Shown piece by piece: positions 1 through 64,000 of a stretch of 64,000 bases of DNA (positions are counted from its first letter, which is position 1; every line of letters starts with the position of its first letter). A program made the translations under genes and the position numbers. Below the pieces are notes generated by a model that was given only the letters and a program-made list of their open reading frames with translations, was not told the origin of the DNA and did no database searches. The DNA is from Elusimicrobiota bacterium (lineage in GTDB: Bacteria; Elusimicrobiota; Elusimicrobia; UBA1565; UBA9628). The stretch covers positions 1-64,000 of the forward strand of contig DAIDHI010000022.1 of NCBI GenBank assembly GCA_027452025.1. Direction: 5' to 3'.

Positions 1-257
1 GGCGCGGCGGCGCCGGAGGCCCCCGTTGCCGCGACGGAGGACGCCGGCGCGGCCGACGCCTGTCCGATCGGATTGCGCAGCTTCTGGCGGTCGGGCACGC
101 CCCAAAGCCCCATGCCGTCGGTGCGGCGGCGCACCCTCATCGTCAGCTGCCGCCGCGTCACTTGATTGAGATGGCTCCACCAGACATAGTAGCCCACGGC
201 CGGAATCGCCAGGATCAGCACCAGGAGCGGGACCATCGAGCTGTTCTTGGCGGCCAT
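1..257 (-). CDS. Partial membrane-anchored protein downstream of pilO (3' end outside window)
   Basis: This reading frame opens at an ATG at 257 and stays open to the window edge, so the C-terminus is missing. It is absent from the ORF track because it has no stop here. The first ~85 residues contain one hydrophobic segment (about residues 9-27, MVPLLVLILAIPAVGYY) followed by a basic stretch and then an Ala/Pro/Ser-rich stretch. The ATG overlaps the pilO-like stop codon (TGATG), so it is translationally coupled to the pilus genes. Its position suits a PilP-like or other pilus accessory protein, but I see no diagnostic motif and leave it unnamed. Confidence 0.6.
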   Translation of the reverse strand, partial: MAAKNSSMVPLLVLILAIPAVGYYVWWSHLNQVTRRQLTMRVRRRTDGMGLWGVPDRQKLRNPIGQASAAPASSVAATGASGAAA

Positions 258-886
258 CAGAGCCCCGGCCTCCTCCCCGGAAGGATGGTGCTGACGGCGC
301 AGTCCACCTTGATCGTGCCGATGTCCTGGTCGCGGCCGGAGATCTTGTGCAGCTCAAGCGATGTGACCTGGAGCGCGAGCGCGCCGTCCTCCAGGCGGTT
401 GAGCCAGGACACGAGCTTCCCAAAGCGCGTCGTCGTGGTGAAATGGACGGTCTGAAGGACGTAGCCTTGGGCCGCCTGCTCCTCCGGAGGGCTCATCGAT
501 TCCGGCACGAGGCCCTCCGCGTTGAGGCTGCCTCGGATCTGATCGATGAGCCAGCCGCTGCGATCGGAGCCGGCCCCCAGGGCCGTGTTGACGGCGTCGA
601 GCTGCTGACGCAGGGCGTTGTAGCGGTCGGCATAGCGCGCCGTCGCGCGAGCCACGCCGATGCGCCGGTCAAGCATCTGCCTCCTCGTCGCCGCCGCAGA
701 GTAAAAGAAGTGATAACTGAGAAACACCGCCGCCAAGCCGAGCCCCGCGATGCGGCCGAAGCGGCCCGCGCCGCGCTCGCGCAGCGCCGTCGAGGCCGCC
801 TCGATTTCCCTCTGCGCCGCCAGGACCGCCTGGTTGAGCAGCTTCTGGACGTCGATGTTGCCCGCCCCCCCCTCGGCCGCGCTCAT
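257..886 (-). CDS. pilO: PilO-like type IV pilus inner-membrane protein
   Basis: The 209-residue protein has a cytoplasmic N-terminus, one transmembrane helix (about residues 46-64), a periplasmic coiled region (residues ~70-110) and a small alpha/beta domain. This is the bitopic architecture of PilO/GspM, which forms the inner-membrane alignment complex of the type IV pilus with PilN. The start codon overlaps the stop of the upstream pilM-like gene by four bases (ATGA). Direct similarity is low, as is usual for PilO, so the name rests on architecture plus position after a PilM/PilN protein. A GspM-like role in type II secretion is the alternative. Confidence 0.65.
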   Translation of the reverse strand: MSAAEGGAGNIDVQKLLNQAVLAAQREIEAASTALRERGAGRFGRIAGLGLAAVFLSYHFFYSAAATRRQMLDRRIGVARATARYADRYNALRQQLDAVNTALGAGSDRSGWLIDQIRGSLNAEGLVPESMSPPEEQAAQGYVLQTVHFTTTTRFGKLVSWLNRLEDGALALQVTSLELHKISGRDQDIGTIKVDCAVSTILPGRRPGL

Positions 887-2523
887 GATCTTGGCTTGCC
901 CGTCATGGTGAATGTGGTGCGATTTTCCAAACTTTTGGCGAGCTCCTCCGGAGACAGGCTGCGCCCGGGATCGCTCGGCATCTCGTGGCCGGAGAGCGTC
1001 ACCTGGAGGTCCGCAAAGAGCCGGCCCACCCCGCTCGTCTTGAGAAGGGCCTCCCGGAACTGGTAGGGCATGGCCTGCTCCTCCGAGACCGAGGCGCCGG
1101 AGGCGTTGCCGCTGAGCTGGAGCGTCGAGTTATCCATCGCCGAAGGCGCGCCCGCCTGGAGGGGCGGCTGAATCGTGACCTGCGTCAGCCACACCTTCTC
1201 GGGGAGGCTGTCGACGATGTCCTTGAGCAGGGAGATCATCTTGGGACGAGAGGCGCTGGTGAACATCTGGCCCGCCGAAACCTGCTGCTGCATCGTGTCG
1301 AGCATCTGCTCGATCTGCGTCGAGCTCTTGCCCGCAAAAATCGCTTCGAGCTGGGGATTGCGCTTGAGATGCGACAGCTGCCTCGCCTTGACCGCGCACA
1401 ACGCGTTCTCGAAAAGGCCCAGGACCAAGAACAGGGCGGCGAGCGTCCCGCAGGCGACGGAGACGTCCCGGGCGACGCGCTTCTCCTCATCGGTGACGCG
1501 GCCCACGCGGCCCAAGTCGAGAGCCATCGACGACGAGGCCACGGAGCGCAGGGACGCTCCTATCGCCGCGTAGCCTCCCCAGTCCGCGGCCTTGATGCCG
1601 AGCATGGCCGCCGTGTCCTGCACCTCGGCGCGCGCGCCCGTCTCCTGGCCGAACGCTTCCGCCCATTGCGCCAGGGCCGTGCCCTGCCCGCTGACGCGCA
1701 GACGGCCGATGGCGCCGACGGCGAGATTCTTCTGCGCGAAGGCGACGCAGCCGGCGAGGTCCACCTTGCGCAGGTCGTTGACGGTGGCCTGCGGGCCCAG
1801 GAAGAGCTCGCGGAAAAAGACCGGAATGCCGCGATCGGCCAGGAGGATGCGTATGTTGCCCCCGTCGAAGTGGACCTGCCCGAAGGCCTGCGCCGCGCCC
1901 TCCTTGTCGAGCATGTCCCAGACCCGCAGCACGGAGCACGGCGCCACCTCCATCGCGATGAGCTTGAGCCCGAGCGCATCGAGCAGGGCCGTGACGTTGG
2001 TGAGATTGCGCTTCTGCGTGACGGCGATGAGGGCGGCCTGGCGCGGCTTGTTGGCCGCGTCGGCGGCCAGGGGCGCGACCTGGAAGTCGTGGGAGAGCTG
2101 GTCGAAGGGGACCGGTATGTATTTCTTGGCCTCGAGCGGGACGGCCGACTTCCAGTACTTTCGGTCGATGGCGGGCATGGCGAAATAACGCAGGAGCCCG
2201 AGATGGTGGGACAGCGTGACGACGACGTCCTTGGCGCCCCAGCGGATTTGAGACATCGACGTCTTGATGACGGCGGCGAGCTTGGCCGTATCGTTGAGGA
2301 AATCGGTGTTGAGCGTGGCCGTCGACAGCCCCCCCGCGGTCTTCGAGGCGTCGAGCTGCGGCAGCGGGATTCGCACCAAGTGGTCGACGCGGACGCGCCC
2401 CTTCTCCAGGCGCGTCTCAGAGACGTAGATGGTCTCGGGGCTCAGGAAGAGCCCCAGGCAGTGCGACGTTTTCGGGGTGCTGGTCCCGAAGGCGAGCCGC
2501 TCGATGACGTCGTCGATTGCCAT
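883..2523 (-). CDS. pilM: Fused PilM-PilN type IV pilus assembly protein
   Basis: I place the start at 2523 (MAIDDVIERL) and not at the longer ORF start at 2739. The extra 72 residues are Arg-rich shadow sequence, and the 2523 ATG overlaps the upstream stop as TAATG. The resulting 546-residue protein has an N-terminal actin-like PilM fold (residues ~20-330, including FKxAxPLEAKKYIPxPxDQ-like sequence around residue 110). A single transmembrane helix follows at about 350-375, then a PilN-like periplasmic part containing LLKDIVDSLPEKVWLTQV. PilM and PilN are normally separate proteins, so this is a natural fusion. It would link the cytoplasmic ATPase side to the inner-membrane PilN/PilO complex. 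Confidence 0.75.
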   Translation of the reverse strand: MAIDDVIERLAFGTSTPKTSHCLGLFLSPETIYVSETRLEKGRVRVDHLVRIPLPQLDASKTAGGLSTATLNTDFLNDTAKLAAVIKTSMSQIRWGAKDVVVTLSHHLGLLRYFAMPAIDRKYWKSAVPLEAKKYIPVPFDQLSHDFQVAPLAADAANKPRQAALIAVTQKRNLTNVTALLDALGLKLIAMEVAPCSVLRVWDMLDKEGAAQAFGQVHFDGGNIRILLADRGIPVFFRELFLGPQATVNDLRKVDLAGCVAFAQKNLAVGAIGRLRVSGQGTALAQWAEAFGQETGARAEVQDTAAMLGIKAADWGGYAAIGASLRSVASSSMALDLGRVGRVTDEEKRVARDVSVACGTLAALFLVLGLFENALCAVKARQLSHLKRNPQLEAIFAGKSSTQIEQMLDTMQQQVSAGQMFTSASRPKMISLLKDIVDSLPEKVWLTQVTIQPPLQAGAPSAMDNSTLQLSGNASGASVSEEQAMPYQFREALLKTSGVGRLFADLQVTLSGHEMPSDPGRSLSPEELAKSLENRTTFTMTGKPRS

Positions 2524-4349
2524 TACCGCCCCTTGTCCAGCGCGACCTCGACCTTGTAGGAGGCCGTGTCGTCGATCTGCGAACGGACCGTCAGCTTCTT
2601 GGGATCGATCTGATACTTGTTGATGAGAAGGCCGGCGACCATCTGCGCGCGGCGTTCGGCAAGCCCCGCGGCGTCGTTCTCGGAGGACTGCGCGTAGCCC
2701 GTGACGGTCACGCTCTGCGCGGGAGAGGCCGCCATCCACCGCGCGATGCGCGCCAGGCTATTCTCGCCGGCCGGCGTCAACTGATGGGTGCCTTGGCGGA
2801 AAGTCAGCACGAGATCGGCCGCCGACGGCTTGGCCGGCAGGCTCCGGCCGGCGGGCTTGGCCGCCGCAGCCGCCTTTCGGCGGGCCCGCGCCTTGCGGCT
2901 CTTGCGCGAGGCTTCAGGGGCGAGGGCTTTGCGCGCGGGCGTCCGGACGGGGCTTCGGCGCGCGACTCTGACGCGCCGCGGCGCGACGCGGTGCGCCACC
3001 GTCAGGACAGGCTTGGCCCGCGCTTGCTCCTTTATAAGGGGAGCGGCCGGCGCCGGCGCCAGGTCGGCCGGCGGCGCCCCGGAGCCGAGCGTGGAAGGCA
3101 GCTGCCCGGAGGCGTTGAGGACCTCGATCCAGCGATGCAGGGTGCGCTGGCGATTGCGCCCGTCGGTCGCCGTCAGCACGCACTCGTAGCGCCCGGCGGG
3201 CAGCGGCGGGCCGAAGAAGTTGCGCCGCCCGTTCCAATAGATCTGGTGGAAGACGGGGCTGCCTCCGACGACCTCCTGGATCGGCGCGAGGTCGCGCTCG
3301 GAGGAGACCGAGGGCGCCAGCAGCTGGAAGCGCCAGGAGCTCAGGCCCGACGGAGGGTCCTGCACGGAAAACTCGATGACCGCCCCCTCGTCGCGGTCCG
3401 GCCGGATGGCATCCGGATAGATGCCCAGGGAAAGCGGAGGCCCGGCATCGTCGCCCAGCATGGCGTCGGCGGAAAGGCTCATGGGCGTGTCGTAGGCGAA
3501 GAGGACGATGACACCGCGGAAATTCATGAGGGGGCGCGGGATGTCCACCTGCGAATTGAGGAGGTTGACGCTGACGCGAACCGGCGCCACGCCGGCCGCG
3601 AGCAGATGGGCGGAGATGCCCATCGTCCGGCGCATGTCGATGATCTTGGCGTCGCCCATCGGCGTGCCTTCGGGCAGTATGGCGACCTGCGCCTCGCCCA
3701 GCCCAAACGCCACCTTCGTCAAAGCGTCCAGGATCTTGATGGCGTCTTTCTGGAACGCGATGCCGTCTTGGAACAGCAGCGGCGACGGGATCGCAATCGC
3801 CTGGGGGTCGCCGTTTTGCATGAGCAGCATGCGGATCTGCGGCCGCTCCTTGAGCTGCCGCAGCCCGGTCTCCAGCATCCCGCGGATCTTGGTCCGGATC
3901 TCCGTCTTCATCAGGGCCCGGTCGGGCGGCGGGGCCGGGGCGGCCGCGGGAGCCGCCGGTTGGGGCGCGGCGGGCGCGGCTGCGGGCCCCGCGCCCATGG
4001 GCTCGGCGATGACGCGGTCTGGACGCAGCGTCACCGGCTCTCGCGGCGTCTTTTGATCCGGGTTCATCCGCCGGGAAATCAGATTCAAGTATTCATTGGC
4101 CAGCGAACGCTCCGCGGGATCGCCCTTGGTCAGCACCTCCATCAGGCTGTCCATGGCCTGCGTGTCTTGGCCCTTCTCGTAGTAGCGAATGCCCATTTGC
4201 ATGTCCCGGCTGAGTCCCGACAGCGATTCCTGGGACGCTTCCTGCGCCGCGGCAAGACCCGTTCCCAGCCCGAAGACCGAGACGGCCGCCGCCAGCGCCA
4301 AGGCGCGCGCCCAGGCCATGCGAATCGGACGACCCATGCGGCCAGGCAC
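2523..4349 (-). CDS. OmpA-family envelope protein with N-terminal repeat-like region
   Basis: The 608-residue protein starts with a signal peptide. ATGs at 4349, 4337 and 4319 are all possible, and the last gives the most typical signal sequence (MAWARALALAAAV). Residues ~40-85 look like a TPR-type helical pair (MQMGIRYYEKGQDTQAMDSL). The middle is a beta-rich region with Pro/Ala linkers. The last ~110 residues are an OmpA-like peptidoglycan-binding domain (TPAGENSLARIARWM, VTVTGYAQ, LAERRAQMVAGLL). It lies directly upstream of, and overlaps, the PilM-PilN gene, so it may be an envelope anchor for the pilus machine. That role is inferred from context. Confidence 0.75.
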   Translation of the reverse strand: MPGRMGRPIRMAWARALALAAAVSVFGLGTGLAAAQEASQESLSGLSRDMQMGIRYYEKGQDTQAMDSLMEVLTKGDPAERSLANEYLNLISRRMNPDQKTPREPVTLRPDRVIAEPMGAGPAAAPAAPQPAAPAAAPAPPPDRALMKTEIRTKIRGMLETGLRQLKERPQIRMLLMQNGDPQAIAIPSPLLFQDGIAFQKDAIKILDALTKVAFGLGEAQVAILPEGTPMGDAKIIDMRRTMGISAHLLAAGVAPVRVSVNLLNSQVDIPRPLMNFRGVIVLFAYDTPMSLSADAMLGDDAGPPLSLGIYPDAIRPDRDEGAVIEFSVQDPPSGLSSWRFQLLAPSVSSERDLAPIQEVVGGSPVFHQIYWNGRRNFFGPPLPAGRYECVLTATDGRNRQRTLHRWIEVLNASGQLPSTLGSGAPPADLAPAPAAPLIKEQARAKPVLTVAHRVAPRRVRVARRSPVRTPARKALAPEASRKSRKARARRKAAAAAKPAGRSLPAKPSAADLVLTFRQGTHQLTPAGENSLARIARWMAASPAQSVTVTGYAQSSENDAAGLAERRAQMVAGLLINKYQIDPKKLTVRSQIDDTASYKVEVALDKGR

Positions 4350-4403
4350 GGGAAATATCTAGCGTTTAATCGTTTCTGAATTATTACGACCGGAGCGGGA
4401 CTA

Positions 4404-6947
4404 TTAGGAGCCGGCGAGGATCTTGAGCCGCTGCTGGAGCCCGGAATTGGCGGGGTCCAGGGAGACGGCCGCCCGCATCTGGCCCAGCGCGTCCGCGCGC
4501 CGGCCCAAGGCCCAATAGTCCTCGGCGAGGTTGGCGTGGGCCCAAGGATCGGCGGCGTCGCGGGCGACGGCCCATTCCAGGGGAGCCAAGGCGTCCGCGG
4601 CGCGGCCGCGGGCCAGCAGCACGCTGCCTAGGAGCAGCCGCGCCCGCGCGGAGGCCGGCAGGGCCCCGGCCGTGCGGCCGGCCAGGGCGAGGGTGGCGTC
4701 TGAGTAATCGTGGCGGGCGATGCGGCCCTCGACGTCGCGCAGGCCGTCCAGGGCGGAGAGGACGGCGGGGCGGTGCCCCAGGTTCCGAGACAGAGCGGCG
4801 AGGTTGCGCTGCGCAACGACGAGGTTCGGCGCGAGCATCAGGGCCTGCGTGTAGGCGCGCTCGGCGTCCGCGAAGCGGCGGCGCAGGGAATAAAGATATC
4901 CGAGGTTGTTCCAATGGTTCGGGTTGTCCGGGAAGAAGTGCACGGCGCGCTCGAGGAGATAGAGCGCCGCGTCGCCGTAGCGCGCGGGATCGCGCAGGTA
5001 GATGTTGCCCAGGCTGTCGTAGATCTGCGGCGAGACCGGATTGATGAGCCAAGACTCGCGGAAATTGTCGACGGCGGCGTCCCAATGCCCCAGATGCGCC
5101 CCCTCGATGGTCGCGATGTTGAAGTAGATCTCGTCGTAGCCGGCGTTGGCTCGCAAGGCGTCGCGGTAGGCCGCCACGGCCTCGGGAAAGCGCTGTGCCC
5201 GGGCGTAGGAGTTGCCGAGCTCGTAGATCGCGTTGACTTCCGGGGGGCCGACGCGCTTGGAGGTCTCCAGCTCGCGCTGCGCGGCGGGCAAGTCGCCCTC
5301 GCGCACGAGCTTGAAGCCCGCGAAATAGTGGACCTCGCGCAGCCAGACGCAGCTCCAGTAGCCGGCGATGCCGGCGAGCAGGAGGAGCGCGGCCGGGCGC
5401 AAGGCTCGCGGCCAGCGCGCGGCGCCGGCCCTTGCCCCCTCCGGCTGCGGCGCCGGAGGCTCGGAAAACCCCATCGCCGTGCCGGCGGCCCACCAGAACA
5501 GGAAGGCCGGCACCGCGAAGTGGAGCGAGACGTTGAGCAGATTATCGACGAGCATTCCGGCCGCGCCGGCGACGGCCGCGGCCGGAAGCCAGGCGTCGCG
5601 ACGGTCGAAGTGGGTCTTGGCCGCGCGGAAGAAGTCCGCCCAAAGCCAGAAGAAGACCCCGAGGCCGAGAAGGCCGGTCTGCGAGAAGACCTCGAGGATC
5701 TCGTTGTGGGCGTTATTGGCGTGGGTGCGCATCGTGCGGAAAAAGTCCAGCGCGTTGAGGACCGGGCCCTGATAGAACGGGTAGAACAGCTCGAAGCAGC
5801 CGAATCCCTTGCCCGTGATCGGGTTCTCCTTGCCCATCAGCCAAGCGCACAGCCAGATGAGACGCCGCTGATGCCAGGGGCTGTAGGGCGCGGCGCCGGC
5901 CACGGGCGAGACGATGGCCGACATCTCGCGGATGCGCCCGAGCACGCTCGGGGCGTAGCCGCCCACCAGGCTCTGCGGCCAAAACAGCGCCAGCAGCAGG
6001 CCCAAACCGAAGAGCAGGCCGGCCGGCCTGGCCTGCTCGGACAGCGCCGCTCGGGTCTGCGAGGACGCCGCCAGGACGGCGAGCGCCACGATCGCGCCCA
6101 CCCAGGAGGAACGGGTCAGGCTGCAGAGGAGGGCGGCCTCGAGAGTCAGCGCCAGCACGGCGTAGACCAGCCGGCGGCCGCCCTTGGCGCGCAAGAAGAG
6201 AGCCGCGGCGAAGGGAAGCAGGATGACGTTGAAGGACGAAAGGAAGTTCGGGTTGCCGAAGGTGGAGACCGAGCGGCCGCCGTAGGGATCGAGCGTGTGC
6301 GGCCAAATGAACTCGAGGTTGAAGTACTGGCACACGCCGTAGGCGGAGGCCAAGAAACCGGCCAGGAGCGCCAGATGGATCCAATCGGAGGCCTTCTCGC
6401 GGCGGCAGAGCCACCAGGCCGACACGAGCCCCCCCGTCCACAGCAGCGCGCCGTAGCCGTCCCAGACGTGGCCCCAGATGTCGGCCGCCGGGGCCCCGGG
6501 CCCGCGCAGCTGGGGAAAGGCTGTCCACAGCAGGCCCCAGACGAGCGCCAGAGCGACCCAGCCCTCAAGCCTCGGAGGCTGCGAGTCGGGGTTTCGACGC
6601 GCGGCGGCCGCGGCCAGGTAGAAAGGCGCGAGCACGTTCGAGACGAGAAATACGGCGCTGCGAAGGCCTTCCCAGGCGATCGGCGGCCGGAAGAACGCCC
6701 GGTGGCCCACATAGGAGACGGCCCAGCTCAGGGCGCAGACCGCGACCCAGGCGCCCAAGGGAGCGTCGAGGGGCGTGCGCGGCCAGGAGGCGCCCGGCTC
6801 AAGCCACGCCAGCGCGGCCAGCGCCAGCAGCGAGACGTTGAGCAGGCAGATCTGGGTGACGTAGGGATTGCGGGTGAGATTGGTGAAGAAGAGCAGGGGG
6901 CTGGCGAAAAAGCAGAGGACCAGCAGCGCGCGGCGGGCCTGCGTCAC
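4404..6947 (-). CDS. O-antigen ligase/polymerase family membrane protein with C-terminal TPRs
   Basis: The 847-residue protein has a multi-helix membrane part (residues ~1-510). This carries the Wzy_C/O-antigen ligase signature region, including GKGFGCFELFYPFYQG and THANNAHNEILEVFSQTGLLG in the large periplasmic loop. The C-terminal third is a run of tetratricopeptide repeats (for example YELGNSYARAQRFPEAVAAY and WNNLGYLYSLRRRFADAERAY). Ligase-TPR fusions are widespread and may act in glycan ligation, polymerisation or protein O-glycosylation, such as pilin glycosylation. The pilus neighbours make the last possible, but the substrate cannot be read from sequence. Confidence 0.8.
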   Translation of the reverse strand: MTQARRALLVLCFFASPLLFFTNLTRNPYVTQICLLNVSLLALAALAWLEPGASWPRTPLDAPLGAWVAVCALSWAVSYVGHRAFFRPPIAWEGLRSAVFLVSNVLAPFYLAAAAARRNPDSQPPRLEGWVALALVWGLLWTAFPQLRGPGAPAADIWGHVWDGYGALLWTGGLVSAWWLCRREKASDWIHLALLAGFLASAYGVCQYFNLEFIWPHTLDPYGGRSVSTFGNPNFLSSFNVILLPFAAALFLRAKGGRRLVYAVLALTLEAALLCSLTRSSWVGAIVALAVLAASSQTRAALSEQARPAGLLFGLGLLLALFWPQSLVGGYAPSVLGRIREMSAIVSPVAGAAPYSPWHQRRLIWLCAWLMGKENPITGKGFGCFELFYPFYQGPVLNALDFFRTMRTHANNAHNEILEVFSQTGLLGLGVFFWLWADFFRAAKTHFDRRDAWLPAAAVAGAAGMLVDNLLNVSLHFAVPAFLFWWAAGTAMGFSEPPAPQPEGARAGAARWPRALRPAALLLLAGIAGYWSCVWLREVHYFAGFKLVREGDLPAAQRELETSKRVGPPEVNAIYELGNSYARAQRFPEAVAAYRDALRANAGYDEIYFNIATIEGAHLGHWDAAVDNFRESWLINPVSPQIYDSLGNIYLRDPARYGDAALYLLERAVHFFPDNPNHWNNLGYLYSLRRRFADAERAYTQALMLAPNLVVAQRNLAALSRNLGHRPAVLSALDGLRDVEGRIARHDYSDATLALAGRTAGALPASARARLLLGSVLLARGRAADALAPLEWAVARDAADPWAHANLAEDYWALGRRADALGQMRAAVSLDPANSGLQQRLKILAGS

Positions 6948-6959
6948 GCAGGGATATTA

Positions 6960-7370
6960 CTAGAAAGAGCGGCGGCGGCGAAAGTCGTCCACGCTCAAGG
7001 GCCCGGGACCCAGCTCGCGAAGGACGAGGGCCGCCCCGAGGAGGGCGACGTTCTTCATGAACTGGGCCTGCTGGGCCAGGGCGGCCTGGCTGCTGGCCAA
7101 GTCCCAGAAGTGATGCACGAAGAGAGTGACGGGCACCAGGAAAAGGGCCAGGGCCGTCGCGCCCAGGCGCGTGCGCCAGCCGAGCGCCGCAGACACCCCG
7201 CCGAACACGCAAAGAAGGCCCGAAGCGGGGACGAGGAGCACGGCGGCCGGCACGCCGTTGAGCGACGCCGCCGCGATCGTCTCGATGGAGAAGTGATTGA
7301 GGCCGGAAAGGACGAAGAGCGAGCCAAACATCGCCCGCCCGGCCAAGAGCGTCCAGGACGACGTTCTCAT
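6960..7370 (-). CDS. DoxX family membrane protein
   Basis: This is a 136-residue protein with four hydrophobic segments. It carries the DoxX-like N-terminal pattern RAMFGSLFVLSGLNHF and a central GLLCVFGGVSAALGWRTRLGA segment. DoxX-family proteins are small quinone- or redox-associated membrane proteins of poorly defined function. The gene is 12 bases upstream of the ligase gene and is probably its operon leader. A GGGAGGGG Shine-Dalgarno sequence precedes the ATG. A TATACT -10 element lies at 7392-7397 on the minus strand. Confidence 0.75.
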   Translation of the reverse strand: MRTSSWTLLAGRAMFGSLFVLSGLNHFSIETIAAASLNGVPAAVLLVPASGLLCVFGGVSAALGWRTRLGATALALFLVPVTLFVHHFWDLASSQAALAQQAQFMKNVALLGAALVLRELGPGPLSVDDFRRRRSF

Positions 7371-7477
7371 GTCCCCTCCCTGCGCCGGGCCAGTATACCG
7401 CCGCCGCCCGGAGGGGCTCCACGACGGGCGCGTAACGGGGGCCTTGCGCCCGTCGCCGGCCGCGCTTCAAAAACGAT

Positions 7478-7520
7478 TTACAAGGCCTCTATGGGCCCAC
7501 CGTGCCGCGAGTCCTAGAAT
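7478..7520 (+). promoter_or_regulatory. Promoter of the act-cox operon: 19-base box plus -10 element
   Basis: The box TTACAAGGCCTCTATGGGC (7478-7496) is followed after 18 bases by TAGAAT(C) at 7515-7520. The same arrangement with two substitutions and the same 18-base gap occurs at 19194-19236. No good -35 hexamer is present, and the 3' end of the box occupies the -35 position. This suggests activator- or alternative-sigma-dependent transcription. The rest of the 7371-7538 interval is GC-rich with no gene that I can see. Confidence 0.6.
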
Positions 7521-7538
7521 CGCCGCGACGATGCCCGC

Positions 7539-8185
7539 ATGGCACAACTATTTCCGCCCTCAAGCAACTCGATCGTCAAGGCCGCCTTCGCGGCAGGCGC
7601 GCTCGTGCTGTGCCTTGCCGTCTGGGTCGCCTACCGCGTCGAGCGCACCACCTACTTCACCAAAGCCGGCGTGGCGTGCGAGCAGCCGGTGCCCTTCAGC
7701 CACAAGCACCACGTCTCCGGTCTCGGCATCGACTGCCGCTATTGCCACGTGTCGGCGGAGGATTCCTCCTTCGCCGGCCTGCCGCCGACTCGGACCTGCA
7801 TGACCTGCCACTCGCAGGTCTGGACGCAGGCTCAAATGCTCGCGGCCGTGCGTCGCTCCGCCGAGACGGGCCAAGCCATCGCCTGGACGCGCGTCGACCG
7901 CCTGCCCGACTACGTCTACTTCGACCACAGCATTCACGTGCGCAAGGGCGTCGCCTGCCAGACCTGCCACGGCCGAGTCCAGCGGATGCCCCTGACCTGG
8001 CGCGGCTACCCCTTCCCTTTCCACATGAAGGACTGCCTGGCCTGCCACCGCCATCCCGAGCGTTTCCCCCGGGAAGACGCCGAGTTGGCGCGCTTGAGCC
8101 GCGGTTTCCCCCCCGGCGAGCGCGGCCACGCCGCCGCCCTGGCCGAGCACGTGCGGCTGCTGACCGACTGCTATACCTGCCACCG

Positions 8186-8189
<4 letters not shown>
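7539..8189 (+). CDS. actA: Alternative complex III pentahaem cytochrome c subunit ActA
   Basis: The 216-residue protein has one N-terminal membrane anchor (residues ~12-31) and five haem c motifs in order: CRYCH, CMTCH, CQTCH, CLACH and CYTCH. That is the pentahaem pattern of ActA, the periplasmic cytochrome c7-like subunit of the quinol:cytochrome c/oxidase oxidoreductase ACIII. It is the first gene of the operon. The ATG at 7531 is out of frame, so 7539 (MAQLFPPSSN) is the start. The stop overlaps the actB start (ATGA). Confidence 0.92.
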
Positions 8190-11130
<2,941 letters not shown>

Positions 11131-11134
<4 letters not shown>

Positions 11135-12480
11135 GCGAGGACGCCAAGCGCTTCCTGGCTCCCGGGTGGGACTTCGGCACCGTCACCGACAAGATCTCGT
11201 CGATCATCCTCGGGCCGACGCCCCTGTCGTGGTTCGTGGGCTTCGGCGCGGCCTTCGCGGCGCTGCTGCTGTTCATCTTCGCCGTGTCCGCCACTTTCCT
11301 GCGCGGCATCGGCCTGTGGGGCGTGGGCATTCCCGTCGCCTGGGGCTTCGCCATCGTCAATTTCGTTTGGTGGATCGGCATCGGCCACGCGGGCACGCTG
11401 ATCTCGGCGATCCTGCTGCTGCTCCACCAGAAATGGCGCACCTCCATCAACCGCTTCGCCGAGGCCATGACCCTCTTCGCCGTCGCCTGCGCCGGGACGT
11501 TCCCGCTGCTGCACCTGGGCCGTCCGCAGTTCTTCTACTGGCTGTTCCCCTATCCGGACACGATGGGCCTCTGGCCGCAGTTCCGCAGCCCGCTGGTCTG
11601 GGACGTCTTCGCCGTCTCAACCTACTTCACGGTGTCGCTGCTGTTCTGGTACACCGGGCTCATCCCCGACCTGGCCACGCTGCGCGACACGGCCAAGAGC
11701 AAGCTCGCCAGAGTCGTCTACGGCGTCATGGCCTTCGGCTGGCGCGGAAGCGCGCGGCACTGGCGGCGCTTCGAGACGGCCTACCTGCTCCTCGCCGGCC
11801 TGGCCACTCCGCTGGTCGTCTCCGTGCACAGCGTCGTCAGCTTCGACTTTTCGGTCGCCATCCTGCCCGGCTGGCACAGCCCGATCTTCCCCCCCTATTT
11901 CGTGGCGGGAGCGATCTACTCCGGCTTTTGCATGGTGCTGACCTTGGCGATCCCGCTGCGCTCCCTTTACGGCCTGCACGACTTCATCACCGACGACCAT
12001 CTGGAGCTCTGCGCCAAGCTGATGCTCGCCACCGGGCTGATCGTCGACTACGGCTATGTCATGGAATTCTTCATGGCGTACTACTCCGGCGACATCTACG
12101 AGAAATTCCTGGCCTACAACCGCGCGATGGGCCCCTGCGGCTGGTCGTTCTGGCTGCTCTTCGCGCTCAACATGGTGCTGCTGCAGGCGCTCTGGAGCAG
12201 GCGCGTGCGCCGCAGCGTGCCCACGCTCTTCGTCCTGTCGCTGCTGCTCAATTTCGCCATGTGGATCGAGCGCTACGTCATCGTCGTGGTCAGCCTCACC
12301 CGGGACTTCCTGCCCTCGTCCTGGGGCTATTACGGCGCGACGCGCTTCGACTGGTCGCTGCTCCTCGGCTCTTTCGGCTTGTTCCTCACCTGCTTCTTCC
12401 TCTTCGTGCGCTTCCTGCCGGCGATCTCGATGTCGGAGATGCGCGGGCTCATCGACGAGCGCCAGGAGGCCGGGAAATGA
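11131..12480 (+). CDS. actC: Alternative complex III NrfD-like membrane subunit ActC
   Basis: The 449-residue polytopic protein begins at the ATG at 11131, overlapping the actB stop by four bases. It has about ten hydrophobic helices and NrfD/PsrC family features such as WIGIGHAGTLISAILLLLHQ and HSVVSFDFSVAILPGWHS. ActC is the main quinol-binding membrane subunit and contacts the ActB iron-sulfur subunit. It is part of the tightly overlapping actA-F block. Confidence 0.92.
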
Positions 12481-13013
12481 ACGGGCAAAGGACGGCGGGA
12501 CTGCTGGCCGAGTTCGAGAAGCCCGAGGAGGTCGTCGCCGCCGCGCGCGCGGCCTACGGAGCGGGCTATCGGCGCCTGGACGCCTTCACGCCCTACCCGG
12601 TCGAGCATCTTTCCGAGGCCATCGGCTTTCCCCGCGACTCGGTGGCGGCCTTCGTGCTCGCGGGAGGCCTCGTCGGCGGCGCGGGCGGCTACCTGCTGCA
12701 GTACTGGGCCGCCGTCTTGAGCTACCCGCTCAACGTCGGCGGCCGTCCGTTCCACAGCTGGCCCTCCTTCATTCCCGTCACCTTCGAGTTGACCGTGCTC
12801 ATCGGCTCCCTTTTCGCCGTCGCCTCCTTCATGCTCCTCAACGGCCTGCCGCGGCCCCACCACCCCGTCTTCGAGGAACCGGCCTTCAAGCGGGCCTCGC
12901 GGGACCGCTTCTTCCTCTATCTCGAGGCCGCCGATCCGCTCTTCGACGAGGCCGGCGCCCGGAGTTTTCTGCAGGGCCTCAAGCCCCTGGGGGTCTATGC
13001 CGTGCCCGCGTGA
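12477..13013 (+). CDS. actD: Alternative complex III subunit ActD
   Basis: The 178-residue protein starts at 12477, where ATGA overlaps the actC stop. It has a soluble N-terminal part with the YRRLDAFTPYPVEHL pattern of DUF3341/ActD, then two transmembrane helices (residues ~59-80 and ~100-120) and a short soluble tail. ActD is a structural membrane subunit of ACIII without cofactors. Its 3' end overlaps actE by 17 bases. Confidence 0.9.
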   Translation: MNGQRTAGLLAEFEKPEEVVAAARAAYGAGYRRLDAFTPYPVEHLSEAIGFPRDSVAAFVLAGGLVGGAGGYLLQYWAAVLSYPLNVGGRPFHSWPSFIPVTFELTVLIGSLFAVASFMLLNGLPRPHHPVFEEPAFKRASRDRFFLYLEAADPLFDEAGARSFLQGLKPLGVYAVPA

Positions 13014-13572
13014 GGCCGCCTCGCTGGTCCTGGCCCTGGCCGCGGCGCTCTGCGCCTGCGACCGGCAGCTGGGTCATCAGCCCAAGTTCCATCCCCTCGA
13101 CCCCAGCCCTTTCTTTTCCGACGGCCGCTCCTCGCGCCCGCTGGTGGCCGGCACGATCCCGCTCGACGGCCCCGATCCCGCGCTCGCCACCGGGATCAAA
13201 GACGGCCGCTATCTCGCCGCATTTCCGTATCCCGTCGACCGGGCCATGCTCTTGCGCGGCCGGCAGCGCTTCGACATCTACTGCGCCGTCTGCCACGACC
13301 GCACGGGTTCCGGAGACGGCATGGTGATCCGCCGGGGCTTCCGGCCGCGCCCGCCGGACTTCACGGACCCGCGCCTGATGGCCGCGCCGCCCGGCCTCTT
13401 CGTCGACGTCATCGCCAACGGCTTCGGCCGCATGTACCCCTACGAGGACCGCGTCCACGTGCGCGACCGCTGGGCGATCGCGGCCTACATCAAGGTCCTG
13501 CAGCTCGCCGCGGCCTCGCGCTTCCAGGACCTGCCCGGGCAAGACCGCCGCGCGCTGGAGGCCCTCAAGTGA
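12997..13572 (+). CDS. actE: Alternative complex III monohaem cytochrome c subunit ActE
   Basis: The 191-residue protein has an N-terminal export signal ending in a lipobox-like LCAC, so it is probably a lipoprotein. It has one haem c motif, CAVCH, near residue 93, and a conserved GSGDGMVIRRGF segment. This matches ActE, the monohaem subunit that hands electrons to the oxidase or a soluble cytochrome. The start lies inside actD. The 3' end overlaps actF as GTGA. Confidence 0.9.
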   Translation: MPCPREAASLVLALAAALCACDRQLGHQPKFHPLDPSPFFSDGRSSRPLVAGTIPLDGPDPALATGIKDGRYLAAFPYPVDRAMLLRGRQRFDIYCAVCHDRTGSGDGMVIRRGFRPRPPDFTDPRLMAAPPGLFVDVIANGFGRMYPYEDRVHVRDRWAIAAYIKVLQLAAASRFQDLPGQDRRALEALK

Positions 13573-14543
13573 CGCGGTTTTTGCAGGCGTACCTGACCGC
13601 CTACGTCTATTGGCTGCTCATCTCCCTCGGCTGCCTGGGCATCGCGATGATGCGCACCCTCACAGGCGGGCGCTGGGGCAAGGCCATCGCGCCCGCGCTG
13701 GCGGCCGGCATCAGGACCCTGCCCGCGATGGCGCTGCTCTTTTTGCCCATCGCCGTCGGCCTGGGCCGGATATTCCCCTGGGCGCCGGCCGAGCACCGCT
13801 GGTTCTACCTCAACGTCCCCTTCTTCCTCGGCCGCGCGGCGCTTTATTTCATCGTGTGGCTGTGGCTGGCCTGGAAGGCCCTGCCCGCGGCGGGCGACGA
13901 CCCCGCGGGCCCCGGCGGCTTCGGACTGGTGCTCTGGTCCTTCGCCGTGACCTTCGCCTCCGTGGACTGGATGCTGTCGACCGATCCGCAGGCGCATTCG
14001 ACGATCTTCGGGCTCATCGTCATCGCCGGGGCCGGGCTGTCGGCCTACGCCGCCTGCACCCTGACGATCTGCTGGCCGCTGCGCGAGCGCGAGCTGACGG
14101 GACCGGAGCGGGACGTCCTCAACGACCTCGGCAATCTCATGCTCGCCTTCCTGATGCTGTGGGCCTACACGGAGTTCTCCCAGTGGCTCATCATCTGGTC
14201 GGGCGACCTGCCCAACGAGATCTCATGGTATCTGGCGCGCGCCAGGCGCGGCTGGGAGATCCCGGGCTACTTCGTCATCGCCTTCGGCTTCTTCGCTCCG
14301 TTCTTCGCGCTGCTCTTTCGAGACGTCAAGCGGCGCGCCGCCGCGCTCGCGACCCTCGCCGCCTGCGTGCTGGCCGTGCGCTGGCTGGACCTCTACTGGA
14401 CGATCATGCCCTCGTTCTTTCCCCAGGCGCCGAGCCCGGACTGGCGGGATCTCCTCGCGTTCGTCTCGGTGGGAGCCGTTTGGAGCGCGAGCTACCTGCG
14501 CGCGGCCGGGCCCGCGATCCGATCCCGGGAGAAAACATCGTGA
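13569..14543 (+). CDS. actF: Alternative complex III NrfD-like membrane subunit ActF
   Basis: The 324-residue polytopic protein starts at a GTG that overlaps the actE stop. It has about ten hydrophobic segments. It contains the ActF-typical stretches SVDWMLSTDPQAHSTIFG and LMLAFLMLWAYTEFSQWLIIW. ActF is the second NrfD-like subunit of ACIII and a paralogue of ActC. The TGA overlaps the GTG of the following small gene. Confidence 0.9.
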   Translation: MTRFLQAYLTAYVYWLLISLGCLGIAMMRTLTGGRWGKAIAPALAAGIRTLPAMALLFLPIAVGLGRIFPWAPAEHRWFYLNVPFFLGRAALYFIVWLWLAWKALPAAGDDPAGPGGFGLVLWSFAVTFASVDWMLSTDPQAHSTIFGLIVIAGAGLSAYAACTLTICWPLRERELTGPERDVLNDLGNLMLAFLMLWAYTEFSQWLIIWSGDLPNEISWYLARARRGWEIPGYFVIAFGFFAPFFALLFRDVKRRAAALATLAACVLAVRWLDLYWTIMPSFFPQAPSPDWRDLLAFVSVGAVWSASYLRAAGPAIRSREKTS

Positions 14544-14908
14544 AGATCGAGCCTCATGAGGCGCGGGACGTCACGTTCGGGCAATACGCCGTCATCGCGG
14601 CGGCGCTCGTCGCGTGCGTGATCGCGGCTTTCATCGTCAGCTACGGGCTTGAGCGCGCCCTTCTTCAAGGCTTCGCCCGGGCCGACGCAGGGCGGGCGCT
14701 CGTCCCGGCGGTCCTGCCGCCCGAGCCGAGACTCGAGCCGGACAACTCGGGGGAACTGGCCAGCCTGCGCGCCCACGAGGACGACTTGCTGTCCCGCTAC
14801 CGCTGGGTCGACCGCCGGCGAGGGCTGGCCAGGATCCCCCTCTCGCGGGCCATCGACCTGGCGCTGGCCAGGGGCTTTGCGACCAAGCCTTTGGGGAGGC
14901 GGCCATGA
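14540..14908 (+). CDS. Small single-span membrane protein between actF and the SCO gene
   Basis: The true start is the GTG at 14540, overlapping the actF stop (GTGA). The track lists only a longer shadow ORF. The 122-residue product has one transmembrane helix (about residues 17-37). Its C-terminal segment, LLSRYRWVDRRRGLARIPLSRAIDL, resembles short proteins found between actF and SCO genes in other ACIII clusters, as I remember them. No cofactor motif is visible. It is probably an accessory or assembly factor for ACIII/oxidase, which is inference from position. Confidence 0.7.
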   Translation: MKIEPHEARDVTFGQYAVIAAALVACVIAAFIVSYGLERALLQGFARADAGRALVPAVLPPEPRLEPDNSGELASLRAHEDDLLSRYRWVDRRRGLARIPLSRAIDLALARGFATKPLGRRP

Positions 14909-15705
14909 GGCGGGCGAGCGTCGCTCTAGCCGCCGTCCTGCTGGGCCCCGTCTCCGCCGCCGGCTCGCCGACCGGCCGCCTATCTCCCGCCCAGCTCATC
15001 AAGCGCATCGGGTTCGCTCAGCGTCCCGGCGCCCGGCTGCCGCTCGACGTCCCCTTCACCGCCTCGGACGGGAGAACGGTCACGCTGCGGGGCCTGCTGG
15101 CGGGCAAGCCCGCCATATTGGCGCCCGTTTACTACGAGTGCCCCATGCTCTGCACCCTGACGCTCAACGGCCTCGTGCGCTGCCTGCGCGTGCTGTCCCT
15201 GCTGCCCGGCCGCGACTTCCAAGTGATCGCCTTCAGCATCAACCCGCTCGAGACCCCGGGGCTGGCGCGGGCCAAGAAGGAGACCTACCTCGCCATCTAT
15301 CGCAGGCCGGGGACGGAAGGCGGCTGGCATTTCCTGGTCGGCCGCCAAGCCTCCATCGACGCGCTCGCGGGGGCGGCCGGCTTCAAGTACGTCTATGACC
15401 CGGCCTCCAAGCAGTATGCCCACGCCCCCGGCCTCATCTTCGTGACCCCGGCCGGCGTCGTCTCCCGCTACATGCCCGGAGTCGAGTTCGACCCGGAAGC
15501 GGTCCGGCTCTCGATCATCGACGCCTCGGCCGGGCGTCTCGGGACGATCGTCGACAAGGCCTTCCTGCTGTGCTACTGCTACGATCCGGCTACGGGGCGC
15601 TACAACTTCGTGATCATGCGGGCCCTGCGGATTCTCGGGATCCTGACGATCGCGGGCCTGGCGGGCGGCGTCGCCTGGCTGCTGCGCGGGGAAAGGGCGG
15701 CCTAG
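14905..15705 (+). CDS. SCO1/SenC-family copper chaperone
   Basis: The 266-residue protein has an N-terminal signal peptide, a thioredoxin-like fold and the SCO copper motif CPMLC near residue 83. The later ligand histidine lies in the KQYAHAPGLIFVTP region, and there is a C-terminal membrane anchor (residues ~237-258). SCO proteins deliver copper to the CuA site of oxidase subunit II, which is encoded by the next gene. The start ATG overlaps the preceding stop by four bases. Confidence 0.9.
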   Translation: MRRASVALAAVLLGPVSAAGSPTGRLSPAQLIKRIGFAQRPGARLPLDVPFTASDGRTVTLRGLLAGKPAILAPVYYECPMLCTLTLNGLVRCLRVLSLLPGRDFQVIAFSINPLETPGLARAKKETYLAIYRRPGTEGGWHFLVGRQASIDALAGAAGFKYVYDPASKQYAHAPGLIFVTPAGVVSRYMPGVEFDPEAVRLSIIDASAGRLGTIVDKAFLLCYCYDPATGRYNFVIMRALRILGILTIAGLAGGVAWLLRGERAA

Positions 15706-15706
15706 C

Positions 15707-16647
15707 ATGCGCTTCGTCCCGCCGCTGGCCTCCGTCATCGGCAGCCAGGTCGATGGCCTGTTCTGGTTTCTCTGCGGGCTGTCGGCCTTCTTCGCGGCGC
15801 TCATCGCGGGAACGATCCTCTTCTTTTGCATCCGATACCGGGAGGGCGCCGACGCGGACCGCAGCCATCCGCCTCCGAGAAACCTTCCGCTCGAGCTGAC
15901 GTGGATCGCGATCCCTTTCGCCATCATGCTCGGGGTCTATTGGCGCGGAGCCCAGCTGTTTTTGCGCGAGCGCAAGCCCCCGCCCGACGCCCAGCAGGTC
16001 CTCGTCGTCGCCAAGCAGTGGATGTGGAAGACGCAGCAGTCCAACGGGCGCGCCGAGATCAACGAGCTCCACGTCCCCCTCGGGCGCCCGACCAAGCTCC
16101 TGATGACGTCGCAAGACGTGATCCACAGCTTCTTCGTCCCGGCCTTCCGGCTCAAGCAGGACGTCCTGCCGGACCGCTACACCACCCTTTGGTTTACGCC
16201 GACTCGGGTCGGAGAGTTCCGCTTTTTCTGCTCCCAGTACTGCGGCATGGGCCACGCCTCCATGATCGGCCGCGTCGTCGTCATGCGCCCGAAGGACTTC
16301 GAAAAATGGCTCGCCAGCGGCCGCACCCCGGGCGCGCCCCAAGAGCAGGATCCCGGCCGCATCCTCTTTCGCCGCAAAGGCTGCGTCGCTTGCCACCGCA
16401 AGGTGGACGGCCAGGGGCCGCCCCTGGAGGGGATCTTCGGCAAGACCGTGCTCCTGTCCGACGGCCGCACGATCGTGGCCGACGAAGATTACCTCCTGGA
16501 GTCCATCCTCTATCCCGCCGCCAAGATCGTCGCCGGCTATCCCAACATCATGCCCAGCTACAAGGGGCAGCTGACTCCGGAGGAAGAGTCCCAGCTGGTC
16601 TCCTACCTGGAACGCTACGGCACCGGAAGGCAAAAGGAGCCCCGGCC

Positions 16648-16651
<4 letters not shown>
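15707..16651 (+). CDS. coxB: caa3-type cytochrome c oxidase subunit II with fused cytochrome c
   Basis: The 314-residue protein has two transmembrane helices, then a cupredoxin domain with CuA ligands (HSFFVPAF, then [12 protein letters not shown]). A C-terminal cytochrome c domain follows with CVACH near residue 226 and a candidate axial methionine in NIMPSY. The fused haem domain defines caa3-type oxidases, in which electrons enter the complex through subunit II. It starts one base after the SCO stop, and its own stop overlaps coxA. Confidence 0.93.
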
Positions 16652-18238
<1,587 letters not shown>

Positions 18239-18246
<8 letters not shown>

Positions 18247-18898
18247 ATCGACCCGCGCGTTCGCCGAGCAGTTCGACGATCCGCTCCAGCAGAAAGAGGC
18301 GGCCCAAGCCGGCATGTGGGTATTCCTGGTCACGGAGGTCCTCTTCTTCGGCGCGCTCCTGACCGCTTACACGGTCTACAGGCATCTCTACCCCGCGGCC
18401 TTTCGCGAGGCGTCTCGCCGCACCGACCTCGCCCTCGGATCGATCAATACCGCCGTCTTGCTGACGAGCAGCTTCACGATGGCGCTGTGCGTGCACGCGG
18501 CCAAGACCGGTCGACGCGCCGCCCTGGTCGCGCTGCTGGCCCTCACCATGGCCCTCGGAGCGGGCTTTTTGGCGATCAAGGGCGTCGAATGGGCCCGCGA
18601 GATCCACGAGCATCTCCTGCCCGGCCCGAGCTTCGAGTTCCCCAGCGCCTATCCCGGAGAGGCGGGCCGCCAGGCGCAGCTCTTCTTCGTGCTCTATTTC
18701 GTGATGACGGGCGTGCACGCCCTTCACCTCGTCATCGGCATCGTCCTGTTGGGGGTCTTGGCGTTTTTCGCGGCCCTCGGCCGCTACCGGAGCGATTACT
18801 ACACTCCGGTTGAGGTCGCCGGGCTCTATTGGCACTTCGTCGACATCGTGTGGATTTTCCTCTATCCGCTGCTCTACCTGGTGGGAGGCCCGAGATGA
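18239..18898 (+). CDS. coxC: Cytochrome c oxidase subunit III
   Basis: I prefer the ATG at 18239 (MAESTRAF) because AAGGGGGA lies just upstream. The track start at 18224 would place that Shine-Dalgarno sequence inside the gene. The 219-residue protein has about five transmembrane helices and the subunit III signature [20 protein letters not shown] at its end. It overlaps the 3' end of coxA by eight bases. Subunit III stabilises the oxidase core and its proton uptake. Confidence 0.92.
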
Positions 18899-19179
18899 CG
18901 AGCGGACCCAGACTGTACGCCATGGTCTATGCCGCGCTGCTCTTCCTCCTCGGCGCGACCTTCGTCATCGCCCGCGTCGACCTCGGCGCCTTCAACACCG
19001 TGGCGGCGCTGGCGATCGCCTGGCTGAAGATGGGCCTGGTCGTGGCCTACTTCATGCACCTGCGCGACGCCGACCGTCTCGACGCCATGCTCTTCGCCAG
19101 CGGCTTCGTGATGCTTCTCTTCGTGCTGCTCGCGCTGACGCTGGGCGATTACTTCGGCCGCGTGTGGCTGGCGGGCTGA
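18895..19179 (+). CDS. coxD: Cytochrome c oxidase subunit IV (prokaryotic type)
   Basis: The start is the ATG at 18895, overlapping the coxC stop. The 94-residue protein has three hydrophobic helices and the COX4_pro motif KMGLVVAYFMHLRDADRLD. It is the small subunit of the caa3 oxidase and the last gene of the operon that began with actA. The next gene is 89 bases away and has its own promoter box. Confidence 0.88.
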   Translation: MTSGPRLYAMVYAALLFLLGATFVIARVDLGAFNTVAALAIAWLKMGLVVAYFMHLRDADRLDAMLFASGFVMLLFVLLALTLGDYFGRVWLAG

Positions 19180-19193
19180 CGAAGACACGGCCG

Positions 19194-19236
19194 TTACACG
19201 GCCACTATGGGCGGGGCCCGCGCGGCCCGATAGAAT
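19194..19236 (+). promoter_or_regulatory. Promoter of the pyruvate-oxidase-like operon: second copy of the act-cox box
   Basis: TTACACGGCCACTATGGGC (19194-19212), 18 bases, then TAGAATC (TAGAAT at 19231-19236). It differs from the copy at 7478 by two bases in the 19-base box and has the same gap length. The last part overlaps the expected -35 position. Confidence 0.6.
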
Positions 19237-19268
19237 CCCCCCGTCGGGTGCGCACCTCGGGAGGGCTC

Positions 19269-21020
19269 ATGCCTACGGCTTCGGACGTGCTCGTCGACTC
19301 GCTTTGCGATTGGGGCGTGGACGTGGTCTTCGGGATCCCCGGAGACGGCATCAACGGCGTCATCGAGGCCCTGCGCAAGCGCCGGGACCAGATCCGCTTC
19401 GTCCAAGTCCGTCACGAGGAGGCGGCCGCCTTCATGGCCTGCGGCTACGCCAAGTTCAGCGGAAGGCTCGGCGTCTGCGTGGCGACCTCGGGCCCCGGCG
19501 GGATACATCTCCTCAACGGCCTCTACGACGCCAAGCTCGACGGCCAACCCGTCCTCGCCATCACCGGCATGCAGTTCTCCGATCTCATCGGCACCCATAC
19601 CCAGCAGGACGTCGAGCTCGACAAGCTCTACATGGACGTGGCCGTCTACAGCCAGCGAGTCATGAATCCCAACCACGTCGAGAACGTGGTCGACCTCGCC
19701 TGCCGCACGGCGCTGGCCCGCCGCGGCGTGGCCCACGTCACGATCCCGATCGACGTCCAGGAGCAGCCTTACGAAAAGGGCGAGCACTCCAAGCGCAACG
19801 TCCCCGGCCACAGCTCGGAATCGTTTGCTCATCCCATCCGCCGTCCCGATCCGCGCGACATGAGGAAGGCCGCCGAGATCCTGAATTCCGGCAAGCGCAT
19901 CGCCATCCTCGCCGGGCAGGGCGCCCTCGGCGCCGCCGACGAGCTCGAGCAGGCCGCGGAGATCCTGGGCGCGCCCGTCATCAAGGCGCTGCTCGGCAAG
20001 GGCGTGCTGCCCGATGACAGCCCCTATACGACCGGCGGCATCGGGCTGCTCGGCACGACCCCCTCCCAGGACGCCATCGAGAAGTGCGACACGCTCTTCA
20101 TCGTGGGCTCCTCCTTCCCTTATATCGAGTACATGCCCAAGCCCGGGCAGGCGCAGTGCGTGCAGATCGACGTCGACGCCGCGCGCATCGGGCTGCGCTG
20201 CCCCGTCGAAGGGCCGCTCGTCGGCGACGCCAAGACGACGCTCCAGGCCATGATTCCGATGCTCAAGCGCAACAGCCACCGCGCGTTCCTCGAGCAGGCG
20301 CAAAAGGCGATGAAGGCCTGGTGGAGCCTGGAAGAGGAGCGCGCGACCCGGCGCGACCATCCCATGAAGCCGCAGGTCGTGGCCTGGGAGCTCGGCAAAC
20401 GGCTCAAGGGCGACGCCATCGTCGCCTGCGACTCGGGCACGAGCGCGACCTGGTGGGCGCGCGAGATCAAGGTCCGGCGCGGCCAGAAATTCTCGATCTC
20501 GGGCACGCTGGCGACCATGGCCTGCGGGCTGCCCTACGCCGTCGGCGCCCAGATCGCCTTCCCCGACCGGCAGGTGATCGCCTTCGTGGGCGACGGGGCG
20601 CTGTCGATGCTGATGGCCGAGATGGCCACCTGCGCCAAGTACCAGCTCCCGGTCAAGATCGTCGTCGTCAAGAACGACACTCTCGGCCAGATCAAATGGG
20701 AGCAGATGGTTTTCATGGGCAACCCGGAGTACGCCTGCGAGCTGCAGCCCATCGACTTCGTCATGGCCGCGCAAGCCTGCGGCATCAAGGGCTATCGCGT
20801 CGAACGCGCCGTGGAATGCGGCAACGTGCTCGATGAGGCGCTGGCCGAGCCGGGCCCGGTCCTCATCGAGGCCGTCGTCGACCCTCTGGAGCCGCCGATG
20901 CCTCCCAAAGTCAAGCTCGAGCAGGCCAGGCGCCTGGCGCAGGCTCTTGCGCGCGGCGAGCCCAACCGGGAGAAGATAGCGCTGACCATCCTCTCGGACA
21001 AGGTGCGGGAGCTCATCTGA
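19269..21020 (+). CDS. Thiamine-pyrophosphate enzyme, pyruvate oxidase (PoxB)-like
   Basis: The start ATG at 19269 has a GGGAGGG Shine-Dalgarno sequence; the longer track ORF runs back through coxD. The 583-residue protein has the three-domain layout of the acetolactate synthase/pyruvate oxidase family. The catalytic glutamate lies in RHEEAAAFMACGYAKFSG (about residue 50), with a central nucleotide-binding-like domain. The TPP/Mg motif GDGALSMLMAEMATC...VVVKND is near residues 443-480. Family members decarboxylate pyruvate, and PoxB passes the electrons to quinone. Sharing a promoter box with the ACIII operon favours a quinone-reducing role. Acetolactate synthase or another 2-oxoacid decarboxylase is the alternative. 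Confidence 0.8.
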   Translation: MPTASDVLVDSLCDWGVDVVFGIPGDGINGVIEALRKRRDQIRFVQVRHEEAAAFMACGYAKFSGRLGVCVATSGPGGIHLLNGLYDAKLDGQPVLAITGMQFSDLIGTHTQQDVELDKLYMDVAVYSQRVMNPNHVENVVDLACRTALARRGVAHVTIPIDVQEQPYEKGEHSKRNVPGHSSESFAHPIRRPDPRDMRKAAEILNSGKRIAILAGQGALGAADELEQAAEILGAPVIKALLGKGVLPDDSPYTTGGIGLLGTTPSQDAIEKCDTLFIVGSSFPYIEYMPKPGQAQCVQIDVDAARIGLRCPVEGPLVGDAKTTLQAMIPMLKRNSHRAFLEQAQKAMKAWWSLEEERATRRDHPMKPQVVAWELGKRLKGDAIVACDSGTSATWWAREIKVRRGQKFSISGTLATMACGLPYAVGAQIAFPDRQVIAFVGDGALSMLMAEMATCAKYQLPVKIVVVKNDTLGQIKWEQMVFMGNPEYACELQPIDFVMAAQACGIKGYRVERAVECGNVLDEALAEPGPVLIEAVVDPLEPPMPPKVKLEQARRLAQALARGEPNREKIALTILSDKVRELI

Positions 21021-22144
21021 TGCCCGTCGCCCTCTACGAGCGCGCCGCCGCGCCGCCGGCGCCCATCGACGGCCTGGAGGCCTCGGCCTACGCCATCCCC
21101 ACCGAGTATCCGGAAAGCGACGGCACCTATTCCTGGGACAGCGTCACCCTCGTCGTCGCCGAGGTCTCGGCCGGCGGCCGCCGCGGGCTCGGCTACACCT
21201 ACGCCGAGCCGTCCTTGGCCGCCTTCATCGCGGCCAAGCTCGGGCCCGTCGTGCGCGGGCGCGACGTCATGGACGTCCCGGCGCTCTGGCGCGACCTGCA
21301 CGTCGCCTTGCGCAACCTCGGCCGGCCCGGGCTGTGCTCGATGGCGATCTCCGCCGTCGACGTCGCGCTCTGGGACCTCAAGGCGCAGCTGTTGGGAGTC
21401 TCCCTGGCCAAGCTCCTGGGCCTGGCGCGCCCGCGCGTCGCCGCCTACGGTAGCGGAGGATTTACGTCCTATCCGATGGAGAAGCTCAAGGAGCAGCTGG
21501 CCGGCTGGGCGTCGGAGGGCTTCTCGCGCGTGAAAATGAAGGTCGGCCGCCACCCCGAGCAGGATCAGGCCCGCGTCGAGGCCGCCCGCGACGCGCTCGG
21601 CGCCGACGTCGAGCTTTTCGTCGACGCCAACGGGGCCTACAGCCGCAAGCAGGCGCTCCAACAGGCCGCCGCCTTCGCCCGCCTGGGAGTGCGCTGGCTC
21701 GAAGAGCCCGTATCCTCGGACGACCTGGAGGGCTTGCGCCTTCTGCGCGACCGCGCGCCCGCCGGAATGGAGATCTCCGCCGGCGAGTACGGCTGGGACG
21801 CCTTCTATTTCCGCCGCATGCTGGAAGCCGGCGCCGTCGACGTCCTTCAAGCCGACGCCACGCGCTGCGGCGGCGCGACCGGCCTGCTTCACGCGGCCGC
21901 GCTGTGCGAGGCTTTCGCCATCCCGCTGTCGACCCATGCGGCCCCGGCCCTGCACGTGCCGCTGGCTTGCGCCCTGCCGGCGCTGCGCCACCTGGAATAC
22001 TTTCACGACCACGTGCGCGTCGAGCGCATGCTCTTCGACGGCGTGCCGCAGCCGCGCCACGGCTCCCTGGCTCCCGATCTGTCGCGCGCCGGGCTGGGCT
22101 TGGTCTTCAAGCGCGCGGACGCGGAACGCCTCCGCGCCCGCTAG
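21020..22144 (+). CDS. Enolase-superfamily enzyme (mandelate racemase/muconate cycloisomerase type)
   Basis: The 374-residue protein has an N-terminal capping domain and a barrel with enolase-superfamily residues: KMK (general base, around residue 175), metal ligands in DANGAY, EEP and GEY, then DATRCGG and a terminal STHAAPALH. The ATG overlaps the upstream TPP-enzyme stop (TGATG), so the two are co-translated. Members abstract the alpha proton of a carboxylate, as in racemisation, dehydration or cycloisomerisation. The substrate cannot be told here. An acid-sugar dehydratase producing 2-oxoacid for the upstream enzyme is one speculative reading. Confidence 0.82.
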   Translation: MPVALYERAAAPPAPIDGLEASAYAIPTEYPESDGTYSWDSVTLVVAEVSAGGRRGLGYTYAEPSLAAFIAAKLGPVVRGRDVMDVPALWRDLHVALRNLGRPGLCSMAISAVDVALWDLKAQLLGVSLAKLLGLARPRVAAYGSGGFTSYPMEKLKEQLAGWASEGFSRVKMKVGRHPEQDQARVEAARDALGADVELFVDANGAYSRKQALQQAAAFARLGVRWLEEPVSSDDLEGLRLLRDRAPAGMEISAGEYGWDAFYFRRMLEAGAVDVLQADATRCGGATGLLHAAALCEAFAIPLSTHAAPALHVPLACALPALRHLEYFHDHVRVERMLFDGVPQPRHGSLAPDLSRAGLGLVFKRADAERLRAR

Positions 22145-22258
22145 CTCCCTCTTCGAGGACGCCCGCGGCCTGGAGGAGGAGCGTCGCCGACGGCTTCTCC
22201 TGCCGGGAGCATATCCGCCAGGGGACGGGCCGCGGGGCCTCCATCCGGAAATAAAACA

Positions 22259-22330
22259 AGCCGGGAATGGGATTCGAACCCACAACCTATCGCTTACGAA
22301 GCGATTGCTCTACCGTTGAGCTATCCCGGC
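22259..22330 (-). tRNA. tRNA-Thr (anticodon CGT)
   Basis: The minus strand folds into a 72-base cloverleaf. The acceptor GCCGGGA pairs with TCCCGGC. The D arm contains AGCTCAACGGTAGAGCA, the anticodon stem ATCGC/GCGAT encloses TTCGTAA (anticodon CGT), and the T arm is GTGGGTTCGAATCCCA. CCA is not encoded. A TAGAAT -10 element lies just upstream (22340-22345 on the minus strand). The flanks 22145-22258 and 22331-22455 hold no other gene that I can support. Confidence 0.93.
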
Positions 22331-22455
22331 GCGGAGAAGATTCTACACCATTTCGAGGCGCGATTTCCTCCGCGCTCACCCCCTCGTCCGTCGTCTCATC
22401 GTCGCAAGAGCGTCGCGCCCGGGTTCGTATCATTCCAGTAGTAGGAGGTGCGAAT

Positions 22456-22971
22456 ATGGCAATAGAGACTGAGACGCGCCCCGCGGCCCGCATCGAGCCG
22501 GTCAAGGGGTTGAGACGCGCCGACTGGCGGGCGGCGCTGATGGCCGGCCTGGGGGCCGGCATCGCCGCGATGGGATTGGAGATCCTGCTGGAGTGGGCCT
22601 TCTTGGGTCAAAGCGGCTGGGCGCCGGTTCGCTGGATGGCGGGGCTGTCCTACGACCGGGGAGCCATGCCCGCGCAAGGGATCCTGCCCACGATCGTCGC
22701 GGCGGCGGTCATCTACAGCGGCTGCCTCTGCGTGGAGTACGCCGCGCTGCTGGCGGATTTCATCCATCCCCTGCGCAGCCGCGCTCTGGCCGTCGGCATC
22801 GGCGTCCTCTTCGGCCTGGCGCTCTACGGCATCAACATCTACGGGCTGAGCTACACCTTCCCGTGGTTCGTCGCCGCGCGCAACTGGGCCACGCTGGTCG
22901 TGCACGCCTTCTTCGGAGGCCTGGCGGGCTATCTCTACGCGGCGCTGGCCTGGAAGACGGCATTGCGATAA
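22456..22971 (+). CDS. Four-helix membrane protein of unknown function
   Basis: The start ATG at 22456 follows a strong AGGAGGTG Shine-Dalgarno sequence; the longer track ORF runs through the tRNA. The 171-residue product has a short polar N-terminus and four hydrophobic segments (about residues 28-48, 74-96, 108-130 and 140-165). No catalytic or cofactor motif is visible. It resembles small membrane proteins often labelled hypothetical or mis-labelled as symporters. It stands alone between the tRNA and the permease genes. Confidence 0.7.
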   Translation: MAIETETRPAARIEPVKGLRRADWRAALMAGLGAGIAAMGLEILLEWAFLGQSGWAPVRWMAGLSYDRGAMPAQGILPTIVAAAVIYSGCLCVEYAALLADFIHPLRSRALAVGIGVLFGLALYGINIYGLSYTFPWFVAARNWATLVVHAFFGGLAGYLYAALAWKTALR

Positions 22972-22988
22972 AGCGACGGGATTTCGAG

Positions 22989-22994
22989 TATAAT
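22989..22994 (+). promoter_or_regulatory. -10 element upstream of the first APC permease
   Basis: A consensus TATAAT lies 50 bases before the ATG at 23045. No convincing -35 hexamer is present at 16-18 bases, so the promoter is supported by the -10 alone. Confidence 0.45.
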
Positions 22995-23044
22995 ATCCGG
23001 CGTATCCCGCCGACGATGACCCGTCTGCGAAGGAGCGCGTGTTA

Positions 23045-24583
23045 ATGAGGAATCTCTTCGCCACCAAGCCCTTGGACATGCTCTTGGCCGAAGTCAAGGG
23101 CGAAAACCGTCTCAAGCGGGTCCTTGGCCCCCTTCAGCTGACCAGCATCGGCATCGGCGCGATCATCGGCACCGGCATCTTCGTCTTGACCGGCGTCGCC
23201 GCCCACGACAAGACCGGCCCGGCCCTGATGCTCTCCTTCGTCGTCGCCGGCATGGCCTGCGTCTTCGCCGCTCTCTGCTACGCCGAGTTCGCCTCGATGG
23301 TCCCCATCGCCGGCTCGGCCTACACCTACGCCTACGCCACTCTCGGCGAGCTGATGGCCTGGATCATCGGCTGGGACCTGATCCTCGAATACACCGTCTC
23401 GGCCGCCGCCGTGGCGCACGGCTGGTCCCACTACTTCCAGGACATGGTCGGCATCGTCGGCATCCACGTGCCTCGCCTGCTCTCCAACGCCCCCTTCGAC
23501 TTCAACCCGGCGCTGGGCAAGCTCGTGCTCACGGGCACGTGGTTCGACCTGCCCGCCGTCGTGGTCACGGCGATCATCACGACCATCCTCGTCGTCGGCA
23601 TCCAGGAAAGCGCGCGCTTCAACACGGCGATGGTGCTCATCAAGCTCGCCGTCGTCGCCCTGGTCATCGGCCTCGGCGTCTTCTACGTCAACCCGGCCAA
23701 CTGGCACCCCTTCGCCCCGTTCGGCTACACCGGCGTGAGCTTCTTTGGGAAGACGCTCTTCGGCCAGACCGGGCCGGGAGGCCAGCCGCTGGGCATGCTG
23801 GCCGGCTCGGCGATGATCTTCTTCGCCTACATCGGCTTCGACGCCGTCTCCACCAACGCCGAGGAGGCCAAGAACCCTCAGAAGGACGTGCCGACCGGCA
23901 TCATCGCCTCGCTGATCATCTGCACCATCCTCTACATCGCCGTCTCCGGCATCCTGACGGGCATGGTGCCCTACTACAAGCTCAACATCGACGCGCCGGT
24001 CTCCGACGCCTTCGGCCAGGTCGGCCTGGTCTGGGCCCAGGGCGTCATCTCGATCGGCGCCATGGCCGGCATCACCTCCGTCCTGCTGGTCATGCTGCTG
24101 TCCCAGCCGCGCATCTTCTTCGCGATGGCCCGCGACGGCCTCATGCCGGAGAAGTTCTTCGCCGCCGTCCACGAGCGCTTCCGCACCCCCTACAAGGCCA
24201 CGATCCTCACCGGCTTCGTCGTCGCCTGCATGTCGGCCCTGATCCCGCTGCGCATCCTCGCCGAGCTCGTCAACATCGGCACGCTGCTCGCCTTCGTCAT
24301 CGTCTGCTCCGCCGTCCTCGTCATGCGCAAGACCAACCCGAACGCCGAGCGCCCCTTCCGCTGCCCGTGGGTGCCTTTCACTCCCATCGCCGGCATCGCG
24401 ATCTGCCTGCTCCTCATGTTCTCGCTGCCCGCGGAGAACTGGTGGCGGCTCATCGGCTGGCTCGTCATCGGCTTCGCGATCTACTTCGGCTACGGCCGCC
24501 ACCACAGCGTGCTCGCCCGCCGGCGCCGCGCCCAGGCCGAGGGCCGCGACGGTGCCCTCGCCGCCGAGACGGTCACCCCCTAG
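23045..24583 (+). CDS. APC-superfamily amino acid permease
   Basis: The ATG at 23045 is preferred over the GTG at 23039 because AGGAGCG then sits about 8 bases upstream. The 512-residue protein has about 12-13 transmembrane helices. It carries the APC helix-1 signature GIGAIIGTGIFVLTG near residue 37 and the downstream PIAGSAYTYAYATLGELMAW segment. Such proteins transport amino acids or polyamines with protons. The substrate is not evident. It is followed seven bases later by a close paralogue. Confidence 0.88.
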   Translation: MRNLFATKPLDMLLAEVKGENRLKRVLGPLQLTSIGIGAIIGTGIFVLTGVAAHDKTGPALMLSFVVAGMACVFAALCYAEFASMVPIAGSAYTYAYATLGELMAWIIGWDLILEYTVSAAAVAHGWSHYFQDMVGIVGIHVPRLLSNAPFDFNPALGKLVLTGTWFDLPAVVVTAIITTILVVGIQESARFNTAMVLIKLAVVALVIGLGVFYVNPANWHPFAPFGYTGVSFFGKTLFGQTGPGGQPLGMLAGSAMIFFAYIGFDAVSTNAEEAKNPQKDVPTGIIASLIICTILYIAVSGILTGMVPYYKLNIDAPVSDAFGQVGLVWAQGVISIGAMAGITSVLLVMLLSQPRIFFAMARDGLMPEKFFAAVHERFRTPYKATILTGFVVACMSALIPLRILAELVNIGTLLAFVIVCSAVLVMRKTNPNAERPFRCPWVPFTPIAGIAICLLLMFSLPAENWWRLIGWLVIGFAIYFGYGRHHSVLARRRRAQAEGRDGALAAETVTP

Positions 24584-24590
24584 CGGCCTG

Positions 24591-26300
24591 ATGCCGGATT
24601 CCAAAGGCGTCTTAGGCGTTTCGGCCCCCGCGGCCGCGCCCTCCGGGGTCTTCGCGCGCCTGTGGCGGCGCAAGGGCATCGACGAGCTGGAAAGCGACGC
24701 CGAGCACGGCCGGGGCCTCTCCAAGTCCCTGGGCCCGATAGAGCTCGTCGCCCTGGGCATCGGCGCCATCGTCGGCGCGGGCATTTTCCTGACCGTCGGC
24801 ACCGCCGCCGCCGGCCAGGTCGACGCCGCCGGCCACATCGTCCGGTGGGGCGCGGGCCCCGCCATCATCGTCTCCTTCCTCGTCACCGCCGTCGTCTGCG
24901 GCTTCGCGGCGCTTTGCTACGCCGAGATGGCCGCCATGATCCCGATCGCCGGCTCGGCCTACACCTACGCCTACGCGACGCTCGGCGAGCTCATGGCCTG
25001 GATCATCGGCTGGGACCTCCTGATCGAATACGCCGCCGGCAACGTGGCCGTGGCGATCTCCTGGTCGGGCTACTTCAACGACATGCTCCATAACGCGGGA
25101 CTGCTCGTAGGCTCCATCATCGGCCGTCCCGACCTCAACTGGGGCATCCCTCTGTGGCTGGCCGTCTGCCCCAAGGGCGCTCCCGCCGACGTCCTGGCCT
25201 CGGCGCCGCGTCTCTTCGGCCATCCGATCATCTTCAACCTCTTCGCCGTCCTGATCGTGCTCGCGCTGACCTGGCTGCTCGTCATCGGCGTCCAGGAATC
25301 GGCGCGCTTCAACACGATCATGGTGTCGATCAAGCTCGTCATCCTCCTTTTCTTCATCGGCATCGGCATCCGCTTCTTCGACATCCACAACTGGGTGCCG
25401 CTGCATTCGAAGTCGCTCTGGCGGGGTTTCGCGCCCAACGGCTGGAAAGGGATCTTCTCCGGCGCCTCGATCGTCTTCTTCGCCTACATCGGCTTCGACG
25501 CCGTCTCCACCGCCTCGGAGGAGGCCCGCGACGCCAAGCGCGACATCCCCATCGGCATCATCGGCTCGCTGATCATCTGCACGCTCGTCTACATCGCCGT
25601 GGCGGCGATTTTGACCGGCATGGTCCCTTACTCGACGCTCAACAACGCCGAGCCGCTGACCTCGGCGATCGAGGCCCACGCCGGCAACTTGGCCGGCGGC
25701 TGGCTGCGCTTCTCGGCCTTCCTGGTCGCGCTCGGCTCCGTCATCGCGCACACCGCCGTCCTGCTCGTCTTCCAGCTGGGCCAGCCGCGCATCTTCCTGT
25801 CGATGTCTCGCGACGGCCTGCTGCCCGCGTGGTGCGCCAAGATCCACCCCAAGTACAAGACGCCGATCGCGACGACCATCATCACCGGCGTGCTCGTGGC
25901 GGCGTTCTCCGCGGTCTTTCCCATCGACGAGATCGTCGACCTGACCAACATCGGCACGCTGTCGGCCTTCGTGCTCGTGTGCGCGGGCGTGCTCGTCTTG
26001 CGCGTCACCGAGCCCGAGCGCGAGCGGCCCTTCCGCACGCCCCTGGTCTGGCTGTGCGCGCCGCTGGGCATGATCTCCTGCTTCGTCCTCATGTATTACC
26101 TGCCCCACATCACCTGGGTGCGCTTCTTCGTCTGGCTGCTCATCGGGCTTTCCTTCTACCTGTCGATGGTCGTCTGGAACGAGAACCTGCAGAAAGCCGG
26201 CATGCCGCAGCAGACGGCGCGCCTGCGCACGGCGCTGGCCGGCTCCGCGGCCGCGCTGCTCATCACCTTCGGCAGCGTATGGCTCGGGCTTTGGACCTAG
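24591..26300 (+). CDS. APC-superfamily amino acid permease (tandem paralogue)
   Basis: The start is the ATG at 24591, seven bases after the preceding stop. The 569-residue protein has the APC signature GIGAIVGAGIFLTVG and shares PIAGSAYTYAYATLGELMAW with its neighbour. It differs by an insertion in an early loop (DLNWGIPLWLAVCPKGAPAD) and a longer C-terminus. The pair is a tandem duplication that has diverged, perhaps with different substrates. The 3' end overlaps the next small gene by 22 bases. Confidence 0.88.
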   Translation: MPDSKGVLGVSAPAAAPSGVFARLWRRKGIDELESDAEHGRGLSKSLGPIELVALGIGAIVGAGIFLTVGTAAAGQVDAAGHIVRWGAGPAIIVSFLVTAVVCGFAALCYAEMAAMIPIAGSAYTYAYATLGELMAWIIGWDLLIEYAAGNVAVAISWSGYFNDMLHNAGLLVGSIIGRPDLNWGIPLWLAVCPKGAPADVLASAPRLFGHPIIFNLFAVLIVLALTWLLVIGVQESARFNTIMVSIKLVILLFFIGIGIRFFDIHNWVPLHSKSLWRGFAPNGWKGIFSGASIVFFAYIGFDAVSTASEEARDAKRDIPIGIIGSLIICTLVYIAVAAILTGMVPYSTLNNAEPLTSAIEAHAGNLAGGWLRFSAFLVALGSVIAHTAVLLVFQLGQPRIFLSMSRDGLLPAWCAKIHPKYKTPIATTIITGVLVAAFSAVFPIDEIVDLTNIGTLSAFVLVCAGVLVLRVTEPERERPFRTPLVWLCAPLGMISCFVLMYYLPHITWVRFFVWLLIGLSFYLSMVVWNENLQKAGMPQQTARLRTALAGSAAALLITFGSVWLGLWT

Positions 26301-26587
26301 CGCAAGGCTCGCTGCAGGCCAGGCTTCGCGAGGCCGCTCTCGTCGCGCTTCGCCGCCACGGCAAGGCCGAGGAAGAGCTCGAGTTCAAGGGCCCCAAGCC
26401 CGGCGCGCCGCAGTTTTGCGAGATCTGCGGCCACCGCATCCGCATCCACCTCGACGAGGCCACGGCGACGTTTCGCGTCCTCGGCGGGCTTTGGAGCGGA
26501 GCTCGCGCCGATTACCCCTCCACCGGCGCCTTCGTCGCCGACTTCGAGGCCCAGCTCGACCGGGCGCTGTCCGGCCGCTGGCGCTGA
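26279..26587 (+). CDS. Small CxxC protein overlapping the permease gene
   Basis: The 102-residue reading frame starts at an ATG (26279) inside the end of the permease gene; a TTG at 26291 is an alternative. It contains one CEICGH motif near residue 45, half of a zinc-ribbon, then a mixed helix/strand stretch. One CxxC pair would need dimerisation or the nearby histidines to bind zinc. I do not recognise the family. Codon use in this frame matches the neighbouring genes, which supports translation. Confidence 0.55.
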   Translation: MARALDLAQGSLQARLREAALVALRRHGKAEEELEFKGPKPGAPQFCEICGHRIRIHLDEATATFRVLGGLWSGARADYPSTGAFVADFEAQLDRALSGRWR

Positions 26588-26648
26588 CGCCACCGCCGGC
26601 GAAGCGGGCTGGCCGGGCAGGCCGGGCTGACTGGCGATAGTCCTCTCT

Positions 26649-27395
26649 CTAGACTTCGATGCGCGAGAAGCGCCAGGCGCCCAGAGCCAGGAGCGCGACC
26701 GTCACGGCCCCCAGGATCAGCGCATCGAGCGCCAGCGGCGTCGCGAACTCCCCGGTCAGCGCCCCGCGCAGGCCGTCGATGCCGTAGGTCAGCGGATTGA
26801 GCCGGCTGGCGAGCATAAGCCAACGCGGCAGGCCCTCGAGCGGGAAGATGGCGCTCGACAAAAAGAACAGCGGCGTGACGACGAGGTTCATGACCAACGG
26901 CAGCGCCTGCATGTCGTCGAGGGAGGAGCCGATCACCGTGCCCACGGCCGTGAAGGCCAGCGAGATCAGCGCCATGAAAGCGAACGCCACGGGAAGCAGC
27001 GCCGGCCGCTGGACGCGGAAGCCCGCGAGGATGCAGAGCCCGAAGACGACGACGCCCTGAAGGAGCGCCACGGCCGCTCCGCCCAGAGTGCGCCCCAGGA
27101 CGATCTGCAGGCGCGAGATGGGCGCGACCAGGGTCTCTTTCAGGAAGCCGAACTGGCGGTCCCAAATGATCTCGATGCCCGAGAAGGCGGCGGTGAAGAG
27201 AATGCCCATGGCCACGACGCCGGGCGCCAAATACTCGATGTAGTCCCCCCGCCCGGCCTGCTTGAAGACCGGCGCGAATCCAAAGCCCAGCGCCACCAGG
27301 AAGAGGACGGGCTGGCCGAGCGAGGCGAGGATGCGGGCGCGGGCGCGCGCGTAGCGCTTGAGCTGGCGAAGGCAAAGGATCCAGACCGCGCCCAC
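26649..27395 (-). CDS. ABC-2 type transporter permease
   Basis: The true start is the GTG at 27395, which overlaps the ATPase stop (TAGTG). The longer track ORF reads through the ATPase gene in another frame. The 248-residue protein has six hydrophobic helices and the ABC-2 pattern GTVIGSSLDDMQALPLVMNLVVTPLFFLSSAIFPLEGLP. This matches DrrB/NodJ-type exporter permeases. Together with the ATPase it makes a complete two-gene exporter for a drug, lipid or polysaccharide. Confidence 0.88.
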   Translation of the reverse strand: MGAVWILCLRQLKRYARARARILASLGQPVLFLVALGFGFAPVFKQAGRGDYIEYLAPGVVAMGILFTAAFSGIEIIWDRQFGFLKETLVAPISRLQIVLGRTLGGAAVALLQGVVVFGLCILAGFRVQRPALLPVAFAFMALISLAFTAVGTVIGSSLDDMQALPLVMNLVVTPLFFLSSAIFPLEGLPRWLMLASRLNPLTYGIDGLRGALTGEFATPLALDALILGAVTVALLALGAWRFSRIEV

Positions 27396-28186
27396 TAGCG
27401 CCGCCCCCGCCAAAGCTTGCTCATCTGCCTCATCTGGTCGGCCGGCGAGGCGTCCTCGTCGCGGATGGAGTGGCCGGTCAGCGCGATGAAGGCCTCCTCG
27501 AGCGTGGCGGCCTTCGTCTGCCGCTTGATCGCCTCCGGGCTTCCGCGCGCGACGATCCTGCCGTGGTCGATGACGGCCAGCTCCTGGGCCACGCGCTCGG
27601 CCTCGTCCATGTAGTGCGTGGTGAAAAAGACCGTCGTGGCGCGCTCGCGCGCCGAGCGCTCGACGAAGGCCCAAATATGGCTGCGCGTCTGCGGGTCCAG
27701 GCCCACGGTGGGTTCATCGAGAAAAAGGATCCTCGGCTTGTGCATCAGCGCGCGCGCCAGCTCCAGGCGGCGGATCATGCCGCCGGAGAACTGCTTGACG
27801 ATCTCGTCTCTGCGCTCCCAGAGCTCCACGAAGCGCAGCAGCTCCTCGCAGGCGCGCCGGCGCTCGGCGGCGGGCACGCCGTAGAGCACGCCGTGCACCT
27901 CCAGATTCTCGGCGGCGGTCAGCTCGTTGTCGACGCTCGGGTCCTGAAAGACGATGCCCAGGCACCGGCGCGCCGCCAGCGGCTCGCGCGCCGCGTCGTG
28001 GCCGTCGATGAGGACGGTCCCGCTCGTCGGCCGCAGCACCGTCGTCAGCATCTTGACGGTCGTCGTCTTGCCGGCGCCGTTGGGGCCGAGGAAGCCGAAG
28101 ATCTGCCCGGCCGGGACGGCGAAGGAGACGCCGTCGACGGCGCGAAAGCCTCCGAAGTCCTTGACGAGTTCCCGGACCTCGATCAT
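27395..28186 (-). CDS. ABC transporter ATP-binding protein (DrrA-like)
   Basis: The 263-residue protein has Walker A GPNGAGKTT, the Q-loop in VFQDPSVDNELTAAENL, signature FSGGMIRRLELARAL, Walker B ILFLDEPTVGLD and the H-loop TTHYMDEAE. The sequence is closest to the DrrA/daunorubicin-resistance group of export ATPases. It is translationally coupled to its permease. On the minus strand TGTTACCAT, an extended -10, lies six bases before the ATG, so the mRNA may be nearly leaderless. Confidence 0.92.
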   Translation of the reverse strand: MIEVRELVKDFGGFRAVDGVSFAVPAGQIFGFLGPNGAGKTTTVKMLTTVLRPTSGTVLIDGHDAAREPLAARRCLGIVFQDPSVDNELTAAENLEVHGVLYGVPAAERRRACEELLRFVELWERRDEIVKQFSGGMIRRLELARALMHKPRILFLDEPTVGLDPQTRSHIWAFVERSARERATTVFFTTHYMDEAERVAQELAVIDHGRIVARGSPEAIKRQTKAATLEEAFIALTGHSIRDEDASPADQMRQMSKLWRGRR

Positions 28187-28231
28187 AAGGCGATGGTAAC
28201 AAGAAAGACGCCGCGAAAGCGATCTCGAGCC

Positions 28232-28260
28232 TTGACGAAACGCCGGACCTGCGGTACATT
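28232..28260 (+). promoter_or_regulatory. Promoter of the TauE-like gene (TTGACG-17-TACATT)
   Basis: TTGACG (28232-28237) and TACATT (28255-28260) are separated by 17 bases. The -10 ends nine bases before the ATG at 28270, so the transcript would have almost no leader. Confidence 0.6.
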
Positions 28261-28269
28261 TCCTGGATC

Positions 28270-29160
28270 ATGACCATCCGCGCCGCGCTCTTGGCCGCCC
28301 TGGGCCTGGTCTCGGTCCTCTTCACGGCGTTTTGGGCGCGCGAGCTGCTGCGCGAGAGGCGCGAAGGCGCCCTCAAGCTGCCCGGGCCCAAGGAGCTCGC
28401 CATCGGCTTCGTCACCGATTTTTTCGACACACTCGGCATCGGGTCCTTCGCGGTCACGACCTCGGCCTTCCGGCTCTTCGGCGTCCTGGCCGACGACGAC
28501 ATCCCCGGAGCGCTCAACGTCGGCCACGCCATCCCGACCTTCGCCGAGGCCCTCATCTTCATCGCGATCGTGAAGGTCGACGGCAAGACCCTGGCGCTGA
28601 TGATCCTGGCCTCCGTCCTCGGCGCTTGGCTGGGCGCGGGGATCGTCACGGGCTGGTCCAAGCGCAAGATCCAGGCGGGCATGGGCGTGGCCCTTTTGTG
28701 CGCGGCGGCGTTCTTCCTGATGTCGAACCTGGGCTGGTTTCCCTCCGGGGGCGACGGCATGGGCCTGACGGGAACCTATCTGTGGATCGGCGTAGCCGTC
28801 AATTTCGTGCTCGGAGCGCTCATGACGCTCGGCATCGGCGCCTATGCGCCATGCATGATCCTGACGAGCCTGCTCGGCATGAACCCGCAGGCGGCCTTCC
28901 CGATCATGATGGGCTCCTGCGCGTTCCTGATGCCCGCGGCCTCCATCCGCTTCATCAAGAAGCGACGCTACGGGCCCGGGCCTTCGCTCGGGCTGACGCT
29001 CGGCGGCACGCCGGCCGTCTTGATCGCCGCCTACATCGTCAAGTCGCTGCCGCTCTCGACTTTGCGCTGGCTCGTCATCGCCGTCGTGCTCTACACCGCC
29101 GCCGCGATGCTTCGCTCGGCGCTTTCCCCGGCGCCCGCGGCCCAGCCCGTCCGGGCCTAG
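28270..29160 (+). CDS. TauE/SafE-family membrane permease
   Basis: The 296-residue protein has eight or so hydrophobic helices. It has the internal-repeat pattern of the TauE/SafE family (GFVTDFFDTLGIGSFAVTTSAF in the first half, GIGAYAPCMILTSLLGMNPQAAFPIMM in the second). Family members export or import sulfite, sulfonates or other small anions, and the substrate here is unknown. The gene is divergent from the ABC exporter genes with 83 bases between them. Confidence 0.82.
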   Translation: MTIRAALLAALGLVSVLFTAFWARELLRERREGALKLPGPKELAIGFVTDFFDTLGIGSFAVTTSAFRLFGVLADDDIPGALNVGHAIPTFAEALIFIAIVKVDGKTLALMILASVLGAWLGAGIVTGWSKRKIQAGMGVALLCAAAFFLMSNLGWFPSGGDGMGLTGTYLWIGVAVNFVLGALMTLGIGAYAPCMILTSLLGMNPQAAFPIMMGSCAFLMPAASIRFIKKRRYGPGPSLGLTLGGTPAVLIAAYIVKSLPLSTLRWLVIAVVLYTAAAMLRSALSPAPAAQPVRA

Positions 29161-29168
29161 CCGTTTTT
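29139..29168 (+). terminator. Possible weak terminator after the TauE-like gene
   Basis: GGCCC (29139) and GGGCC (29153) can pair around a nine-base loop, with TTTTT at 29164-29168. The U-run is six bases past the stem, so this is a weak candidate. Confidence 0.25.
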
Positions 29169-29241
29169 GCCGTCCCTTTACCCTCTCGAAACGCGCGCGA
29201 AACGGCGCGCGGGCACACTGGGAGCGACTGACGGAGGCACC

Positions 29242-29736
29242 ATGAAACGACTCCTCGCCGTGGCGTCCCTGGCCGCTCTCGCGGGCTGCGCGCGCGCGCC
29301 GCGCCGGGGCGCCGCCGTCAGTCCCCCCTTGAGGCTCGCCCGGGTCCCAGGATCGCCCTCCCCCTGCCTGCCGCAAGCGATGCACGCCGAGCTGCTCCTG
29401 CCGCCCGGCGCCCCGGCCCAGGTCGTGCACGAGGCGGCCTTCCGCGACTACTGGGAGGCCGTCCTGGACGCCCAGCAGCAGGCCGAATACGTGGCCTGCC
29501 TGCGCCGCCGCTGGCGCCTGCCTTGGCTGCACGCGCAGTACCGCCGCGGCAAGCGCTGGCTCTCGGAGTCGCGCGCCGAGGCGGCGCGCGACGAGCCGCT
29601 CGCCGGCCGGCCGATTGCCGACGTCGCCGAGAGCTTCTCGCCCGCGGCGGGCGGGGCGACGAGGCGCCGCGTCGTCATCGTCTTTGCCGACGGCGGCAGG
29701 ACGGAAGTCGACGACACGGCGCCCCGGACGCCCTAG
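29242..29736 (+). CDS. Small lipoprotein of unknown function
   Basis: The start ATG at 29242 has a GGAGG Shine-Dalgarno sequence; the track start at 29167 adds shadow sequence. The 164-residue protein has a lipoprotein signal (MKRLLAVASLAALAGC). A mature part rich in Arg and Ala follows, including a helical stretch around FRDYWEAVLDAQQQAEYVACLRRRW and a short strand-rich end. I do not recognise a family. It is convergent with the hemerythrin gene, with 18 bases between stops. Confidence 0.7.
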   Translation: MKRLLAVASLAALAGCARAPRRGAAVSPPLRLARVPGSPSPCLPQAMHAELLLPPGAPAQVVHEAAFRDYWEAVLDAQQQAEYVACLRRRWRLPWLHAQYRRGKRWLSESRAEAARDEPLAGRPIADVAESFSPAAGGATRRRVVIVFADGGRTEVDDTAPRTP

Positions 29737-29754
29737 GGGTTTCCTCTATATAGC

Positions 29755-30339
29755 CTAGCGCCCGACCAATTCCTCGCGCCTCGAGGCGGCCAGCCACCCG
29801 AGCCCGGCCAGGACGACGGTGCCGAGGGCGATGAAGGCCGCGGTCTTGCCCGCGCCCCGGAAGCGCTCGCGCAGGTAGGGCCGGTGCGCGACGGCGCGCA
29901 TCTTGAGATGCGCCATCTCCAGGCCGAGCTGGTGCAGGTCCAGGTCGGACTTCTCGGCCATCGGGAAGAGCTTGTCCTCCTCTTCGTCGACGTGGTCGGT
30001 GACCGTGTCGGCCAGCTTCTCGAACTTGGCGTGGTAGCGGTCCCCGAAGGGGATGACCTTGAGCTCGGCGATGATGAGCTTGGCGATATGGTGCGCCTCG
30101 CGCGAGTCCGAGAGGATCTCCTCGCAGCCCTCCACCTCGCGCTCGACGGCCGGGTAGAAGAGCTTTTCCTCGAGCAGGGTGTGGAGCTCGATCTCCTCGA
30201 TGGCGGTGCGGGCGATGTAGTTCTTGGTCTCCCGGTCGACGGACTCGAAGTCGCGGAAGAGCTCCTTGATGCGGCGATGGTCGCCGCGCAGCAGATCGGT
30301 GGCGCTGATGGCCTCGACCGTGGACGTTTTACCGTTCAT
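29755..30339 (-). CDS. Hemerythrin-like (HHE) domain protein with C-terminal membrane anchor
   Basis: The ATG at 30339 follows AAGGAGG, so it is preferred over the track start at 30369. The 194-residue protein has the HHE cation-binding pattern: LLRGDHRRIKELF, IEEIELHTLLEEKLFYPA, SREAHHIAKLII and DTVTDHVDEEEDKLFP supply His/Glu ligands for a di-iron site. A transmembrane helix lies near residues 171-188. Such proteins bind oxygen, nitric oxide or iron. A membrane-tethered form beside respiratory genes may sense or buffer these ligands, which is inference. Confidence 0.85.
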   Translation of the reverse strand: MNGKTSTVEAISATDLLRGDHRRIKELFRDFESVDRETKNYIARTAIEEIELHTLLEEKLFYPAVEREVEGCEEILSDSREAHHIAKLIIAELKVIPFGDRYHAKFEKLADTVTDHVDEEEDKLFPMAEKSDLDLHQLGLEMAHLKMRAVAHRPYLRERFRGAGKTAAFIALGTVVLAGLGWLAASRREELVGR

Positions 30340-30367
30340 AATGAAAGCCTCCTTACAGAGATTCCTC

Positions 30368-30373
30368 ATTATA
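30368..30373 (-). promoter_or_regulatory. -10 element upstream of the hemerythrin gene
   Basis: A consensus TATAAT on the minus strand lies 28 bases before the ATG at 30339. No clear -35 is seen. Confidence 0.45.
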
Positions 30374-30427
30374 GACGGACGCGTATTTCCTCCTGGGGAC
30401 GGTCAGGCAACGTTTTTGCGTCGCGGC

Positions 30428-31576
30428 TCAGCGCACGGCGACGAAGCGCTTGCGGCGGGCGTCGGCGCGCATCATGGTCACCGTGCGGTTGGTCGTGTCG
30501 CCCTTGGCGTCGAAGGCGATCTCCCCGGACAGGCCGCGGTAACGGATGCGGCGCAGCGCCGAGAGCACCCTGGTGCGTCCGGGCCCGCCGCGGGCGATGG
30601 CCGCGAGCACCATGTTGGCGACGTCGTAGCCGACGTCGTCGTAGGTCCGCGGCACGTCGCCCGGGAAGCGCGCCTCGTAGCGGGCGATGAAGCCCTTGGC
30701 GCCGGCCAGGAGCTCGACCGGAGTGCCCAGCGCCGTCACGTAGGCTCCGTCGGCGGCGGCTCCGGCGACGTCGAAGAGGCCCGGGGTCTTGGCGCCGTCG
30801 CCGGCCAGAAACGGCGTGCGCTTCATGCCCGCGGAGCGCATCTGAGACAGCAGCAGCCCCGCCTCGGTGTAGACGCCCCCGAAATAGACGGCCTGCGGCC
30901 GGGCGGCCTTGAGCCGGGCCGCGACGGCCGAGAAGTCCCGCTGCCCGGGCTCGACATGCAGGCCCAGGATCACGCGGCCGCCGAGCGCCTCGAAGGACTG
31001 GGAAAAGCGCGCCACCAGGCCCACGGCGTAGGGCGTGCCGTCGTCGACGACGGCCACGCGGCGGCGGCGCAGGCGTTGGTAGGCGAAGGACGCCGCGAAG
31101 GAGCCCTGCACGTCGTCGGTGGGCACGGCCCTGAAGACCACGCGCGGGCCGCGCCAGTCCGCGCGCAGCTGCTGGAGGGTGACGTCGGGGTTGCTCGCGG
31201 CGGGGGTGATCATGGCGACCGGGGCCTCGGCGTAGATCTTGGCGGCGGCCAGCGCGCAGCCGGAGTTGTAGGGGCCGACGACGGCGACGATGCGCGGATC
31301 GGAGATGATCAGGTCGGCCACGTTTACGGCCTCGCGCGGGTCGGCGCGGTCGTCGAACTCGTCGACCTCGACGGGGAAGCGGAAGCGATGGGAGGCGTTG
31401 GCCTCGTCGACGGCCAGCTGCACGGCCCGGCGCAGGCCCTGGCCCTCCGTGCCGATGTCGCCGGTCAGGGGCACGGCCACGGCGATCTTGACCGCGCGCG
31501 GCCGCCCGCAGCCGGCGAGAGCCGAGAAGGCGAGGAGAGCGGCCGCCGGCAGCGCCGGTCCGCGGAACCGCGACAT
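30428..31576 (-). CDS. Branched-chain amino acid-type ABC substrate-binding lipoprotein (orphan)
   Basis: The 382-residue protein has a lipobox (LAFSALAGC) and a LivJ/LivK-type periplasmic binding fold. Recognisable are IAVAVPLTGDIGTEGQGLRRAVQLAVDEAN, VVGPYNSG and PAASNPDV. This family binds branched-chain amino acids, amides or aromatic acids. No liv permease or ATPase gene is in the window, so it is an orphan receptor that may feed a distant transporter or have another ligand. Confidence 0.85.
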   Translation of the reverse strand: MSRFRGPALPAAALLAFSALAGCGRPRAVKIAVAVPLTGDIGTEGQGLRRAVQLAVDEANASHRFRFPVEVDEFDDRADPREAVNVADLIISDPRIVAVVGPYNSGCALAAAKIYAEAPVAMITPAASNPDVTLQQLRADWRGPRVVFRAVPTDDVQGSFAASFAYQRLRRRRVAVVDDGTPYAVGLVARFSQSFEALGGRVILGLHVEPGQRDFSAVAARLKAARPQAVYFGGVYTEAGLLLSQMRSAGMKRTPFLAGDGAKTPGLFDVAGAAADGAYVTALGTPVELLAGAKGFIARYEARFPGDVPRTYDDVGYDVANMVLAAIARGGPGRTRVLSALRRIRYRGLSGEIAFDAKGDTTNRTVTMMRADARRKRFVAVR

Positions 31577-31582
31577 GGACGC

Positions 31583-31611
31583 AGTTTACCCGCTTTTCGC
31601 CGCCTTTTCCA
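31583..31611 (-). promoter_or_regulatory. Promoter of the binding-lipoprotein gene (TGGAAA-17-TAAACT)
   Basis: On the minus strand TGGAAA (31611-31606) and TAAACT (31588-31583) are 17 bases apart. The -10 ends six bases before the ATG at 31576, which predicts a leaderless transcript. Confidence 0.5.
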
Positions 31612-31622
31612 GCGAATTTCTC

Positions 31623-31651
31623 TTGTGGGCCCCGGCGAGGTTTGCTAAAAT
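31623..31651 (+). promoter_or_regulatory. Promoter of the hopanoid operon (TTGTGG-17-TGC-TAAAAT)
   Basis: TTGTGG (31623-31628) and TAAAAT (31646-31651) are 17 bases apart, with an extended TGC before the -10. The -10 ends eight bases before the shc ATG, again predicting little or no leader. Confidence 0.55.
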
Positions 31652-31659
31652 AGCCCTCC

Positions 31660-33702
31660 ATGATAGAAAGACTCGTTCCCGACTGGCTCTCCCCCTCGGC
31701 TCGGCGCTACCGCAAGCCGAAGGATTGGGCCGTCCACCTGCGCCCCGACCTCGGCTTTTCGCCTCAAGACGGCGCCCCGGTACCGCTGCAGGAGGCCGCG
31801 CGCAAGGGCGTGGAGGCCCTCCTGCGCATGCAGAACCGCGAGGACGGCTATTGGCACGCGCCGCTCAAGGCCGACACGACCTGCACCTCCGACACGATCA
31901 TGCTGCTCAATTTCCTCGGCCGCGGCGGCTCGGTCAAGGTCCGGAAAATGGCCAACTACATCCTCAACCAGCAGCTCGAGGACGGCGGCTGGCCGATCTT
32001 CAAGAACGGCCCCGCCGACATCTCGGCCACGGTCAAGGCGTACTGGGCCCTCAAGCTCGCCGGCCACGCCCCCCACGAGCCGCGCATGGCCGCGGCGCGC
32101 AAGAAGATCAAGGAGCTCGGCGGCATCCACAAGGTCAACACCTACACCAAGTTCTACATGGCCCTCTTCGGCCAGTACGACTGGCGCGGCGTGCCGACGA
32201 TCCCGCCGGAGCTGATGCTATTCCCGAAGTGGTTCTACTTCAACATCTACGAGATGTCCTCCTGGACGCGCGCCATCGTCGTGCCGCTGTCCATCGTGTG
32301 GGCCTTCCAGCCGGCCATCCCCTGCCCGGCGCACGCGACGCTCGACGAGCTCTTCCCGGATTCCCGGCGCTTCGTGCCGCTCAAGGACGTGATGCCCAAG
32401 CAGCCGTTCTTCTCCTGGACGAACTTCTTCCTCCTCTGGGACAACGCCCTCAAGGCGATCGAGGGCCACGGCGGCCACTGGATCCGCGTATGGGCCCTGC
32501 GCCTGGCCGAGGACTGGATGCTGCGCCACCTTCAGGACTCCGACGGCATCGGGGCGATCTATCCGCCCATCGTCAACACCGTCATGGCCATGAAGTGCCT
32601 GGGCTACCCCGACACCGATCCGCGCTTGGTCGAGCAGCTGCAGGTCCTGGACCGTCTCGAGTGGCCGGAGGACGGCGCCGTCAACGTCGCGCCCTGCCAC
32701 GCGCCCGTCTGGGACACGGCGATCTCCGTCATCGCCCTGGCCGAATGCGGCGTCGATCGCCGCCATCCCGCCATGGTGTCCGCCGCGCGCTGGCTCATCT
32801 CCCAGGAGATCAAGATCAAGGGCGACTGGGCCGTGACCAACCCCCAGGGCACGCCCGGAGGCTGGGCCTTCGAGTTCAGGAACCCCTTCTACGCCGACAT
32901 CGACGACTCGGCGATGGTCATGCTCGCCCTGCGCCACGTCCACCTCGAGGAGCCCCTGTCGCGGGAGCGCGAAAAGGCCTGCCTGCGCGGCCTCAACTGG
33001 CTCTTGTCCATGCAGTCCTCCTCGGGGGGCTGGGCGGCCTTCGACAAGGAGAACGTCAAGGCGATCCTGACGAAGATTCCCTTCGCCGACCACAACGCCA
33101 TGATCGACCCGCCCACCGCCGACATCACGGCCCGGGTGCTCGAACTGCTCGGCTACGTCGGCTACGACCGCGCCTACGCGCTCGTCGAGCGCGCCGTGCG
33201 CTTCCTGCGCCGGGAGCAGGAGGCCGACGGCTCCTGGTACGGGCGCTGGGGCGTCAACTACATCTACGGCACCTGGCAGGTCCTTCGCGGCCTCAGCGCC
33301 ATCGGCGAGGACATGCGCCAGCCCTACATCCAGAAGGCCGCGGAGTGGCTCAAAAGCGTGCAGCGCGAGGACGGCGGCTGGGGCGAGACCTGCCTCACCT
33401 ACGAGGACCCCGCTCAAAAGGGCCGGGGCCCGTCGACGCCCTCCCAGACGGCCTGGGCCGTCATGGGTCTGCTGGCCGCGGGCGTCTCGGACGAGTCCGT
33501 CCATCGCGGCATCGATTACCTCGTGCGCACCCAAAAGGAGGACGGGACCTGGGACGAGAACGAGGCCACCGGGACCGGCTTTCCGAAGGTCTATTACCTC
33601 GAGTACACGATGTATCGCCAGTATTTCCCCCTCCAGGCGCTGGGCGTCTTCCAGAAGACGTTCTCCCGCCCCCGGAACACCGCCGCGCCCGTCGCGCCGT
33701 AA
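31660..33702 (+). CDS. shc: Squalene-hopene cyclase
   Basis: The 680-residue protein is of normal length for the family and carries the catalytic DxDD motif as DIDD at residues 413-416. Several QW repeats are visible ([38 protein letters not shown]). It is a monotopic membrane enzyme that cyclises squalene to hopene or hopanol by protonation. It heads an operon with hpnH, hpnA and hpnG, which fixes its role in hopanoid synthesis. Squalene synthesis genes (hpnCDE) are not in the window. Confidence 0.95.
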
Positions 33703-33712
33703 GGAGATCCCC

Positions 33713-34813
33713 ATGCCATCGCCGATGCAGCTGCAGATGTCGATGTTCAAGTATCTCGTCACCCAAAAGCTCAAGGGCGTCGAGAAATACCCTCTGGTCA
33801 TGATGCTCGAGCCGCTGTTCGCCTGCAACCTCGAGTGCGCCGGCTGCGGCAAGATCCAATATCCGACGGAGATCCTGCGCAAGCGCCTCTCCCCCGAGGA
33901 AGTCTTCGAGTCAGCCGAGGAGTGCGGCGCCCCCATCGTCTCCATCGCCGGCGGCGAGCCGCTCATCCATCCCGAGATCGACCAGATCGTCGACGGCCTG
34001 GTGGCGCGCGGCAAGTTCATCTATCTCTGCTCCAACGCCATCCTGCTCGAGAAGAACATCCACAAGTTCAAGCCGAGCCCGAACCTGATCTTCTCGATCC
34101 ACTTGGACGGCCTCGAGAAGACCCACGACCGGATGGTCTGCAAGGAGGGCGTCTACAAGGTCGCCGTCGACGCCATCAAGCTCGCCAAGTCCCTGGGCTT
34201 CCAGGTGATGACGAACTCGACGATCTTCCAGGGCGAGGACGCGGCGGAGTTCCGGCGCTTTTTCGACAGCCTCATGGAGCTCGGCGTCAACGGCATGATG
34301 ATCTCCCCCGGCTACGCCTACGAGAAGGCCCCGCAGCAGGACATCTTCCTCAAGAACGAGCAGACCAAGTCGTGGTTCAACGAGGTCCTCGGCGACTGGC
34401 GCAAGAAGGGCTGGGACTTCAACCACTCTCCATGGTATCTGGACTTCCTGCAGGGCAAGCGCGACTACGACTGCACGCCCTGGGGCAACCCCCTGCGCAA
34501 CGTCTTCGGCTGGCAGCGGCCCTGCTACCTCATGGCCGACGGCGGCTACGCCAAGACCTACCGCGAGCTCGTCGAGACCACCGACTGGTCGAAGTACGGC
34601 CACGCCTCGGGCAATCCCAAGTGCGCCAACTGCATGACGCACTGCGGCTTCGAGCCGACGTCGGTCTCCGACATGTTCTCCTCCTGGTCCAAGTTCTTCT
34701 CCATGGTGCGCGATTTCGCCACCATCCAGTGCCCGCGCAAGGCGCAGAAGGCCTATCCGCGCGACGGCCGGCCCTACGACCAGCTCGAGCGCGAGGCGGC
34801 CGGGAAAGCCTGA
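33713..34813 (+). CDS. hpnH: Adenosyl-hopene transferase HpnH (radical SAM)
   Basis: The 366-residue protein has the radical SAM cluster motif CNLECAGC near residue 38, a SAM-binding GGEP around residue 81 and C-terminal cysteines ([10 protein letters not shown]). HpnH adds a 5'-deoxyadenosyl group from SAM to hopene, the first step of the C35 side chain. AAGGAGAT precedes the ATG, ten bases after shc. Confidence 0.94.
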
Positions 34814-34815
34814 GC

Positions 34816-35838
34816 ATGCCGGACGTCGCGTTTCTCACCGGGGGCACGGGCTTCGTCGGCGCCAACCTCGCCCGGCTCCTCCTCAAGGAGGGGCTGCGCG
34901 TGCGCGCGCTCGCGCGCCAGGGCTCGAGGCGCAAGAACCTCGAAGGCCTCGACGTCGAGCTCGTCGAGGGAGACCTCCTCGACCAGGACGCTCTTCGCCG
35001 CGGCTGCCGGGGCGCGCGCTACGCCTTCCACCTCGCCGCCGACTACCGGCTTTGGGTCAGAAACCCGGCCGACATGTACGCGGCCAACGTGCAGGGCTCG
35101 GTCAACGTCGTGGAGGCCGCCGCCGCGGCCGGCTGCGAGCGCATCGTGCACTGCTCGAGCGTCGCCGTCCTTCGGCCGCCGCGCGGCAAGACGCCCGTCG
35201 ATGAAACCTCGGAGTACGGCGGCGTCGAAGAGATCGTCAGCGACTATAAGAAATCCAAGTATCTCTCCGAGAAGGCCGTCGCGGCGCTGGCCAAGAAGGG
35301 CCTGCCCGTCGTCATCGTCAACCCGGCGGCGCCGATCGGCCCCTACGACATCAAGCCCACCCCCACGGGCAAGATCGTCGTCGATTTCCTGCGCGGCCGC
35401 CTGCCTTCCTACATCGACACGGGCTTGAACGTGGTCCACGTCGACGACGTCGCCCGCGGGCACTGGCTGGCCGCCAAGTCGGGGCGCCTGGGGCAGCGCT
35501 ACATCCTCGGCGGCGAGAACCTCACGCTCAAGCAGATCCTGGAGACGCTGGCCCAAGAGACCGGCGCGCCGGGCCCGCGCTTCAAGACCCCCTACGCCGT
35601 GGCCTACGCCTTCGGCGCGCTCGACACCGCGCGGGCCAAGGTCTTCGGCGGAGAGCCCTTGGCGCCTCTCGAGGCCGTGCGCATGGCGCGCCATTATCTT
35701 TGGTTCGATTCCGGCAAGGCCCGCCGCGAGCTCGGCTACACGACCGTGCCCGCGCGCCAAGCCCTGGCCGAGGCCGCGCGCTGGTTCTCGGCCAACGGCT
35801 ACATCCCCGGGAAGGCCTCGGCATGCGCGGCGGCGTGA
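34816..35838 (+). CDS. hpnA: Hopanoid-associated sugar epimerase HpnA
   Basis: The start is the ATG at 34816, two bases after the hpnH stop. The 340-residue protein is an extended short-chain dehydrogenase with GGTGFVGANLARLL at its N-terminus and a YKKSKY-type Tyr/Lys active site near residue 145. The sequence matches the HpnA group of nucleotide-sugar epimerase-like proteins. Its exact reaction in hopanoid side-chain or polar-group biosynthesis is not settled. The stop overlaps the start of the next gene (TGATG). Confidence 0.9.
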   Translation: MPDVAFLTGGTGFVGANLARLLLKEGLRVRALARQGSRRKNLEGLDVELVEGDLLDQDALRRGCRGARYAFHLAADYRLWVRNPADMYAANVQGSVNVVEAAAAAGCERIVHCSSVAVLRPPRGKTPVDETSEYGGVEEIVSDYKKSKYLSEKAVAALAKKGLPVVIVNPAAPIGPYDIKPTPTGKIVVDFLRGRLPSYIDTGLNVVHVDDVARGHWLAAKSGRLGQRYILGGENLTLKQILETLAQETGAPGPRFKTPYAVAYAFGALDTARAKVFGGEPLAPLEAVRMARHYLWFDSGKARRELGYTTVPARQALAEAARWFSANGYIPGKASACAAA

Positions 35839-36470
35839 TGGCGCGGCGAGTGCTCGTCTGCGCGGCGACGAAATGGGAGGCCGGGCCGCTGTCCAGGCGC
35901 CTGAGCGCCGTCGTCCTGCGCACCGGCATGGGGCCGCAGAGGGCCCGGGCGGCGCTGTCGGCCGTCCCCGCCGAGGACCATTACGACCTGGCGGTCAGCG
36001 CGGGCTTCGCCGGGGCCCTGCAGCCCGGCATCGCCCCGGGAGACGTCGTCATGGACGTGCGCGAGGCGCCCGCGGAGTGGCCGCCGCTCTCGCGCGAGAT
36101 CGCGCAGCGCCTCGGCGTGCGCCTCCATTTCGGCCGCATCATGCACTCCGACAAGGTCCTGGCCGCGCCCTCGGCCAAGAGGTGCCTCGGCGAGAAAGAG
36201 CGCGCCTGCGCCGTGGACATGGAAACGGAGGCGGTCAGGGCCTGGGCGCGCGAGCGCGGCGCCGAGGCGCTGGCCGTGCGCGTCGTCCTGGACGCCGTCG
36301 ACGACGAGCTGCCGGCCGAGCTGCCGCAAGGCGAGGACTTCCCCGCCCTCGCGCGCTACGCCCTGAGCCGTCCCGCAAGCCTTCCCGGCTTGATAAGATT
36401 GGGGATGCGCCAGCGGCGCGCCATCGCCGTGCTCGGCGATTTCCTCGCCGCTTTGCTGGAGAGCCTATGA
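35838..36470 (+). CDS. hpnG: Hopanoid-associated nucleoside phosphorylase HpnG
   Basis: I choose the ATG at 35838, which overlaps the hpnA stop; 35823 is an in-frame alternative. The 210-residue protein is a small purine nucleoside phosphorylase-like enzyme (LAVSAGFAGALQPGIAPGDVV, and VDMETEAVRAWARERG carrying the family glutamates). HpnG removes adenine from adenosylhopane to give a ribosylhopane intermediate. The stop overlaps the prenyl synthase start as ATGA. Confidence 0.9.
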   Translation: MARRVLVCAATKWEAGPLSRRLSAVVLRTGMGPQRARAALSAVPAEDHYDLAVSAGFAGALQPGIAPGDVVMDVREAPAEWPPLSREIAQRLGVRLHFGRIMHSDKVLAAPSAKRCLGEKERACAVDMETEAVRAWARERGAEALAVRVVLDAVDDELPAELPQGEDFPALARYALSRPASLPGLIRLGMRQRRAIAVLGDFLAALLESL

Positions 36471-37378
36471 CGACCGATTTGGAGACTTACATGGACGCGC
36501 GCTGCGCCGAGGTCGACGCCGCGCTCAAGAAGCTCTTCGGCCCCCGGCCCGAGGAGCCCAAGACCCTCCGCCAGGCGATGAGCTACTCGATCTTCGCCGG
36601 GGGCAAGCGCCTGCGCCCCATGCTCGTCATGGCCGCGGCCGAGTGCTGCGGCTTGGACGGCCGAAAGACTCTCAAAGCGGCCGCGGCCCTGGAGATGATC
36701 CACACCTACTCTCTCATCCACGACGACCTGCCGGCCATGGACGACGACGACCTGCGCCGCGGCAAGCCGACCAACCACAAGGTCTTCGGCGAGGCCATGG
36801 CGATCCTGGCCGGCGACGGGCTGCTCACCTACGCCTTCGAGGCCGCCGCCGACAACGCCTTGGAGTGCGCCTTGAACGGCCGGCAGACCGCCGAGCTCAT
36901 CCGGGCCATCGCCCGCGGCGCCGGCTCCCAGGGCATGGTCGGCGGCCAGGCGGCCGATCTGCAAGCCGAGAACTGGAAGAAGCGCAATCACGGGTTCAAG
37001 CCGGGCGCGACCTTGGAATACATCCACCTGCACAAGACGGCCGCCCTCATCGTGGCCAGCCTCGACGCCGGCGCGATTTTGGCCCAGGCCTTCCCCGAGC
37101 AGCGCCGCGCCCTGCGCGCCTACGGGCGCGCCATCGGGCTGGCCTTCCAGATCGCCGACGACATCCTCGACGTCGTGGGCGACAAGAAGAAGCTCGGCAA
37201 GCGCGGCTCCGACGCCGCCAACCACAAGCTGACCTACGTATCGCTTTACGGAATCGAGAGCGCCCGCCGCAAGGCTCGGGCTCTCGTCGCCGCCGCTCAC
37301 CGCGCGCTGTCGAGCTTCGGCACGCGCGCCGCCGTCTTGCACGAGCTGGCGGACTACATCATCGCGAGGGACAAGTAA
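36467..37378 (+). CDS. ispA: Short-chain polyprenyl (farnesyl/geranylgeranyl) diphosphate synthase
   Basis: The 303-residue protein has FAGGKRLRPML, the first aspartate-rich motif DDLPAMDDDD near residue 85, GDGLLTYAFE, and the second motif DDILD near residue 225. It condenses isopentenyl diphosphate with allylic diphosphates. Within this operon its product is most likely farnesyl diphosphate, the squalene precursor, though chain length cannot be read with certainty. It overlaps hpnG by four bases. Confidence 0.92.
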   Translation: MTTDLETYMDARCAEVDAALKKLFGPRPEEPKTLRQAMSYSIFAGGKRLRPMLVMAAAECCGLDGRKTLKAAAALEMIHTYSLIHDDLPAMDDDDLRRGKPTNHKVFGEAMAILAGDGLLTYAFEAAADNALECALNGRQTAELIRAIARGAGSQGMVGGQAADLQAENWKKRNHGFKPGATLEYIHLHKTAALIVASLDAGAILAQAFPEQRRALRAYGRAIGLAFQIADDILDVVGDKKKLGKRGSDAANHKLTYVSLYGIESARRKARALVAAAHRALSSFGTRAAVLHELADYIIARDK

Positions 37379-37379
37379 C

Positions 37380-39335
37380 ATGGCCGACGCAGCCGCCGCA
37401 ACCAACGCCTCACCCGCCGCCAAGTCGCCGCCCGCCGACGCACCGCTGCTGTCCGGCATCGCCGGCCCGCAGGATCTGCGCCAGCTGCCGGTGGAGCAGC
37501 TGCCGCGCCTGATGAAGGAGATCCGCGAGTATCTCATCAACACCATCTCCAAGATCGGCGGCCACTTCGGCTCGAGCCTGGGCGCCGCCGAGATCACCAC
37601 GGCGCTGCACTACGTCTTCAACACGCCCGACGACAAGATCGTCTTCGACACCGGCCACCAGACCTACGTCCACAAGATCCTCACCGGCCGCCGCGAGGCG
37701 CTCTCGCGCATCCGCCAGTTCGGCGGCATCTCCGGCTTCATCAAGCGCGCGGAGTCGCCCTACGACACCTTCGGCGCCGGGCACGCCTCCACGGCGATCT
37801 CCGCCGCGCTCGGCATGGCCGTCGCGCGCGACCTCAAGGGAGAGAAGAACAAGGTCGTCGCCATCGTCTCCGACGGCTGCATGACGGGCGGCGAGTCCTA
37901 CGAGGGCCTGCAGAACGCCGGCCAGGTCCAGACCGACCTCGTCGTCATCCTCAACGACAACCAGATGTTCATCTCCAACCGCGTCGGCGCGCTGGGCGCG
38001 TATCTGAGCAAGCTGCTGACGCTGGGCGCCGTGCAGAACGCCGAGCACTCGGTCAAGAGATTCTTGGCCCGCTTCCGGTTCTGGGGCGCGGTCCTGACGC
38101 GCGTGGCCAAGCGCGCCAAGGTCCTGCTCTTTCCGGGCATGCTCTTCGAGGAGATGGGCTTCACCTATTTCGGCCCGGTCGACGGCCACGACATCGTCAG
38201 CCTCGTCAAGGTCCTCAAGCACGTCAAGGCCATGAAGGGCCCCGTGCTGCTGCACTGCGTGACCAAGAAGGGCAAGGGCTACGCCCCCGCCGAGGCCGAC
38301 GCCTACACCTGGCACGGCCCGGGCAAGTTCGACGCGCCCAGCGGCACGTTCCTCAAAAACCCGGTGGCCAAGACCCCGCCGCCCAGCTACACCTCGGTCT
38401 TTTCCAAGGCCCTGGTGCGCGAGGCCGAGCAGGACCCCCGCATCGTGGGCATCACCGCCGCGATGCCCGAGGGCACGGGCATGGACGCCATGCGCGAGCG
38501 CTTTCCCCGCCGCTACTTCGACGTGGGCCTGGCCGAGGAACACGCCGTGACCTTCGCCGGCGGCCTGGCCGCCGAGGGCTACCGCCCCGTCGTCGCCGTC
38601 TACTCGACTTTCCTGCAGCGCGGCTTCGACCAGATCGAGCACGACATCTGCCTGCAGAACCTCCCCGTGACGTTTTGCCTGGACCGCGCCGGCCTCGTCG
38701 GCGAGGACGGGCCCACGCACCACGGCGTCTTCGACTTCTCCTACCTGCGCATGATCCCGAACATGACGATCATGGCGCCGGCCGATGAGAACGAGCTGCA
38801 GCACATGCTGCGCACGGCGCTGCACCTGGGCGGCCCCGCCAGCATCCGCTATCCCCGCGGCGCCGCCGTGGGCGTGACGATGGACGCAGAGCCCCAGGCC
38901 CTGCCGGTGGGCCGCGGCGCGCGCTGGAAGGACGGCACGGCCGTCACCCTCGTCGCCATCGGCAACCGGGTCCACCCCGCCGTCGAGGCCGCCCACGCCC
39001 TCGACGACATGGGCATCTCCGCGGGCGTGCTCAACATGCGCTTCGTCAAGCCCTTGGACGTCGAGCTGCTCAAGGAGGCCGCGGCGCGCACGCCGCGCCT
39101 GGTGACCATCGAGGACAACGTGCTCTCCGGGGGCTTCGGCAGCGCCGTCCTCGAGGCGCTCCAGGCCCCGGGCATGCCGCAGACCGACGTCCTGCGCCTG
39201 GGCCTGCCCGACCGCTTCGTCGAGCACGGCGCCCCGCACCTGCTCTACGACGCCGTGGGACTTTCGCCCGCCAAGCTGGTCCAGCGCATCGCCGACTGGA
39301 TGCGCCACGGCGCGCCGGCCGGCGTCTCGGCCTAG
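37380..39335 (+). CDS. dxs: 1-deoxy-D-xylulose-5-phosphate synthase
   Basis: The 651-residue protein has a ~25-residue Ala/Pro-rich N-terminal extension and then the transketolase-like fold. The TPP motif region is VSDGCMTGGESYEGLQNAG...VILNDNQ, and the second half has DRAGLVGEDGPTHHGVFD. The first residue of the usual GDG is Ser here. Dxs makes DXP from pyruvate and glyceraldehyde-3-phosphate, the entry step of the MEP pathway. It starts two bases after the prenyl synthase stop. Confidence 0.95.
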   Translation: MADAAAATNASPAAKSPPADAPLLSGIAGPQDLRQLPVEQLPRLMKEIREYLINTISKIGGHFGSSLGAAEITTALHYVFNTPDDKIVFDTGHQTYVHKILTGRREALSRIRQFGGISGFIKRAESPYDTFGAGHASTAISAALGMAVARDLKGEKNKVVAIVSDGCMTGGESYEGLQNAGQVQTDLVVILNDNQMFISNRVGALGAYLSKLLTLGAVQNAEHSVKRFLARFRFWGAVLTRVAKRAKVLLFPGMLFEEMGFTYFGPVDGHDIVSLVKVLKHVKAMKGPVLLHCVTKKGKGYAPAEADAYTWHGPGKFDAPSGTFLKNPVAKTPPPSYTSVFSKALVREAEQDPRIVGITAAMPEGTGMDAMRERFPRRYFDVGLAEEHAVTFAGGLAAEGYRPVVAVYSTFLQRGFDQIEHDICLQNLPVTFCLDRAGLVGEDGPTHHGVFDFSYLRMIPNMTIMAPADENELQHMLRTALHLGGPASIRYPRGAAVGVTMDAEPQALPVGRGARWKDGTAVTLVAIGNRVHPAVEAAHALDDMGISAGVLNMRFVKPLDVELLKEAAARTPRLVTIEDNVLSGGFGSAVLEALQAPGMPQTDVLRLGLPDRFVEHGAPHLLYDAVGLSPAKLVQRIADWMRHGAPAGVSA

Positions 39336-39345
39336 GAGAAAACCC

Positions 39346-40326
39346 ATGCCAGCCCCAACGAAGGCTCCCATCCGCATCAAGAGGCTCGTCCTCGCCCGCC
39401 TGCGGGGATTTTGCGCGGGAGTGGTGCGCGCCATCGACGTCGTCGAGAAGGCCCTGGAGGTCTGCGGCAAGCCCGTCTACGTGCGCCACGAGATCATCCA
39501 CAACCGCTACGTCGTCGACGGCCTGCGCGCCAAGGGCGCGGTCTTCGTCGAGGACTTAGCCGAGGTCCCGGCCGGCTCCTGGCTCATCTTCTCCGCCCAC
39601 GGCGTCGGCCCGGCCGTGGTGCAGGAGGCCCGGGAGCGCAAGCTCAACGTCATCGACGCCACCTGCCCGCTGGTGACCAAGGTGCACCTGGAGGCGATCG
39701 CGCTGGCCAAGCGCGGCTACACGATCATCCTCATCGGCCACGCCGACCACGTGGAGACGATCGGCACCCTCGGCGAGGCCCCGGAGCACATGAAGGTCGT
39801 CGGCTCCCCGACCCAGGCCGAGGCCGTCGCCGTCCCCGACCCGGACAAGGTCGCCTACCTCACGCAGACCACGCTGTCGCTCGACGACACGCGCGAGATC
39901 GTGGCCGTGCTCAAGAGGCGCTTTCCCAACCTCCACGCCCCGTCCAAGGACGACATCTGCTACGCTACCCAGAACCGCCAAAACGCGGTCAAGGCGATGG
40001 TGCCCCACGTCGACTTGCTCCTCGTGCTCGGCGCGCCCAACAGCTCGAACTCCATTCGCCTGTGCGAGGTGGCCAAATCCAAGGGCGTGCGCTCCTATCT
40101 CATCGAGCGCGCCGCCGACATCAAGGACGAGTGGATGACGGGCGTGCGCGGCCTGGGGCTGACGGCCGGCGCCTCGGCGCCCGAGGTTCTCGTCCAGGAA
40201 GTCGTAAAATACTGCCGCGACCGCTTCGAAGTCTCCGAAGTCGAGGAGTTCGAGACGGTCGAGGAAGACGTCCATTTCTCGCTGCCCTACGAGCTGGAGC
40301 AGCTCGTCAAAGGAAAGAACCCATGA
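39346..40326 (+). CDS. ispH: 4-hydroxy-3-methylbut-2-enyl diphosphate reductase
   Basis: The 326-residue protein has the IspH cluster cysteines in RGFCAGVVRAID, IDATCPLVTKVH and the later DDICYATQNRQ. It also has FSAHGVGP and GASAPE. It makes IPP and DMAPP in the last MEP step using a [4Fe-4S] cluster. AGGAGAA precedes the ATG. With dxs it brackets precursor supply for the hopanoid genes upstream. Confidence 0.94.
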   Translation: MPAPTKAPIRIKRLVLARLRGFCAGVVRAIDVVEKALEVCGKPVYVRHEIIHNRYVVDGLRAKGAVFVEDLAEVPAGSWLIFSAHGVGPAVVQEARERKLNVIDATCPLVTKVHLEAIALAKRGYTIILIGHADHVETIGTLGEAPEHMKVVGSPTQAEAVAVPDPDKVAYLTQTTLSLDDTREIVAVLKRRFPNLHAPSKDDICYATQNRQNAVKAMVPHVDLLLVLGAPNSSNSIRLCEVAKSKGVRSYLIERAADIKDEWMTGVRGLGLTAGASAPEVLVQEVVKYCRDRFEVSEVEEFETVEEDVHFSLPYELEQLVKGKNP

Positions 40327-40619
40327 CCACCACCGCGGAAGAGCTTCTCACCGAGATCGAGGAAGAGCGCGAGGAGGAGACCGCCGTCGAGGAAGAGTCC
40401 GAGCGCGACCCCTCGAAAGTCGACCAGCGCAAGCCCCCGAAGGACGGCCTCTGCCGCCGCTGCGGCGAGAACAAGCCCATCAACCGCCTGATGCTCTGCT
40501 ATCCCTGCTGGGTCAAGACCGAGCTCGAGAAATCCGGCTGGCGCGAGGGGATGCCGCACCCCGACTGGTGCCGCTGCGAGGGGCTCAAGGACCACGCCCG
40601 GCTTTCCAACGGCAACTGA
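40323..40619 (+). CDS. Small acidic zinc-ribbon protein
   Basis: The start ATG overlaps the ispH stop (ATGA). The 98-residue product has a very acidic N-terminus (residues 1-32, many Glu) and a zinc-ribbon CRRCGENKPINRLMLCYPCW (residues ~44-63). A further WCRCEGLKDH follows. The two CxxC pairs plausibly bind zinc. I do not recognise the family, and coupling to ispH gives no clear functional hint. Confidence 0.65.
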   Translation: MTTTAEELLTEIEEEREEETAVEEESERDPSKVDQRKPPKDGLCRRCGENKPINRLMLCYPCWVKTELEKSGWREGMPHPDWCRCEGLKDHARLSNGN

Positions 40620-40655
40620 GCCGCGGGACCCTCGAGTTCCCGGAAGTCGAACCCT

Positions 40656-41045
40656 TCAAGGCCTGACTCCGGCCGGCGGCTCCTTGAGCTCGACGTCGAC
40701 GAAGTCGCAGGAGCGGGCCCCGGCGACCTGAAGGCTATGGTCGCTGCCGCGGCTCCACGCCACCTTGCCCTTCTTGAGGTCGACCAGGCTCGTCTTGCCG
40801 TCGGCCGCGACCTGGCGCAGCTCGCAGCCCTTCAAGGGATAGAGGACGTGGTCGGGCTGCGAGAGCATGCCCGCCCTGGCGCCCGGGGCGGCCCGAAAGC
40901 GGCTGACGCGGACGCGGTCGTTCTCGAAGAGGATGCGCGAGTAGCGCGAGGCGGAATGGGGACGGATCTCCTTCTGCCCCTGGGCGAGCCTATAGACGAC
41001 GGCCGTGACGACGACGGCGGGAAGCAGCCAAAGCGCTTTTTTCAC
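40656..41045 (-). CDS. Membrane-anchored cupin-like protein
   Basis: The GTG at 41045 is preferred over the track ATG at 41072 because AGGAGG lies just upstream of the GTG, inside the longer ORF. The 129-residue product has an N-terminal hydrophobic segment (residues ~4-19), a signal anchor. A strand-rich domain with a cupin-like rhythm follows (NDRVRVSRFRAAPGARAGML, KGKVAWSRGSDHSLQVAG). Classical cupin metal histidines are incomplete, so enzymatic activity is doubtful. Confidence 0.6.
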   Translation of the reverse strand: MKKALWLLPAVVVTAVVYRLAQGQKEIRPHSASRYSRILFENDRVRVSRFRAAPGARAGMLSQPDHVLYPLKGCELRQVAADGKTSLVDLKKGKVAWSRGSDHSLQVAGARSCDFVDVELKEPPAGVRP

Positions 41046-41117
41046 CAGGCCTCCTGAGAGTCCGGCGCTCATTGTAGCGCGGAGGACCGTCCGTCCCCTA
41101 GGAAGGAGCGGAAACGC

Positions 41118-41657
41118 TTACTTGAAGACGGTTTTGCGGTAGTGGGAGAGCTCGGCGATCGACTCGCGGATGTCTTCCAAGGCCTCGTGCTGCTTGCTCT
41201 TGGTGAAAATGTATTTCTGCGCCGGATACCAGCGAGCCACCAACTCCTTGATCGTGCTGACGTCTATGGAGCGGTAGTGGAAGTAATCGTGGAGGACGGG
41301 CATGTACTTGACGAGGAAGCGGCGGTCCTGGCCGATGGTATTGCCGCACAGCGGCACCTTCTTTTCCGGGCAGAACTTGGCGATGAACTCCACGGTGCGG
41401 GCCTGGGCCTCGGCCATGGTCGCGCGCGAGGCGCGCACCCGGTCGGTCAGGCCGGACTTGCCGTGCTGCTCGACGCACCAGGGATCCATCTTGGAGAGGA
41501 CCTCGTCGCTCTGGTGGACGGCGAAGACCGGCCCCTCCCCCAGGACCCGCAGCTCGCTGTCGGTGACGATCGTGGCGATCTCGAGAATGGTGTCTCGCTC
41601 AGGGTCGAGGCCCGTCATCTCCAGGTCCAGCCAAGCCAAGTTTCGCTCGTCTTGCAT
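41118..41657 (-). CDS. orn: Oligoribonuclease
   Basis: The 179-residue protein has the DEDDh exonuclease motifs: [29 protein letters not shown] (around residues 105-115), the DVST region and a final [14 protein letters not shown]. Orn degrades 2-5 nucleotide RNA fragments and pGpG. Its length and motifs match the family well. It has its own promoter overlapping the one of the divergent lipoprotein operon. Confidence 0.94.
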
Positions 41658-41671
41658 GCGTGACGAGGACG

Positions 41672-41700
41672 ATCATATCACTGACAAGTTATCTTGACAA
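41672..41700 (-). promoter_or_regulatory. orn promoter (TTGTCA-17-TATGAT)
   Basis: On the minus strand TTGTCA (41700-41695) and TATGAT (41677-41672) are 17 bases apart. Its -35 overlaps the -35 of the oppositely directed lipoprotein promoter. The ATG is 14 bases past the -10. Confidence 0.65.
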
Positions 41701-41722
41701 GGTATTCCATGTCTGTTAGACT
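41694..41722 (+). promoter_or_regulatory. Promoter of the lipoprotein operon (TTGACA-17-TAGACT)
   Basis: A perfect TTGACA (41694-41699) and TAGACT (41717-41722) are 17 bases apart. The leader is about 37 bases with AAAGGAGG before the ATG at 41766, unlike the leaderless pattern seen elsewhere in the window. Confidence 0.7.
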
Positions 41723-41765
41723 TCGGTCGTCGTCGCCGGCGAATTTAAAGGAGGTTTCTCCACTT

Positions 41766-42335
41766 ATGCAACGAACGATCATCGCGGGTTTGGCCGCCGT
41801 CGGCCTGGGCTTCATTCTGGCCGGCTGCCATCACGTCAAGAACGGGCCTATCGCCAACAACGCTCCGGACTGGGTCAACAAGGGCGGCGGCGCCTTCAAG
41901 GACAAAGGACAGGACGTGTTCTACGGCGTGGGCATCTTCCGCGGCTCGATGAACCCCGCGCTCGCCCGCGACGCCGCCGACGACCGGGCTCGCGCCGACG
42001 TGGCCAAGATCCTGAACACCTACGTCGCCGACCTGCAGAAGGACTACATGGAGGCGGTCACGGCGGGAGACCAGAGCAAGACCAGCGACGAGCAGCTCGT
42101 CAGCGAGACCATGAAGAGCTTCACCAAGATCACGCTGACCGGCGCCGTCATCGTCGACCACTGGAAGGATCCCTCCGACGGGACGCTCTACTCCCTGTGC
42201 AAGCTCGACATGAACTCCATGCAGAAGACCCTCGACCAGGCCAAGGAGCTCGACTCCAAGGTCCGGGACTACGTCAAGGCCAACGCCGAGAAGGCCTTCG
42301 ACGACCTGACGGCCGAGGAATCCAAGTCCCACTAA
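41766..42335 (+). CDS. LPP20-family lipoprotein (first copy)
   Basis: The ATG at 41766 has a strong AAAGGAGG; the track start at 41694 lies in the promoter. The 189-residue protein has a lipobox (FILAGC) and an LPP20-like domain (APDWVNKGGGAF, FYGVGIFRGS, ARDAADDRARADVAKIL). LPP20-family proteins are outer-membrane lipoproteins often found beside LpoB. It heads a four-gene lipoprotein operon and shares its layout with the fourth gene. Confidence 0.8.
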   Translation: MQRTIIAGLAAVGLGFILAGCHHVKNGPIANNAPDWVNKGGGAFKDKGQDVFYGVGIFRGSMNPALARDAADDRARADVAKILNTYVADLQKDYMEAVTAGDQSKTSDEQLVSETMKSFTKITLTGAVIVDHWKDPSDGTLYSLCKLDMNSMQKTLDQAKELDSKVRDYVKANAEKAFDDLTAEESKSH

Positions 42336-42342
42336 GCCGCTC

Positions 42343-42939
42343 ATGAACGGGAAACTGGCCCTCGGATTGCTCGTGCTCGCCCCGCTGGCGGCGGGCTGCG
42401 GAACGGTCGTCAAGCGCGAGTCCGTCAACACCGTCCAGGACCTCAACTCGGACTGGAACGACACGGACTCCCGCCTCGTCGCCCAGGAGATGATCTCGGA
42501 CTGCTTGTCGAGGCCGTGGCTTTCCAACGCCACTCAGTCCGAGGGGCACACGCCCACGGTGATCGTCGGCACGGTGCATAACCGCAGCAACCAGCACATC
42601 GACACCGACGCCTTCATCCAGAACCTGCAGAGCGAGCTCATCAACTCGGGCAAAGTGGCCTTCGTGGCCAACCGCCACGAGCGCGGCGAGGTCCGCGAGG
42701 AGCGCTTGGATCAGGATACCAACGCCTCGGACTCCACGCGCAAGGCCAACGGGCACGAGATCGGCGCGGACTTCATGCTCGATGGCGTCATCAACACCAT
42801 CGAGCAGCAGGAAGGCGGCCAAAGCATCATCCTCTACCAGACGAACCTGCGGCTGGTCAATATGGAGACCAACCAGATCGTCTGGAACGGGCAGAAGCAG
42901 ATCAAGAAGTACCAGAAGCGCGCCGCGGTGACTTGGTAG
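42343..42939 (+). CDS. lpoB: LpoB-like penicillin-binding protein activator
   Basis: The 198-residue lipoprotein (LAPLAAGC) has the LpoB/YcfM fold pattern: NSDWNDTDSRLVAQEMISDCL, VIVGTVHNRSNQHIDTDAF, GADFMLDGVINTI and a VWNGQKQIKKYQK end. In enterobacteria LpoB activates PBP1B from the outer membrane. The partner here is not in the window. The gene starts seven bases after the first LPP20 gene. Confidence 0.85.
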   Translation: MNGKLALGLLVLAPLAAGCGTVVKRESVNTVQDLNSDWNDTDSRLVAQEMISDCLSRPWLSNATQSEGHTPTVIVGTVHNRSNQHIDTDAFIQNLQSELINSGKVAFVANRHERGEVREERLDQDTNASDSTRKANGHEIGADFMLDGVINTIEQQEGGQSIILYQTNLRLVNMETNQIVWNGQKQIKKYQKRAAVTW

Positions 42940-42953
42940 AGCGCGCAGCGAGC

Positions 42954-44324
42954 ATGCTCGCATCGCTCGAAACGACGGGAAGGGCGGCCGGCCTCGGGCT
43001 GGCCGCCCTTCTCTTTTGCGCCTGCGCCTCCGGGCCTTCCCCGCAGGCCCGGCGCAACGTGGACCTCCTCATCGCGCAGCGCAACTGGCCGGCGGCGGAG
43101 TCCTTCGTCGAGAAGCACAAGTCGAGCGACTACGGGCGCAAGAACATGGTGCTCTACTACCTGGACCTCGGCACCATCCTGCACGGCGCCCGCCGCTACA
43201 GGCGCAGCGACGAGGCCTTTCACCGCGCCGAGCAGCGCATGGACGAGCTCTACACCAAGAGCCTCCACCAGGCCGCGGGCCTGCTGCTTCTCAACGACGC
43301 CACCATGGACTACGCGGGGCAGCCCTTCGAGCACGCGCTGACCAACGTCTACCGCGCGCTCAACTATGTCTTCCTGGGCAAGCCCGAGGACGCCGTCGTC
43401 GAGGCCCGGAAGGTCGAGGAATTCCTCTCGGCGCTGCGCGAGAACGCCGGCGGCAAGGACGTCTACAAGGACGACGCCTTCGCGCGCTTGCTCGATAGCC
43501 TGCTCTACGAGGACCTCGGCCAAAACGACGACGCCCGCATCTCGCTGCACTTCGCCAAAAAGGCCTACCGGCAGTACGAGGGCGATTACCGCATGCCCCC
43601 GCCCGCCTTCCCGCTCGCTTACGACCTGCCGCAAGACGGCGGCGAGCTGGTCTTCTTGCACTTCAACGGCATCGTGCCGCGCAAGGTCTCGCGCACCTTC
43701 CAGGTGGCCTGGGGCAACGCGCTGATGATCAGCCGGCAGAACAACACCGACGAGGAAAACGCCAAGATGGCCAACGCCCTGCGCGCCGGCGTGGCGGGGC
43801 GCGCCATCACCGTCTCCTACCCGGCCTACGTGCAGGATCCGTTCTCCATCCGGAGCTCGGAGGTCGTCGTCGACTCCGGCACGCGGACGGCGGCCACGTC
43901 GCTCGTCGAGCCGATCGGCGCCATCGCCCGCAAGACCCTGGCCGACGAGCTCCCCCTCATCGAGGCGCGCTCGATCGCCCGCGCCACCCTCAAGTTCGTC
44001 CTGGCCGAGGCCGCCTCCCGCGCCGCCGACCGCCTCGCCGACCGGGAGCTCGGCCGCGGGTCGCTGGCCGACGTCGCGGCGCGCTTCGTCTCCCGGGGCC
44101 TGGCCTTCGGCGCGGCGGCCGCCACGGAGTCGGCCGACACCCGCGACTGGTCGACGCTGCCCGCCCAGATCCGGATGGCGCGCCTGGACCTGCCCGCCGG
44201 GCGCCACGACGTGGAAGTGCGCTTCCTGGACGCCCAAGGGCAGGTCGTCTCCTCCGTCGATTTCAAGGACGTCGATATTCAAAAGTCCAAGAGGACTTAT
44301 CTCTCCTACCGCACCGCGAGCTGA
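42954..44324 (+). CDS. COG3014-family TPR-like lipoprotein
   Basis: I prefer the ATG at 42954, which begins a clean lipoprotein signal ending in LLFCAC; a TTG at 42933 is possible. The 456-residue protein has helical repeat-like segments in its first half (LDLGTILHGARRYRRSDEAFHRAEQRM). The second half includes a conserved FLHFNGIVPRK stretch. This family co-occurs with LpoB and LPP20 lipoproteins, and its function is unknown. It is the third gene of the operon. Confidence 0.75.
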   Translation: MLASLETTGRAAGLGLAALLFCACASGPSPQARRNVDLLIAQRNWPAAESFVEKHKSSDYGRKNMVLYYLDLGTILHGARRYRRSDEAFHRAEQRMDELYTKSLHQAAGLLLLNDATMDYAGQPFEHALTNVYRALNYVFLGKPEDAVVEARKVEEFLSALRENAGGKDVYKDDAFARLLDSLLYEDLGQNDDARISLHFAKKAYRQYEGDYRMPPPAFPLAYDLPQDGGELVFLHFNGIVPRKVSRTFQVAWGNALMISRQNNTDEENAKMANALRAGVAGRAITVSYPAYVQDPFSIRSSEVVVDSGTRTAATSLVEPIGAIARKTLADELPLIEARSIARATLKFVLAEAASRAADRLADRELGRGSLADVAARFVSRGLAFGAAAATESADTRDWSTLPAQIRMARLDLPAGRHDVEVRFLDAQGQVVSSVDFKDVDIQKSKRTYLSYRTAS

Positions 44325-44326
44325 CC

Positions 44327-45382
44327 ATGAAAAACTACACGACGGTCGTCTTCCTCACGACGCTTCTGAGCGCCTGCGCCCACGCCGGCGCGCGCCCCGC
44401 GAGCGCCAGCCTTGCCAAGATACGCCAAGACAGCTCCAAGCCGGACTGGATCGACGGCTCGAGCATGGAGTATCCGCGCCAGCAGTATCTCGTCGGCGTC
44501 GGTATGGCCGACGACCGCCAGACCGCCGAGGACCGCGCCCGGGGCGAGATCGCCAAGATCTTCGACACCGTGGTCACGGTCAACACCGACAGCTCGATTT
44601 CGCAGGGCGAGGGCACCGCCGCCCAGAGCAACAGCTTCTCGCAGTCGGTCTCGCAGACGGTCCAGACCGCCTCCAAGAAGGCCCTGCAGGACGTCCAGGT
44701 CGTCGAGGGCTGGCACGACGACGCCACGCAGCAGTACTACGCCCTGGCCGTGCTCAACCGCCAGAAGGCGGAGGCGGCGATCAAGGACAAAATCCAGGGC
44801 CTCGACGGGCAGGCCAAGACTTGGTACGGCCAGCTGCAGGCTTCGACCGAAAAGCTCGCGCGGGTCAAGGCCGCGATGAAGCTGCTGGCTCTCTTCAAGG
44901 CCCGGCAGAACCTCAACAACGAGCTGCGGGTCGTCGACGCCACGGGGCAGGGCGTGCCCAATCCCATCGACGAGGCCGCCGTGCGGCCCGTCGCGGCCAA
45001 GGCCCTGGCCTCCCTCGACGTCGTCGTCGCCTTGTCGGGCGAGCAGTCCGGCCAGATCCAGACCGGGCTCATCGACGGCCTCAGCGCCTTCGGCATCGAG
45101 GCCACGACCGCGGCCGGCGGGCCCGCCGACATCCTTCTCGACGGGACGCTTTCGACCCAGCCCCTGCAGGGCGACGGCAGCGCCTGGCGCTGGGCCCGCA
45201 GCAACATGACCGTCTCCCTGCGCGACGGCGCCACGGCCAAGACCTTCCTGCAGTTCGTCGTCACGGATCGCGAGTCCTCCGCGGACTACGACGAGGCCGT
45301 GCGGCGCTCGCAGGTGGCGCTGGCCAAGAAGGCCTCGGCCCAGGTCCAGGACGCGATCTCGAACTACTTCGAGAACCAGTAA
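44327..45382 (+). CDS. LPP20-family lipoprotein (second copy, extended)
   Basis: The 351-residue lipoprotein (LLSAC) has an N-terminal LPP20-like domain (KPDWIDGSSMEYPRQQYLVGVG, AEDRARGEIAKIF) and a C-terminal half unlike the first copy. That half includes a helical KTWYGQLQASTEKLARVKAAMKLL segment and a strand-rich end. It starts two bases after the COG3014 gene and closes the operon. It is convergent with the AsmA-like gene, with eight bases between stops. Confidence 0.78.
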   Translation: MKNYTTVVFLTTLLSACAHAGARPASASLAKIRQDSSKPDWIDGSSMEYPRQQYLVGVGMADDRQTAEDRARGEIAKIFDTVVTVNTDSSISQGEGTAAQSNSFSQSVSQTVQTASKKALQDVQVVEGWHDDATQQYYALAVLNRQKAEAAIKDKIQGLDGQAKTWYGQLQASTEKLARVKAAMKLLALFKARQNLNNELRVVDATGQGVPNPIDEAAVRPVAAKALASLDVVVALSGEQSGQIQTGLIDGLSAFGIEATTAAGGPADILLDGTLSTQPLQGDGSAWRWARSNMTVSLRDGATAKTFLQFVVTDRESSADYDEAVRRSQVALAKKASAQVQDAISNYFENQ

Positions 45383-45390
45383 GAGCGGCC

Positions 45391-47523
45391 TTACTTGAAG
45401 AGGCCCTCGAGCAGCTTGCGTGCCTGCGGCGGCACCAGCTGCTTGGCCGGGCCTTCCAGGAGCTTCTCGGCCGACTGCTCGAGGAGCTTGCCGGCCTCCA
45501 CTCTCGTCTTCGGGTGCTCGAAGGTCCCCTTCACGACGACGTCGACGGGGGCCAGCGCCCCGGCCTGGGCGCTCACCCTCATGTCGAGACGCTCGGCCGG
45601 CAAGTCGATGCGGCCGCGGGCCTTTACGCGCCCGGCGCGGCTGTAAAGGTGGCTGTCGTTGACCGTCATCAGGCCCCGCGCGAAGGCGTAGTCGCCCTTG
45701 ATCTCGTCGTAGGCGGCGTCGGAGAGGTTCGGCAGGACCCGCAGCCCGACCAGGTGGCCGATCTTCTCGACAACGAGCAGCGGGTAAAGCAGCACCTTGC
45801 CGATCTCCGAGCGCCGCGAGGGGTCCTGCGCGACGTGGAAGCGGCCGCCGTTCGACGAGAGCTTGGCCCAGCCGCCCAGCTCGCGCAGGTCGGGGGTAAG
45901 CCCCGTCAGGCTCCAGGACAAGCTCACGTTCCGCGCCTCGAGGTCCGGATGGACCAGGCGCCGGATCGTCACCTCGCCGCTGGTGTCCACCGGCCGGGCC
46001 GGCGCGGCCGCGGAGGACGCGGCCGGGGCGGCGCCGGCCTTGCCCGGGGCGGCGGCCCGCGCGGCCAGCAGCGGCGCCACATTGAGCGTGCCGAACGCCG
46101 CCTTGACCCGGATGTTCAGGCGCGTCTGATAGCCGTCCACGGTCACGCTCGCCCGCAGGGCCTCGCCGTCGAGCCGGCCCTCGAGATCGGGGAGGCTGAT
46201 CTGCCGCGGCGAAAAGGCCGCGGCGCCGGAAAAGCCCGATAGCGTCAGCCCGTCGACTTTCGCGCCGGCGCCGGCAAGGCGCGCCTGACCGGACAACGCC
46301 GGACGCGGCAGAGACCCCGAGGCGGAGAGGGCCAAAGACGCCGTGCCCGCCAGGCCCAGGCCGGTCTCGCCGGACAGCCTCCCCGCTTGCGCGAGATCGA
46401 GGGCGGGAGCCTCCACGCGCAGGCTGACCGCCGGGGCCGGGCCGGAGACCCCGGAGACCGTCCCGGAAACAGAGACGTCGCCGGCCGGAGTCTTGATCGA
46501 GAAATCGCGCAGCGCGAGCGCGCCCGCGCCGTAGGCCAGGCGCCCGCCCGCCGAAAGGGCCGGCAGCGGCAGCGCCGCGGGCAGGCCCAGCACGGAAAGC
46601 CGGGCGGTCGAGACGCCGGGGGTCTGGAGCGTCGCGTCGCCCTCGGCGCGCGCTCCGGCGGCCTCGGCGGCCACCGTCCCCGACCAGGAGGCGCCGGCCA
46701 CCTCCTGCCCGCCCGAGGACGCGGCGAGCTTGGCGGAGACGCGGCAAGGCGAGAGACCCTTGACGCGCCCGGTCCCTTGGAGGGTCAAGCCCCCGTATTC
46801 GATCGAAAGCTTGGAAAGACGGGCCGAGAAGGCCCTCGGGTCGGCCCCGCCGAGGTCGACGCGCGCGGCGGCGTCGAGGCTGCCGACGACGGGGCGGCCG
46901 CCCGCCCGTCCGGAGACGGCGAAGGAGAGCGCGGCGTCGAAGGGGCCGGAGAGGCGAAAATCGCCGACGCGGGCCTGGAGGCCGGAAACGCGCAGGTCGT
47001 CGCCCTGGGCGTCGGTGAAATGGACGCTCGAGTCCGATACCTCGGCGCGCTCGACTTGGAGGGTCAGGCCCGCGGCGGCGGCGGCGTCCTGCGGCGCCGA
47101 CGGGGCGCCCGAGCGCGGCTTTCGGACGTCCGGCGAGGTCAGATCGGAGAAGTTGAAGCGTCCGTCTTGGCCGCGCGCGACGCGCACGTCCAGGCCGTCG
47201 GCGAAGACCGAGTCGACGCGCAGGCGCCCGTGGAGCAGGGCCAGCCAGGCCGGCCGCGCGCTCAGGCTCTTGGCGGACAGGAAAGTGCCCGCGGAAAAGT
47301 CGGGGCGCTGCGAGACGGCCACGTCGCCGAGCGTGATGCCCCGCCAGCCGTAGCTCACCCGCCCGATGCGCACCTGCCGGCCCAGGCTTTTCTGCGCCTG
47401 GGCGGCGATCAAGGCGCGGACCTTGCGCGGCGGCAGGTAGCGCCGCACGAGAACGGGCGAAAGCAGGGCCAAGGCCAGGAGGGCCGCCGCCGTCCAGAGC
47501 GCCGCCTTCAAGAGGGTCTTCAT
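45391..47523 (-). CDS. AsmA-like envelope protein
   Basis: The ATG at 47523 begins a typical N-terminal membrane anchor (MKTLLKAALWTAAALLALALLSP); the track start adds shadow sequence. The 710-residue protein is a long beta-rich chain with AsmA/TamB-type features near the start (SLGRQVRIGRVSYGWRGITLGDVAV). The C-terminus has LMTVNDSHLYSRAGRVKARGRIDLPAERLDM. AsmA-like proteins span the periplasm and are linked to lipid transport and outer-membrane homeostasis. Confidence 0.82.
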   Translation of the reverse strand: MKTLLKAALWTAAALLALALLSPVLVRRYLPPRKVRALIAAQAQKSLGRQVRIGRVSYGWRGITLGDVAVSQRPDFSAGTFLSAKSLSARPAWLALLHGRLRVDSVFADGLDVRVARGQDGRFNFSDLTSPDVRKPRSGAPSAPQDAAAAAGLTLQVERAEVSDSSVHFTDAQGDDLRVSGLQARVGDFRLSGPFDAALSFAVSGRAGGRPVVGSLDAAARVDLGGADPRAFSARLSKLSIEYGGLTLQGTGRVKGLSPCRVSAKLAASSGGQEVAGASWSGTVAAEAAGARAEGDATLQTPGVSTARLSVLGLPAALPLPALSAGGRLAYGAGALALRDFSIKTPAGDVSVSGTVSGVSGPAPAVSLRVEAPALDLAQAGRLSGETGLGLAGTASLALSASGSLPRPALSGQARLAGAGAKVDGLTLSGFSGAAAFSPRQISLPDLEGRLDGEALRASVTVDGYQTRLNIRVKAAFGTLNVAPLLAARAAAPGKAGAAPAASSAAAPARPVDTSGEVTIRRLVHPDLEARNVSLSWSLTGLTPDLRELGGWAKLSSNGGRFHVAQDPSRRSEIGKVLLYPLLVVEKIGHLVGLRVLPNLSDAAYDEIKGDYAFARGLMTVNDSHLYSRAGRVKARGRIDLPAERLDMRVSAQAGALAPVDVVVKGTFEHPKTRVEAGKLLEQSAEKLLEGPAKQLVPPQARKLLEGLFK

Positions 47524-47530
47524 GCGCCAA

Positions 47531-47536
47531 ATTATA
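47531..47536 (-). promoter_or_regulatory. -10 element of the AsmA-like gene
   Basis: A perfect TATAAT on the minus strand ends seven bases before the ATG at 47523. No -35 is evident. If used, the mRNA begins at or next to the start codon. Confidence 0.4.
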
Positions 47537-47561
47537 ACAAAGCGGCCGCGCCCTCCCCGCC

Positions 47562-47590
47562 TTGACAGGCCCGAGACGCTCTGATACATT
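47562..47590 (+). promoter_or_regulatory. Promoter of the serine protease gene (TTGACA-17-TACATT)
   Basis: TTGACA (47562-47567) and TACATT (47585-47590) are 17 bases apart. The -10 ends seven bases before the ATG at 47598, and no Shine-Dalgarno sequence is present. This predicts a leaderless transcript. Confidence 0.7.
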
Positions 47591-47597
47591 GAGCGCG

Positions 47598-49193
47598 ATG
47601 AGGACTCTGGCCGCGCTGATTTTCCTCGCCGCTCCCGCGAGGGCCGGCGATTCCGCGCTCGCGCAGCTGGCCAAAGAGGTCTCCAGCTACCTGGGCTCGG
47701 GCCCCGTGCGCCATGCCCCCGCCGAGCCGGCCGTCATCGCCGTGCGCGGCGGCGCGCCCATGGACGAGGGCGAGGACCTCGACGCGCGCCTACTCGACTC
47801 CGCCTATTTCCTAAGGCGCGCGGCGCTTTCCGGCCGCGCCTCCCAGGACGACCTGGCCGCCCTGCGCCGCGTCTACGCCGCGCTGGCCGTCTCGTACTGG
47901 GTCCAGGCCCTGGCGGCCCGGCCGGACGCCCCCACCCGCGCCGAGGATTTGCGCGCGCTTTCGGATTGGGCGGCCCTGCCGGACGTGCCGGGCGCGCTGG
48001 CCCGCGCCCTGCGCCGCCCCGCGGCGGGCTTCAACGAGAAGTCGCTGGTCGCCGCGGGCTGGGGCCCCTATTGCCGTCGTCTGGCCCCCGCGCACGGCAG
48101 CCCGGCGGCGCCGCCGGCCGACGCGATCTTCGACGCCCAGACGGCGCGGCTCGACGAGCTGCTGGCGGCCTTGCGCCGCTCCTGGACGAGCAAGAAGCTC
48201 TCCGCCGCCGACCGCGCCCGCGCTTATTTCCTGGCCGGGGAAGCCGCCCGGCAGCTGTCGCGCGCGCCCTTCGGCGTGCGCCGCGCGCGCGACGCCTCCG
48301 CCGCGGGCCCGGCCGTCCAGGTGCGCATGGCCTCCGGCCGCGCGCCGGCGGCCTCCGGTCCCAAGGTCGTCTTCGACCCCCGCGCCATCTACGACAAGGC
48401 CGCGCCCGGCGTGGTGCTCATCCTCTGCTCGGGGCAGGAGGGCGGCGGCGAGATCGGCAGCGGCAGCCTCGTCGACGAGCGCGGCCGCGTGCTTACCAAC
48501 GCCCACGTCGTCATCGAGGACGCGACGGGCCGGCCCTGGACCAACATCAGCGTGTACTTCAAGCCCGTCCGCATGACCGGCGACGCGGCCAAGGACCTGG
48601 TCGATCCCGCGGCGGCGCGCGTGCTCTCCTACGACCGCACCCTCGACTTGGCGCTGCTCGACGTCGGTCCGCCCCCGGATCGCGCCTCCGTGCTGTCCTT
48701 CGGCGATCCAGCGAAGATGCAGATCGGAGACCCCGTGGCCGCCATCGGCCATCCCGAGCAGGGCGGCCTGTGGACCCTGACCACGGGGATCGTGAGCACC
48801 GTCGTGGCCGACCTCGGAGGGGTCGCCGGCCGCGCCGCCTTCCAGACCGACGCCAGCATCAACCGCGGCAACTCCGGCGGCCAGCTGCTCGACGCCGCCG
48901 GCGACATCATCGGCGTCAACACGCTGATGTCTCGCAAGGCCGCGGACGGCCTGGCCATCACCGCCGTCAATTTCGCCATCCGCGCCGACGTCGCGCGCCG
49001 CTGGCTCGCCGGGCGCGGCGAGACGACGCCGGTCGTCGCCGTCGCCTCGCCCAGGCCCGTGCCCCCGCCCAAGCCGGTGACCGTCACCGAAAGCCGGCCC
49101 TACGACCGCGACGAGCTCATCGCGCGCCAGATCCGGCAGATGGAGGACCTCGGCGACGAAATGCAGAAGGAGATCGACGAGCGTGAGCGCTAG
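47598..49193 (+). CDS. Secreted trypsin-like (S1C/HtrA-type) serine protease
   Basis: The start is the ATG at 47598. The 531-residue protein has a signal peptide and a ~210-residue helical N-terminal region of no recognised family. A chymotrypsin-fold protease domain (residues ~255-480) follows, with the triad in TNAHVV, RTLDLALLDV and INRGNSGGQLLD. There is no PDZ domain; a Pro-rich linker and a charged helix end the protein. It is likely a periplasmic quality-control or processing protease. The downstream peptidase gene overlaps its 3' end. Confidence 0.85.
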   Translation: MRTLAALIFLAAPARAGDSALAQLAKEVSSYLGSGPVRHAPAEPAVIAVRGGAPMDEGEDLDARLLDSAYFLRRAALSGRASQDDLAALRRVYAALAVSYWVQALAARPDAPTRAEDLRALSDWAALPDVPGALARALRRPAAGFNEKSLVAAGWGPYCRRLAPAHGSPAAPPADAIFDAQTARLDELLAALRRSWTSKKLSAADRARAYFLAGEAARQLSRAPFGVRRARDASAAGPAVQVRMASGRAPAASGPKVVFDPRAIYDKAAPGVVLILCSGQEGGGEIGSGSLVDERGRVLTNAHVVIEDATGRPWTNISVYFKPVRMTGDAAKDLVDPAAARVLSYDRTLDLALLDVGPPPDRASVLSFGDPAKMQIGDPVAAIGHPEQGGLWTLTTGIVSTVVADLGGVAGRAAFQTDASINRGNSGGQLLDAAGDIIGVNTLMSRKAADGLAITAVNFAIRADVARRWLAGRGETTPVVAVASPRPVPPPKPVTVTESRPYDRDELIARQIRQMEDLGDEMQKEIDERER

Positions 49194-50307
49194 GACGCTG
49201 GCGGCCGCCGCCTTGGCGGCCCTTTTGTGCGCGCCGGCGCGCGCCGCGGACAAGCCCAACCTTTCGGAGTATCTTTCGGCGCGCCTCTCGCAGGACCGGG
49301 GCTTCACCCCCGCCGAGCGCCAAGCCGTGCTTTCCGCGATCAAGCGACGCTTCGCCGACTACGCCTTCGAGCTCGTCGACCCGGCGCATCCCCAGGCCGC
49401 CGACGTCGTCTTGCGCATGATCGTGGAAGGCTCCTTCGACCGCCAGCCGCCGCGGCGCGTGGCCGAAGTCGCCTTTTCGGCGTGGCAGGCGATGAGCCGG
49501 GGCGCGCCGCCCGACGTCGTCGAGGGCATCGCCCTCTACGGCTACCGCAAGCGCGTGCCCGCGCGGCGCGTGGGCGCGTGGGCCAACGGCTACGAGCAGA
49601 TGACCAAGGCCGGCGTGCCCGGCGGCGTGGCCGCCGACCTCATCCGCAACGCGCTCGAGCGCGATTGGGACGACCAGACCTTCGACACGCTGAAATGGGC
49701 GCTCGTCGGCGGCGTCAAGGACGGCTACAATCCGAGCGACTACGCCGTCTACGTCCTCGGCGGCATGCAGAAGCCGGGCGCGATGCCGGGCGAGGTCTCC
49801 TCGCGCGCCCGCGCCTATTTCTCGAGCCTCGCCCCAGGCCAGCGCCCGAAGCTGCCGGCCTACCGGGGCTCCTTCGTCCTCGCGCCCAAGCCGGCGCCGC
49901 CGCCGCGAATCGAGGTCCCCGCGCAGGACCGCATGAGCCGGCTGTGGCCCAAGCTCGACCGGACGGCGCTGTCGTATCTGGGCACGCCCTATGTCTGGGG
50001 CGGCGAGACCCACGCCGGCATCGACTGCTCGGGCCTGACCCAGGTCAGCTACGGCGCCAACGACGTCTACATCCCCCGCGTCAGCCGGGACCAGTGGAAC
50101 GCCGGCAAGCCGGCCAAGAATCTCAAGCCCGGCGACCTGGTCTTCTTCAACACCATGGGCGTGGGCGTCTCCCACGTCGGCATGATCGTCGACGCCCGCG
50201 GCCCGAAGTTCATCCACGCCTCATCCTCGCGCGGCGTGATGATCGCCGACCTCTCGGAGCGCTACTTCCGGCAGCGCTACCTGGGCGCGCGCCGAATCGT
50301 TCCCTGA
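49183..50307 (+). CDS. NlpC/P60 cell-wall peptidase
   Basis: The 374-residue protein starts at a GTG overlapping the protease stop by 11 bases. It has a signal peptide and a ~200-residue N-terminal helical region. The C-terminal NlpC/P60 domain has catalytic Cys in GIDCSGLTQVSYG, His in SHVGMIVD and a third polar residue in FIHASSS. Such enzymes cut peptidoglycan stem peptides. Coupling to a secreted serine protease suggests joint action in the periplasm, for example activation of one by the other, which is inference. Confidence 0.88.
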   Translation: MSARTLAAAALAALLCAPARAADKPNLSEYLSARLSQDRGFTPAERQAVLSAIKRRFADYAFELVDPAHPQAADVVLRMIVEGSFDRQPPRRVAEVAFSAWQAMSRGAPPDVVEGIALYGYRKRVPARRVGAWANGYEQMTKAGVPGGVAADLIRNALERDWDDQTFDTLKWALVGGVKDGYNPSDYAVYVLGGMQKPGAMPGEVSSRARAYFSSLAPGQRPKLPAYRGSFVLAPKPAPPPRIEVPAQDRMSRLWPKLDRTALSYLGTPYVWGGETHAGIDCSGLTQVSYGANDVYIPRVSRDQWNAGKPAKNLKPGDLVFFNTMGVGVSHVGMIVDARGPKFIHASSSRGVMIADLSERYFRQRYLGARRIVP

Positions 50308-50333
50308 TCGCAGCATTCCCGGGGCGCCGACCG

Positions 50334-51569
50334 TTAGGTGACGACGGCGGGAGCCAGGTCGGATTGGCGGGAGCCGGCGCGGCCGGGAGCGCCGAGGACG
50401 GCGGGCAGAAGCGGCCAGCAGGCGGCCGTGGCCGCCGTGCCGACCAGGGCGAGCAGCGCCATGGCGTCGTAGGCGGGCAGGCGCAAAAGCAGCCAGTCCC
50501 AGGCCTTGCCGCCCAGGGTGTTGGAGGCCGCGGCGGAGAGGTCGAAGACGGCCATGTAGGCGGCGAATGCCGTGGCCTCGGCTCCCGCCGGGCAGGACTG
50601 CGCGGCCAGGTCCATGAGCCCGAGGCGAAAGGCCACCCCCGCGAAGCCGAAGACCACGCTGACGGCCGCCACCGTGCCCGGCCCGCGGTAGGCCAGATAG
50701 AGCAAGCTCATCGGCGCGCCCAGCCAAACGGCGGCGCGCGTCCACTCATCGGTGCTCCAGCGCCGCCCCACGGTGCGGCCGTAGAAGGCGGCGCCCAGCG
50801 CCCCGGCGGCGCCGGCCAGCGTCGTGGTCAGGCCGATGAAGATGGGCGAGAGCTTGAGCGCGTCGGCTTGGTAGTAGAATTGCGCCGTGCCGAGGAACGG
50901 ATAGAAGCTCCACAGGAAGATGAAGGCGCTCACCGCCCAAAAGCGCCGGCCGCGCGCCAGGTCCAAGAGCGCCCGGCCTCCCGCGCGCCAGGCCGAGGGC
51001 TGCGCCTTGGGCTCGCGCGTCCAGCGAGACGACAGCAGCACCAGCGCGGAGAAAAACGCCGAGATCAGGAACACCGAGCGCATCGAGGCGTGGGCGGAAA
51101 GCCAGCCGCCGCCCACGCCCGAGAGGACCAGCGCGGCGTAGAGGGCCGTCAGCTGCACGGCCTGGAAGAGCCCCGTCTTGCCGCAGGCCTGCCCCTGCTC
51201 GACCATGACGGCGTCGCACACCACGTCCGAGCCGACCAGGCCCACGTTGGTCAGGATCATGAGCCCGAGCAGCGCGGCGTAGCCGTAGCTGCGCAGCCCG
51301 GCCAGCGCGAGCCACGCTATCATCGAGAGCGCGCAGACGGCGGCCAGATACGGCCGGCGCCTGCGGCCGCGCACGGGCAAAAGATCGGTGGCCAACCCGA
51401 AGAGCGGCTTGACCAGGAAGGGCAGCGTCATCCAGAAGACGAAGACGGAGGACTGGCCGGCGGAGAGATGCAGCCGATCCTTGAGCAGGTAGGAGAGAGG
51501 CTCGAAGACCAGGCCGCCCATGCCCTGGGCGAAATAGTTGAGCCCGAAGAACAGCCAGAGCGTGTCCAT
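50334..51569 (-). CDS. BT1/MFS-family transporter
   Basis: The ATG at 51569 (MDTLWLFFGLNYF) is preferred over the track start, which adds 31 non-hydrophobic residues. The 411-residue protein has 12 hydrophobic helices. Near residues 25-65 it has the BT1-like pattern EPLSYLLKDRLHLSAGQSS...LVKPLFGLATDLLPVRGRRRRPYL. BT1 proteins carry folates and pteridines, but other substrates are possible. It is the last gene of a minus-strand group with tatA and a nucleotidyltransferase. Confidence 0.75.
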   Translation of the reverse strand: MDTLWLFFGLNYFAQGMGGLVFEPLSYLLKDRLHLSAGQSSVFVFWMTLPFLVKPLFGLATDLLPVRGRRRRPYLAAVCALSMIAWLALAGLRSYGYAALLGLMILTNVGLVGSDVVCDAVMVEQGQACGKTGLFQAVQLTALYAALVLSGVGGGWLSAHASMRSVFLISAFFSALVLLSSRWTREPKAQPSAWRAGGRALLDLARGRRFWAVSAFIFLWSFYPFLGTAQFYYQADALKLSPIFIGLTTTLAGAAGALGAAFYGRTVGRRWSTDEWTRAAVWLGAPMSLLYLAYRGPGTVAAVSVVFGFAGVAFRLGLMDLAAQSCPAGAEATAFAAYMAVFDLSAAASNTLGGKAWDWLLLRLPAYDAMALLALVGTAATAACWPLLPAVLGAPGRAGSRQSDLAPAVVT

Positions 51570-51579
51570 CGCGGCGGGC

Positions 51580-51978
51580 CTAGGCCCGAGGGGAGATGGT
51601 GCGCTCCTTGCCCGGATACCAGGGCAGCTGCACGACCTGGACGCCCAGCTCCTCGACGGCACGGCGCGTCTCGTCGTCCGGCAGGCGCTGGTCGTAGCCG
51701 AGCACGAGGACCTTCGGGCGCACGCGGCGCAGGGACCGGGCGAAGCTGTCGGGGCGCCCGACGAGCACGCGGTCGGCCACGCCGAGGTCCTCGAGGATTT
51801 TCTTTCGGCGCGCCGCCGAGACGGCGTTGGGCTTGCGGTTGTGGGAATCGTGCGCGAGGACGACGACGAGCTCGTCGCCGAGCCCGCGGGCCGCGCGCAG
51901 CATCTGCAGATGCGCCTCGTGAACGCGGTTGAAGCAGCCCGCGGCGAAGACCACGACGGGCTTTTTCGTCGCGGTCAA
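51580..51978 (-). CDS. Cytidylyltransferase/FAD synthetase-like nucleotidyltransferase
   Basis: The 132-residue protein starts at a TTG four bases after tatA. It has the nucleotidyltransferase fold with FAAGCFNRVHEAHLQMLRAARGLGDELVVVLAHD and VLVLGYDQRLPDDE. The usual HxGH is HEAH here, so Gly is replaced by Ala, and the C-terminal ISTT-type motif is ISPRA. The closest pattern is the archaeal-type FAD synthetase or glycerol-3-phosphate cytidylyltransferase group. Activity with the altered motif is uncertain. Confidence 0.75.
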   Translation of the reverse strand: MTATKKPVVVFAAGCFNRVHEAHLQMLRAARGLGDELVVVLAHDSHNRKPNAVSAARRKKILEDLGVADRVLVGRPDSFARSLRRVRPKVLVLGYDQRLPDDETRRAVEELGVQVVQLPWYPGKERTISPRA

Positions 51979-51982
51979 ACGG

Positions 51983-52177
51983 CTAGGACTTCGCGTCCTC
52001 TTCCTTCTTGGCCGCCGGCTTGCTCGGCTCCTCGTCCATCCCCTCCTTCAAGCCTTGCTTGAAGCTGTTGATGGCCCGCCCGCACTGTCTCGCGAACTCG
52101 GGGATCTTGTTGGGGCCAAACAGGATGAGCCCCACGATGAGGATGACGAGGATCTCGCCGTAACTGAAGTTACCCAT
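51983..52177 (-). CDS. tatA: Sec-independent translocase subunit TatA/TatB-like
   Basis: The 64-residue protein has an N-terminal hydrophobic helix (residues 7-21), the hinge FGPNKIPEFARQCGRAINSFKQG and a charged, Lys/Glu-rich tail. That is the TatA/E architecture. It would serve export of folded proteins such as the twin-arginine subunit ActB. No tatC is in the window. Confidence 0.88.
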   Translation of the reverse strand: MGNFSYGEILVILIVGLILFGPNKIPEFARQCGRAINSFKQGLKEGMDEEPSKPAAKKEEDAKS

Positions 52178-52230
52178 TCTCTTCCAGACGCTCCTGCGCC
52201 TGCGCGGCGCACCGCCATTTTAGCATTTTT

Positions 52231-52239
52231 TGCTAGAAT
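52231..52239 (+). promoter_or_regulatory. Extended -10 promoter of the first dihaem cytochrome (TGC-TAGAAT)
   Basis: TGCTAGAAT has the TGn extension and no -35. It ends seven bases before the ATG at 52247, again predicting a leaderless mRNA. Confidence 0.5.
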
Positions 52240-52246
52240 CCCGTCG

Positions 52247-52924
52247 ATGCGGCCGGCCCTCGCGCTCCTGCTTCTCGCCCTCGCCGGCTGCGGCGGCCCG
52301 GTCTCGCAGACCGACGGCCGCGCCGCCTACCAGGCCCTCAACTGCCGCGCCTGCCATCGCATCGGCGACGAGGGCTCGCCGAGCGCTCCGGACCTGACCT
52401 ACGTCGGCTTTCGCAAGAGCCCGCAGTGGCTCAACCTCTGGCTCAAGGACCCGCAGGCCTGGAAGCCGGACGCCATGATGCCGAACCTTCATCTGACCGC
52501 TCCCACGAGACACGCCCTCGTGCAATATCTTACGCAACAAAAGGGCCAGGCCTTGGGAGACCACAAACCCTGGGACGCCCCCGCGCTCGCCAAAGACCCG
52601 GTCGAGCGCGGGCACGTGATCTTCGGCCGCGCCGGCTGCATCACCTGCCACGGCAAGGGCGGCATCGGCGGCTACCCCAACAACAACGTGGCCGGCGGCA
52701 AGATCCCGGCGCTGACCTCCGTCTGGGAGACTTATACTAAGGAAGAGCTCATCCAGAAGATCACCCGCGGCTCGATCCCCCAGAAGGCCGACCCGGCCGG
52801 CCCCGACCCGATGATCGACATGCCCCCCTGGGGCCAGGTGCTCTCCAAAGAGGACATCCAGGCCGTAGCCGCCTACGTGATGTCTCTCAAGCCCGCGGAC
52901 GCGAAGAGCGCCGCCGGCTTCTGA
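52247..52924 (+). CDS. Dihaem cytochrome c lipoprotein (first copy)
   Basis: The 225-residue protein has a lipobox (LLALAGC) and two haem motifs, CRACH near residue 34 and CITCH near residue 130, each in a class I cytochrome domain. The conserved segments VGFRKSPQWLNLWLKDPQAWKPDAMMPN and GGYPNNNV are shared with the protein at 58796, so the two are paralogues. It probably donates electrons to the oxidase encoded just downstream. The 52925-53131 gap holds a regulatory region and no gene. Confidence 0.88.
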   Translation: MRPALALLLLALAGCGGPVSQTDGRAAYQALNCRACHRIGDEGSPSAPDLTYVGFRKSPQWLNLWLKDPQAWKPDAMMPNLHLTAPTRHALVQYLTQQKGQALGDHKPWDAPALAKDPVERGHVIFGRAGCITCHGKGGIGGYPNNNVAGGKIPALTSVWETYTKEELIQKITRGSIPQKADPAGPDPMIDMPPWGQVLSKEDIQAVAAYVMSLKPADAKSAAGF

Positions 52925-53035
52925 GCGCCCGAGCGCAGCGAGGGCGCAAGCGCGCCGCAAACCGGCTCTTGGTGATGACGGCCAGCGGTTGGCGGGGTTG
53001 AAGCCTGCGCCGCGCCGCATGCCGGACAGGATATC

Positions 53036-53051
53036 TCGAACGTCTGTTCGA
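53036..53051. promoter_or_regulatory. Inverted repeat matching the Gram-positive LexA (SOS) box
   Basis: TCGAAC-GTCT-GTTCGA is a perfect six-base inverted repeat. Its core, CGAAC-N4-GTTCG, equals the known Bacillus-type LexA box. It sits 40 bases upstream of the coxB2 -35 element. The binding protein is unknown in this organism. Confidence 0.4.
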
Positions 53052-53090
53052 ATCAAGTCCCCCCCGCGCCGTCTTTCGCCATGCCGCGCC

Positions 53091-53119
53091 TTGAAGGAGC
53101 GGATTCGATTTGTTAAAGT
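53091..53119 (+). promoter_or_regulatory. Promoter of the second oxidase operon (TTGAAG-17-TAAAGT)
   Basis: TTGAAG (53091-53096) and TAAAGT (53114-53119) are 17 bases apart. The -10 ends 12 bases before the ATG at 53132, giving a leader of only about six bases. Confidence 0.5.
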
Positions 53120-53131
53120 AATGGCGATTTC

Positions 53132-53920
53132 ATGAATCTCAATTATCCGAAATACGGCTGGGGACTGCCGGTCGCCGCATCGACGTACGCCCGGGACATC
53201 GACTTCGGAATCCGCCTGATCCATTACGCGATGTTCGCCATCTTCATCCTCTGGGGCATTTTCTTCACCTACCTGCTCATCCGCTACCGGCGCCGCGACG
53301 GCGTGCCCGCCGAGCGCGAGCACGAGCATCATCCGATCAAGAGCCTGATGCCGGACCTGATCGTGATGGTCTTCGAGATCGGCTTGATCGCCTTCTACGC
53401 GATCCCGGTCTGGAGCCGCATCAAGCAGACCTTCCCCGACCCCAAGGACGCCAACGAGATCAACGTCATCGCCGAGCAGTTCGCCTGGAACGTGCAGTAT
53501 CCGGGCCCCGACGGCAAGTTCGGCAAGCGCTCCCCGGACCTGGTGCACTTCTCAAACCCCATCGGCCTGGACCGCAGCGACCCGGCGGCCAAGGACGACG
53601 TCGTCCTGGCCAACGAGATCCACATGCCGCTGGGCAAGCCCACGCTCATCCACCTCATGTCCAAGGACGTCATCCACAGCTTCTTCATCCCCAGCTTCCG
53701 CATCAAGCAGGACGCCGTGCCCGGCATGGACATCCCGGTGTGGGTGCAGCCCACCCGCCCCGGCCTCTACGAGCTTTCCTGCGCGCAGCTCTGCGGCTTC
53801 GGCCACAGCCTGATGCGCGCCGAAGTCGTCGTTCAGACGCCGGCGGACTACGCCGCCTGGCTCAAGAGCCAGGAGCCGGCGCCCGCGGCCGCGGCCCAGC
53901 CGCAGAACCTCGGGTTCTGA
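53132..53920 (+). CDS. coxB: Second cytochrome c oxidase subunit II (no fused haem)
   Basis: The 262-residue protein has two transmembrane helices (about residues 33-52 and 75-93) and a CuA cupredoxin domain with HSFFIPSF and CAQLCGFGHSLM. There is no CxxCH. Unlike the caa3 subunit II at 15707 it therefore needs a separate cytochrome donor, for which the two dihaem lipoproteins of the cluster are candidates. A ~30-residue loop (KFGKRSPDLVHFSNPIG) is inserted in the cupredoxin domain. Confidence 0.92.
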   Translation: MNLNYPKYGWGLPVAASTYARDIDFGIRLIHYAMFAIFILWGIFFTYLLIRYRRRDGVPAEREHEHHPIKSLMPDLIVMVFEIGLIAFYAIPVWSRIKQTFPDPKDANEINVIAEQFAWNVQYPGPDGKFGKRSPDLVHFSNPIGLDRSDPAAKDDVVLANEIHMPLGKPTLIHLMSKDVIHSFFIPSFRIKQDAVPGMDIPVWVQPTRPGLYELSCAQLCGFGHSLMRAEVVVQTPADYAAWLKSQEPAPAAAAQPQNLGF

Positions 53921-53928
53921 CCTCTTTT

Positions 53929-55680
53929 ATGGCTAACCAACACGTCTCCGATCCCACCGAGCACGCTCACGCCTCCCACGAGCTGAGCTTTTGGCGCAAA
54001 TACGTCTTTTCCGTGGACCACAAGGTCATCGGCCTGCAGTACTGCATCACGGCCTGGATCTTCCTGCTCATCGGCTTCTCCCTGATGATGCTCATGCGCT
54101 GGCAGCTGGCCTTCCCCTACCAGCCCGTGCCCTTCCTGGGCCGCTTCCTGTCGCCGCACCTCGCCCCCAACGGCGTGATATCGGCCGAGCTCTACAACCA
54201 GCTCGGCGCCATGCACGGCACGATCATGGTCTTTTTGGGCATCGTGCCCTTGGCCGTGGGCGCCTTCGGCAACTACCTGGTGCCCCTGCAGATCGGCGCC
54301 CCCGACATGGCCTTCCCCCGCCTCAACATGATGAGCTACTGGCTCTACCTGCCGGCCGGCCTGCTGATGCTGGCCTCCTTCTTCCTTCCCGGCGGGGCGG
54401 CGCAGTCCGGCTGGACCTCCTATCCGCCCTTGGCCGACATCAACCCCGGCCAGACGGTGTGGCTGCTGGCCATGGTGATCATCATCACCTCCTCGCTGCT
54501 GGGCTCGATCAACTTCCTGGTGACCACGCTCAACATGCGCGCCAAGGGCCTGACCCTCTCGCGCCTGCCCGTCTTCGTCTGGTCCGAGATGGTCGCCTCC
54601 GTCCTCTTGCTGCTCGCCTTCCCGCCGCTCGAGGCCGCCTCCATCCTCCAGCTGGCCGACCGCGTGCTGCACACCAGCTTCTATATCCCCGCCGGCCTCG
54701 TCGTCCTCGGCGTGCCCAGCACGGCGACCGGCGGCGGGCAGCCGATCTTGTGGCAGCACCTCTTCTGGTTCCTCGCCCACCCCGAGGTCTACGTCCTGGT
54801 GCTTCCGCCGATGGGCATCGTCGCCGAGATCATCGCCAACAACACCCGCAAGCCGCTGCACGGCTACAAGACCATCGTGGCCTCGATGATCGCCATCGGA
54901 TTCATGTCCTTCATCGTCTGGGCCCACCACATGTTCATCAGCGGCATGGCCCCGGCGCTGTCGAACTTCTTCCTCGTGACGACGATGATCATCTCGGTCC
55001 CCTCGGTGGCGATCCTCACCTGCTTCATCTACTCGCTCAAGGGCGGGTCGATCCGCTTTACCACCCCGATGCTCTTCGCGCTGGCCTTCCTTCCGATGTT
55101 CGGCATCGGCGGCCTGACCGGCCTGCCGCTGGGCATCAGCGTCACCGACATCTACCTGCACGACACCTACTACGTCATCGGCCACTTCCACTACGTCGTG
55201 GTGACGGGCTCGATCGTCGCCATGATGGGCGGCGTCTACCATTGGTTTCCCAAGTGGTTCGGGCGCAAGATGAACGACACCCTGGGCAAGGTCCACTTCT
55301 GGGGCACGCTGCTTTGCATGAACGGGGTCTTCTTCCCCATGTTCATCCAGGGCATGGCCGGCCAGGACCGCCGCTACTGGGACCCGATGACCCAGCTGCA
55401 CAACGTGCCGACGCAGCCCCTGCACGTCGTCTCGTCGATCTCGGCCTGGACGCTGTTCCTCTTCCAGCTGCCGTTCATCTACAACTTCTTCCACAGCATG
55501 TTCCACGGCGAGAAGGCCGACAACCCGTGGGAGGCGACCACGCTCGAGTGGGCCTGCCCGTCGCCGCCGCCGCACGGCAACTTCGTCAAGATCCCCCGGG
55601 TCTACCGCGGCCCCTACGAATACAGCGTGCCGGGCGCCAAGACCGATTGGATCGCGCAAGACGCACCGGAGGCCGCATGA
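53929..55680 (+). CDS. coxA: Second cytochrome c oxidase subunit I with altered K-channel
   Basis: The start is the ATG at 53929; the longer track ORF reads back through coxB2. The 583-residue protein keeps low-spin haem ligand His96, CuB ligands His284, His333 and His334, HPEVY with both Glu and the cross-link Tyr, the HFHY pair, and the D-channel GAPDMAFPRLN. At the position of the K-channel lysine, 28 residues after the second His of the HH pair, it has Ile362 (VPSVAILTCF). The paralogue at 16648 has Lys there. It is an A1-like oxidase with an unusual proton path. Confidence 0.9.
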   Translation: MANQHVSDPTEHAHASHELSFWRKYVFSVDHKVIGLQYCITAWIFLLIGFSLMMLMRWQLAFPYQPVPFLGRFLSPHLAPNGVISAELYNQLGAMHGTIMVFLGIVPLAVGAFGNYLVPLQIGAPDMAFPRLNMMSYWLYLPAGLLMLASFFLPGGAAQSGWTSYPPLADINPGQTVWLLAMVIIITSSLLGSINFLVTTLNMRAKGLTLSRLPVFVWSEMVASVLLLLAFPPLEAASILQLADRVLHTSFYIPAGLVVLGVPSTATGGGQPILWQHLFWFLAHPEVYVLVLPPMGIVAEIIANNTRKPLHGYKTIVASMIAIGFMSFIVWAHHMFISGMAPALSNFFLVTTMIISVPSVAILTCFIYSLKGGSIRFTTPMLFALAFLPMFGIGGLTGLPLGISVTDIYLHDTYYVIGHFHYVVVTGSIVAMMGGVYHWFPKWFGRKMNDTLGKVHFWGTLLCMNGVFFPMFIQGMAGQDRRYWDPMTQLHNVPTQPLHVVSSISAWTLFLFQLPFIYNFFHSMFHGEKADNPWEATTLEWACPSPPPHGNFVKIPRVYRGPYEYSVPGAKTDWIAQDAPEAA

Positions 55681-56267
55681 GCTCTTCCGCCGTCGCCGTC
55701 AACTATCCGGGCGAGCACAGCGGCCTGACCAACGCCAAGCTCGGCATCTGGCTGTTCTTGGCCTCCGAGGTCATGCTCTTCGCCACGCTCTTCACCAGCT
55801 ACCTCGTGATCCGCCTGGGCTCCTCCTCCTGGCCGCGCGGCTGGGAGGTGCTCAACGTTCCGCTCGGCACGATCAACACCTTCGTGCTGATCACCTCGAG
55901 CGTGACGATCATCCTGGCCTACGCCAAGTGCATGGCGCGCGACAAGGCGGGATTCAAGACCTACATGGCGCTCACGCTGGCCCTGGCCTTCGTCTTCCTC
56001 GGCATCAAGAGCGTCGAGTGGGGCACGAAGTTCCGCGCCCATCACTTCCCCTCGACGAACATCTTCTTCGGGGTCTACTTCGTCCTGACCGGCCTGCACG
56101 CCCTGCACGTCATCGGCGGCATCATCCTCAACTCCGTGCTGCTCTTCATGGCCGACAAGCACTGGGACGACCCGCTCTTCGCCGGACGCGTCGAGGCCGC
56201 CGGGCTCTACTGGCACTTCGTCGACATCGTCTGGATCTTCCTGCTGCCGGCCCTCTACCTCCTATGA
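55677..56267 (+). CDS. coxC: Second cytochrome c oxidase subunit III
   Basis: The start ATG at 55677 overlaps the coxA2 stop (ATGA). The 196-residue protein has five hydrophobic helices and the subunit III signature [21 protein letters not shown]. It also has LASEVMLFATLFTSYLVIR near the N-terminus. It shares its end motif almost exactly with the subunit III at 18239. It overlaps the next gene by four bases. Confidence 0.92.
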   Translation: MSSSAVAVNYPGEHSGLTNAKLGIWLFLASEVMLFATLFTSYLVIRLGSSSWPRGWEVLNVPLGTINTFVLITSSVTIILAYAKCMARDKAGFKTYMALTLALAFVFLGIKSVEWGTKFRAHHFPSTNIFFGVYFVLTGLHALHVIGGIILNSVLLFMADKHWDDPLFAGRVEAAGLYWHFVDIVWIFLLPALYLL

Positions 56268-56665
56268 CCACCGCCACCGCCCAAGCCCGCTCCCCGATCG
56301 CGCCTCAGCACGTCGACGTCAAGCCCTACATGTACGTCTTCGCCGGCCTGCTGTGCCTGACCGTCGCCACGGTCCTGGTCTCCTACTTCGACTGGTCGCC
56401 CTGGCTGACCATCTTCATCGGCCTGGCCATCGCCACGGTCAAGGCGAGCCTGGTGGCCACCTTCTTCATGCACCTCAAGGGCGAGCGCGTCATCATCTAC
56501 GGGCTCCTCGGCCTTTGCGCCGTTTTCGTCGCCGTCCTCTTCGCGATCCCGATCACCGACAGCCAGGCCAACATGGGCCGCCGCCAGCCGATCGCCGTCG
56601 TCGTGGAGGAGGCCAAGCCGGCCGCTCCCGCGCTGCCCGCCAAGGCCTTGCCCGCGACCCCCTGA
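56264..56665 (+). CDS. coxD: Second cytochrome c oxidase subunit IV
   Basis: The ATG at 56264 overlaps the coxC2 stop. The 133-residue protein has three hydrophobic helices, the COX4_pro-type ATVKASLVATFFMHLKGERV segment, and an Ala/Pro-rich C-terminal tail. It is longer than the subunit IV at 18895. Its role is assembly and stabilisation of the oxidase. Confidence 0.87.
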   Translation: MTTATAQARSPIAPQHVDVKPYMYVFAGLLCLTVATVLVSYFDWSPWLTIFIGLAIATVKASLVATFFMHLKGERVIIYGLLGLCAVFVAVLFAIPITDSQANMGRRQPIAVVVEEAKPAAPALPAKALPATP

Positions 56666-56669
56666 CCCT

Positions 56670-56864
56670 ATGTCTCTCAAGCATTTCCATATCGTCTTCA
56701 TTTGCGCTAGCATGGCCCTCATGACCTTCCTCGGCGTCTGGGGCTACAAGATGGGGCGGATGGGCATGCCGACCTACGGCCTGCTCGCCTGCGGGCTGGC
56801 CGGTTTCGGCGCGTCGCTGGTCTATCTCGGGTGGTTCGTGCGCCGCTACCGCTACCTGCCATGA
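56670..56864 (+). CDS. Two-helix small membrane protein
   Basis: The 64-residue protein has two hydrophobic segments (residues ~7-24 and ~36-54) with a short Gly/Met-rich loop and a basic end. I recall similar tiny proteins in oxidase clusters of other bacteria, but no named family is clear. The stop overlaps the next gene as ATGA. It is probably an oxidase accessory subunit or assembly factor. Confidence 0.65.
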   Translation: MSLKHFHIVFICASMALMTFLGVWGYKMGRMGMPTYGLLACGLAGFGASLVYLGWFVRRYRYLP

Positions 56865-57079
56865 TCCTCTCGCCGCTGTCCGCGCTGCTCGCCTCGCGCG
56901 CCGCGGCCTGCGCCGTGTGCTTCTCCGGCGCCGCCGCCGGCCTCGAGGGGCTGTTTTCCGGCATCACCTGGGGCATCGTCATCCTGCTGACCGCCACGTT
57001 CTCCTCCTTCGGCGGCCTGGCCCTCATGGTCATGCGCATCGAGCGCGCGCGCGCCGAATCCGACGGAGCGGGCTCGTGA
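56861..57079 (+). CDS. Small single-span membrane protein with CAVC motif
   Basis: The start ATG at 56861 overlaps the previous stop. The 72-residue product has an N-terminal segment with ACAVCFSG (near residue 17), then one transmembrane helix (about residues 34-56) and a basic tail. The CxxC pair without His is not a haem site and could bind copper or be redox-active. I know of no named family. It overlaps the ctaA GTG by four bases. Confidence 0.6.
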   Translation: MILSPLSALLASRAAACAVCFSGAAAGLEGLFSGITWGIVILLTATFSSFGGLALMVMRIERARAESDGAGS

Positions 57080-57957
57080 GCACGGCCGTCTTGGAGCCTC
57101 CTCGCGCCGTCCCGCGGCCCGAACCCGCCGCGCCCCGCGCCTTCCACCGCTTCGCCGTCCTCACCGCCGCCTGCGCCTACGTGCTCGTCTGCGCCGGGGC
57201 TCTGGTCACCTCCACGGGCTCGAGCCTCGCCGTGCCCGACTGGCCCCTTTCCTTCGGCACCCTGTTTCCGCCCATGGTGGGCGGCGTGCTCTTCGAGCAC
57301 GGCCATCGCCTCATCGCCGGCACGGTGGCCGCGATGACGCTCGCCCTCCTGCTCTGGTGCCTGAAGACCCAGAAAGACCGTCTCGTCCGGGGCCTGGTCT
57401 TCGCCGCCTCGGCCGGCATCATCGTGCAGGCCGTCCTGGGCGGCGTGACCGTCTTGATGCGCCTTCCCCCCGCCGTCTCGATCGCCCACGCCTGCCTCGG
57501 CCAGGCCGTCTTTTGCACGCTCTTGGCCGCCGCGCAGGCCAGCTCCCCCTGGTATTTGAGCCGCCCGGCCCGCCCCGGCGGCCTTTCCTGGCTGGGCCTC
57601 TGGACGGTCTGCGCCGTCTACGTCCAGGTGGCGCTGGGCGCCTACCTGCGCCACACAAGCTCCGGCCTCTTCTACCACGCCGGCTGGGCCGTCGTAGCCG
57701 CCGTGTCCCTGATCGCGCTCTCCGGAGAAGGCTTTAGAAGCCGCCTTGAGGCCCTGAGGAGCCCCTCGGCGCTCCTTTTCGCCCTGGTGCCCGTCCAGCT
57801 CGCCCTAGGCCTGGCCGCCTGGAAGATCAAGTCCTCCCCCGATTTCGAGACGGGCCTGCACCCCGCCACCGCCGCCACGGCCGCCCACGTCGCCGTCGGC
57901 GCGGCCCTGCTCGGCACGAGCGTCATTTGGTGGCTGCGCTCGCGGAAGGCCTCATGA
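57076..57957 (+). CDS. ctaA: Haem A synthase CtaA (COX15)
   Basis: The start is the GTG at 57076, coupled to the previous stop. The 293-residue protein has eight hydrophobic helices and the four conserved histidines in EHGHRLIAG, HACLGQ, FYHAGWA and AHVAVGA. It also has TSTGSSLAVPDWPLSFG. CtaA oxidises haem O to haem A for the aa3 oxidases. Its presence with ctaB shows that both oxidases can be supplied from this cluster. Confidence 0.92.
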   Translation: MSTAVLEPPRAVPRPEPAAPRAFHRFAVLTAACAYVLVCAGALVTSTGSSLAVPDWPLSFGTLFPPMVGGVLFEHGHRLIAGTVAAMTLALLLWCLKTQKDRLVRGLVFAASAGIIVQAVLGGVTVLMRLPPAVSIAHACLGQAVFCTLLAAAQASSPWYLSRPARPGGLSWLGLWTVCAVYVQVALGAYLRHTSSGLFYHAGWAVVAAVSLIALSGEGFRSRLEALRSPSALLFALVPVQLALGLAAWKIKSSPDFETGLHPATAATAAHVAVGAALLGTSVIWWLRSRKAS

Positions 57958-58784
57958 AAGACTACATCGCCCTCGGCAAGCCCCGCATCGCCGTCATGGT
58001 CATGGCCACCTGCGCCATCGGCTGGGCCCTGGCCGGCGGCGGCCCGGGCTGGAAGCTCTTCGCAACCCTCCTCGGCGCCGGCCTGGCCTCCTGCTCCTGC
58101 GGCTGCCTCAACCAGTACCTGGAGCGGGAGCCCGACGGCATCATGCGCCGCACCCAAAAGCGCCCGCTGCCCGCCGGCCGCGTCAGCCCGCAGGACGCCT
58201 TGGGCTTCGGCCTGACGCTGGCCGTGGCCGGCCTGGGCGTGCTGGCCGTCTTTTCCGGCTGGCTGGCCTGCGCCTTGACCGCTTTCACGATCGCGGCCTA
58301 CGTCCTGTTCTACACTCCCTTGAAGAAAGTGACCCCGCACACCACCTGGATCGGCGCCGTCGCGGGCGCCACGCCTCCGATGATCGGCTGGGCCGCCTCG
58401 CGCGGGGAGCTGGCCCTGGGCGCCTTCATCCTCTTCGCCATCCAGTTTCTCTGGCAGATCCCCCATTTCCTGGCCATGTTTTGGCTGCACCGCGAGGACT
58501 ACGCCCGCGCCGGCTTCAAGGTGATGCCCGTCGTCGATCCCCGGGCCACGGCCGCGCAGATCGCGCTGCACTCCTTCACTCTGCTGCCCGCCGCCCTCAT
58601 GCCGACTCTCGTCGGGATGGCGGGCGTGGGCTACGGCGTCGGCGCGCTGTGCCTGTCCACCGCTTTCTTGGGCGTGGGGCTTCGCGCCAGCTGGACCATG
58701 GAGGCGGTCGACACGAGGCGGCTGTTCTTGGCCTCGCTCGCCTACCTTCCGATCTTGTTCGGCCTCCTGCTTCTGGGGGCGTAA
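57954..58784 (+). CDS. ctaB: Protohaem IX farnesyltransferase CtaB
   Basis: The start ATG at 57954 overlaps the ctaA stop; a GTG at 57927 is less likely. The 276-residue UbiA-family membrane protein has the prenyl-diphosphate-binding NQYLEREPDGIMRRTQKRPLPAGR near residue 50. A second motif is FLWQIPHFLAMFWLHREDYARAG. It makes haem O from haem B and farnesyl diphosphate, the latter plausibly from the prenyl synthase at 36467. Confidence 0.93.
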   Translation: MKDYIALGKPRIAVMVMATCAIGWALAGGGPGWKLFATLLGAGLASCSCGCLNQYLEREPDGIMRRTQKRPLPAGRVSPQDALGFGLTLAVAGLGVLAVFSGWLACALTAFTIAAYVLFYTPLKKVTPHTTWIGAVAGATPPMIGWAASRGELALGAFILFAIQFLWQIPHFLAMFWLHREDYARAGFKVMPVVDPRATAAQIALHSFTLLPAALMPTLVGMAGVGYGVGALCLSTAFLGVGLRASWTMEAVDTRRLFLASLAYLPILFGLLLLGA

Positions 58785-58795
58785 GGAGATACTGG

Positions 58796-59503
58796 ATGAA
58801 ACGGACTTTGCTCTACGGGGTGCTGATCGGCGCGGGCTTCCTTCTCTCCGCCTGCCAACAACAGGTGAGCACCGACCCGGTCGCCCGCGGCGACGCGGAT
58901 TTCCACGCGCTGGGCTGCGTCAAGTGCCACTCGATCGGCAGCGAGGGCGGCACCTGGGGCCCGAACCTCACCTTCATCGGCTTTAGGAAGTCCCCGCAGT
59001 GGCTCGACACGTGGCTCAAGGACCCGCACGGCTGGCGACCGCAGACCGTGATGCCGAACTTCCATCTGCCCGACAACGTCCGCGCCGACCTGGTGGCCTA
59101 CCTTGCCTCGCAGAAGGGCCAGGCCTGGTCGTATGACCAGCGGCCGTGGAACCAGCCCGGCCTCTCGGGCGTCGCCCGCGGCAAGGTCCTCTTCAACGAG
59201 GCCGGCTGCGTGGCCTGCCACTCCAAGGACGGCCAGGGCGGCTACCCCAACAACAACGTCATGGGCGGCCACATCCCGGCGCTGACCAAGGTCGCCGAGG
59301 GCTACTCCAAAGACGAGCTCGAGACCAAGATCCGCGAGGGCGTGCCGCAGCCCGCTTCCGCCGACCCCAGCCAGCCCGCGCCGATGGTCTTCATGCCGAC
59401 TTGGGGCAAGGTCCTCAAGCCCGACGAGATCGACGCCGTGGCCGACTACCTGATCTCGCTCGACCCTAGCGCCGGCCAGCAGAGCGGCCCGAACGCGTTC
59501 TAG
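58796..59503 (+). CDS. Dihaem cytochrome c lipoprotein (second copy)
   Basis: The start ATG at 58796 has AAGGAG upstream. The 235-residue protein has a lipobox (FLLSAC) and two haem motifs, CVKCH near residue 41 and CVACH near residue 140. It is a clear paralogue of the protein at 52247 (shared IGFRKSPQW, WLKDP and GGYPNNNV). It closes the oxidase cluster, so one copy lies at each end. It is likely an electron carrier to CuA. Confidence 0.88.
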   Translation: MKRTLLYGVLIGAGFLLSACQQQVSTDPVARGDADFHALGCVKCHSIGSEGGTWGPNLTFIGFRKSPQWLDTWLKDPHGWRPQTVMPNFHLPDNVRADLVAYLASQKGQAWSYDQRPWNQPGLSGVARGKVLFNEAGCVACHSKDGQGGYPNNNVMGGHIPALTKVAEGYSKDELETKIREGVPQPASADPSQPAPMVFMPTWGKVLKPDEIDAVADYLISLDPSAGQQSGPNAF

Positions 59504-59621
59504 CCTTCGCTCGAGGGCGATCACGGGAACCAAGTAGCGGCTCATTCGTATACTCTATGTGGCCCCATCCTGCGCGCAACTGACCGAAACTCTCCGATAT
59601 ATCCCCGCTGACTCCCGGGCA

Positions 59622-59650
59622 TTGACGTATGGCGAAACCTGGGGTACACT
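59622..59650 (+). promoter_or_regulatory. Promoter-like element (TTGACG-17-TACACT)
   Basis: TTGACG (59622-59627) and TACACT (59645-59650) are 17 bases apart and read towards the hicA-like remnant and the attC site. The rest of 59504-59621 holds no gene that I can support. Confidence 0.45.
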
Positions 59651-59653
59651 CGC

Positions 59654-59710
59654 TTGAAGGTCCGGGAAGCGATCTGGCTGCTCGAAAGAGATGGTCGCAA
59701 GCGCTCAGTC
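59654..59710 (+). pseudogene. Possible 5' remnant of a HicA-type toxin gene
   Basis: The frame starting at TTG 59654 encodes KVREAIWLLERDGRK, which resembles the N-terminus of HicA mRNA-interferase toxins (KVREVIKLLEKDGW type). The resemblance stops after about 16 residues, just before the attC site at 59712. The GSHRQ motif and the rest of the fold are missing. No HicB is present. The start codon lies only three bases after the -10, so expression is doubtful. This may be chance similarity. Confidence 0.25.
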
Positions 59711-59711
59711 G

Positions 59712-59789
59712 ACCTAACGCAACGCTATGCCGCGCGCGCTCTTGGGGGATTCCCACGGAGCGCGCGTCGGCATCAGCGCTTGGTTAGAT
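59712..59789 (-). repeat. attC recombination site (integron cassette 59-base element)
   Basis: The 78-base site is bounded by ACCTAAC (59712-59718) and GTTAGAT (59783-59789), which fit RYYYAAC and GTTRRRY. Between them the arms form a long imperfect inverted repeat. CGCT-ATGCCG-CGCGCGCTC on one side pairs with the other side except for three single unpaired bases, all on the same arm. Unpaired single bases on one arm are the hallmark of folded attC sites. In minus-strand orientation it lies 24 bases beyond the stop of the ATPase gene, the correct place for a cassette attC. Confidence 0.85.
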
Positions 59790-59813
59790 CCCGCCCAATT
59801 CCATTTCATGGTC

Positions 59814-61580
59814 TCAATTCAGAAATTTATCGAACTTTGCAAGAAGAACAGCAATGCCCTTTGGAATCTCGCTTTTCTTGAACTGCAAGAGTATTCGCGC
59901 AGGGGTAAGTGTGACTCCGAGATCGGTATGCACTCTTGCAGTCAGTCGCTTAAACAATTCCTTCCCAGAGAGGACACGCAGGCGAAACTTTAAGTTCGCC
60001 CACTCCTTGTCAAACTCAGCATTAACGACCGCGAGGACAGTTGCCTGGTCCTTTCCTGAGGATCGTTGATGTTCCCAGCGCTTTGCGCCGATTTGGGCCT
60101 GAGTCGTTGCCTTCATATCGTCAGATAATGCCAACAGCAAGTTGGCCGCAGGCGCAATCTTAGAAGGAACTTTTTCTCCACTCCGCTTAGCCTTCTCAGC
60201 TACGAGGAGGGCAATAGTCCGGTCAATTACCTCGGGATTCAGCAGATAGTTTTCAATCTCCTTCCTTTTATGAATGTGGCTGAACGCCACAGCAGTCTTC
60301 AGTTCGGCCTCTATGGCGTCGACCGCCTCTTGCGGAAAGTAATCCCTATCAAAGATGGCTGCAATCTTGGGGGGGCTCGCAACAGCCTTTTTAACCCCCC
60401 AGGCAAAATCCCGAATCCGTTTCCATGCCGCAAACCCGTCAGATTCCAGTGCCGACACGCCTCGGCAGGAGGCAATCTCGGGATAACCAGCCCTGGCAGC
60501 GAAGCCGCGGATGATTTTCAGATCTTCTGCGCCTTCGACAAAAAGAATTCTCCGATTGCGCGCTAACTCTGATAGGGATAGATTGTGTACCGATCCAATC
60601 GTATCAAGGGCCTGCTGAACGCCGTCGGCGTCCTGCACTCTTACGGCTTTTTTTGTCGTCTTATCAACGATAACGATTTCAGCCGGATCAGCCTCGGCCA
60701 TGATCTCCGTAGAGTGCGTTGCAAGCACCACGTCTGGCCCGAGTTGGCGGATGATCGTTACTAGTTGCCTTTGGATTTCAGGGTGCAAGTAAATCTCAGC
60801 CTCATCCACCATGAGTAGCGAGTGGCCCTGTGCATGGACGAAATGGGTAAGCAGCTGGCACCAGGCCTGAAAACCGTAGCCGGCCCAAAATAGCTCCCTT
60901 GTGATACGGTTCTCACGATAAAACATCGTGAGCTTTGAGGCCACCATATCGAGTGCGACCTTTTCAATTTCCATTCCCGGCCAGGTCGATTTAACTAAAG
61001 ATGAGAATTCGAGGAATTTCTCCGGGTAGTGATGCCAGAAATTACGGAAATTTCCTGATGCCCTATGTGAGAGCAAATTGCGGCCGACCGTTTCTCTCTG
61101 GATCAGAATTTCCTCATGCTCAATCGGCCCGAGGATCGGAACCGCCGTAATTTGAATCGGGAACGCGGTCCGAAATGTCGCAGTCGAAGTGATGGCTTTT
61201 GTATCAGAATGCGGAATCAAGCAACAACCGCCATCGCGCGGAAAGAACAAAATGAGACGGTTGCCATTGGAGAGGTGGAATTCTATTGAAGAGTCCGTTT
61301 CTTGATACTCCGTATGAACATTCTCGAGTGAAAGCGGCAAGGAGTCTGGCGAGAGATTATACCCCCGCACTTCGCGCTTCCCGGGTCCCTGGACTACCTC
61401 TGGGGGCTTCGCGCGGGCACGGCGAAGCCCCGCGGCCAAAGCACGAAAGGCACTCAATACTGTCGATTTGCCCGAGTTGTTTGGCCCGACTAGGATATTT
61501 ATGTGCTGAATTGGAATGATGAAGTCAACGAGTGCTTTGAAATTGCGGAATCGAATTGAGCGGATATGAACATCAGGCAT
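59814..61580 (-). CDS. AAA ATPase fused to a DUF4435-like Toprim domain (OLD/PARIS-like, probable anti-phage)
   Basis: The 588-residue protein has an ABC/SMC-type ATPase domain with Walker A GPNNSGKST (residue ~32), Walker B SLLMVDEAEIYLHP (~255) and H-loop VVLATHSTEIM (~280). A Toprim-like part follows: LFVEGAEDLKII with Glu near residue 350, then AIFDRDYF, then RKEIENYLL. The last phrase is typical of DUF4435, the AriB half of PARIS. OLD-family nucleases are the alternative. Codon use and GC differ from neighbours, indicating transfer. A promoter, TTGCGC-17-TATACT, precedes it. Confidence 0.8.
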   Translation of the reverse strand: MPDVHIRSIRFRNFKALVDFIIPIQHINILVGPNNSGKSTVLSAFRALAAGLRRARAKPPEVVQGPGKREVRGYNLSPDSLPLSLENVHTEYQETDSSIEFHLSNGNRLILFFPRDGGCCLIPHSDTKAITSTATFRTAFPIQITAVPILGPIEHEEILIQRETVGRNLLSHRASGNFRNFWHHYPEKFLEFSSLVKSTWPGMEIEKVALDMVASKLTMFYRENRITRELFWAGYGFQAWCQLLTHFVHAQGHSLLMVDEAEIYLHPEIQRQLVTIIRQLGPDVVLATHSTEIMAEADPAEIVIVDKTTKKAVRVQDADGVQQALDTIGSVHNLSLSELARNRRILFVEGAEDLKIIRGFAARAGYPEIASCRGVSALESDGFAAWKRIRDFAWGVKKAVASPPKIAAIFDRDYFPQEAVDAIEAELKTAVAFSHIHKRKEIENYLLNPEVIDRTIALLVAEKAKRSGEKVPSKIAPAANLLLALSDDMKATTQAQIGAKRWEHQRSSGKDQATVLAVVNAEFDKEWANLKFRLRVLSGKELFKRLTARVHTDLGVTLTPARILLQFKKSEIPKGIAVLLAKFDKFLN

Positions 61581-61672
61581 GTGTTCTGTCCAGTTGTTCT
61601 GAAGTGATGTGGATCTAACGTGTGATTAGACTGACCGGCCTAGCTCGGCCATGTTAGATTTGTCGTTTCGGG

Positions 61673-61701
61673 AGTATAGGGCGACTTCCCAATTCGCGCA
61701 A
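61673..61701 (-). promoter_or_regulatory. Promoter of the cassette ATPase gene (TTGCGC-17-TATACT)
   Basis: On the minus strand TTGCGC (61701-61696) and TATACT (61678-61673) are 17 bases apart, 92 bases before the ATG at 61580. It lies upstream of the cassette boundary at 61619, so it belongs to the recipient site and not to the cassette. Confidence 0.45.
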
Positions 61702-61735
61702 GGGGATTTCCCACGGAATCCTTGGCTTGCGGCCC

Positions 61736-61755
61736 GTTAGGCCGGTCGGCCTAAC
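61736..61755. repeat. Perfect 20-base palindrome built from two R-box words
   Basis: GTTAGGCCG-GT-CGGCCTAAC is a perfect inverted repeat of nine bases with a two-base centre. GTTAGGC and GCCTAAC are each valid integron R-box words. Confidence 0.7.
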
Positions 61756-61795
61756 ACGGCGGCCCAGGTCAGCCTATGGAGCCTAACGTGCGGGC

Positions 61796-62095
61796 TCAGC
61801 CCTGATAGGCCCGCTTGATCGCCGCCAGGTCCAACTTGACCATCCCCTGCACGGCCTTCATCATGCGGTTGAGCTGCTCCGGCGTCGCCTTCAGCTTCAG
61901 CATGAGCCCCATGAGCTCGGCGGGAACGACCTGCCAGGTGAGTCCGTTTTTGTCCTTGAGCCAGCCGTGGTCGCCGTAATGGGTGACGCCCAGGATCTTC
62001 GAGTCCTTGAAGACGGCGCAATAATACCGCGCGGCTTCCTCGGCCTGCCCGTCGAACCACAGGCAGGGATTGATCTTGGTCTTTACGAGCCCCAT
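61796..62095 (-). pseudogene. VOC-family (PhnB-like) protein with internal deletion
   Basis: The 99-residue frame begins like the family (INPCLWFDGQAEEAARYYCAVFKDSKILGVTHYGD) and ends like it (HGWLKDKNGLTWQVVPAELM...MKAVQGMVKLDLAAIKRAYQG). The middle part, roughly 50-60 residues carrying the central strands, is absent, and the two ends are joined in frame. Family members are usually about 130-160 residues. The product probably cannot form a normal VOC fold, so I treat it as a decaying gene. It overlaps the next upstream gene. Confidence 0.7.
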
Positions 62096-62538
62096 CCCTT
62101 GAGCACCACTCCCATGCCGTAGCTAAACACCACCTCCCCCCCGAGATACGCGGTATAAAGGAGGAGCCCGGTGGCCAGCACCCAGGCGAGCACTTGCAAG
62201 CGCGGCCACTTGCCGAACCACCGCCAGAGAGACAGGAATGTGAACACGCCCACGGTCCACCAGGCGAAGGTGCGGTGGTCGGCCAAGGCCTCCCAGGCGG
62301 GAGGCACGTGCGGGGCCGTTTTTTCGGCGAGCAGCCCCGCGCCCAGCGCGGCCCAGGCCGAGGCCGTTCCCAGCCACAAGAGCCAGGAAGCGGCCTCGGC
62401 CAGCCACGAGGCGCCGCGCTTAGCGGCGGCGCCGAGCCCGCAAAGGACTCCCAGCGTCAGGAGCGCCAGCGGGAAATGGACGACGGCGGGGTGGATGAGC
62501 CACCACCGCGCGCCGCCCGCGGCGGCGAAGGCTTCTAT
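62083..62538 (-). CDS. DUF2231-like four-helix membrane protein, start codon unclear
   Basis: The frame encodes a DUF2231-type N-terminus, WWLIHPAVVHFPLALLTLG, and about four hydrophobic helices, ending in GWGS. The track starts it at a TTG (62379), which would remove the conserved first third. Upstream of that the frame is open but has no ATG, GTG or TTG. The end given here (62538) marks an ATA overlapping the previous stop as ATAG and is only a proposal. A rare start codon or a sequence error is possible. Function is unknown. Confidence 0.6.
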   Translation of the reverse strand: MEAFAAAGGARWWLIHPAVVHFPLALLTLGVLCGLGAAAKRGASWLAEAASWLLWLGTASAWAALGAGLLAEKTAPHVPPAWEALADHRTFAWWTVGVFTFLSLWRWFGKWPRLQVLAWVLATGLLLYTAYLGGEVVFSYGMGVVLKGWGS

Positions 62539-62951
62539 TTGCCCGCGCCGCCCTTGACGGCGCTCTCGACGACGAGGGCCGTCAGGCCGCCCTTCTTGAC
62601 GAGATGGCCCGTGACGGTGGCCGCCTCGCCGCCCAGCTTCTGGGCGGCCTTGAACGCGTCCTCTTTCTCATGGTCGTTGACCAGGAGGACGATGTTGCCG
62701 TTGGCCTCGAGAAGGCCCATGGGCGCTCCGCCTGCGATGCAGCCCTTGGCGCAATGCGCGTGCTTGGCGCCCTTGGCTCCATGGCCCATGAAGCAGGCCA
62801 AGTCGACGATCTCGCCCTTGACGGTCGTCGTCTTGCCGCTCTCGTCTCCCATCTTCATCCCGCCCATCTTCATTCCGCCCATGTCATGGGCCAAGACAGG
62901 CGTAGCCAAGGCCAGGCCGAAGGCCAACGCGACGATAATGCTCTTGCTCAT
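62535..62951 (-). CDS. Secreted Met/His/Cys-rich protein, possible metal handling
   Basis: The 138-residue protein has a signal peptide (MSKSIIVALAFGLALATPVLA). The mature N-terminus repeats GGMKMGGMKMG after a His-Asp. The folded part has VDLACFMGHGAKGAKHAHCAKGCIAGGAPMGLL and then a strand-rich end. Met-rich repeats plus clustered His and Cys are typical of periplasmic copper-binding proteins. The family is uncharacterised as far as I know. It precedes the DUF2231-like gene and overlaps it. Confidence 0.7.
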   Translation of the reverse strand: MSKSIIVALAFGLALATPVLAHDMGGMKMGGMKMGDESGKTTTVKGEIVDLACFMGHGAKGAKHAHCAKGCIAGGAPMGLLEANGNIVLLVNDHEKEDAFKAAQKLGGEAATVTGHLVKKGGLTALVVESAVKGGAGK

Positions 62952-62972
62952 TCGATCCCCTCCATCCGGCGC

Positions 62973-63407
62973 TCACGCGTTGTCATAATCGTCTATGTTG
63001 TCGCGATCGCGCCTACGCTTGCGGCGATTTTCTTGCGAGTCGAACGCCCGCCGCTTAGCGTCCTGCTGTTTTACAAAGTCTTGCCGCTGTTGGACCTGCG
63101 CCCGGATGAACTGCGCAAGCGCGGCCTGCCTCTTTGAATACGGAACCTGCTTCAGGCTCTCGAGAAAGGTCTTTCGCTGCTCGATGAGGCGCTTCTCGAA
63201 GGCCAGACGGTCGGAGACTTGGGACGCGTCGAAGTCCTGCTCGTCGTCGTAGTCGTCCTGCAGCTGGTTTTGCAGGACGGAGAAGACGGAGTCCAGGAAC
63301 TGGACACGGCGCTCCAAGCCTTGGTCCGAAAAGTCCGGCGCGGCGTCTTGCGCACGGGCCGGACGGTTTGACATCAGAAAGAGCGAGACGATCACTGACA
63401 AGGTCAT
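62973..63407 (-). CDS. Secreted charged coiled-coil protein of unknown function
   Basis: The 144-residue protein has a signal peptide ending near ARAQ. A strongly charged helical body follows (FEKRLIEQRKTFLESLKQ, FIRAQVQQRQDFVKQQDAKRRAF) with an acidic YDDEQDFD segment and a basic RKRRRDRD tail. The composition suggests a long periplasmic helix or coiled coil. GGGAGGGA precedes the ATG. It is 21 bases upstream of the Met-rich gene and probably in one operon with it. Confidence 0.65.
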   Translation of the reverse strand: MTLSVIVSLFLMSNRPARAQDAAPDFSDQGLERRVQFLDSVFSVLQNQLQDDYDDEQDFDASQVSDRLAFEKRLIEQRKTFLESLKQVPYSKRQAALAQFIRAQVQQRQDFVKQQDAKRRAFDSQENRRKRRRDRDNIDDYDNA

Positions 63408-63453
63408 GTTCCCTCCCGGGAAATTACGACCAGTGACAGTGTTGCTAAGCGCG

Positions 63454-63459
63454 ATTATA
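63454..63459 (-). promoter_or_regulatory. -10 element upstream of the coiled-coil gene
   Basis: A consensus TATAAT on the minus strand lies 46 bases before the ATG at 63407. No clear -35 is visible. Confidence 0.4.
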
Positions 63460-63461
63460 CA

Positions 63462-64000
63462 TCAATGCCCGGCGCGGGAGGCGAGCGACGCCCTCTCGGC
63501 CGCGTCAAGAGCTCTTGACCGGCCCTCCAGCCACGAGCGCGGCCCCGGACGCCCCAGAAGGCGGAGGAAGCGCCAGGCGTCGAAGTTCTCGCGCGGCAAA
63601 AGCAGGCGGTCCAGGGAGATCGGCAGGTCGCCCTGCGCCGGGCGGTCGAAATAGGCGCCCGTGGCCGGGTCTCGCAGCATGGCGTCCATGGCGGCGGCCA
63701 GGGCCAGCGCGCGCTTTTTCCAGCGCGGGTCTTTCGTGGCCCGATAGGCGGCCCAGAAGGCCTCGCCCAGGGCGGCTTGGTCGACGAGCAGGCCCGCCGG
63801 CTCTGTTTGGCCCAGTTCATGGCGCACGACGCCCTTGGCCACGCCCTCGCGCCACCAAAGCTCCAGCGTCTTGAGCGCGAAGGCCCTCTGCGAGGCGTCG
63901 CCGGCGGCGAGCGCGGCGCGGGCCAGCAAGGCGTTGGGCGCGGCGAAGAGCCGGCGGTCGACGGCCGGCACGCCCAGGGCCAGCCGCTGGCTTTCCGGCA
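63462..64000 (-). CDS. Partial YyaL/DUF255-type protein, C-terminal part (5' end outside window)
   Basis: The frame is open to the window edge (upstream residues ESQRLALGV are in frame), so the track start at 63971 is internal. The visible ~178 residues look like the C-terminal alpha/alpha-barrel half of YyaL/spermatogenesis-associated-20-like proteins. Recognisable are VPAVDRRLFAAPNALLARAAL, LVDQAALGEAFWAAYRATKD and GAYFDRP. These proteins normally begin with a thioredoxin-like domain, which would lie outside. The identification is moderate because the N-terminus is not seen. Confidence 0.55.
   Translation of the reverse strand, partial: PESQRLALGVPAVDRRLFAAPNALLARAALAAGDASQRAFALKTLELWWREGVAKGVVRHELGQTEPAGLLVDQAALGEAFWAAYRATKDPRWKKRALALAAAMDAMLRDPATGAYFDRPAQGDLPISLDRLLLPRENFDAWRFLRLLGRPGPRSWLEGRSRALDAAERASLASRAGH

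Follow-up and report, generated by a model that had tools for sequence, protein, structure and literature searches.

A probable attI site and putative Pc promoter upstream of a single gene cassette at an integrase-less locus in an Elusimicrobiota bacterium

A cluster of R-box words was analyzed within the window, the whole 64-kb stretch of DNA under study. The portion of the cluster nearest the cassette (61613-61701, minus strand) is in all likelihood the attI site and Pc promoter of a chromosomal integron that no longer has an integrase gene at this locus and holds one cassette. No adjacent intI was found and the locus was therefore named an orphan attI-like platform rather than a complete integron. 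Across a bacterial family and order a conserved attI/Pc layout is recognizable, and it permits an integrase-less remnant to be identified. The locus further suggests how a captured gene, here a putative anti-phage one, can become fixed behind an integron promoter once the capture machinery is gone.

The attI core and putative cassette promoter

On the minus strand the elements were read in the order TTGCGC, 17 nt, TATACT, 53 nt, G|TTAGAT. The R box G|TTAGAT (61613-61619, minus strand) is a GTTRRRY word in the exact register of the family attI sites and marks the exact upstream boundary of the ATPase cassette, with crossover probably after the G at 61619. An inverted L box GTCTAAT (61625-61631, minus strand) lies five bases ahead of the R box across the spacer CACAC; this spacer is 5 nt here versus 4 nt in several other attI sites, and GTCTAAT or GCCTAAT occupies the same place in loci L097, L123 and L112. 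The two boxes fall within the attI core region GGCCGAGCTAGGCCGGTCAGTCTAATCACACGTTAGAT (61613-61650, minus strand). The combined pattern RYYTAAN-N4-5-GTTRRRY occurs once in 64 kb.

The -10 element TATACT (61673-61678, minus strand) of the putative Pc is placed 53 nt before the crossover G, a distance of 50-53 nt in 8 family integrons, and is the only example of this -10/GTTRNNY spacing in the window. The -35-like TTGCGC (61696-61701, minus strand) precedes it with a 17-nt spacer, the same as in the 8 family sites after alignment by hand; -35 and -10 elements in the family attI sites were assigned by eye. TTGCGC is weak as a putative -35 and was left uncalled by a generic promoter scan. The site is marked as an attI by a GTTRRRY R box at the cassette edge, an inverted L box and an in-register likeness to the attI sites of relatives. 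The promoter is marked as Pc by a putative -35/-10 pair at a conserved distance upstream of attI, directed into the array.

The ATPase cassette (59718-61618) would have been inserted by an integrase at the crossover G|TTAGAT in a past event, with intI lost later. The ATPase gene would be transcribed from the putative Pc, whose -10 box lies 53 nt upstream of the cassette. The locus has no integrase of its own, so the cassette would stay frozen in place unless one were supplied in trans.

Outside class 1 integrons, attI sites have been poorly characterized (PMC9024848). In class 1 integrons the attI1 site consists of an L box, an R box and two direct repeats, DR1 and DR2 (PMC12901181). Like attI1, the window site has an L box and a GTTRRRY R box, which make up a simple site at the border of the first cassette. 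DR1 and DR2 were not identified at the window site; the additional R words of the window at 61653 and 61736-61787 could serve in their stead but are placed differently. In the relatives, unlike attI1, Pc lies past the end of intI and ahead of attI, and intI is co-directional with the array. Archaeal attI sites are also found downstream of intI (PMC9668308).

Comparison with attI sites of related integrons

Comparison genomes were taken from the same family and order. IntI scoring over the curated cut-off was found in 12 of 44 genomes of the same family. At 8 of 14 retrieved intI loci, a GTTRRRY-like word lying within 200 bp downstream of intI was found 50-53 nt beyond a promoter-like pair with a 17-nt spacer. 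This family layout is that of Pc followed by attI, with array and intI co-directional.

The attI sites compared were those of the family (L086, L090-L093, L095, L097, L098) together with the held-out family and order sites (L087, L088, L111, L112, L113, L123). They share with the window site the 17-nt Pc spacer, the 50-53 nt to the crossover, the inverted L box and the GTTRRRY-like R box, and their arrays are co-directional with intI. The window site differs from them in having a VOC gene upstream in place of intI and extra R words upstream of Pc.

A profile was built from the 8 family sites (L086, L090-L093, L095, L097, L098) with no window sequence included. Position 61619 was ranked first among 128,000 positions with 29.7 bits, within the leave-one-out range of the family (20-56). 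A sequence-only model (R2) trained on the same 8 family attI sites gave one match in the organism's own 3.25-Mb genome, the window attI (E 0.014, a modest 17 bits). Over 234 kb, R2 returned nothing beyond the 8 attI sites of its training set, the window site and two held-out sites that lie downstream of intI. Elsewhere in the order, R2 also matched held-out attI sites belonging to other families (L111, L112, L113, L123), all of which lie downstream of intI. When the window 34-mer ending at the crossover GTT was compared with 475,086 positions of intI-bearing loci, the best position was the held-out L111 attI, identical at 25/34 letters and in exact register, and the reverse search from the L111 attI gave back the window site.

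Toxin-antitoxin-like genes were seen by Pfam between intI and Pc/attI, inside the platform and outside the array, at three of these loci: BrnT at L087:9368-9646 and at L088:4531-4854, and HicA/HicB at L111:2418-2809.

The R-word cluster and the attC sites

A preliminary description had reported a dense cluster of RYYYAAC/GTTRRRY words within 175 bp. All five were recovered at their coordinates, 61613 (ATCTAAC), 61653 (GTTAGAT), 61736 (GTTAGGC), 61749 (GCCTAAC) and 61781 (GCCTAAC), out of a total of 46 across the window. Such words are short and degenerate and the promoter is weak by consensus, as would suit a chance cluster around an ordinary ATPase promoter. This explanation is very improbable: five words in 175 bp were attained in 0/40 dinucleotide shuffles of the 64-kb window, the independent profile ranks the site first, and at its opposite end the cassette is closed by a true attC.

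That attC (59712-59789, minus strand; R'' ATCTAAC, R' G|TTAGGT) scored 55.2 bits with R1, a covariance model made without window sequence from 13 attC sites of integrons in the same family. It aligns with the 13 family sites and folds with z values of -5.8/-6.5 (-6.5 on the minus strand). By its sequence it is a true attC of the family type. In the organism's own genome R1 found the window attC and three more. Contig C39 carries a second integrase-less cassette array (L131:660-2569), with four attC sites at 41, 58, 39 and 24 bits and a MazEF-like pair included.

The cluster itself had been taken for a second, degenerate or composite attC, perhaps produced by repeated cassette insertion and loss. 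The five R words speak for it, as do an inverted repeat and a loop-like sequence in common with the true attC. The inverted repeat proposed between 61620-61650 and 61731-61757 held up as an imperfect one. Without gaps it joins 61626-61642 with 61738-61754 over 17 nt at 88%; with gaps it extends to ~28 nt, a length equalled in 2/2000 mononucleotide shuffles. The likeness of the loop was present, in that GGATTTCCCACGGA near 61704 has two mismatches against the attC loop, but 7/300 shuffles equalled it and the match is therefore weak, close to chance.

Folding argued against a second attC. Folds of 61605-61795 and its sub-pieces on both strands gave z values of only -0.8 to -2.2, and the long R-box-paired stem of an attC was absent from all of them. 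With filters off, R1 gave at most 7.4 bits in 61400-62100, and the cluster was rejected as an attC. The attI/Pc anatomy, moreover, accounts for the cassette-proximal half. The earlier reading thus stood as to an integron recombination site at the upstream cassette edge and failed as to a second attC, which is now improbable. Similar sequence elsewhere had also been suggested as a check: DNA searches of the own genome with the cluster region returned chance matches of 14-20 nt only, and a plasmid search returned zero matches.

The attI/Pc reading leaves half of the R words (61736-61787) outside its unit and unexplained. Two of these words lie in the palindrome GTTAGGCCGGTCGGCCTAAC (61736-61755), which had been called perfect and matches at 18/20 letters; it is located upstream of Pc and resembles an inverted copy of the L-side arm of attI. 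A further GTTAGGC word (61781-61787, minus strand) lies directly after the stop of the VOC gene. The word ATCTAAC (61653-61659, minus strand), between Pc and the attI core, may from its sequence be an accessory integrase binding site or due to chance. Taken together, the extra words (61653 and 61736-61787) are no attC; they may be accessory sites for the integrase or pieces of attI that have been rearranged. Repeated insertion and loss would be one possible source of the words at 61736-61787.

The cassette, its locus and comparable systems

The inserted cassette (59718-61618, minus strand) is 1,901 bp long, its edges being given by the R boxes of attI and attC. Its G+C content is 51.7%, with 50.6% for the Pc/attI stretch and 68% for the window. 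The cassette gene (59814-61580, minus strand) encodes a 588-aa OLD/PtuA/AriAB-like ATPase with VEG and DRD toprim-like motifs. AAA_21/AAA_15 domains were identified and the protein resembles the AriAB, Old and GajA models. The Walker and VEG/DRD motifs are retained in homologues at 39-44% identity. Structure prediction (pLDDT 83, pTM 0.54) gave a model that matched the structures of PtuA and OLD (E near 1e-13), but at TM-scores of only 0.3-0.5. A putative anti-phage defence role is likely.

An attC-like hairpin (17.2 bits, E 0.023) was observed on a Desulfobacteraceae contig (L068:1053-1114) just upstream of a 45% identical homologue of the ATPase, and genes of this kind may therefore be mobile as cassettes in other settings as well. 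The flanks of six other homologues were without a clear attC.

In 7 of the 8 family relatives in which both could be read on one locus, the cytochrome c and DUF2231 genes are convergent and separated by little sequence; in the eighth (L032) they are ~0.8 kb apart. Here ~2.6 kb is inserted between them, comprising the VOC gene, the R-word cluster, the ATPase cassette, attC and ~200 bp. Since the two genes adjoin or nearly so in the relatives, the cassette and attI were taken to be an insertion, and the sharing of one locus by both flanks in relatives argues against a chimeric contig.

The VOC/3-dmu-9 gene (61796-62095, minus strand) occupies the place of intI in the relatives. Relative to its G062 homologue it has an in-frame loss of ~64 aa mid-protein, and its start overlaps the end of DUF2231. 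It was considered as a cassette gene and rejected because of this overlap and the lack of an R box at its start. The own assembly (estimated 93.9% complete) contained no IntI scoring over the curated cut-off, and searches for an intI remnant beside the window attI gave chance-level matches only.

A lone cassette, no adjacent intI and a site that is intergenic in relatives would also be expected of an attG, a non-canonical genomic insertion in which the cassette enters the chromosome directly between two convergent genes without an integron platform; such sites have been described (PMC12901181). The window locus resembles attG as a lone chromosomal cassette away from intI and differs by its attI/Pc anatomy. 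The 90 bp upstream fit the family attI/Pc in spacing and sequence beyond the crossover word, and a bare attG would bring no low-G+C Pc/attI stretch. Direct insertion at an attG is accordingly considered unlikely, and the attI/Pc platform is preferred.

The locus also resembles CALINs, clusters of attC sites without integron integrases (PMC9024848), in having a cassette and attC and no integrase. It differs from them in retaining attI and Pc and in having one attC only, where the default minimum is two. By default IntegronFinder calls a CALIN from two attC sites upward, and it detects attI in class 1 integrons alone (PMC9024848). A locus like that of the window would therefore probably go unreported. 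It is tentatively suggested that attI/Pc platforms which have lost intI might endure as permanent sites of expression for individual useful cassettes, defence genes among them; a class of integron remnants of this kind would escape present tools for the same reasons. This is rather less probable than not.

The left flank of the cassette (59504-59711) contains a possible truncated hicA start, LKVREAIWLLERDG (59654-59695, plus strand), which ends ~17 nt before the attC R box. hicA was not confirmed by Pfam for LKVREAIWLLERDG. A consensus-like promoter (59622-59650) lies ahead of this possible start.
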